Origin: a virus
Length of the DNA stretch: 22,850 nucleotides
Direction: 5' to 3' (one strand)
Virus record (IMG/VR): IMGVR_UViG_3300009160_000182
Location: 1-22,850 of that record
Part shown: in pieces, positions 1 to 22,850 of the stretch
How positions within the stretch are numbered: the first letter of the stretch is position 1
Layout of the letters: each line of letters starts with the position of its first letter
The notes under the pieces: generated by a model
Seen by the model: only the letters and a program-made list of their open reading frames with translations
Told to the model about the DNA's origin: nothing
The model's database searches: none
Program-made: the position numbers and the translations under genes

Positions 1-2684
1 ACCTGCCCGGCGGACTGCATCCGCTCAACCTGCCCAATCGACATCGAGGTCAGGTTGATCTGCCGGCCTGACCCGGTGGTTCCGTAGTTGACGGAATCGA
101 AGCCGCCCTCGCCGCTGCTGATTAGGGCAGCCAGGCCTCCGTGGTCACCGGACCATCCACCGCCGCGGCCGCCGCCGCCGCTATCCATAAAAGGGGTTCC
201 GCCATCCCAGCCGCCTCCGCCACCACGCGAGCGCATGGAGATCGTGAACTGGCCAGGCGCCGCGCTGCGAGCGCCGAGCCGTGGCCACTCGGCAGCCGAA
301 GCCGGTTGCGCCCCCATGGCGGCATTGATGGCCCAGCCGGCAAAGCCACTCAGCGCTGACTGCCCTTGCGAGGCCATTGCCATCAGGTGCCGCTGCGGCG
401 TTGTGATGGCGCTGCTCTGATCGTTCAGGCGCTTCATCGCATCCGGCGGCACGTTGATCCCGTAGCGGGCCCCCTGGACCCGCAGGAACTCGGCCGGCGA
501 TGGTGCCAGCGCATCCGCGGCGGCACGCCTCAGCTGGGGAGAGAAGCCGCCACCATTTGCGGCGTTCACCAGCTCGCGGCCGACCGCATCCTTGCTCAGG
601 ATCGACTCGTTCTGGTAGTTGCGAAGCCGCTGCTGCCGGTTGGGCATTGAATCGAGCTGCCTGGTATCCCACGTCGGCGGCGCGGGAGGTCCCGCCGGCT
701 TGCCGCTGGGCTTGGGGGCGTTGGGATCTGGCGCAATGGCGTTGAGTCCCGGCAGTGAGGCGGTGCCGGAGCGCCCCCCGGGAAACAGGAGATCAAAGGC
801 TTTTTTGTCCCTGTCGATGTAGCCCTGGGCGGCTTTGCTGGCCACCTCGTAGGTTTCTCCGGGGTCCAGTGGTCCCCCTTTCCTCGCGGCGGCTGCGGCG
901 ACGGCACTGTTCACAGCCGGGTAAAGAGCCGCATTCGCATTCCGAACAGCAGCGGCCAGGTTGCCGGCCCGCTCGGTCCTGGCGTTCATGCTGCCGGCCC
1001 GCTGAAGCTCCTTGTAGTCGGCGCCGTACTCGAACGCCAGTTTCGCATCCTTGGCCGCCTCCACAGCCCGGTTCACCTCAGCGGAAGCGAGGGTGCTGGC
1101 CTTGGAATCCTTGCTGCGGATGATCGACTCGAGCTTCGATGCCGTCTCCCCGAACTTCGCCGGGTTGATCTGCCCGCGCATCGCGGCCAGCTCCCGCCGC
1201 AGGGCCGCCGGGTTGAAATCGCTCCCCCAGGCATCGCGGGCTTTGGCCAGCACGTCCTCGCCGGCATCCGGGGCGTAGCTCTTGCCCTTGATCTCGATCT
1301 GGAGGCCCAGCTGATCGTTGATCGCCTTCAGCAGTGGCGCCACCGGAGCGTTGGGGTTTTGCTGCCGGAACCGCGCCAGGATCTGCTCGGCCTGCTGCGC
1401 CATGGCGGCCTGATCGAGGGGGCCCTCGTTGCCGGGTTGGTAGATGCCTGCCACCGCCGGCAGCTTCCCGGCAGCCGGGGCGCCGTTGATCAGCATGTCG
1501 CTGAAGTCCTGGACCCCCTGCTCCTCTGCGCGCTTCTGCACCGCCCAGCCGTACTTCATCTCGGTGTCGGCGGCCGTCTCCGGGAACATCTGCGCGAGCG
1601 TTTGCTGCACCGGTCGCTTGGCCACCGGATCCCAATACGTGGGCCCCGCCTTGATGCGATCCACGATGTTCTTGAACACCGGATCCTGCCCATAGGCCGC
1701 CTCGGTTCGCAGCGCCTTGTAGACCGTTTCCGCCAGCTTCAGCGGCTGCCCGCCGTTCCCCATCAGCCCGGAGTGGTAGGCCAGGATCTTGCTGGCCTGG
1801 GTCATCACCTCGGCCTGAGCGTCCTCGTTGAAGGTGGGGCTCTTCCGGTCGAGCATCACCCCCGAACTGCCGATCGTGATCTGGGCGGCCCCGCCAAGCG
1901 CCTGCCGCTGCACATCCATGATCAGGCTGCGGATCTGCCCCCCGGCCACCCCCGGCAGGGTGGCATCGAGGTATTTCACCCGGTCTTCGCGGGCCCGGTT
2001 GCCGATCTTCTCCTCCGCCGCCGTGATCTTCGGCAAGGCGTAATTCAGGAAACCCGGCGATGCGGTGTCGAGCCCGTACTTCTCGGTCAAGCTGCGGATG
2101 TAGCCAGCCTTCATCTGCGCCAGGGCCGCCTGCCCCTTGTCTGGCGAGAGGAACATGGTCGGCCCCATCTCCTCGTAGGCCCCCAGCATCCCGGCCTCAG
2201 CCTCGGCGCCGGCCAGCTTCGCCAGCCCCCGCTGCACCCCCATCTCCCGGTAGGGGTTCAGCAGGTTCATCAGAATGCCGCCTTCCGGGTCGCGTTTGCC
2301 CAGTTCGCGGTTGGCCTTGGCGTAATCGAAGGCGCCCGCCTCGTTGGTTGCATCCGCCTGGCTGAGGGCCCGCAGCGCCATGTTCTTGGCGAAGACCTGC
2401 GCTTCCCCTTGCTGCGAGGCCCAGCCGGCGGCACGCTCGCCCGCGCCCTGGAGCGTGTTGGTCAAGTTGGCGTTGAATGGCGCGAGCGCTTGCGCCAGCT
2501 CCTGGAATCGGTTGACGCCGCCGTAGCTGGCCTGCTCCGGGCCTCGAAGCGTGATGATCCCCTGCAGCTGGGGCATGGCCGGCGGGCCCGCAATGGCGCC
2601 CGGCTGGGTCTGCGCCGGCTGGATGAAGGCCTGCACCGGCTTGGCTTCCGGGTTGACCTGGCCAAGGGGGAGATTCGTTTCCAT
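1..2684 (-). CDS. gp15-like internal virion protein with C-terminal lysozyme/transglycosylase-like domain (partial, runs off left edge)
   Basis: The frame opens with ATG at 2684, overlapping the preceding stop as TGATG, and stays open to the window edge, giving at least 894 residues. After a proline/glutamine-rich start (METNLPLGQVNPEAK) it is mostly alanine/glutamine-rich helix, with a segment GILMNLLNPYREMG typical of large ejection-core proteins of cyanopodoviruses. A glycine-rich linker follows at about residues 820-850 (runs of 4-5 Gly). From about residue 850 the sequence LAALISSGEGGFDSVNYG resembles the start of a phage lysozyme/soluble-transglycosylase domain, with Glu859 or so in SGEGG as the likely catalytic acid. 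In T7, gp15 (747 aa) and the transglycosylase-bearing gp16 are separate, so this may be a gp15-gp16 type fusion or a gp15 with an added wall-cutting domain. It is last in an overlapping chain gp11-12-13-14-15. The inferred role is an ejected core protein that helps DNA cross the cell wall. The domain is truncated by the edge, so its identity is only probable. Confidence 0.8.
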   Translation of the reverse strand, partial: METNLPLGQVNPEAKPVQAFIQPAQTQPGAIAGPPAMPQLQGIITLRGPEQASYGGVNRFQELAQALAPFNANLTNTLQGAGERAAGWASQQGEAQVFAKNMALRALSQADATNEAGAFDYAKANRELGKRDPEGGILMNLLNPYREMGVQRGLAKLAGAEAEAGMLGAYEEMGPTMFLSPDKGQAALAQMKAGYIRSLTEKYGLDTASPGFLNYALPKITAAEEKIGNRAREDRVKYLDATLPGVAGGQIRSLIMDVQRQALGGAAQITIGSSGVMLDRKSPTFNEDAQAEVMTQASKILAYHSGLMGNGGQPLKLAETVYKALRTEAAYGQDPVFKNIVDRIKAGPTYWDPVAKRPVQQTLAQMFPETAADTEMKYGWAVQKRAEEQGVQDFSDMLINGAPAAGKLPAVAGIYQPGNEGPLDQAAMAQQAEQILARFRQQNPNAPVAPLLKAINDQLGLQIEIKGKSYAPDAGEDVLAKARDAWGSDFNPAALRRELAAMRGQINPAKFGETASKLESIIRSKDSKASTLASAEVNRAVEAAKDAKLAFEYGADYKELQRAGSMNARTERAGNLAAAVRNANAALYPAVNSAVAAAAARKGGPLDPGETYEVASKAAQGYIDRDKKAFDLLFPGGRSGTASLPGLNAIAPDPNAPKPSGKPAGPPAPPTWDTRQLDSMPNRQQRLRNYQNESILSKDAVGRELVNAANGGGFSPQLRRAAADALAPSPAEFLRVQGARYGINVPPDAMKRLNDQSSAITTPQRHLMAMASQGQSALSGFAGWAINAAMGAQPASAAEWPRLGARSAAPGQFTISMRSRGGGGGWDGGTPFMDSGGGGRGGGWSGDHGGLAALISSGEGGFDSVNYGTTGSGRQINLTSMSIGQVERMQSAGQ

Positions 2685-3526
2685 CAGCCGATCCCAACGG
2701 TGGGGATGGTGCCGCCCTTGGGCTCAGCGGCCTTCTTGAGCCCTGACGCGCTGGCCATGTAGGTGTTGACCCCGCCCAGCAGGCTTGAGCCGATCCGCAG
2801 CGCAGCAGCGCCGCCGCTGGGGCCAGTGCCGGTCATCGACGGGGCCGCCGGCTGCATCAGTGCAGGCATCGGCGCAAACGGCTCGATCGGCTCGATGTAG
2901 GTCGTCGGCGTGTAGAACTGCTGGCTGTTCCACTCGCTCAGGTAGCGCCCCACCAGGGCGGTCTGCTCCCGGCTGAACTGGTTGCGCTGCAGCTGGTCGT
3001 TGATCTGCGCGATCGCGTTGTAGTCGCCGGCCTGTCGGGCGTAGTTGTTGATCAACCGATCGACGGACAGCCCCTCGGCGTCCATGGCCTGCACCGAAGC
3101 CCTGGCCTGCAACGACCGCCAGCCGTACTGCTGCTGGGCGACCGCGGCCTGCATCGCCACCTCCTGCAACCGATCCGAGGCGGCTTGGGAATTGCCGATG
3201 AACTCCGCGCCAGCGGCGGCCCGGCTGTCGCGCACCACGTTGGCCTGGTTGATCTGCTTCGCCAGCTCGAAGCTCTGCAGCTGGTGGACGTAGCCCAGCT
3301 GCTGCTGGTATTGCACCTGCTGGCCCCAGAACTGATACCGGGCATTCGCATCACTGAACCGCTGGTTCTGGTCGGCCTGCCACTGGGCAAACTGATTGGT
3401 CGCCTTTTGGAAGCTGCTCTGATTCAGGTAGTCCTGCTTTGCGGCCGCACTTTCCTGCGCACCCTTGAACAGGTTTAGCGCCGTGCTGACGCCCGCAATC
3501 CCAAGGCTGAGCGGATCGAGCGGCAT
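2684..3526 (-). CDS. T7 gp14-like internal virion protein
   Basis: This 280-aa protein begins MPLDPLSLGIAGVSTALN, a small hydrophobic segment, followed by a long glutamine/alanine-rich helical middle (roughly residues 30-190) and a proline-rich then glycine-rich tail. That composition, and its place between the gp13-like and gp15-like genes, match T7 gp14 (196 aa), an ejected core protein proposed to form the outer-membrane channel. Sequence identity to T7 gp14 is not obvious by eye, so the call rests on position and architecture. It starts by TAATG overlap with the upstream gene and ends by TGATG overlap with the downstream gene, which implies coupled translation. Confidence 0.8.
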   Translation of the reverse strand: MPLDPLSLGIAGVSTALNLFKGAQESAAAKQDYLNQSSFQKATNQFAQWQADQNQRFSDANARYQFWGQQVQYQQQLGYVHQLQSFELAKQINQANVVRDSRAAAGAEFIGNSQAASDRLQEVAMQAAVAQQQYGWRSLQARASVQAMDAEGLSVDRLINNYARQAGDYNAIAQINDQLQRNQFSREQTALVGRYLSEWNSQQFYTPTTYIEPIEPFAPMPALMQPAAPSMTGTGPSGGAAALRIGSSLLGGVNTYMASASGLKKAAEPKGGTIPTVGIG

Positions 3527-3978
3527 TAGGGCACCTCTTCAAACATGCAGAACAGGGCGCAGCTGGGGCCGAATGGGGCTGGCGGGTGAACCGTGAACCC
3601 CAGCGATTTCAGCCACCGAATCGAGCCCATGTTCTTGGCGTAAACCCAGTTCCTGAGCGGACCATAGCGCTGGAGGCAGCGATCCACCCAGCCCTTCCCC
3701 TCCCGGATGAACTGCCGCCGGTTGGCAGCAGTGGCGAGCAGTCCATCCGTGCAAAGCATCCAGATCACGCCGCCCTCGGCGATACCGCACAGCGCCACTG
3801 GCACGTCGCCGTCGTCAATCACGGCATGGCATTCGCGGTCGAGGCTGGCTTGCCAGCTCTGCCGCACGGCCTCAAGCGGGCCCAGGCGGTCGCTCAGCCA
3901 CACCTCGAGGCGGTCCGCTTCCCGCAGGTTGTAGCCGATGAAGTCCACCACATCGCTGGTCGCGTGGGCCCATCTCAT
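3526..3978 (-). CDS. T7 gp13-like protein with GNAT-type fold
   Basis: The 150-aa product aligns by eye with T7 gp13 (138 aa). In particular, RNWVYAKNMGSIRWLKSLGF corresponds to the gp13 segment WNYVWVGNTSHIRFLKTIGA. The pattern of a strand, then N-x-x-x-I-x-x-L-K-x-x-G-F, is the C-terminal part of GNAT acetyltransferase-like folds, so homologues are often annotated as acetyltransferases although T7 gp13 is needed for virion morphogenesis. The start at 3978 is chosen because its ATG overlaps the stop of the tail tubular B gene (ATGA). A further in-frame start at 4041 would lie deep inside that gene. Confidence 0.85.
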   Translation of the reverse strand: MRWAHATSDVVDFIGYNLREADRLEVWLSDRLGPLEAVRQSWQASLDRECHAVIDDGDVPVALCGIAEGGVIWMLCTDGLLATAANRRQFIREGKGWVDRCLQRYGPLRNWVYAKNMGSIRWLKSLGFTVHPPAPFGPSCALFCMFEEVP

Positions 3979-6416
3979 TGCTGCACCGCCCGGCCCTTGC
4001 CGGTGACCAGTCCGGTCCACTCCAGCGACGCGAATTTGCACGGGTGCGCCGTGTCGTTCTCGATCGTGATGGTGTTGTCCTCCCCCCGGCCGAAGATCGG
4101 GATCGGGAACACTCCCGCCTGCCCCTGATCCACACCCTGCAGCAGGCCCACCGTGCTGCCCGGGAATGTGTAAACCGCCTCGTCGCGGTTCCCGCTGGGC
4201 TTGACCCGCACCTGAAACCAGCCGGTTTCGTGGTAGCGCAGTCGTGCCTGACGGATCTGGGCCCGCAGCGTGTTACTGGCCACCTGCCCGCCACCCTGGG
4301 TCCGCATCGCCTTGAACCGCGATGGCCGATAGCGAAAACTGTAGGTCTCGCCAAAGTAGACCTGCGCTGCCGACCAGTCCCCGCGAGCCGTGATCGTGTT
4401 GCCGCTGCTGGCGGACCCCAGCAGCACTCCGCCCTGGTAGCCCGACTGGTAGGCGGACCATGCCTGGGTTGTGGCCCTGATGGTGAACGGCAGGGTCCAG
4501 GTCGTCGCCTTCGTCACGGAGTCGTAGGCCCCAGCGGACACTCGCATGGCCGCCGGGCTTGCCGTGGTGGTGCTAACCCAGCGATCAAGCAGCAATGGGT
4601 ACGGCCCGACGGCGATCGACTGCCGATCGAGCACCGGCATCTTCTCCAAGAAGACCTCGCCGCCACGCTGGACCAGGAGGTAAAGCATCTCCTGGATCGC
4701 CACGATCGAAAGGATGCTGTCGGCCCCAGGGAGATCCCAGTAGCTCCAGCTGGACTGTGCTCGCTCTATCCCGCTGCCGCCATTTCGGTAGAAGTATTTG
4801 TAGGTATAGATCCTGTTCGCATAGCCGCTTTTGCTGCTGATGCAGTACAGCGAATTGCCCGTATCGTTTGCCGCAAGCTGAAAGATCCCAGACGGGATGT
4901 AGCTACTTACGTGATCGGTGATGCTTTCCGCATCGCCCACCAGCGCAGTGCCGGCGCCGCGCACGGAGAATTGCCGCAGCTGGCTCCAATCCCCGTTGGA
5001 CTGACAGAACACAACCGAGCCGCCCATCTGGACTGGCCGCACAGCTGTATCGATTTCATATCCTGTTAGGATCGTAATTGCATCTGTGGTCGGGGTTAGC
5101 GAGGCATCAGTTGCATAAGACCTGAACTGATAATCATCGCTGAATAGGAGCATTTCACCCTGGAACGGCACCGCATACCGCAGCACGCTCACCCTGGAAC
5201 TGCTGGCGGTCTTGTCGATCGGATCGCTGTCCAGAACCGTTGTCACGGTTTCCGGGAAGAAGGCGAAAAAGTCCTTCGCCCGACTGAAAATCCGCTTCTC
5301 GTCGGCCAGGATCCCAAGCCGTCCGCGATGAACGAAGATGTCGCTCACGCTTTGCCCCACGAAGCTCGGGTCCGGTGCTGACTCGCTGTCGCCTGCCACC
5401 CGCTGGCCCCAGGTCGGCAGCGTCAGGCCCGTTAGCGCTGCACCGTTGAGGGGCCCGAAGTACCACGTGCCCGCCGGCAGCCGCACCAGTACCTGCGGCA
5501 TGGTGGTGGGATCGAGCTTGTATTGCGCACCCGGCGCCACGGTCTCCTCCCATGCGCCCTCGCCAAAGGTGCCGGTGCCGGTGCGTGGGACGAACTTCAC
5601 GTAATAGCCGTCGAAGTTGCTCGAAGGGTCGCCCGTCACCTCCACTTGGTAGCCCTGGGGCGCAATCGTCGGCAGGCTCGTGAATGACTGCACCGAACCG
5701 GTAATCGCGGTGATGTCCGCGTTGGCCCTGGCGTCGGTGGCGCTGATCGTGATCGTGCTGGCGCTGGTGAAATGCAGCACCGATCCGGCCCGGGCAATCG
5801 AGACGCCGGACACGCCGGCTAGGGCCGTCTTGATCTGGTCGGCAATGTCTGCTGTGCTGATTGCCGTGCCGGCCGTCGTCGTGGTCGTCACCGTGGCCAG
5901 GGTGCCGTTCAGGTTCACCTTGTAGGACTGGCCGTAGTTGGCGGCGCGGACCCACACCAGGGCTTCATTGGCCGCCGGCCTGGCCACCGCTGGGGCCACC
6001 GCCGAGTCCATCGCCACCACCTTGAGCGCACTGGCGACGAAGGTGTAGTCGGCCACGGTGCCGCATCGGATCTGCCGCTTCGCATCCGTCACGCCGGAGA
6101 GGTAGCCGTAGCCGCTGGGGGCGCTGACGGTCTGCGCCACGCCGTCCAGGTCGAAGACCTTCGCGGTGCTGCTGCTGATCACCGCCAGATACCGCTCGGT
6201 GCGGTCGCGCAGGATCGCGTGGACAAACACATCGCCCAGGCTGGTGGAGCTCACCTTGGCCAGGGTCTGCGTGGGATCCCGTTTGCGCAGGCCCTCGGCG
6301 GAGCTGCTGACCCCGTTGATCTGCAGCTCCGCCTGGGTGGGGTCCCGCTGCGCGTCCGGCTGCTGGCTGACCCCCTGGATCAGGTTCGGAATCGTGGAGG
6401 TGAAGAGCTCGGCCAT
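3975..6416 (-). CDS. Tail tubular protein B (T7 gp12-like)
   Basis: 813 residues, close to T7 gp12 (794), which forms the lower hexameric nozzle of the short tail. The N-terminus carries the family hallmark: LIQGVSQQPDAQRDPTQAE followed by a INGVSSSAEGLRKRDPT segment, matching T7 GISQQPD and VNGWSSETEGLQKRPP. The rest is beta-rich with many Thr/Ser/Gly, including a V-x-A-T-V-T-T-T-T-T-A-G-T-A insertion-like stretch near residue 150. The start at 6416 overlaps the stop of the gp11-like gene (TGATG); an upstream in-frame codon at 6794 lies within that gene and is rejected. It ends by ATGA overlap with the gp13-like gene. Confidence 0.95.
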   Translation of the reverse strand: MAELFTSTIPNLIQGVSQQPDAQRDPTQAELQINGVSSSAEGLRKRDPTQTLAKVSSTSLGDVFVHAILRDRTERYLAVISSSTAKVFDLDGVAQTVSAPSGYGYLSGVTDAKRQIRCGTVADYTFVASALKVVAMDSAVAPAVARPAANEALVWVRAANYGQSYKVNLNGTLATVTTTTTAGTAISTADIADQIKTALAGVSGVSIARAGSVLHFTSASTITISATDARANADITAITGSVQSFTSLPTIAPQGYQVEVTGDPSSNFDGYYVKFVPRTGTGTFGEGAWEETVAPGAQYKLDPTTMPQVLVRLPAGTWYFGPLNGAALTGLTLPTWGQRVAGDSESAPDPSFVGQSVSDIFVHRGRLGILADEKRIFSRAKDFFAFFPETVTTVLDSDPIDKTASSSRVSVLRYAVPFQGEMLLFSDDYQFRSYATDASLTPTTDAITILTGYEIDTAVRPVQMGGSVVFCQSNGDWSQLRQFSVRGAGTALVGDAESITDHVSSYIPSGIFQLAANDTGNSLYCISSKSGYANRIYTYKYFYRNGGSGIERAQSSWSYWDLPGADSILSIVAIQEMLYLLVQRGGEVFLEKMPVLDRQSIAVGPYPLLLDRWVSTTTASPAAMRVSAGAYDSVTKATTWTLPFTIRATTQAWSAYQSGYQGGVLLGSASSGNTITARGDWSAAQVYFGETYSFRYRPSRFKAMRTQGGGQVASNTLRAQIRQARLRYHETGWFQVRVKPSGNRDEAVYTFPGSTVGLLQGVDQGQAGVFPIPIFGRGEDNTITIENDTAHPCKFASLEWTGLVTGKGRAVQQ

Positions 6417-7075
6417 CAGTCGAATGCACTCCGGCTGTTGCGGCCCGCCAGTCCGGCCGCAGGGTTGAAGGTGCCAAACGGCAGCACGCCGCGCTGGCCG
6501 CTCAGACTGTTGGGCTGGAGCTGCTGCAGCTCGTTCCGATCCAGTTCGGCCCGGGCCATCATCAAGTCCTGCTGGGTGTAGCGCTCGATCGAATCCGACC
6601 CGAGGAAACGGTTGGCGAAGGACCTGGCGCCCAGGATGCTGATGTACCGGTTGAAGGTCTCCGGGCAGTCGTCCCAGGGCAGCATCCAAACCACGTCGGC
6701 GGTGAGCTGAGTGACGGCGGCGCCAGTCAGCACGAAGGTGCGATTGATCCGGTCGTAGACCCGCTGCCCCCGAAGGATGAAGCGCCCATCCCACTGAAAT
6801 GGATCGGGGGCAAAGCGGGTCAGGTTCGACGGCACGGTGATGGTCCCGTCTACCGCCACGGTGAAGGGGTAGTCCTGCTCGCTATTCCAGCTCCACCCCC
6901 TGGTCTGCTCCTGCTTGTGAAACTCCAGCAGGGTCCGCTCGGCGATGCTCGATTCGGTCATCACCGGGTCATCGAGGCCGTTGACCGGGGCCTCGCCGAT
7001 CACGGCCAGCAGGATATTGACGGCATCCAGCAGGGTGGTGCGGCCTGGCGTTGCTGACTGGTTAGCCAGGCCCAT
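6416..7075 (-). CDS. Tail tubular protein A (T7 gp11-like)
   Basis: 219 residues from ATG 7075. T7 gp11 (196 aa) forms the dodecameric adaptor between portal and nozzle. Recognisable segments are LDAVNILLAVIGEAPVNGLD (T7: AVNDILASIGEPPVSTL), TRGWSWNSEQ (T7: SRGWTFNIEE), RVYDRINRTF, and PETFNRYISILGARSFANRF (T7: [20 protein letters not shown]). A GTG at 7099 would add eight residues; the ATG is preferred because GGA lies about seven bases upstream and the family similarity begins after it. It is the first gene after the terminator that follows the capsid gene, so its message probably comes from readthrough or from a promoter I did not find. It overlaps the gp12-like gene by one base. Confidence 0.93.
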   Translation of the reverse strand: MGLANQSATPGRTTLLDAVNILLAVIGEAPVNGLDDPVMTESSIAERTLLEFHKQEQTRGWSWNSEQDYPFTVAVDGTITVPSNLTRFAPDPFQWDGRFILRGQRVYDRINRTFVLTGAAVTQLTADVVWMLPWDDCPETFNRYISILGARSFANRFLGSDSIERYTQQDLMMARAELDRNELQQLQPNSLSGQRGVLPFGTFNPAAGLAGRNSRSAFD

Positions 7076-7117
7076 GAGCGATCCAGCGCTGTAGAGCACA
7101 TGCTATCGGCTGCCATG

Positions 7118-7144
7118 AAAAAGGCCCCCGGCAAGCCGAGGGCC
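7118..7144 (-). terminator. Rho-independent terminator after capsid gene
   Basis: Read on the minus strand, a 10-bp GC-rich stem (GGCCCTCGGC / GCCGGGGGCC, one G-T pair) with a 2-nt loop is followed directly by TTTTT. It starts 23 bp after the capsid stop, the same place as the T7 late terminator T-phi behind gene 10. In T7 that terminator is leaky, so the tail genes are still transcribed at a lower level, and the same is likely here. Confidence 0.88.
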
Positions 7145-7167
7145 AAGTCGCTCCGTCCGATCAGAAC

Positions 7168-8193
7168 TTAGGGGATCACGATCGCCGCAGCGCATTCATC
7201 CCGCAGTCGGCCGACGCCGATCGACTGCGTGGCCACAGCCAGGGTGGATTGGTATTGGATGTTGAAGTCGCCGTCGGGGGACGTCATCTGGAGCTTGGGC
7301 GCCCGCAAAGTGAGCATGCCGACGGCCTCCTTGCTGAAGATCAGTCCCTTGCACTTGGACAAGTCCTGGGCGTAGTCGCTGTTCTTGTCGTAGGTGTTCA
7401 GTGTGTAGGAGGGTTGCACCACGTGGTTGGACCACATGATGGGGATACCCTTCACCCGGTAGACCATGCCATTGGCGATGGTGCCGTTGCTCGGGCCGGC
7501 GGATCCGTTGTTGTAGTCGCTGTTGATCGGCTTGGTCCCTTCCGTGAGGAAGTCGTACTCATCCGGGGGCAACACGCAGACCAAGGTGGAGGGATCGACG
7601 TCCTTCTTGCGGAACTGGGTCACGGCATCGCCAATGGCGCTTACCAGCTCGTCGCCCTTGGCCGACTTGGAAGCCGTCGCATAGCCAGCCGTCAAAGTCT
7701 TCTTGTAACCGGTCCGACCAGTGTTGATCGAGCGGGCAAGGGGCTCAGAGCTGTTGCTGGCTCCGGCGAAGAGGATTCGAGCGATGCGTTTGTCGGTCTC
7801 CCAGGCCAGGGCGATGCCCAGCTGCTCGAAGAACTCGGAGGCCACATCGGCATAGTTCATCAGCTGATCAAGGTCGAGGATCGCCTGGTCGGCAGCCATG
7901 AGGCCATCGACGGCGATGTTCTTGACGTTGATGTCACTAGGGGAGTTGCTGGCCAAACCGCCAAGCAACGGCACACCGGGCGTCACGTAGGACGCGGCAG
8001 CGCGACCGGTCACCTGAAAGTCGAAACTCTTTCCACCCTTGATGTTCCTGGTCTTCACCAGGTTCTTGAAGACCGTGTTGCGCTTCAGCGCGTTCAGGAT
8101 CTCGGATTGTCCCAGTTTCTGGAACACGGTATCGACCGTGCCCGCCCCCTGGATCTGGCCAAGTCTGGCCAGCAAGGCATCATTGATCGCCAT
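7168..8193 (-). CDS. Major capsid protein (T7 gp10-like)
   Basis: 341 residues, nearly the length of T7 gp10A (345). The start MAINDALLARLGQIQGAGTV and the segment GKSFDFQVTGRAAASYVTPG match the T7-type capsid pattern, in which cyanopodovirus capsids carry GKSAQFPVTG followed by a YHTPGTP-like stretch. It is an HK97-fold shell protein forming the T=7 head. It sits between a scaffold gene (with a 196-bp leader) and a terminator, so it has its own transcript boundaries, as expected for the most abundant protein. No slippery site giving a longer 10B-like form was evident at the C-terminus, which ends AIVIP shortly after a conserved-looking RLRDECAA. Confidence 0.95.
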   Translation of the reverse strand: MAINDALLARLGQIQGAGTVDTVFQKLGQSEILNALKRNTVFKNLVKTRNIKGGKSFDFQVTGRAAASYVTPGVPLLGGLASNSPSDINVKNIAVDGLMAADQAILDLDQLMNYADVASEFFEQLGIALAWETDKRIARILFAGASNSSEPLARSINTGRTGYKKTLTAGYATASKSAKGDELVSAIGDAVTQFRKKDVDPSTLVCVLPPDEYDFLTEGTKPINSDYNNGSAGPSNGTIANGMVYRVKGIPIMWSNHVVQPSYTLNTYDKNSDYAQDLSKCKGLIFSKEAVGMLTLRAPKLQMTSPDGDFNIQYQSTLAVATQSIGVGRLRDECAAAIVIP

Positions 8194-8389
8194 GGCTGCA
8201 AAAAGCGTTTGGGTTGTTTGCCCGTGGCTTCTTGCAACCTGTGTTCAGCGATTCCCCCGTAGAGGGCCAAACGATGCAAAGACGCTGTAGCTGTAACGCC
8301 TGACTTGACCGGTGGGAGGTGTGCTGACCCCTCCCGCAGGGAGGCCAGCACTACACAGGTGCAGCAGTCGTTGCGCCGATGCTACATCT
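8194..8389 (-). other. Capsid leader / scaffold-capsid intergenic region
   Basis: This 196-bp gap holds the strong hairpin listed separately and, nearer the capsid start, a C/A-rich leader (GGGCAAACAACCCAAACG on the minus strand) that repeats the AAACAACC word found just before two early-gene starts. No Shine-Dalgarno sequence is obvious before ATG 8193. A late promoter for the phage polymerase would be expected here by analogy with T7 phi10. The nearest match to the candidate promoter word is CACCGGTCAAG (about 8307-8317), which is too weak to call. Confidence 0.5.
8321..8351 (-). terminator. Hairpin upstream of capsid gene (terminator or mRNA-stabilising stem)
   Basis: On the minus strand GTGCTG...CAGCAC encloses CCTCCC-TGC-GGGAGG, giving about 12 base pairs with a small bulge. 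There is no U-tract after it, so it may be an RNA-processing or 5'-stabilising element rather than a true terminator. Confidence 0.5.
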
Positions 8390-9415
8390 TCAGGCCCAAT
8401 CCAGCGAGTTAGCAATCGCCGCTTTCACCCGCTTGGCATAAACGGGATCGACGTGCATCAGCCGCTCGCCCTGGGCATTGCGTCGATCGACGGCCGCGTT
8501 CTGTTGCTCCTGCGAGGCGAACCGCATCGGGGCCTGGCCACGCCCACCCCTGGCCAGCTGCGGCTCGCTGCGAGGCCGTGGCGCGCCATCGGCTGCCGCC
8601 GCCCTGGTCTGGATCGCCTTCACCGCAAAGGCGGCTAGCTCCTTGTTGCCGGAGTCGATGGCGGCGTTGTAGCCGGCCAGCTCTCCCTTGCTTAGGTTGG
8701 CAAGCGCCCAGCCACTCAGCGCCCGAAACTTGTCATCGCCTCCGACCGATTGCCGGATGGCCGCGCCATCTTCCGCGCTCAACTGGGGGGCGGCGGCCGG
8801 AGAGGAGGCCCTGATCCCGTCGATGTAGGTCTCCACCACGGCCTTGGGTAGGCCTGCCTTGGTGGCCAGTGCCTCCACCTGCTGGCTCACGTCGCCCCCG
8901 GCCCGCAGGGTTGCATCGAGCTGCAGGGGGTTCACTTCGGCGGCGGTGAACAGGCCGGCCAAGGTCTCGCCGTAGAGCGCCTTGCCCAGCTCGGGGGTGT
9001 AGGCCTCCGGGGGAAGCGTGTTCCCGGCGGTGGGCGCCTTGGCCTTGGCCTCTGCCAGTGCGATCACCTCCTTCAGCGACTTGCCCCGGTACTCCTCCGG
9101 AATCTCGTCGTCGGTGGCCTGGTTGTCGTCGGTGGCGTCGGCGCTGTCATCCGCTGGGCTCAGCAGATCGGCTAGCGGGTCGTCGGCGTCCTCGCCCTCG
9201 GCCGGCGCTGGGGTGGTGGGTCGCCGGGGAGGGGTGGCCTGCTTCTGCTCCGCTCGCTCCTCGGCCGCCAGCATGCGATCGAGGGGGTGGGACAGATCCC
9301 ATGCCTCGCTGGTCGGCTGGCTGCCTTCTGCCTCGATCTCGTCCAGCGCGGCAGTGAGGCGATCCTCTTCGCCCGGGCGCACCAGGTTGAGGAGCTGTTC
9401 TTGGGTGGTGCTCAT
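8390..9415 (-). CDS. Capsid assembly (scaffolding) protein, T7 gp9-like
   Basis: 341 residues with an acidic, low-complexity first half (EGEDADDPLADLL, DDSADATDDNQATDDEIPEE) and a helical second half. The C-terminus has the family signature: M-R-F-A-S-x-E-E/Q-x-x-x-A-V-D-R-R near residue 310, then VDPVYAKRVKAAIANSL, comparable to the basic capsid-binding tail of T7 gp9 (307 aa). It lies between portal and capsid genes as in T7. It is needed to build the procapsid and leaves before maturation. The start at 9415 follows the portal stop by 11 bp. Confidence 0.93.
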   Translation of the reverse strand: MSTTQEQLLNLVRPGEEDRLTAALDEIEAEGSQPTSEAWDLSHPLDRMLAAEERAEQKQATPPRRPTTPAPAEGEDADDPLADLLSPADDSADATDDNQATDDEIPEEYRGKSLKEVIALAEAKAKAPTAGNTLPPEAYTPELGKALYGETLAGLFTAAEVNPLQLDATLRAGGDVSQQVEALATKAGLPKAVVETYIDGIRASSPAAAPQLSAEDGAAIRQSVGGDDKFRALSGWALANLSKGELAGYNAAIDSGNKELAAFAVKAIQTRAAAADGAPRPRSEPQLARGGRGQAPMRFASQEQQNAAVDRRNAQGERLMHVDPVYAKRVKAAIANSLDWA

Positions 9416-9426
9416 GGCTCAGTGGG

Positions 9427-11109
9427 TTATTGAGGGGGCGGGGATTCGCCCGGGTCCTGCTGCATCTGCTGGGCCGTAGCCGCGGCGGTGGCCAGCTTTG
9501 CCGGGTCCGCCATGGGGGACTGCATCAGCTGCTGCTGCTGCGCTGCCTGCTGCTGCTGGGCCTTGATCTCGGCCACCTTCTGCTCGGGCAGCACCAGGTC
9601 GATCGACTCGATGCCCAGCCCGTTGCTGAGCCGGGTAATGGCGTCGCTCACGTCGATGCGGGCCGTGATCTCCTGGGGGCCAACGATCTTGCCCAGCGCA
9701 TCCAGGCCCTGCAGAAACCTCATCATCTTTTCCAGATCGTTGCCCCGGCCAACTGCTGCCAGGCCAACGCTCACCACTGGCTTTACCAAGTCCTTGGGCA
9801 GCTGGATCTTTCCCTGCTTGGTCAGAACATGCAGCTTCCGGGTGATGTACGGATTTTGAAACTCGGTCGTCAAGACGGAATAGACCCCGACCTGTCCCTC
9901 GTCCATCCGCTGCGCAACCATCCGCACCTCTTCGGCGGTGGTGCGCTCCGAATCCCTGACGTCCGACATCATGAAGGCCCGTTTCAGGGTGGCCTCCACC
10001 CGTTGCAGGCGGGCTTCTGCCACCACGAGGCCCTGCCCCCTGCGGCCATCAGATCCCAGCTCCTTCACGTCGTCTGGATGGCCAACCACATAGCCGCCGT
10101 TGCGGCAGGCCACCAGGTCCTTGATGCTTGTGACCCCGCCAGGGCGGACCACGTTCTTGCTTTCGGCGGCGATCATCGCCCCCTCGGTTACGGCCTGGCT
10201 AAGGGATTCGGCGGTTTGCAGTGCGGCCAGGCAACGGGCTTCGATGTAGCCGGGGCCGTAGTCGCAGCTTTCGATCCTCGTCGCCCGCAGCGGCATCCAT
10301 GGGGAGATTTCGATATCGACCTCCGTGTCCTGTCCGTCAATCTCCTCCCCCTTGCATTCCTGACACCAGTGGACCTTCCCCTTGGTGTAGTCCCATTCCA
10401 CGTGGGTGTAGACCTTGATCACCTCCTCCTCGTTCATCACCTTGGTGGCGGCCAACGGATCGGGGCTGTCGTCCTCGCTCTCCTCGTCATCGAGTAGGCC
10501 CAGGTGCTCGGCCACCACCTTCGGCAGGCTGTCCTCGGTGAAGCTCTCGCAGATCACCGCTTCCAGCGGTCGGCCCATCGGGTCCCGCTTCAGCACGTAG
10601 CGGTTCAGGTGGTAGCAGGTGAGCCCGTCGTCTTCGTCGTCGTAGAGCAGGATGTTGCCGGGGCCGACCAGGTGGACCATGGCCTCCTGCACCACGGCGC
10701 GGTCGTGGGTGCTGTTGATCTCGCGGAGCACCGACCGCTCAAGCGCCAGCAGGCTGCGGTCGAACTCCACCATGGATTTGGCAATGTCCTCCTCTGCCTC
10801 TCCGGCCTGCCGGGCATCACTGATCAGGGTGGCCCGTTGCTTCTCGTCGATCGTGTACTTGAAGAACGTCTCGCTGGCCGGCATGACCGCCAGCAGCCAG
10901 CGGCTGGCCAGGTGCTGGTGACCCTCGGCGCCGATGTCATTCCATGGCAGCGGGTAGGTCTCAGGCTGGCCCTGGTCCGGGTCGTTGGCGGCCGGCACCA
11001 GCCATGGAAGCGTCAGACGGCAGGACCGCCGGGCACGCGCTAGCCAGCGGTCACGATCGGACCGGAGCTTTTCGTAGCGCTGTTCGGCAGGCCCCTGCGT
11101 GGTGTCCAT
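9427..11109 (-). CDS. Portal protein (head-tail connector, T7 gp8-like)
   Basis: 560 residues from ATG 11109, compared with 536 for T7 gp8. Similarity runs the full length: RYEKLRSDRDRWLARAR and LPWNDIGAEGHQHLASRWLL near the start, GNILLYDDED, YTHVEWD, RTTAEEVRMVAQRMDEG with GVYSVLTTEF, and VSVGLAAVGRGNDLEKMMRF. It forms the dodecameric ring at the head vertex through which DNA is packaged and ejected. The C-terminus is Gln-rich (QQQQAAQQQQ) and ends in Pro. The start is set by a one-base gap to the upstream stop (TGAAATG); the in-frame codon at 11166 lies in the preceding gene. Confidence 0.95.
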   Translation of the reverse strand: MDTTQGPAEQRYEKLRSDRDRWLARARRSCRLTLPWLVPAANDPDQGQPETYPLPWNDIGAEGHQHLASRWLLAVMPASETFFKYTIDEKQRATLISDARQAGEAEEDIAKSMVEFDRSLLALERSVLREINSTHDRAVVQEAMVHLVGPGNILLYDDEDDGLTCYHLNRYVLKRDPMGRPLEAVICESFTEDSLPKVVAEHLGLLDDEESEDDSPDPLAATKVMNEEEVIKVYTHVEWDYTKGKVHWCQECKGEEIDGQDTEVDIEISPWMPLRATRIESCDYGPGYIEARCLAALQTAESLSQAVTEGAMIAAESKNVVRPGGVTSIKDLVACRNGGYVVGHPDDVKELGSDGRRGQGLVVAEARLQRVEATLKRAFMMSDVRDSERTTAEEVRMVAQRMDEGQVGVYSVLTTEFQNPYITRKLHVLTKQGKIQLPKDLVKPVVSVGLAAVGRGNDLEKMMRFLQGLDALGKIVGPQEITARIDVSDAITRLSNGLGIESIDLVLPEQKVAEIKAQQQQAAQQQQLMQSPMADPAKLATAAATAQQMQQDPGESPPPQ

Positions 11110-11110
11110 T

Positions 11111-11512
11111 TCAGGTCCCGATGTTGAGGCCAGCGCCAGCTGCCGCCGCGGCGCCAGTTGGAGCAATCGTCAGTCCGGCGGCCGACTTCCTCTTCTGCTG
11201 CTTGGCTGGCTCGGTGGTCAGTGCGGACCCTGGGGCAGGGGCCGCCGTGGTGGTGGTGGTGGCGTAGGTCTGCATCATCGCCGGCACGACCTCGGCAGCA
11301 ACGGCTGCGGCCTGCTCTGCCAGCGATGCCCTGGCGCGCTCGCTCTCGGCATTGGCAGCGGTGATCTGCTGGTCCAGCTGGGACTGCATCCGCTGGTTGG
11401 CCTCCTCGACTTGCCGCCTGGCCATCTCCATCTGCTGGTTCTGTGCGTCGATCTGGGCCTGGCTGGGGCCCTCATAAACGGTTCTCGGTGCTCGCGCTCC
11501 CCCTGAACACAT
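11111..11512 (-). CDS. T7 gp7.3-like small virion/ejection protein (copy 1)
   Basis: 133 aa immediately upstream of the portal, as in T7. It starts MCSGG, has an alpha-helical Gln/Glu/Ala-rich middle (about residues 17-85), a Thr/Pro/Ala linker (TTTTTAAPAPGSA), and ends with a basic stretch KQQKRKSAAGLTIAP and the tail AGAGLNIGT. T7 gp7.3 ends with a comparable pattern (GGKKSLSVARSSGGGINI) and T7 gp6.7 begins MCFSP, so both features of those ejected tail-associated proteins are present. The next gene upstream is a diverged relative, suggesting tandem duplication. The call is inferred from termini and position; the middle has no clear identity. Confidence 0.75.
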   Translation of the reverse strand: MCSGGARAPRTVYEGPSQAQIDAQNQQMEMARRQVEEANQRMQSQLDQQITAANAESERARASLAEQAAAVAAEVVPAMMQTYATTTTTAAPAPGSALTTEPAKQQKRKSAAGLTIAPTGAAAAAGAGLNIGT

Positions 11513-11514
11513 GG

Positions 11515-11922
11515 TCAGTACCCCGTGGTGATGTTGAGGCCGGCGCCGGGGGCGGCGGCAGTTGCTCCGGCTGCTCGATCAATTCGCAGGGCCTGCTTCC
11601 CGGTCGGCCGCTTCTCGCCGGTGCGGTCGGAGCCGATCACCGGGGCCGCAGCCGGCTTCTCGGGCGGCGGTGCGCCAACCAGTGCCGCCAGCCGGGCCGC
11701 CTGCGCGGTCGTGTTGTTGGCACGAGCCGTGGCAACCGCTTGCTCCTGGGTCTGCAGCGCAGTCCGCTCGCGCACCAGGGCATCCAGCTGGCTCTGCTTT
11801 GTCAGCACATCGGAGCTCTGCGTCTGCTGCATCAATGCCAGCTGCTGACTGGCAAGCGCGTCGTAGGCCCTGGTGTCGGGCGCGTAGATAGTGGCCCTGG
11901 ATCCCCCGCCGCCCGCACACAT
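11515..11922 (-). CDS. T7 gp6.7/gp7.3-like small virion protein (copy 2)
   Basis: 135 aa, two bases upstream of the first copy. It starts MCAGGGGSRATIYAPD and ends GKQALRIDRAAGATAAAPGAGLNITTGY in sense, so the MC-x-GG start, the K-x-x-L-x-I basic element and the GAGLNI tail are shared with its neighbour. The middle is a Gln/Ala-rich helix (about residues 18-80) and differs in sequence. A good ribosome binding site (GGGAGGGG, about 8 bases before ATG) precedes it. It is likely a tail or ejection component. Which copy corresponds to gp6.7 and which to gp7.3 cannot be decided by eye. Confidence 0.72.
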   Translation of the reverse strand: MCAGGGGSRATIYAPDTRAYDALASQQLALMQQTQSSDVLTKQSQLDALVRERTALQTQEQAVATARANNTTAQAARLAALVGAPPPEKPAAAPVIGSDRTGEKRPTGKQALRIDRAAGATAAAPGAGLNITTGY

Positions 11923-11925
11923 GGA

Positions 11926-12135
11926 TCAGCCCCTCCCGGTGTCGAAGGAGGGCGGGTAGACCGTGGGGCCGTCGGCATCGTTGGTCAGCAGCTCAACCCG
12001 TAGCCACCGCACCACCTGGACGGAACCGATCTGCTGCTGGATCTCGCGGTCTGTGGCCTGCGGATGCGGGGCAATATCAGGCCAAAGGCTTTCGAGCTTT
12101 TCGACCAGCTCCTCTGCGTTGACGGGCTTCGGCAT
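11926..12135 (-). CDS. Hypothetical 69-aa protein
   Basis: A short ORF, MPKPVNAEELVEKLESLWPD at the start, predicted largely helical, with a Trp-rich core (VVRWLRVELL) and a C-terminus ending DTGRG. It starts 26 bp after the exonuclease stop and stops 3 bp before the gp6.7-like gene, so it is probably the first gene of the virion block. I do not recognise it. Coding is supported by tight packing and by the ribosome binding site of the next gene overlapping its end. Confidence 0.65.
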   Translation of the reverse strand: MPKPVNAEELVEKLESLWPDIAPHPQATDREIQQQIGSVQVVRWLRVELLTNDADGPTVYPPSFDTGRG

Positions 12136-12161
12136 TACAGGGCTGTAGAACTTGCCCCATG

Positions 12162-12920
12162 CTACGGGGTGCCGTCAGGTGGAGACCACAGGATTGGCAG
12201 TTCTCGATCCTCGTCATATTCGCCAGATCGAAGAATGCGGGCCAGCCGCACTTGGGTGATGGCATCCTTGCGAGTCAGGCCGGCCTTCTCGAAAGCCTTC
12301 AGCACGGCCGCCCACATCGCTGCGGCATCGGGCCGTCCGGCCAGGATACCCTCCGCCTTGACCTTGCCGATGCCAGGGCAGCCGGGGTAGTTGTCCGTGG
12401 CGTCCCCGATCAGCGCCTGCGAGAACACATTCAGATCGGCCTGATGCTCGGAAACCTCCATGAACTCCGTGCCTCGAAGGTGCAGGCCGGGGATCCCCAA
12501 CAGGTCTTTGTCCTCGCTCACGATCACATCACCAGGGCGGCAGAGGATGCCCATCACATCGTCGGCCTCGACCTCGGCCAGCATGGCGATGTTCCATCCC
12601 CGCACCTCTCCGGCGGCGATCACCCACTGGACCAGCTGGCTGTAGCCGGCCGGCTTGCGGCTGGCCTTGCGGTTCGCCTTGTAGGGGGAGAACAGGGAAT
12701 AGCGGAAGCTGGCGGCAGTGCCGAGGCACAAATGCAGCTGGTGGTCGGGCAGCGCATCACGGACGGATGCAAGGAAGTCCTGGAAACGGGCCCTGGCCTC
12801 GCCGTGGCGGCACGCATAGGTCCAGTCATCCGGTGCCCACTCGATCTCGTATTCGGACACGGCGGTGCAACGGCGGAGGTAGAGCTCCGCATCTACCAGG
12901 GCCCTGGGTTGGTCGGTCAC
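12162..12920 (-). CDS. 5'-3' exonuclease (T7 gp6 / Pol I 5'-nuclease family)
   Basis: 252 residues from a GTG start at 12920, which overlaps the upstream stop as GTGA; the longer ATG frame from 13058 would overlap that gene by 140 bases. It shows the flap/5'-nuclease layout: metal-binding Asp10 in ALVDAELY, a basic/aromatic patch FRYSLFSPYKANRK (72-85), acidic cluster EVEADD (116-121), SEDKD (135-139), Asp173 and Asp176 in IGDATDNYPG, and a helix-hairpin-helix PGIGKVKAEGIL (182-193). In T7, gp6 removes RNA primers, degrades host DNA and feeds recombination. It is the last gene of the DNA-metabolism operon, immediately before the virion genes as in T7, but no DNA polymerase gene precedes it. 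Confidence 0.93.
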   Translation of the reverse strand: MTDQPRALVDAELYLRRCTAVSEYEIEWAPDDWTYACRHGEARARFQDFLASVRDALPDHQLHLCLGTAASFRYSLFSPYKANRKASRKPAGYSQLVQWVIAAGEVRGWNIAMLAEVEADDVMGILCRPGDVIVSEDKDLLGIPGLHLRGTEFMEVSEHQADLNVFSQALIGDATDNYPGCPGIGKVKAEGILAGRPDAAAMWAAVLKAFEKAGLTRKDAITQVRLARILRSGEYDEDRELPILWSPPDGTP

Positions 12921-13201
12921 GACGCCACCTCTGCCGGCACCGTGCGGCCCCGCAGCCAGTCCTGAACCCGCTGCAGCGCGTCGGGCGGGACGAATTGGGA
13001 GCGGAACGGCAGCCAGCGCGATCCATCCCATTCGCCACACGGAAGCCAGGCGGCGCACTGGTCCAGAAACTTCCGCTTGCTGTTGTGACGCTCAAACGTC
13101 ACAAGCCACTGCCCCCTGCAGGGACCAAGCCCAGGGCGGGCAGTCACGAGGATGCGGCCCATGCCGATCTTCTCCTCCAGGATTGTGTAGGTATCAGGCA
13201 T
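12917..13201 (-). CDS. Hypothetical 94-aa protein
   Basis: It begins MPDTYTILEEKIGMGRILV and ends RGRTVPAEVAS. A beta-strand-rich first half (GRILVTARPG, GQWLVTFER) is followed by a Trp-rich half (AAWLPCGEWDGSRWLPF) and a short helix (PPDALQRVQDWLRGR). There is no recognised domain. Its start overlaps the upstream stop (TGATG) and its stop overlaps the exonuclease start (GTGA), so it is translationally coupled on both sides and is surely coding. Being coupled to the exonuclease suggests a role in DNA metabolism, but that is only context. Confidence 0.7.
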   Translation of the reverse strand: MPDTYTILEEKIGMGRILVTARPGLGPCRGQWLVTFERHNSKRKFLDQCAAWLPCGEWDGSRWLPFRSQFVPPDALQRVQDWLRGRTVPAEVAS

Positions 13202-13422
13202 CAGAGGATGGGGGTGTCGTTGTTGTGGCGGTTCCGGTATGCCTCCAGGTCGCGGAAGAACATATCGGCGAAGCGTGGATGGGCGTCCAGAAAATCCCAC
13301 GTGGGCAGAGTGAACTCGGCGTGCGGTGGCAGGTCGTGGTTGAACTGTTCGACCGACCAATACCCAGCGAGCAATCCGCGCTGCAGGATGTTTCGGATCT
13401 GGTCTTTAGGCAGCAGAGGCAT
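13201..13422 (-). CDS. Hypothetical 73-aa protein
   Basis: It begins MPLLPKDQIRNILQRGLLAG and is rich in aromatic residues (YWSVEQFN, TWDFLDAHPRFADMFFRDLEAY). It starts inside the last 17 bases of the preceding gene and ends by TGATG overlap with the next. The longer frame back to 13572 is rejected because it would lie inside the 175-aa gene and its N-terminal composition is that of antisense/shadow sequence. No family is recognised; predicted mostly helical, soluble. Confidence 0.65.
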   Translation of the reverse strand: MPLLPKDQIRNILQRGLLAGYWSVEQFNHDLPPHAEFTLPTWDFLDAHPRFADMFFRDLEAYRNRHNNDTPIL

Positions 13423-13933
13423 TGGACCCCTGCCGCTGCTGTCCCTTCTGCAGATACTCGATCCAGTCCTTCCGTGAAAGGCTCTGGGAATCCGAAGCGG
13501 CAGCCGGCAGCAGGCGCTGCTCATCGCCGCCGGCTGCCACCAGGCTGTAGGCGGCGGGGTTCTCGGCGCCATCCGGCGGGGGCGAGGCCAGCCCCGACGG
13601 CAGCATGGCCAGCTGCTGCCGCGTTGGCTGGAGCGATCGAGGTAGGTCTTCTTTGAATCCCCACGCTCGATTCGGCACTCCCGATTGGCACCGATAGAGC
13701 GGCACCATCAGCTGTCGCCATGTCGGGAACCGCAGGAACTCACCGGTGGCCCCCTGGATCCAGCGCTCGCAGGCCCAGAGGAACTGCGGTGTGCTGACCT
13801 CCGGGAAGTCAGTGCTGAATGACACAAACTTCAGCTTGAAATCCTCGGTGCTCCAAGTTGCGTCTGCCCTGGTCCTGATGTGGCGCTCGATCATGCGGCA
13901 ACCACGGGTAAAGGCCTCCGGGTCAAGCAACAT
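13406..13933 (-). CDS. Uncharacterised 175-aa protein in replication module
   Basis: The first two thirds are compact, with many aromatic residues and Trp: FLWACERWIQ followed by EFLRFPTWRQLMVPLYRC and NRAWGFKEDLP, which looks like a conserved globular core. The last third (from about residue 115) is Ala/Pro/Ser-rich and likely flexible. It overlaps the zinc-ribbon gene by 11 bases, so the two are translated together. I have an impression of similar hypothetical proteins in cyanobacterial prophage-like loci but cannot verify that. By position it replaces part of the T7 primase-helicase/polymerase block; a helicase-loader or accessory role is speculative. Confidence 0.72.
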   Translation of the reverse strand: MLLDPEAFTRGCRMIERHIRTRADATWSTEDFKLKFVSFSTDFPEVSTPQFLWACERWIQGATGEFLRFPTWRQLMVPLYRCQSGVPNRAWGFKEDLPRSLQPTRQQLAMLPSGLASPPPDGAENPAAYSLVAAGGDEQRLLPAAASDSQSLSRKDWIEYLQKGQQRQGSNASAA

Positions 13934-14537
13934 CGGCCCGCTCCAGCATGTCCCGGATAGCCGCGGCGGCCGGATCGCCCGCGGGGGCGGCGGCCGGTGG
14001 GGCTGCTGAGGGAGTGCCGCGCAGGTACTCAGGCTTCAGGGCCTGCCAGCCGTGCTCGATGCCAGCTTCCACCAGGGCCTGGGCCACGGGCATCTGCCCT
14101 TTGAGCACAAGATCGATGATCCGGTTGGCCGAGAGGGTAAATGCGGCCTGGGTCCAGGTGGCCCCTGTCCGGTGCTTGCCCCAGCGGCTTTCGTTCCACC
14201 ATCGAAGGAGGTCAGTCAACAGGAATGGTGGAAGGTGAAAAACAAAGACTTTCAGCCACTCCTCCTCCCCGGTCAGCGGATGCAGTCGATCCGGGGCGGG
14301 GCTGGCGGCCCGCCTTCGGGGTGCGGCCGGTGCGGGCGTGGCCGGCTGCGAATCGGGCACGACGGCCAGGGGCGCCGGCAGCCATGCGCCGTCGTGGTAG
14401 ACCTCGATCCTCTGAACGGTGGTGAACGCTTTGCCGCACCCGCGGCAGGCATGGCGACGGCGGATGGCGTTCTCTCCCTGGGAATCGCGGGTTTCGAGCA
14501 CCCGGCTGTGAGGATGGCCGCAGTGGGGGCAGTTCAT
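13923..14537 (-). CDS. NrdR-like zinc-ribbon protein, possible replication or regulatory factor
   Basis: 204 aa. The N-terminal 45 residues form a zinc ribbon, with Cys3-Cys6 and Cys31-Cys34, and the flanking pattern A-I-R-R-R-H-A-C-R-G-C-G-K-A-F-T-T-V-Q-R closely follows the NrdR N-terminus. The NrdR ATP-cone domain is absent. Instead a Pro/Ala linker (about 55-85) leads to a helical domain (90-170) containing LPPFLLTDLLRWWNESRWG and ALVEAGIEHGWQALKPEYL, then an Ala/Pro tail. It is therefore not a genuine NrdR. Zinc ribbons fused to helical DNA-binding domains occur in phage initiators and regulators, and its place where T7 has primase-helicase makes a replication role plausible but unproven. 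It overlaps both neighbours (TGATG upstream, 11 bases downstream). Confidence 0.75.
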   Translation of the reverse strand: MNCPHCGHPHSRVLETRDSQGENAIRRRHACRGCGKAFTTVQRIEVYHDGAWLPAPLAVVPDSQPATPAPAAPRRRAASPAPDRLHPLTGEEEWLKVFVFHLPPFLLTDLLRWWNESRWGKHRTGATWTQAAFTLSANRIIDLVLKGQMPVAQALVEAGIEHGWQALKPEYLRGTPSAAPPAAAPAGDPAAAAIRDMLERADVA

Positions 14538-15565
14538 CAGACCTTGCTCCAGTCGATCGTGATGGCCGGGTGGAGGGTGCCGGCGATCAGGGCATCGATC
14601 ACAGCGAGGCGGTTGAGGCCTGCCAGCGCACAGCCAAGCTCACACCGGAGCTTCTGCTCTGCGTCAATGTCGGCGATTTCGTGCCGCGATCCAAGCGCGG
14701 CCGCCACCGGCGCCTCCGCCGGGGTGATTGCCAGCAGGGCCTCCGACTGCAGCAGGTCGGCCACCGCCTCGGAGTCGGCAGCCCTGGCCTCCGCCGCTGC
14801 GGCCCTGGCCTCGGCATCGGCCGCCTTCTGCTCGGCCTCCTGGATCGCCAACAGCGCAGCAGCATCGGCCTCCTCCTGCGCCTTGCGGGCCGCTTCGGCA
14901 ATGGCTTCCTGCTGCGCCTTGAGGCGTGCCTCCTCGGCATCCTTCTCCTGCTGGATCCGCTGCTGCTCGCGCAGCTGGGCCAGCTCGGCGGCGGCGGACT
15001 CGTCGGCCAGGGCCTTGGCGTGGGCGGCTTCGAGGGTGCGGATCGTTTCCAGCAGGGCGGCGGCGCCCTCCTCCTTGAACTCCTCCAGCCCGTCGATGTC
15101 GGCGGCCTTGGCCTCGGCCAGCCAGTAGCCAATGGCTTCGGACGTGGCGCCGAACCCGACATTGCCGTAGGCCTTAATGCCGCTGATCACATCCCGATGC
15201 CGCTGCACCCGATCGGCCTCGGCCTTGGTGATGGCATCGATCGCATCTTGGTGCGGCTTGATCAGCGCATCCACCTGGTCCTTGAGCTCTGCGGCCTGGC
15301 TATCGACCGTGCGGCCATAGGCCAGTGCGTAGGCCTTGGCGTCGGTGCGTGCTGATTCGATCCGGGCCTTCAGCTTGCGGATCGCAAAGATGTAGCTGCG
15401 GGCCAGCTTGTTGCCCTTGGGATCGGCGTAATCGAAGGTCGCATCCTTGGCTGCCGCAGCAGCCTCCTTGATGTCGCCCAGCAGCACATCAAACTGGCTG
15501 ATGACGATGGCCTTGGGCGCCGTGGCCAGCGCCTCGGCTTCGGGGGGTGGTGCGGTGGTGGTCAT
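14537..15565 (-). CDS. Long coiled-coil phage protein of the recombination/replication module
   Basis: 342 aa from ATG 15565, overlapping the resolvase stop as ATGA; the upstream in-frame start at 15682 would lie inside that gene. The N-terminal part (about 20-125) is helical: a DADP-type segment FDYADPKGNKLARSYIFAI then RKLKARIESARTDAKAYALA, followed by helices around DALIKPHQDAIDAITKAEADR. Residues about 165-290 form a long Glu/Ala/Gln/Lys coiled coil. The C-terminus (LAVIDALIAGTLHPAITIDW) matches a pattern common in phage proteins of the DUF1351-like kind, where a short helix is followed by G-x-x-x-x-I-x-I-x-Y/W. Those usually sit beside single-strand annealing or SSB genes, as here. Function unknown; perhaps an exonuclease or SSB partner. 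Confidence 0.8.
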   Translation of the reverse strand: MTTTAPPPEAEALATAPKAIVISQFDVLLGDIKEAAAAAKDATFDYADPKGNKLARSYIFAIRKLKARIESARTDAKAYALAYGRTVDSQAAELKDQVDALIKPHQDAIDAITKAEADRVQRHRDVISGIKAYGNVGFGATSEAIGYWLAEAKAADIDGLEEFKEEGAAALLETIRTLEAAHAKALADESAAAELAQLREQQRIQQEKDAEEARLKAQQEAIAEAARKAQEEADAAALLAIQEAEQKAADAEARAAAAEARAADSEAVADLLQSEALLAITPAEAPVAAALGSRHEIADIDAEQKLRCELGCALAGLNRLAVIDALIAGTLHPAITIDWSKV

Positions 15566-16029
15566 TTCGGTTGGTTGAGAACGTGATGGGCGTAGACGGC
15601 AAGGGCAAGCGCTGCCCATAGATGGCTCTTGATCCCGTAAGTCGGGCCGGGGCTCTTCTTGGTTCCGGGTGGGCCAAGGCAATCGATCAACGCCTGGCGG
15701 ACATTGGCGTCCTTGGCCTTATTGGTGCCGCACAAATGGAGCTTGATGTCCTTGCGGAAATAGCGGGCCTGCAAGTCCTTGTGGACATAGGCCTCCTCAA
15801 ATCGACCGATCCATGCGCAGGTATCGAAGACCTCGGCTCCCACGGGCATGCCGTAGGAAGCAATCATCTCGATTGCTAGGTGGGGAAAGGGGTGAACCGT
15901 GTGGCCACCTCTTAGGGTGCGGACTATCTCCTTGTTGTCCTGGATTTCGGCAGCAATGATCCTGCGCTCAGGACTCAGCCACACAACCCCGGACACCTCG
16001 GGACCGGGGTCGATGGCCATGATGTTCAT
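15562..16029 (-). CDS. RuvC-like Holliday junction resolvase
   Basis: 155 aa with an RNase H-type fold: Asp7 in the opening strand (NIMAIDPGPEVSG), Glu54 in the second acidic position (LAIEMIASYGMPVG), and a C-terminal GIKSHLWAALALAVYAHH helix in which His136 replaces the usual acidic residue, as in several phage RuvC relatives. Basic segment RYFRKDIKLHLCGTNKAKD is consistent with DNA binding. It would cut branched DNA before packaging. T7 uses an unrelated enzyme (gp3) for this, so this is a non-orthologous replacement in roughly the same gene position. It overlaps both neighbours by ATGA. Confidence 0.88.
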   Translation of the reverse strand: MNIMAIDPGPEVSGVVWLSPERRIIAAEIQDNKEIVRTLRGGHTVHPFPHLAIEMIASYGMPVGAEVFDTCAWIGRFEEAYVHKDLQARYFRKDIKLHLCGTNKAKDANVRQALIDCLGPPGTKKSPGPTYGIKSHLWAALALAVYAHHVLNQPK

Positions 16030-16367
16030 CGCTTGCCACCTCGCTGGTCGTAGGTGTCGGCATTGATGATCGTGAGACGATCGCCGCCACGCGCCGCGAA
16101 CGGTCTATGCAGCAGCGATGGATCCTTCCTGGCGATATGGATCCCTTGCTGAATCCCATCCAGGTAGGCAACCCTGGAATCGAGGGCCATCGCTTTGCTG
16201 CCTGTTCGCAGCCCGGCCCAGAGCCAACGGGCAACCCCGCAGGGCAGGGCCAGAAAGATGGGCAGCGCATAGTGCCCGTTGCTCTGCCAGTCGTACCAGG
16301 CCGGCCCGTACCAAGCCGGAACGCATTGGCCGGGTCCGATGAATTGAAGCAGCTGGAATCGCTTCAT
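16026..16367 (-). CDS. Small membrane protein with one predicted transmembrane helix
   Basis: 113 aa. The N-terminus is rich in Trp/Tyr/Pro (PAWYGPAWYDWQS), then a hydrophobic segment of about 20 residues (HYALPIFLALPCGVARWLWA, about 37-56) can span a membrane. The remainder is soluble and mildly basic. It starts by ATGA overlap with the 68-aa gene and ends by ATGA overlap with the RuvC-like gene. No family is recognised. A holin or pinholin-type role is possible because no lysis gene is otherwise visible, but a single segment and a replication-operon location make that only a guess. Confidence 0.65.
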   Translation of the reverse strand: MKRFQLLQFIGPGQCVPAWYGPAWYDWQSNGHYALPIFLALPCGVARWLWAGLRTGSKAMALDSRVAYLDGIQQGIHIARKDPSLLHRPFAARGGDRLTIINADTYDQRGGKR

Positions 16368-16570
16368 TTGGCGCCAACCTTGCGACGATTGATTGCATCG
16401 ACCTCCTCCCGCACTTGGTCGCGGCAGGCGTCGTAGAGAGCTTTGCTGTGTGCGCCCCAGCTCTCGGCAGGCACAGTCGCTTGCATAGAGCAAGGAATAC
16501 CCACGTTTTCGTAGTTGCCCAGGTTGACCTTGGCGGAGAATGACCGTGCGATCGTGATTTCTTGGCTCAC
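16364..16570 (-). CDS. Conserved-looking 68-aa phage protein
   Basis: It starts with GTG at 16570 in a GTGA overlap with the SSB stop; the longer frame to 16810 is shadow sequence in the SSB gene. The product begins V/MSQEITIARSFSAKVNLGNY followed by ENVGI, a pattern I associate with short phage proteins of unknown function that lie next to SSB or recombination genes. A short helical tail (DACRDQVREEVDAINRRK) follows. The length, coupling and beta-then-helix layout suggest a small accessory of the DNA-binding machinery. Confidence 0.7.
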   Translation of the reverse strand: MSQEITIARSFSAKVNLGNYENVGIPCSMQATVPAESWGAHSKALYDACRDQVREEVDAINRRKVGAK

Positions 16571-17214
16571 CAGAGCTCCTCCCCAGCGCTGGCTGGTCCC
16601 TCGGCAGCATCGAACCCAAACGGATCCGCAGCAGCAGGGGCCAGGGTGGTGGCGTCCGTGCCCTCCTCGGGCGCACCGAAGACACCGGGGTCCACGGCTT
16701 GAATGGTGTAGGGGACGTGGTTGAGAACACGCACGCCAAGCAGCTGCAGGGTTAGCCCTTTCCCGCCTCTTTCGTTCTCCCACAAATAGCAGGAATAGGC
16801 AAGTTTGCACACCGACCCGTTGCCGATTGCGACATCAACAGGCCAAGGATTCCCTTTGGCGTCTTGCACCATGGGAGGCGGCAACGGGGTGCCGCGCTTG
16901 GTTTCCGTATCACGGCTAAAGGTGATCCTCACCAGTCCAGTAGGGATTTCGATGCCGTTGTCATCGACAATCGTTTCCTTCTTCCACGGCCTTCCGTTTG
17001 GGCCGTACTTGGCGTTGCCGCCATATTTATCCATGAATGCTCTATGCAGGGAGCCAACGAACTGTTTCGCTATCGGATCCCGATCCGGATCAGCTTGAAG
17101 CAGCACGATTCCGTGCTGCATCTTTTCACCTGAATCGTTCTTAACAAGCTTGGCCTTAAGGACGTTTGCAAACAGGACTTCGCCGGCCGGGGTGACCAGC
17201 GTTTCGGATGCCAT
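16567..17214 (-). CDS. Single-stranded DNA-binding protein (DUF2815/gp2.5-like OB fold)
   Basis: 215 aa from ATG 17214. The central region (NGSVCKLAYSCYLWENERGGKG then LTLQLLGVRVLN) matches the end of the OB-fold of the DUF2815 ssDNA-binding family, and DAKGNPWPVDVAIGNGS precedes it. The C-terminal tail is flexible and acidic, ending with an aromatic residue (AGEELW), as do T7 gp2.5 (ending in Phe) and bacterial SSB tips that dock partner proteins. An alternative GTG at 17256 would add 14 residues but lies in the palindrome, and no conservation supports it. It is the first gene after RNA polymerase, as gp2.5 is a middle gene in T7, and starts the long coupled operon. Confidence 0.85.
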   Translation of the reverse strand: MASETLVTPAGEVLFANVLKAKLVKNDSGEKMQHGIVLLQADPDRDPIAKQFVGSLHRAFMDKYGGNAKYGPNGRPWKKETIVDDNGIEIPTGLVRITFSRDTETKRGTPLPPPMVQDAKGNPWPVDVAIGNGSVCKLAYSCYLWENERGGKGLTLQLLGVRVLNHVPYTIQAVDPGVFGAPEEGTDATTLAPAAADPFGFDAAEGPASAGEELW

Positions 17215-17253
17215 GCTCTGCAGGGGTGTAGGGCTCCCGGATACTAGGGCATC

Positions 17254-17273
17254 CACTAGCGCAGGCGCTAGTG
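17254..17273. promoter_or_regulatory. Perfect palindrome between RNA polymerase and SSB genes, candidate operator
   Basis: CACTAGCGC-AG-GCGCTAGTG is a perfect 9-bp inverted repeat with a 2-bp centre, lying in the 60-bp gap between the RNA polymerase stop and the SSB ATG. Its outer half-site CACTAG recurs, also palindromically, upstream of the MarR-like gene (22528-22535). Size and symmetry fit a dimeric winged-helix repressor site. As RNA it would be a 9-bp hairpin without a U-tract, so a terminator is less likely. Confidence 0.5.
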
Positions 17274-17274
17274 C

Positions 17275-19716
17275 CTAGCTGAACAGATACGGGTTACTGC
17301 CGATCTCGCCGATCTCCAGCGCTCCCCGCGGCGGCGGCGGTGGCAGCGCCTTAAGCCCTGCGTTGCAACGGATCTCCTCGGCGATCGCCCCCAGCCAGTC
17401 GGTGGCATAGAGGGCCCGGAACTCGTCGAGCAAGGTCTTCTGCAACCAGTTGGCGTTGGCCGGATCAGTGGCGAAACAGTCGTGGTTGGTCAGCAACGGC
17501 ACACCTTGTTCTCCAGCCCTGTAGGCCACGGCATGCACCAGTGCCGCATCGAAGCTATGGACCAGGTTGGCGGTGATGCTGCCGTTGGTTCGCCGGGCGC
17601 TCAGCTCCCCCTCCGGCGGGTCCTCCTCGAAGGTGACGGCCGCGAGCTTGCCGAGGAGGTGCGTGCGGATCACGGATTTACTGGGTGTCGGCCGGCCTAC
17701 CTGCATGGGCCAGCCCATCGGCGTGGTCCACCTGATCTGTTGCTGGTGCTGGCCCACCACCTCCCGGCCCACATCGCAGAGCCAGCGGCGGAGCTGCATC
17801 AGGGATGCGGTTTCGGTGCCGAGCACCACCCGCAACCTGGATTCCAGGTAGCTGCTGGGCCGATAGATCCGGCCTGCCCAGTCATCCGCGGGCCCCAGCC
17901 GCTGCTGCAGTTGATCCCGGATGCCATCGGCCACCGTGCGGGAGGTGGAACCGAACGGCGTGTGCATCACGGCGGCCTTCACCCAGCTGCGATCAATGCC
18001 AAGTTCCAGCCAGCCGGCGGCGAGCTGGTGGGTCCGCGCATCCCCGCAATGCAGATCGATCTCCAGCTGCTGCTGCAGTCGCTGAACCACAACGGAATAG
18101 AGGTCGTTCGGCCCGGTGCCGCAGACATTGCACAGCTCGGCCATCGCTCGATCCCGGAGCAGGGCCGCGATGATCCCGGCGCCGGAGCAGGTTTGATCCA
18201 GGCGGATGGGAACCCCGCAACTTTCGAGGGGGTAGGACAGCCGGCCGCTGCATCTAGTAACCCTGGCAACCGCTCGGCTCAGCTGGAGAAACTGCCAGGG
18301 CTGCCTTGCCTCCCGCCACAAGTGGGCATTGCCCAGCGGGTCATCAGCTACAGCCAGCATCCTCTCCCTGCTATCTGACCCCCACAGCATCCGGTCGTCC
18401 CATTGGTGGCGAGTGAACCCCCAGTGTCCGGCCGCTGCCTTCAATATCCACTCGAAACCAGCCCCGCCGGCCGGCGGCGAGTTGTGGAACTGCAGCAGGG
18501 CCTTCTGGTGGTCGGGGCCCTGGTGCGTGAGGCCCCGGTTTGCGGTGAAGGCCCGGCCCCGGAAGTCGAGGAAGTGAGCCTGATAGATCGGCCGGCCCAC
18601 CAGCGCCTCGGCGGTCTGCAGTGCCCGATCGATCGCCACCCGCTTGGAGCTGTTGTCCCTCAGGTCCTGGTGGTGCCGGGCCTGGTCGCGCCGCCAGGCA
18701 TCCTGCACATCCGGCGGCTCGCTGGTGGGGAACGGTCCCGCATCGGGCACGGGATCCCTCTCGACCGGGAACAGGCCGGGGATGCCCCGGTCCCACGCCT
18801 CCCGCTGCACCCGCAGCATCCACGGGTCCACCTCCAGCTGCTGCCGCTGCAGGACGTTGACGGCTGCCAGCTGCGGACCGATCCGGCCCGACAGGTAGCT
18901 GATCGCCGCGTGGTCTCGCGCCGCCCGGATCTGCACCACCGGGGAGGTGTTGGCCAGGTGGCCACCGCCTACCAGCCCCTCCCAGGGGATCGGCTCGATC
19001 ACCATCGGCCCCCGGTTTGGTCGGAGACTGCGGGGAGGGTGGCGCCGGATGAAGTCCAGGGCCTTGTCTGATGGCAGCACCCGCCACTGAGGGCGCCGGT
19101 TCGGCTGGTCGCTCTTGTCGATAATCACCAGCCCGGTTTCCCGGCGCACCACCTCGAGTAGGAGCAGGCCCACGGTCGCCCGCTCGATCCGGGTCCAGAT
19201 CGGGTTGGAACCCTCGATCGGCCGGGCGGCGATCGCCAAAACCGCCGCGCGCTTCTCCGCTGTGGTCCGGTCGAGCAGTCGATCCAGGCTGGCCGGGGAT
19301 CGCCGGCCGATCTCACCGGCCTTCACCTCGGCATCCACGGCCACACCGATGGCCAGGGCCAGCCCTTGAAAGCTGACGGCATGGGAAAGGCGGTCCAGGA
19401 TCGTGACCAGGGCCACCGCCGCGATGCGTTGCGGGCTGCCGAGGGCGGCCACCAGCGGCAGGGCCCCATAGCCAGGGCCGCCCAGCTGGGGGTTCTCGCC
19501 CAAGCGATAAAGAATCGCCTCGATCTCTCGGCTGACGGGATCAGCAAACTGCTGAAACAGTGCGGTTCCGTATTCGGTGCAGGACTCCCGGCGATACCGG
19601 CGGAGCACCTGCCGCATCACCAGCGCTCGCTGCTCGGCGTTGGTGGCCTCCTGCCATTCCAGCCGCTGCTGGAGGTCCCTGTCCACCGTGGTGGATTTGC
19701 TGCTTGGCGGATTCAT
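17275..19716 (-). CDS. Single-subunit DNA-directed RNA polymerase (T7 gp1-like), divergent
   Basis: 813 aa (T7: 883). Landmarks: LDFRGRAF with Asp384/Arg388 (T7 D421/R425), motif A RLDQTCSGAG with catalytic Asp507 (T7 D537), motif B VKAAVMHTPFGST with Lys580 (T7 K631) and Phe588 at the T7 Tyr639 position, ANLVHSFDAALV, motif C NHDCFATDP with Asp746 (T7 D812), and a C-terminal foot ALPPPPPRGALEIGEIGSNPYLFS resembling T7 MPALPAKGNLNLRDILESDFAFA in arrangement. Both metal-binding Asp are present, so activity is expected. Motif A is unusual (T7 has DGSCSGIQH), and the Tyr-to-Phe change affects the residue that rejects deoxynucleotides. It would transcribe the middle and late genes from phage promoters. 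No Shine-Dalgarno is evident before ATG 19716. Confidence 0.95.
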   Translation of the reverse strand: MNPPSSKSTTVDRDLQQRLEWQEATNAEQRALVMRQVLRRYRRESCTEYGTALFQQFADPVSREIEAILYRLGENPQLGGPGYGALPLVAALGSPQRIAAVALVTILDRLSHAVSFQGLALAIGVAVDAEVKAGEIGRRSPASLDRLLDRTTAEKRAAVLAIAARPIEGSNPIWTRIERATVGLLLLEVVRRETGLVIIDKSDQPNRRPQWRVLPSDKALDFIRRHPPRSLRPNRGPMVIEPIPWEGLVGGGHLANTSPVVQIRAARDHAAISYLSGRIGPQLAAVNVLQRQQLEVDPWMLRVQREAWDRGIPGLFPVERDPVPDAGPFPTSEPPDVQDAWRRDQARHHQDLRDNSSKRVAIDRALQTAEALVGRPIYQAHFLDFRGRAFTANRGLTHQGPDHQKALLQFHNSPPAGGAGFEWILKAAAGHWGFTRHQWDDRMLWGSDSRERMLAVADDPLGNAHLWREARQPWQFLQLSRAVARVTRCSGRLSYPLESCGVPIRLDQTCSGAGIIAALLRDRAMAELCNVCGTGPNDLYSVVVQRLQQQLEIDLHCGDARTHQLAAGWLELGIDRSWVKAAVMHTPFGSTSRTVADGIRDQLQQRLGPADDWAGRIYRPSSYLESRLRVVLGTETASLMQLRRWLCDVGREVVGQHQQQIRWTTPMGWPMQVGRPTPSKSVIRTHLLGKLAAVTFEEDPPEGELSARRTNGSITANLVHSFDAALVHAVAYRAGEQGVPLLTNHDCFATDPANANWLQKTLLDEFRALYATDWLGAIAEEIRCNAGLKALPPPPPRGALEIGEIGSNPYLFS

Positions 19717-19754
19717 GCTGCGGCGACAGGGCCGTTCGGCAGAAAATCCACCGG

Positions 19755-19815
19755 GACCCTGCAGAGGTGAGTCTTCCCATCCTCGCCCCAGTCACGGGAA
19801 CTGTTCTGCAGGGTC
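19755..19815. repeat. Inverted 11-bp repeat pair beside the att-like core
   Basis: GACCCTGCAGA at 19755-19765 is repeated in inverse orientation (TCTGCAGGGTC) at 19805-19815, centres 50 bp apart. A related word (TCCCTGCAGA) occurs within the 15-bp inverted repeat at 20671-20706. Near an attachment core these could be integrase arm sites, but they may equally be operators. Confidence 0.4.
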
Positions 19816-19828
19816 GCAAAGGTGGGCA

Positions 19829-19871
19829 GCAGATTTTAAGTCCGCTGCGTATACCATTCCGCCATGCCCCC
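19829..19871 (-). other. Putative attP core: 5' half of tRNA-Leu(UAA)
   Basis: Read on the minus strand, these 43 nt fold as the first half of a leucine tRNA: acceptor 5' strand GGGGGCA, D-stem GCG/CGC around a loop containing GGTA, then anticodon stem GCGGA/TCTGC closing the loop CTTAAAA, anticodon UAA. The variable arm, T-arm and 3' acceptor strand do not follow, so it is not a working tRNA. Tyrosine integrases commonly recombine in tRNA genes and phages carry the matching segment as attP. It lies between KilA-N and RNA polymerase genes, about 940 bp from the integrase stop. I recall that cyanophage P-SSP7 carries a 42-bp match to its host's leucine tRNA gene near int. Confidence 0.75.
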
Positions 19872-19915
19872 GGTCAGTCCTGGCCTTGGTTCTCGGGTTT
19901 TCGGTCGCTGCTTCT

Positions 19916-19981
19916 GCTGCTTGGAAAAGCAGCAAATCGGCAGCAAAAAACGGCAACCAAAGAACGGGTGGACGCGTCCAC
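19916..19981. repeat. Direct repeats, hairpin and palindrome flanking the att-like core
   Basis: GCAGCAAA at 19929-19936 and 19940-19947 and a related GCAACCAAA at 19953-19961 are spaced about one helical turn apart, like integrase arm-type sites. The first is the right arm of a short stem-loop (GCTGCTT-GGAA-AAGCAGC, 19916-19933). A perfect 14-bp palindrome GTGGACGCGTCCAC (19968-19981) lies just after the KilA-N stop. Confidence 0.45.
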
Positions 19982-19982
19982 A

Positions 19983-20591
19983 TTACGGGGCGTGCAGGAC
20001 CACCACGGCGGACGGCATGGCGCCACCTCGGCCCATCGGCTGAACGATGGAGAGCAGGCTCTGGATCACGGCCGCTCGCCTCCTGATCAGGGCCAGGCAC
20101 TCGGCCGCCGTGGCCAGGGATCCCCGTGTGGGCCATCCAGTCATGGCCGCCAGCCGCTCGGACTCCCTGCTGAGATCGGCGCAGAGCACGCTGATCACTT
20201 CTGACACGTCCTCGCCGGGCAGCACCATGAAGGGCCGCGACGGGTTGGGCTTGGACTTGGCCTCCAGCTCTTCGAGGAACCAGCCATCCATCCACACAGC
20301 GAACTGCGGGGAGATCCAGCGGGCCAGGTCCACGGCGAGGCGTGGATGGATCCAGGTACCACGGAAACGATTGGGACCGGTGGTGGTGGTCAGCACCAGC
20401 CGATCGGCGGGAATGCCAAGGCGGGCGGCCAGGGCCTGGATGTAGTCGGTGGTGCGATCGTTGCGGATAAAGCCCGACCACTCCTTGCTGTTGGCGCGGC
20501 ACATGGCCGTCGCATTGGCATAACCGTCGCTGTCGCGGCGGGTGATGGGTGCGTCGTTCCACGTGCGGACGCTGAGGCCTGAGGCGTTCAT
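19983..20591 (-). CDS. KilA-N domain protein (possible antirepressor or lysogeny regulator)
   Basis: 202 aa from ATG 20591. The KilA-N DNA-binding fold spans about residues 10-115: GYANATAMCRANSKEWSGF with IRNDRTTDYIQAL, then GPNRFRGTWIHPRLAVDLAR and WISPQFAVWMDGWFLEELE, all hallmarks of the family. The C-terminal part (about 120-202) is helical and unassigned. KilA-N proteins in temperate phages are often antirepressors or early regulators. The start is chosen because the frame back to 20756 crosses the promoter and hairpin region and because the leader AAACAACCATGA is shared with another early gene at 22111. It sits between integrase and the att-like core, so its control could link integration with entry into polymerase expression. 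Confidence 0.9.
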   Translation of the reverse strand: MNASGLSVRTWNDAPITRRDSDGYANATAMCRANSKEWSGFIRNDRTTDYIQALAARLGIPADRLVLTTTTGPNRFRGTWIHPRLAVDLARWISPQFAVWMDGWFLEELEAKSKPNPSRPFMVLPGEDVSEVISVLCADLSRESERLAAMTGWPTRGSLATAAECLALIRRRAAVIQSLLSIVQPMGRGGAMPSAVVVLHAP

Positions 20592-20631
20592 GGTTGTTTC
20601 CGATTGAGGTCGTCCGACATCGCTGCCAGAC

Positions 20632-20668
20632 GTGTGCAGCATAAGCACACCGGATTGGTGGCTGTCAA
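20632..20668 (-). promoter_or_regulatory. Host-type promoter of the KilA-N gene with operator over the -10 region
   Basis: On the minus strand a perfect -35 TTGACA (20668-20663) is followed after 18-19 bp by TTATGC/TATGCT (about 20644-20638). The -10 lies in the spacer of an inverted repeat GTGTGC-7 bp-GCACAC (20632-20650), so a dimeric regulator bound there would block it. Spacing is longer than the 17-bp optimum and the -10 is weak, consistent with a regulated promoter. Transcription would start about 40 bases before ATG 20591. Confidence 0.5.
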
Positions 20669-20670
20669 CA

Positions 20671-20706
20671 GCAAGGGGTCCCTGCGAATCTGCAGGGACC
20701 CCTTGC
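20671..20706. repeat. Perfect 15-bp inverted repeat (operator or integrase transcript end)
   Basis: GCAAGGGGTCCCTGC and its exact reverse complement are separated by 6 bp (GAATCT). It lies two bases upstream of the TTGACA -35 box and about 100 bp after the integrase stop. As RNA the stem would be very stable, but no U-tract follows on either strand, so either a Rho-type/stabilising end for the int transcript or a regulator site is possible. Confidence 0.6.
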
Positions 20707-20775
20707 CTCGAATGCGACCGGGCCTCCGATACGGTTTCAGGCGCCCGCCTCATCACCAGGCGCCACCGCGTCCAG

Positions 20776-20786
20776 CCTTACGGGTA
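20776..20786 (-). promoter_or_regulatory. Candidate phage RNA polymerase promoter upstream of KilA-N
   Basis: Minus-strand TACCCGTAAGG shares the 10-mer ACCCGTAAGG with the site at 22603-22612, and its ACCCGTAA equals the 3' end of the promoter I recall for cyanophage Syn5 RNA polymerase (ATTGGGCACCCGTAA). It is intergenic, 185 bp upstream of the KilA-N start. The upstream half does not match Syn5. Confidence 0.4.
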
Positions 20787-20808
20787 GGACCGACCCGGCG
20801 GGAGCAGG

Positions 20809-21816
20809 TTATCCGCTCTCCAGCGCTTCTACGCATGCCGAGAGGGCATCGGTGCTCAGGTGCAGGTAGCGCTTCACAGCAGCCAGGGAGCTCCACCCCC
20901 CGAAGGTCATCAACTGCACCAGGCTGATCCCCCTGGTGGCCAGTTTCGAGGCGCACGTGTGGCGGGTGGTGTGGATCGTGAGGGTCTGATCGTGGGCCAG
21001 TCCTAGGTGCTCCTTGGCCCGATCGAACAGGCGCCGGTAGCGGTCGTAGCTGTAGGGGAACACCCGGGCGCCCGGCACCGGCACGCCGCAGGCCTTCACC
21101 GCATCGAGGGCCCGGGCGGTGAGAGGCACCGTGCGTGGCATGCCGTTCTTGGTCTTCCAGAAGGTGCAGCGACCTCGATCCAGGTCCAGGTCCCCCCAGC
21201 GCAACCGCTCAACCTCTCCCCAGCGGGTGCAGGTTTCCAGCAGGAACACCAGCACCAGGGCCGCGGCGGGCTCCTCGATCGCCTGGAAGTATTCGATCAT
21301 CTGGTCCCGCTCGCGGTCGCTCATCACGCGGTCCTTCTCGCCGCCGGGCTTCAGCTGCTTGGGCATCGCCGGCCGGGTGGTGATGCGCCCGTGGAGCTGG
21401 GCATCGCTGAACATCGCTTTGAGGGCGGAGAGCTTCCGGTTGATGGTGGCCGGCCGGTTGCCCTGGCTTCGGAGCTTGCCCCTCCACTGCTCCACCGCTG
21501 TGGCGTTGATCGATTCGAGCGGTGTCGAGGGGCCGAAAAACTGCACCGCCGCAGCGCTGTAGATGGCGGCCGTTCGCTCATAAGGCAGCCCAGCCCAGCG
21601 AACCTCAAGCGATAGCTGCCGGGCCTGGGCCAGGGTGAAGCCCGCGGCGTTCACCACGGGTTCGGCCATCAGGTGGTCCCGCAGCTCTCTCCGCTTCCGC
21701 TCGGCCTCGGCCTTGGTGCGGCCGGAGGCCTGCCGCCGTTTGCCGTCAACCGTGACATCCGCGATCCAGCGTCTTTGGCCGCTGGCATCGATTCGTGGTC
21801 TAACTGCTCCGGTCAT
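20809..21816 (-). CDS. int: Tyrosine-family site-specific integrase
   Basis: 335 aa from ATG 21816. An N-terminal arm-type DNA-binding region (WIADVTVDGKRRQASGRTKA, about 17-36) and a core-binding SAM-like domain (about 60-145) precede the catalytic domain. Catalytic residues are in place: Arg198 in CTRWGEVERLRW, Lys221 or Lys223 in FWKTKNGMP, His282 and Arg285 in IHTTRHTCASKLA, Trp308 in FGGWSS and the nucleophile Tyr317 in VKRYLHLS. It should therefore be active in integrating phage DNA, probably at a leucine tRNA gene given the att-like core at 19829-19871. The upstream in-frame start at 21897 overlaps the preceding gene and crosses a hairpin; the ATG at 21816 follows a C/A-rich leader (CACACCATGA) without Shine-Dalgarno, like its early neighbours. 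Confidence 0.95.
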   Translation of the reverse strand: MTGAVRPRIDASGQRRWIADVTVDGKRRQASGRTKAEAERKRRELRDHLMAEPVVNAAGFTLAQARQLSLEVRWAGLPYERTAAIYSAAAVQFFGPSTPLESINATAVEQWRGKLRSQGNRPATINRKLSALKAMFSDAQLHGRITTRPAMPKQLKPGGEKDRVMSDRERDQMIEYFQAIEEPAAALVLVFLLETCTRWGEVERLRWGDLDLDRGRCTFWKTKNGMPRTVPLTARALDAVKACGVPVPGARVFPYSYDRYRRLFDRAKEHLGLAHDQTLTIHTTRHTCASKLATRGISLVQLMTFGGWSSLAAVKRYLHLSTDALSACVEALESG

Positions 21817-21843
21817 GGTGTGGTGTGGGTAGGTGGTCGGGAA

Positions 21844-21859
21844 GGGCCCCGAAGGGCCC
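21844..21859 (-). terminator. GGGCCC-UUCG-GGGCCC hairpin upstream of int
   Basis: A 6-bp all-GC stem capped by a C(UUCG)G tetraloop on the minus strand, between the 81-aa gene and int. It is followed by TTCCC only, so it may be a weak terminator/attenuator or a stabilising stem that limits int expression. Confidence 0.5.
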
Positions 21860-21865
21860 CAGCGA

Positions 21866-22111
21866 TCAGAGCTGTTTGATGAAGTGTTCGATCTCATCCA
21901 CCATTGCGTCGAGGGCTTTTGCTGCGACCCTTTCTGCCTCTTGAGCGGTTTCCCACCGATCTGAGCAAGGCTTCAGGGCTTCCAGTTGGAGCCTGATTGG
22001 CTTCAGCTCGGGAAAAGCCACCAGCGTTTGGTCTACGGACGTAGCAAGAACTTGATCGACTACGTCAGCGGCGCTGTATTCGGGCGCTGCTTTGGTTATG
22101 GCGTTGGTCAT
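21866..22111 (-). CDS. Hypothetical 81-aa early protein
   Basis: From ATG 22111: MTNAITKAAPEYSAADVVDQ, then VLATSVDQTLVAFPELKPI and a helical C-terminus (AERVAAKALDAMVDEIEHF) ending IKQL. It is acidic and helical, with no recognised domain. The start is placed here rather than at 22171 because the leader AAACAACCATGA is identical to that of the KilA-N gene and the longer version crosses a 6-bp hairpin and a palindrome. It lies between the MarR-like regulator and int, where small regulators or host-takeover proteins are common. Confidence 0.65.
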   Translation of the reverse strand: MTNAITKAAPEYSAADVVDQVLATSVDQTLVAFPELKPIRLQLEALKPCSDRWETAQEAERVAAKALDAMVDEIEHFIKQL

Positions 22112-22148
22112 GGTTGTTTTGGCGAAGAATGCGGCAGGGCCGCGGCTA

Positions 22149-22179
22149 GGCCCACTCATGGGCCTTGGCACGATCGTGC
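22149..22179. repeat. Stem-loop and 12-bp palindrome after the MarR-like gene
   Basis: GGCCCA-CTCA-TGGGCC (22149-22164) forms a short stem-loop, and GCACGATCGTGC (22168-22179) is a perfect palindrome. Both lie in the 73-bp gap between the MarR-like stop and the 81-aa gene start. They could separate the two transcripts or bind a regulator. Confidence 0.4.
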
Positions 22180-22184
22180 ACGGC

Positions 22185-22502
22185 TTACAGGCTCTTGATC
22201 TGGCGCAGGAGGGCCCGCCCCCGACTCGAGAGTGAGCACAGGTAACGGCGCCGCTCCTCGGGGTCCTTTTCGACCTTGAACAGGCGGAGCCCTTCTCGCC
22301 CGGTCCTGTGAACGTCGCTGAGGGCGTTCACAGTCCGAGACACAGACGCATTGGATAGACCCAGGGTCCGTTCAATGTCGTCATAGAGAATGGGCTCCCT
22401 TTGCGCGACTACCAGGAACACCTGGACGTGGTGGAGCGGGAGCGCGGTCGGCTCCAAAACTGAGAAAGCGGCCAGAGCGGCCTCCAATCGATCCAGATCC
22501 AT
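22185..22502 (-). CDS. MarR-like winged-helix transcriptional regulator
   Basis: 105 aa. The middle shows a winged helix: YDDIERTLGLSNASVSRTVN (about 40-59, helix-turn-helix with recognition helix NASVSRTVNAL), then LRLFKVEKDPEERRRYLCSL as the wing and SSRGRALLRQIKSL as the last helix. This is the typical MarR core, slightly shorter than a full MarR protein (about 140 aa). MarR-like early genes occur next to RNA polymerase/int in several T7-like cyanophages. The gap upstream has repeated CACTAG-type sites, suggesting autoregulation. The next gene upstream is a second protein of the same design. Confidence 0.85.
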   Translation of the reverse strand: MDLDRLEAALAAFSVLEPTALPLHHVQVFLVVAQREPILYDDIERTLGLSNASVSRTVNALSDVHRTGREGLRLFKVEKDPEERRRYLCSLSSRGRALLRQIKSL

Positions 22503-22505
22503 GGG

Positions 22506-22535
22506 CTAGTAGGGACACTAGAGTAGACACTAGTG
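22506..22535. promoter_or_regulatory. Candidate operator upstream of the MarR-like gene
   Basis: GACACTAG occurs at 22514-22521 and 22526-22533 (12 bp apart), preceded by CTAGTAG at 22506-22512; the second copy is part of the palindrome CACTAGTG (22528-22535). The cluster sits 4-33 bp before ATG 22502, and the half-site CACTAG also flanks the palindrome in front of the SSB gene. Confidence 0.5.
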
Positions 22536-22602
22536 CACCTCTGTAGCGTGATCCTGGAATGGTCGCGGGACCGATGCAGCCATGCAGCAAAGTGAAAAGG
22601 GC

Positions 22603-22613
22603 CCTTACGGGTG
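22603..22613 (-). promoter_or_regulatory. Candidate phage RNA polymerase promoter upstream of the MarR-like gene
   Basis: Minus-strand CACCCGTAAGG. The 15-mer ACTCGCCACCCGTAA (22619-22605) matches 12 of 15 positions of the Syn5 polymerase promoter as I recall it (ATTGGGCACCCGTAA). It shares ACCCGTAAGG with the site at 20776-20785. Confidence 0.45.
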
Positions 22614-22653
22614 GCGAGTTCGATTGAGAGGATTAGAGTCCTGGTTTCCATGA

Positions 22654-22850
22654 TTAGGCCTGATTTGCAGGGGTGTAGTTACCCCCCCCCCCTCCCAGAA
22701 GCTCTTCAGCTTCTGGTGTCAGGGCCAGGAGGTAGCCGCGGCGGTGCGGGTGCCGGCGGGCCTTGATCAGCTGGAACGGCGCCGGCACCCATTTCCCGGC
22801 CGCCATCCGATCCCGGCCACGCAGGGCCGAGAGGATGCGATTGGTGCTGG
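22654..22850 (-). CDS. Second winged-helix protein, C-terminal part (cut by right window edge)
   Basis: An open frame enters from the right edge and ends with TAA at 22654-22656, giving 65 visible residues. NRILSALRGRDRMAAGKWV, PAPFQLIKARRHPHRRGYLL and ALTPEAEELL align with the recognition helix, wing and last helix of the neighbouring MarR-like protein (SRTVNAL, FKVEKDPEERRRYLCSL, RGRALL), so the two are probably paralogues or at least the same fold. After the fold comes a five-glycine run encoded by an 11-G tract, then NYTPANQA. The start is outside the window. Confidence 0.7.
   Translation of the reverse strand, partial: STNRILSALRGRDRMAAGKWVPAPFQLIKARRHPHRRGYLLALTPEAEELLGGGGGNYTPANQA
22682..22692. 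repeat. Homopolymer of 11 C (11 G in the coding strand)
   Basis: The tract encodes part of the five-glycine run near the end of the edge winged-helix gene. Gain of one G puts TAA directly after the run; loss of one reads into a different tail. Such tracts are prone to polymerase slippage and to sequencing error. Confidence 0.7.

Follow-up and report, generated by a model that had tools for sequence, protein, structure and literature searches.

A widespread aquatic lineage of T7-like phages, represented in culture by Synechococcus phage S-SRP02, has kept its RNA polymerase and given up both replisome enzymes, the DNA polymerase and the primase-helicase. Between the genes for the SSB and the exonuclease these phages carry three small genes, termed here A, B and C, whose products probably steer the host copying machinery onto viral DNA. 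On balance the evidence favours a lineage devoid of its own replisome that uses the replisome of the host, recruited through A-B-C. For phages that encode an RNA polymerase, an autonomous replisome like that of T7 is textbook knowledge.

The window, i.e. the whole stretch of DNA analysed, is an entire IMG/VR contig of 22.85 kb that ends inside a gene (3-2684) and amounts to about half a genome. It probably belongs to a T7-like phage of freshwater picocyanobacteria, a host assignment based on S-SRP02 and one Cyanobium MAG bin. Profile searches reproduced the gene content and order described earlier, all on the minus strand:

20809..21816, minus strand: tyrosine integrase (PHROG 1, E=8e-51)
19983..20591, minus strand: KilA-N domain protein (PHROG 129, E=6e-22; the S-SRP02 homolog is annotated KilA-N)
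17275..19716, minus strand: T7-like single-subunit RNA polymerase (PHROG 414, E=2e-128; Pfam RNA_pol, E=6e-50)
16567..17214, minus strand: gp2.5-like SSB/annealing protein (PHROG 112, E=7e-13)
16364..16570, minus strand: small accessory ORF, 68 aa (homologs confined to the window's own clade; dN/dS 0.29-0.63)
16026..16367, minus strand: accessory ORF, 113 aa (homologs in 3 relatives; dN/dS about 0.3)
15562..16029, minus strand: RuvC-like Holliday junction resolvase, accessory (PHROG 1770, E=2e-13)
14537..15565, minus strand: coiled-coil protein, accessory (PHROG 1376, unknown function, E=4e-15; missing from most relatives)
13923..14537, minus strand: protein A, 204 aa, NrdR-type zinc ribbon (residues 1-41) plus C-terminal domain (Pfam Zn_ribbon_NrdR, E=8e-16)
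13406..13933, minus strand: protein B, 175 aa, a helical orphan (11 aligned members share 39 invariant positions; dN/dS 0.14-0.27)
13201..13422, minus strand: protein C, 73-aa orphan protein (in 76/76 loci; dN/dS 0.17-0.29)
12917..13201, minus strand: accessory ORF, 94 aa (homologs confined to the window's own clade)
12162..12920, minus strand: 5'-3' exonuclease, T7 gp6-like, without a polymerase domain (PHROG 107, E=3e-44; Pfam 5_3_exonuc_N)
9427..11109, minus strand: portal, head-tail connector (PHROG 449, E=3e-121)

The position 17256 quoted previously is the longest-ORF start of the SSB gene, which is placed here at 16567-17214. Genes of the cassette region overlap by 1-17 bp and are under purifying selection, as judged by dN/dS. 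A tail protein matches PHROG 457, and window homologs of the S-SRP02 virion genes keep their order; the terminase was found in complete relatives only. The window thus displays the RNA polymerase and the portal, tail and virion order characteristic of T7-like phages (Autographiviridae), and lacks gp5 and gp4. A structured RNA element lies at 20717..20799 (minus strand), upstream of the KilA-N gene: a 21-sequence alignment shows a covarying stem, no Rfam match was obtained, and the element, which recurs before KilA-N genes, is apparently undescribed. This element also accounts for sequence downstream of the integrase that matches host genomes and had been considered as an attachment site; a tRNA attachment site was likewise sought, and the window contains no tRNA.

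A search for relatives with the same order, suggested by the sequence-only reading, recovered nine complete and some 70 partial genomes in which the order RNA polymerase, SSB, resolvase (in some), A, B, C, exonuclease, portal is conserved; the T7-like succession from RNA polymerase through exonuclease to virion genes noted in that reading holds for window and relatives alike. The nine complete genomes with A and B comprise seven IMG/VR contigs (G004, G005, G006, G008, G017, G030 and G043, with end overlaps of 123-186 bp), S-SRP02 (a circular record) and the fosmid S38-C3 (50-bp end repeats). The RNA polymerase tree shows a single lineage (100/100), the window falling inside the S-SRP02/S38-C3 clade, with its A and B homologs between SSB and exonuclease. 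Phages of the helicase type form one clade within the lineage (100/99). These sister phages harbour a gp4-like primase-helicase in exactly the slot of A-B-C and lack the polymerase, B and C.

Neither PolA nor a primase-helicase was detected by HMM searches of the window in six frames, while T7 and roseophage CRP-171 were matched by both profiles. PolA was absent from all 58 lineage records tested, with T7, CRP-171 and YIMV22061 as positive controls. The full-genome HMM check that had been proposed was made on the nine complete relatives, which, as far as tested, contain no PolA, DnaB_C, PolB, Pol III alpha or Toprim_2; the earlier claim that gp4 and gp5 are missing is borne out. No record with A and B matches DnaB_C, matches being restricted to S37-C6, S31-C1 and G025, all devoid of B and C, and Toprim_2 shows the same distribution. 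Profiles made specifically for phage PolA and for the lineage's own helicase gave the same outcome as the general ones. Beyond virion proteins, RNA polymerase, integrase and terminase, the complete genomes share no long ORF, and most of the tested long ORFs without an assignment encode tail fibres of the T7 type. The polymerase and the primase-helicase are truly absent, not just off the contig. In the absence of both, the DNA must be copied by enzymes of the host or by an unrecognised activity.

Two annotations of S-SRP02 required scrutiny. The published description labels the exonuclease p034 'DNA polymerase I', employs a 'DNA polymerase' for tree building and nowhere uses the words helicase or primase (PMC8790148). 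The p034 product is only a 5'-3' exonuclease, homologous to that of the window, and the public annotation is corrected accordingly. The 'Pol III beta' of the same phage, a protein of 234 aa in which only residues 36-97 match a clamp and which has a RusA-like match as well, was dropped as evidence; a clamp HMM found no counterpart in the other records.

The A-B-C set is constant. At the B loci, C is present in 76/76, A in all 73 loci that are not cut off, and a polymerase or helicase in none. Conversely, the 14 loci with the lineage's own helicase contain neither polymerase nor B, and at loci with distant helicases PolA follows the helicase directly in most cases. A-B-C and the gp4-like helicase are mutually exclusive, and since the helicase occupies the same slot in the sister clade, where B and C are absent, A-B-C replace it. 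The sequence-only reading had likened the replacing proteins to those usual in lambda-like siphophages. That comparison was not supported: A-B-C are specific to the lineage, and the RuvC-like and coiled-coil genes, missing from most relatives, are local accessories.

The zinc ribbon of A occurs alone, in a short protein, in helicase-type phages too, whereas the C-terminal part (motif WWNESR...HGWQALKPEYL) is conserved only where the helicase is absent and is a new domain. An NrdR repressor was rejected as the identity of A: only the zinc ribbon is shared and the ATP-cone is missing (TIGR00244 scores 40 bits, below its cut-off of 124.65, and covers residues 1-46 only). In 3/12 members of the A family the C-terminus matches PHROG 678, 'replication initiation O-like', at E=0.1 or worse. 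Comparison of A and B with lambda O and lambda P by hhalign gave no match; single O or P sequences were used, and the lambda P relatives retrieved, 97-100% alike, were too similar for a profile. Protein B has no match in Pfam, PHROGs or PDB, and relatives in only 2/50,697 phage records. No Walker A motif is present in B (71 sequences) or in C, and neither protein matches a known loader. For B, the missing motif and the lack of a match to lambda P, Pfam or PHROGs led to its rejection as a known helicase loader, either AAA+ (DnaC/DnaI) or lambda P-like. A Walker A pattern in 6/75 A sequences fits the zinc-ribbon string ACRGCGKS, as judged from visual inspection of the alignment. Structure models of A and B, weak at mean pLDDT 67 and 74, retrieved nothing from the PDB except the NrdR zinc ribbon. 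A conserved Q-L-x-L/M-L-P in B resembles a clamp-binding motif, although the fourth position varies, and is a lead only.

Outside the window, a RepL-like winged-helix protein adjoins TerL in complete relatives. The similarity to RepL is modest: the Pfam cut-off is exceeded in G017, G027 and G032, scores are weaker in W01, W02, G025, G043 and G047, and G004-G006 and G008 show no match. A search for the origin gave nothing: neither DnaA boxes nor iterons or other repeats mark one, and the GC skew has no clear minimum.

The following scheme can be outlined. Transcription relies on the phage's own single-subunit RNA polymerase, and replication would be performed by the host DnaB, DnaG and Pol III. 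Protein A would use its zinc ribbon to bind phage DNA and, jointly with B and C, bring in host DnaB; the phage SSB, exonuclease and resolvase would act as helpers. The RepL-like protein is a candidate origin binder, perhaps joining A-B-C in recruitment. In a bolder version, put forward only tentatively, a new A-B-C system that loads host DnaB without an AAA+ ATPase would have replaced the whole T7-type replisome as one unit. The RNA polymerase tree is compatible with A-B-C as the older state in the lineage and with a later acquisition of the gp4-like helicase by the S37-C6/S31-C1 clade.

Recruitment of the host replisome by the RepL-like protein alone, with A-B-C devoted to host takeover, recombination, packaging or regulation and their slot a coincidence, seems rather unlikely. 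The RepL-like gene does adjoin TerL in genomes of both types, and a zinc ribbon shared with helicase-type phages need not have a role in helicase loading. However, what goes with helicase absence, in the same slot, is limited to B, C and the C-terminal part of A, and the helicase-type G025 also has the RepL-like protein, which leaves the exchange unexplained. Recombination-dependent replication, in which the SSB/annealing protein, exonuclease and resolvase prime, through strand invasion or annealing, at host-made forks with no dedicated loader, is improbable: the cassette does include a gp2.5-like SSB/annealase, an exonuclease and a resolvase of RuvC- or RusA-like type, but T7 combines these SSB and exonuclease functions with its own replisome, no new mode being required, fork machinery would still be needed and the constant A-B-C set is not accounted for.

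Very little weight attaches to a divergent, unrecognised polymerase or helicase. An extremely divergent enzyme can always escape HMM searches, a reservation also kept by the authors of the MPP-C study (PMC9860041), and a long ORF pair in G043 (39852-41537) matches no family; yet A, B and C are too small, B and C lack Walker A, no further long ORF is common to the complete genomes and most others tested are tail fibres. The window is a fragment, which might evoke a chimeric assembly, a polymerase off the contig or a prophage remnant stripped of replication genes. The probability of such explanations is negligible, as they are refuted by the relatives: the order recurs across many metagenomes, in more than 70 independent contigs, and also in a fosmid, an isolate and a contig of a MAG, the genes are under purifying selection, and S-SRP02 was isolated and grows on its host (PMC8790148). 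A host prophage was also rejected: the contig in the Cyanobium MAG lacks host flanks, has overlapping ends and comprises nearly the whole phage genome.

The sequence-only reading had regarded dependence on the host replisome as a marked departure. For the polymerase this is not new: its loss was published in 2022 for MPP-C cyanopodoviruses, with Pol I or Pol III of the host, or else a divergent enzyme, proposed in its place (PMC9860041). For the additional loss of the primase-helicase, accompanied by an A-B-C module, no published description was found. The phages form a natural series, with polymerase and helicase, helicase only, or neither but A-B-C, in which a change from own to host replication could be followed, and A-B-C are candidates for the capture of cyanobacterial DnaB. 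Surveys with the DNA polymerase gene as marker miss the lineage, as has been argued for MPP-C.

Among known systems, S-SRP02 (MW822601) displays the order MarR, integrase, KilA-N, RNA polymerase, SSB, resolvase, A, B, C, exonuclease, portal, with homologous A (annotated NrdR) and B and no PolA, helicase or TOPRIM. It differs from the window in its RusA (p027) at the position of the RuvC-like gene, a type found in other relatives too, in the lack of a coiled-coil gene and in an RNA polymerase only 40% identical. The uncultured MedDCM-OCT-S38-C3 (Stopalavirus, AP013548) shares the run from RNA polymerase through SSB, resolvase and A-B-C to exonuclease and has no polymerase or helicase, but is marine and its RNA polymerase is about 34% identical to that of the window. 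MedDCM S37-C6 (Oinezvirus) and S31-C1 (Nohivirus) have the RNA polymerase lineage, SSB, short zinc ribbon and exonuclease and no DNA polymerase; unlike the window, they retain a TOPRIM and DnaB_C primase-helicase in the slot. The MPP-C phages (P-SCSP1) are T7-like cyanophages with RNA polymerase and exonuclease and no DNA polymerase, but they keep the primase-helicase, have no A-B-C between RNA polymerase and exonuclease, and their RNA polymerase falls outside the lineage. T7 itself shares RNA polymerase, SSB, exonuclease and virion gene order, and carries upstream of gp6 the gp4 and gp5 that the lineage lacks. In SPP1 (G38P/G39P) and lambda (O/P), a phage initiator and a helicase-recruiting protein hand the DNA to the host replisome for copying. 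The likeness of these pairs to A-B-C lies in the proposed way of working; A and B show no detectable similarity to lambda O/P, and the SPP1 analogy has also been drawn for MPP-C (PMC9860041).

The window is one entire IMG/VR contig; its left end breaks inside a virion gene (3-2684), and the stretch holds about half of a genome of near 42 kb. The minus-strand order starts with a MarR-like regulator, an integrase, a KilA-N protein, a T7-like RNA polymerase (RNAP) and a gp2.5-like SSB, followed by two small ORFs, a RuvC-like resolvase, a coiled-coil protein, three proteins termed A, B and C, and a 94-aa ORF. The 5'-3' exonuclease, small virion genes, portal, scaffold, capsid and tail tubes complete the array. 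Adjacent genes from resolvase through exonuclease share overlaps of 1-17 bp.

window 13923..14537, minus strand: A, zinc-ribbon protein
window 13406..13933, minus strand: B, orphan
window 13201..13422, minus strand: C, 73-aa orphan

The sequence-only reading, that the window carries neither DNA polymerase nor primase-helicase, is borne out: HMMs for PolA and primase-helicase, which detect T7 and the roseophage CRP-171, gave zero matches in all six frames of the window. As the window is only about half a genome, whether the absence holds genome-wide was answered from relatives fetched by RNAP (a close set at 81-95% identity and a wider one at 34-41%). The cassette recurs in nine complete genomes: G004, G005, G006, G008, G017, G030 and G043, whose ends overlap by 123-186 bp, the MedDCM fosmid S38-C3, with end repeats of 50 bp, and the cultured Synechococcus phage S-SRP02 (circular record); PolA, DnaB_C and Toprim_2 are missing from the complete A-B-C genomes. 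Six-frame searches found PolA in 0/58 lineage records and PolB or Pol III alpha in 0/22, with DnaB_C and Toprim_2 restricted to S37-C6, S31-C1 and G025. T7, CRP-171 and a Limnohabitans phage served as positive controls for PolA, and the MPP-C cyanopodovirus P-SCSP1i scored helicase positive and PolA negative, in agreement with its published state. The longest leftover ORFs of the complete genomes, when tested, proved mostly to be T7-type tail fibres or virion proteins; G043 39852-41537 (L166/L167) has long open frames on both strands with no family match. No replicative polymerase, helicase or primase can be recognised in this phage lineage. In one contig, L147, lineage genes are split over many frames (RNAP in 7 pieces, also integrase, SSB and portal), reflecting either frameshift-rich sequence or decay.

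A constant gene set, A-B-C, has taken over the slot between SSB and exonuclease where T7-like phages carry primase-helicase and polymerase. C follows B in 76/76 additional B loci, none of which holds a polymerase or helicase; A precedes B in all 73 loci whose contig extends far enough, and on every sufficiently long contig SSB and exonuclease genes of a phage with an RNAP flank the set. The RuvC-like and coiled-coil genes, earlier counted among the proteins filling the gap, are limited to the clade of the window and to few others and are therefore not the replacement.

In a sister clade, made up of S37-C6, S31-C1, G025 and another 14 loci, a gp4-like primase-helicase occupies the slot, and B, C and polymerase are absent. 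A zinc ribbon of 64-88 aa precedes the helicase in S37-C6, S31-C1, G025 and most of the 14 loci. Most loci with more distant helicases have a PolA gene right behind the helicase. Taken together, three states exist: helicase with polymerase, helicase only, and neither, with A-B-C. In the RNAP tree the lineage is a single clade (100/100) and the helicase type a single clade inside it (100/99); the deep forks are weakly supported (83-85), so that the order of events could be either way. In S31-C1 a tRNA-Met gene overlaps the integrase end (L039:39797-39869) and is a likely attachment site.

A carries an NrdR-type zinc ribbon (E=8e-16) with the ATP-cone absent. The ribbon is joined to a helical domain that is conserved, WWN being invariant there and accompanied by the motif GxExGWQxL; 3/12 members of A touch a 'replication initiation O-like' PHROG, at a best E of 0.1 only. 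B has 39 invariant columns among 11 aligned sequences, no match in Pfam, PHROG or PDB, and no relative outside the lineage among 50,697 phage records. Its N-terminal part is confidently predicted to be helical, the model matching no known fold. Towards the end of its ordered portion, residues 107-112 of B form a conserved Q-L-x-L/M-L-P motif that resembles beta-clamp-binding motifs, its fourth position being not fully conserved. C is fused to B in G004. The dN/dS values (0.37-0.52 for A, 0.14-0.29 for B and C) indicate purifying selection on all three.

A RepL-like winged-helix protein, encoded outside the window in helicase-type and A-B-C-type genomes alike, adjoins the terminase gene in complete relatives, scores above the Pfam cut-off in three genomes and is a candidate origin-binding protein.

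L059:14767-15150, minus strand: RepL-like winged-helix protein, complete relative
L036:9650-10024, minus strand: RepL-like winged-helix protein, S-SRP02

Upstream of the KilA-N gene lies a structured RNA.

window 20717-20799, minus strand: structured RNA of ~83 nt between integrase and KilA-N gene, folding as a three-way junction

Copies were collected from an IMG/VR pattern scan (21 stretches) and cyanobacterial genome bins (2) (L342-L343, L348-L368), and the loci come from cyanobacterial bins and a diversity of phages. In 22/23 stretches (or 21/22 checked) the element is followed downstream by a KilA-N gene of the same strand, the exception ending just past the element. The 5' half is conserved partly through search-pattern design; this does not apply to the 3' half or the variable stem. 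The stem covaries strongly, with 41 cells changed on both sides vs 13 in shuffles and 99.3% of cells paired (21 aligned sequences). Rfam yielded no match. A role as a cis-regulatory RNA for the KilA-N regulators is conceivable. The same element and a KilA-N gene adjoin NrdR-type ribbons joined to other C-terminal parts (L343:866-1474, L363:1275-1811, L365:3639-4190), which makes the ribbon look like a DNA-binding head that is mobile between proteins.

A Cyanobium-type host is supported, by binning only, through a 44.8-kb contig of a Cyanobium MAG (G055 contig 17, L178-L180). It is the nearly whole genome of a member of the group most closely related to the window, with RNAP 94% identical, overlapping ends and no host flanks. 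Mizuno et al. listed group G9 as novel phages with no host assignable (PMC3861242).

Polymerase loss alone is already known in T7-like cyanophages, having been reported in 2022 for MPP-C, where primase/helicase is kept and named a core gene (PMC9860041). The S-SRP02 paper labels the exonuclease 'DNA polymerase I', makes no mention of helicase or primase, and builds its tree on a 'DNA polymerase' gene (PMC8790148); that label is rejected here for S-SRP02 p034 (L036:22389-23129) and L038:20750-21481, which are 5'-3' exonuclease only. Neither the double loss nor the A-B-C set was found described in the mostly open-access literature searched, which is not proof of novelty.

The lineage probably relies on the host replisome: its DNA would be copied by host DnaB, DnaG and Pol III. 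A would bind DNA through its ribbon and, together with B and C, bring in the helicase, perhaps where the RepL-like protein marks an origin; that A-B-C act as the loader is an even chance. SPP1 and lambda work in the same way as proposed here, but with parts that are apparently unrelated.
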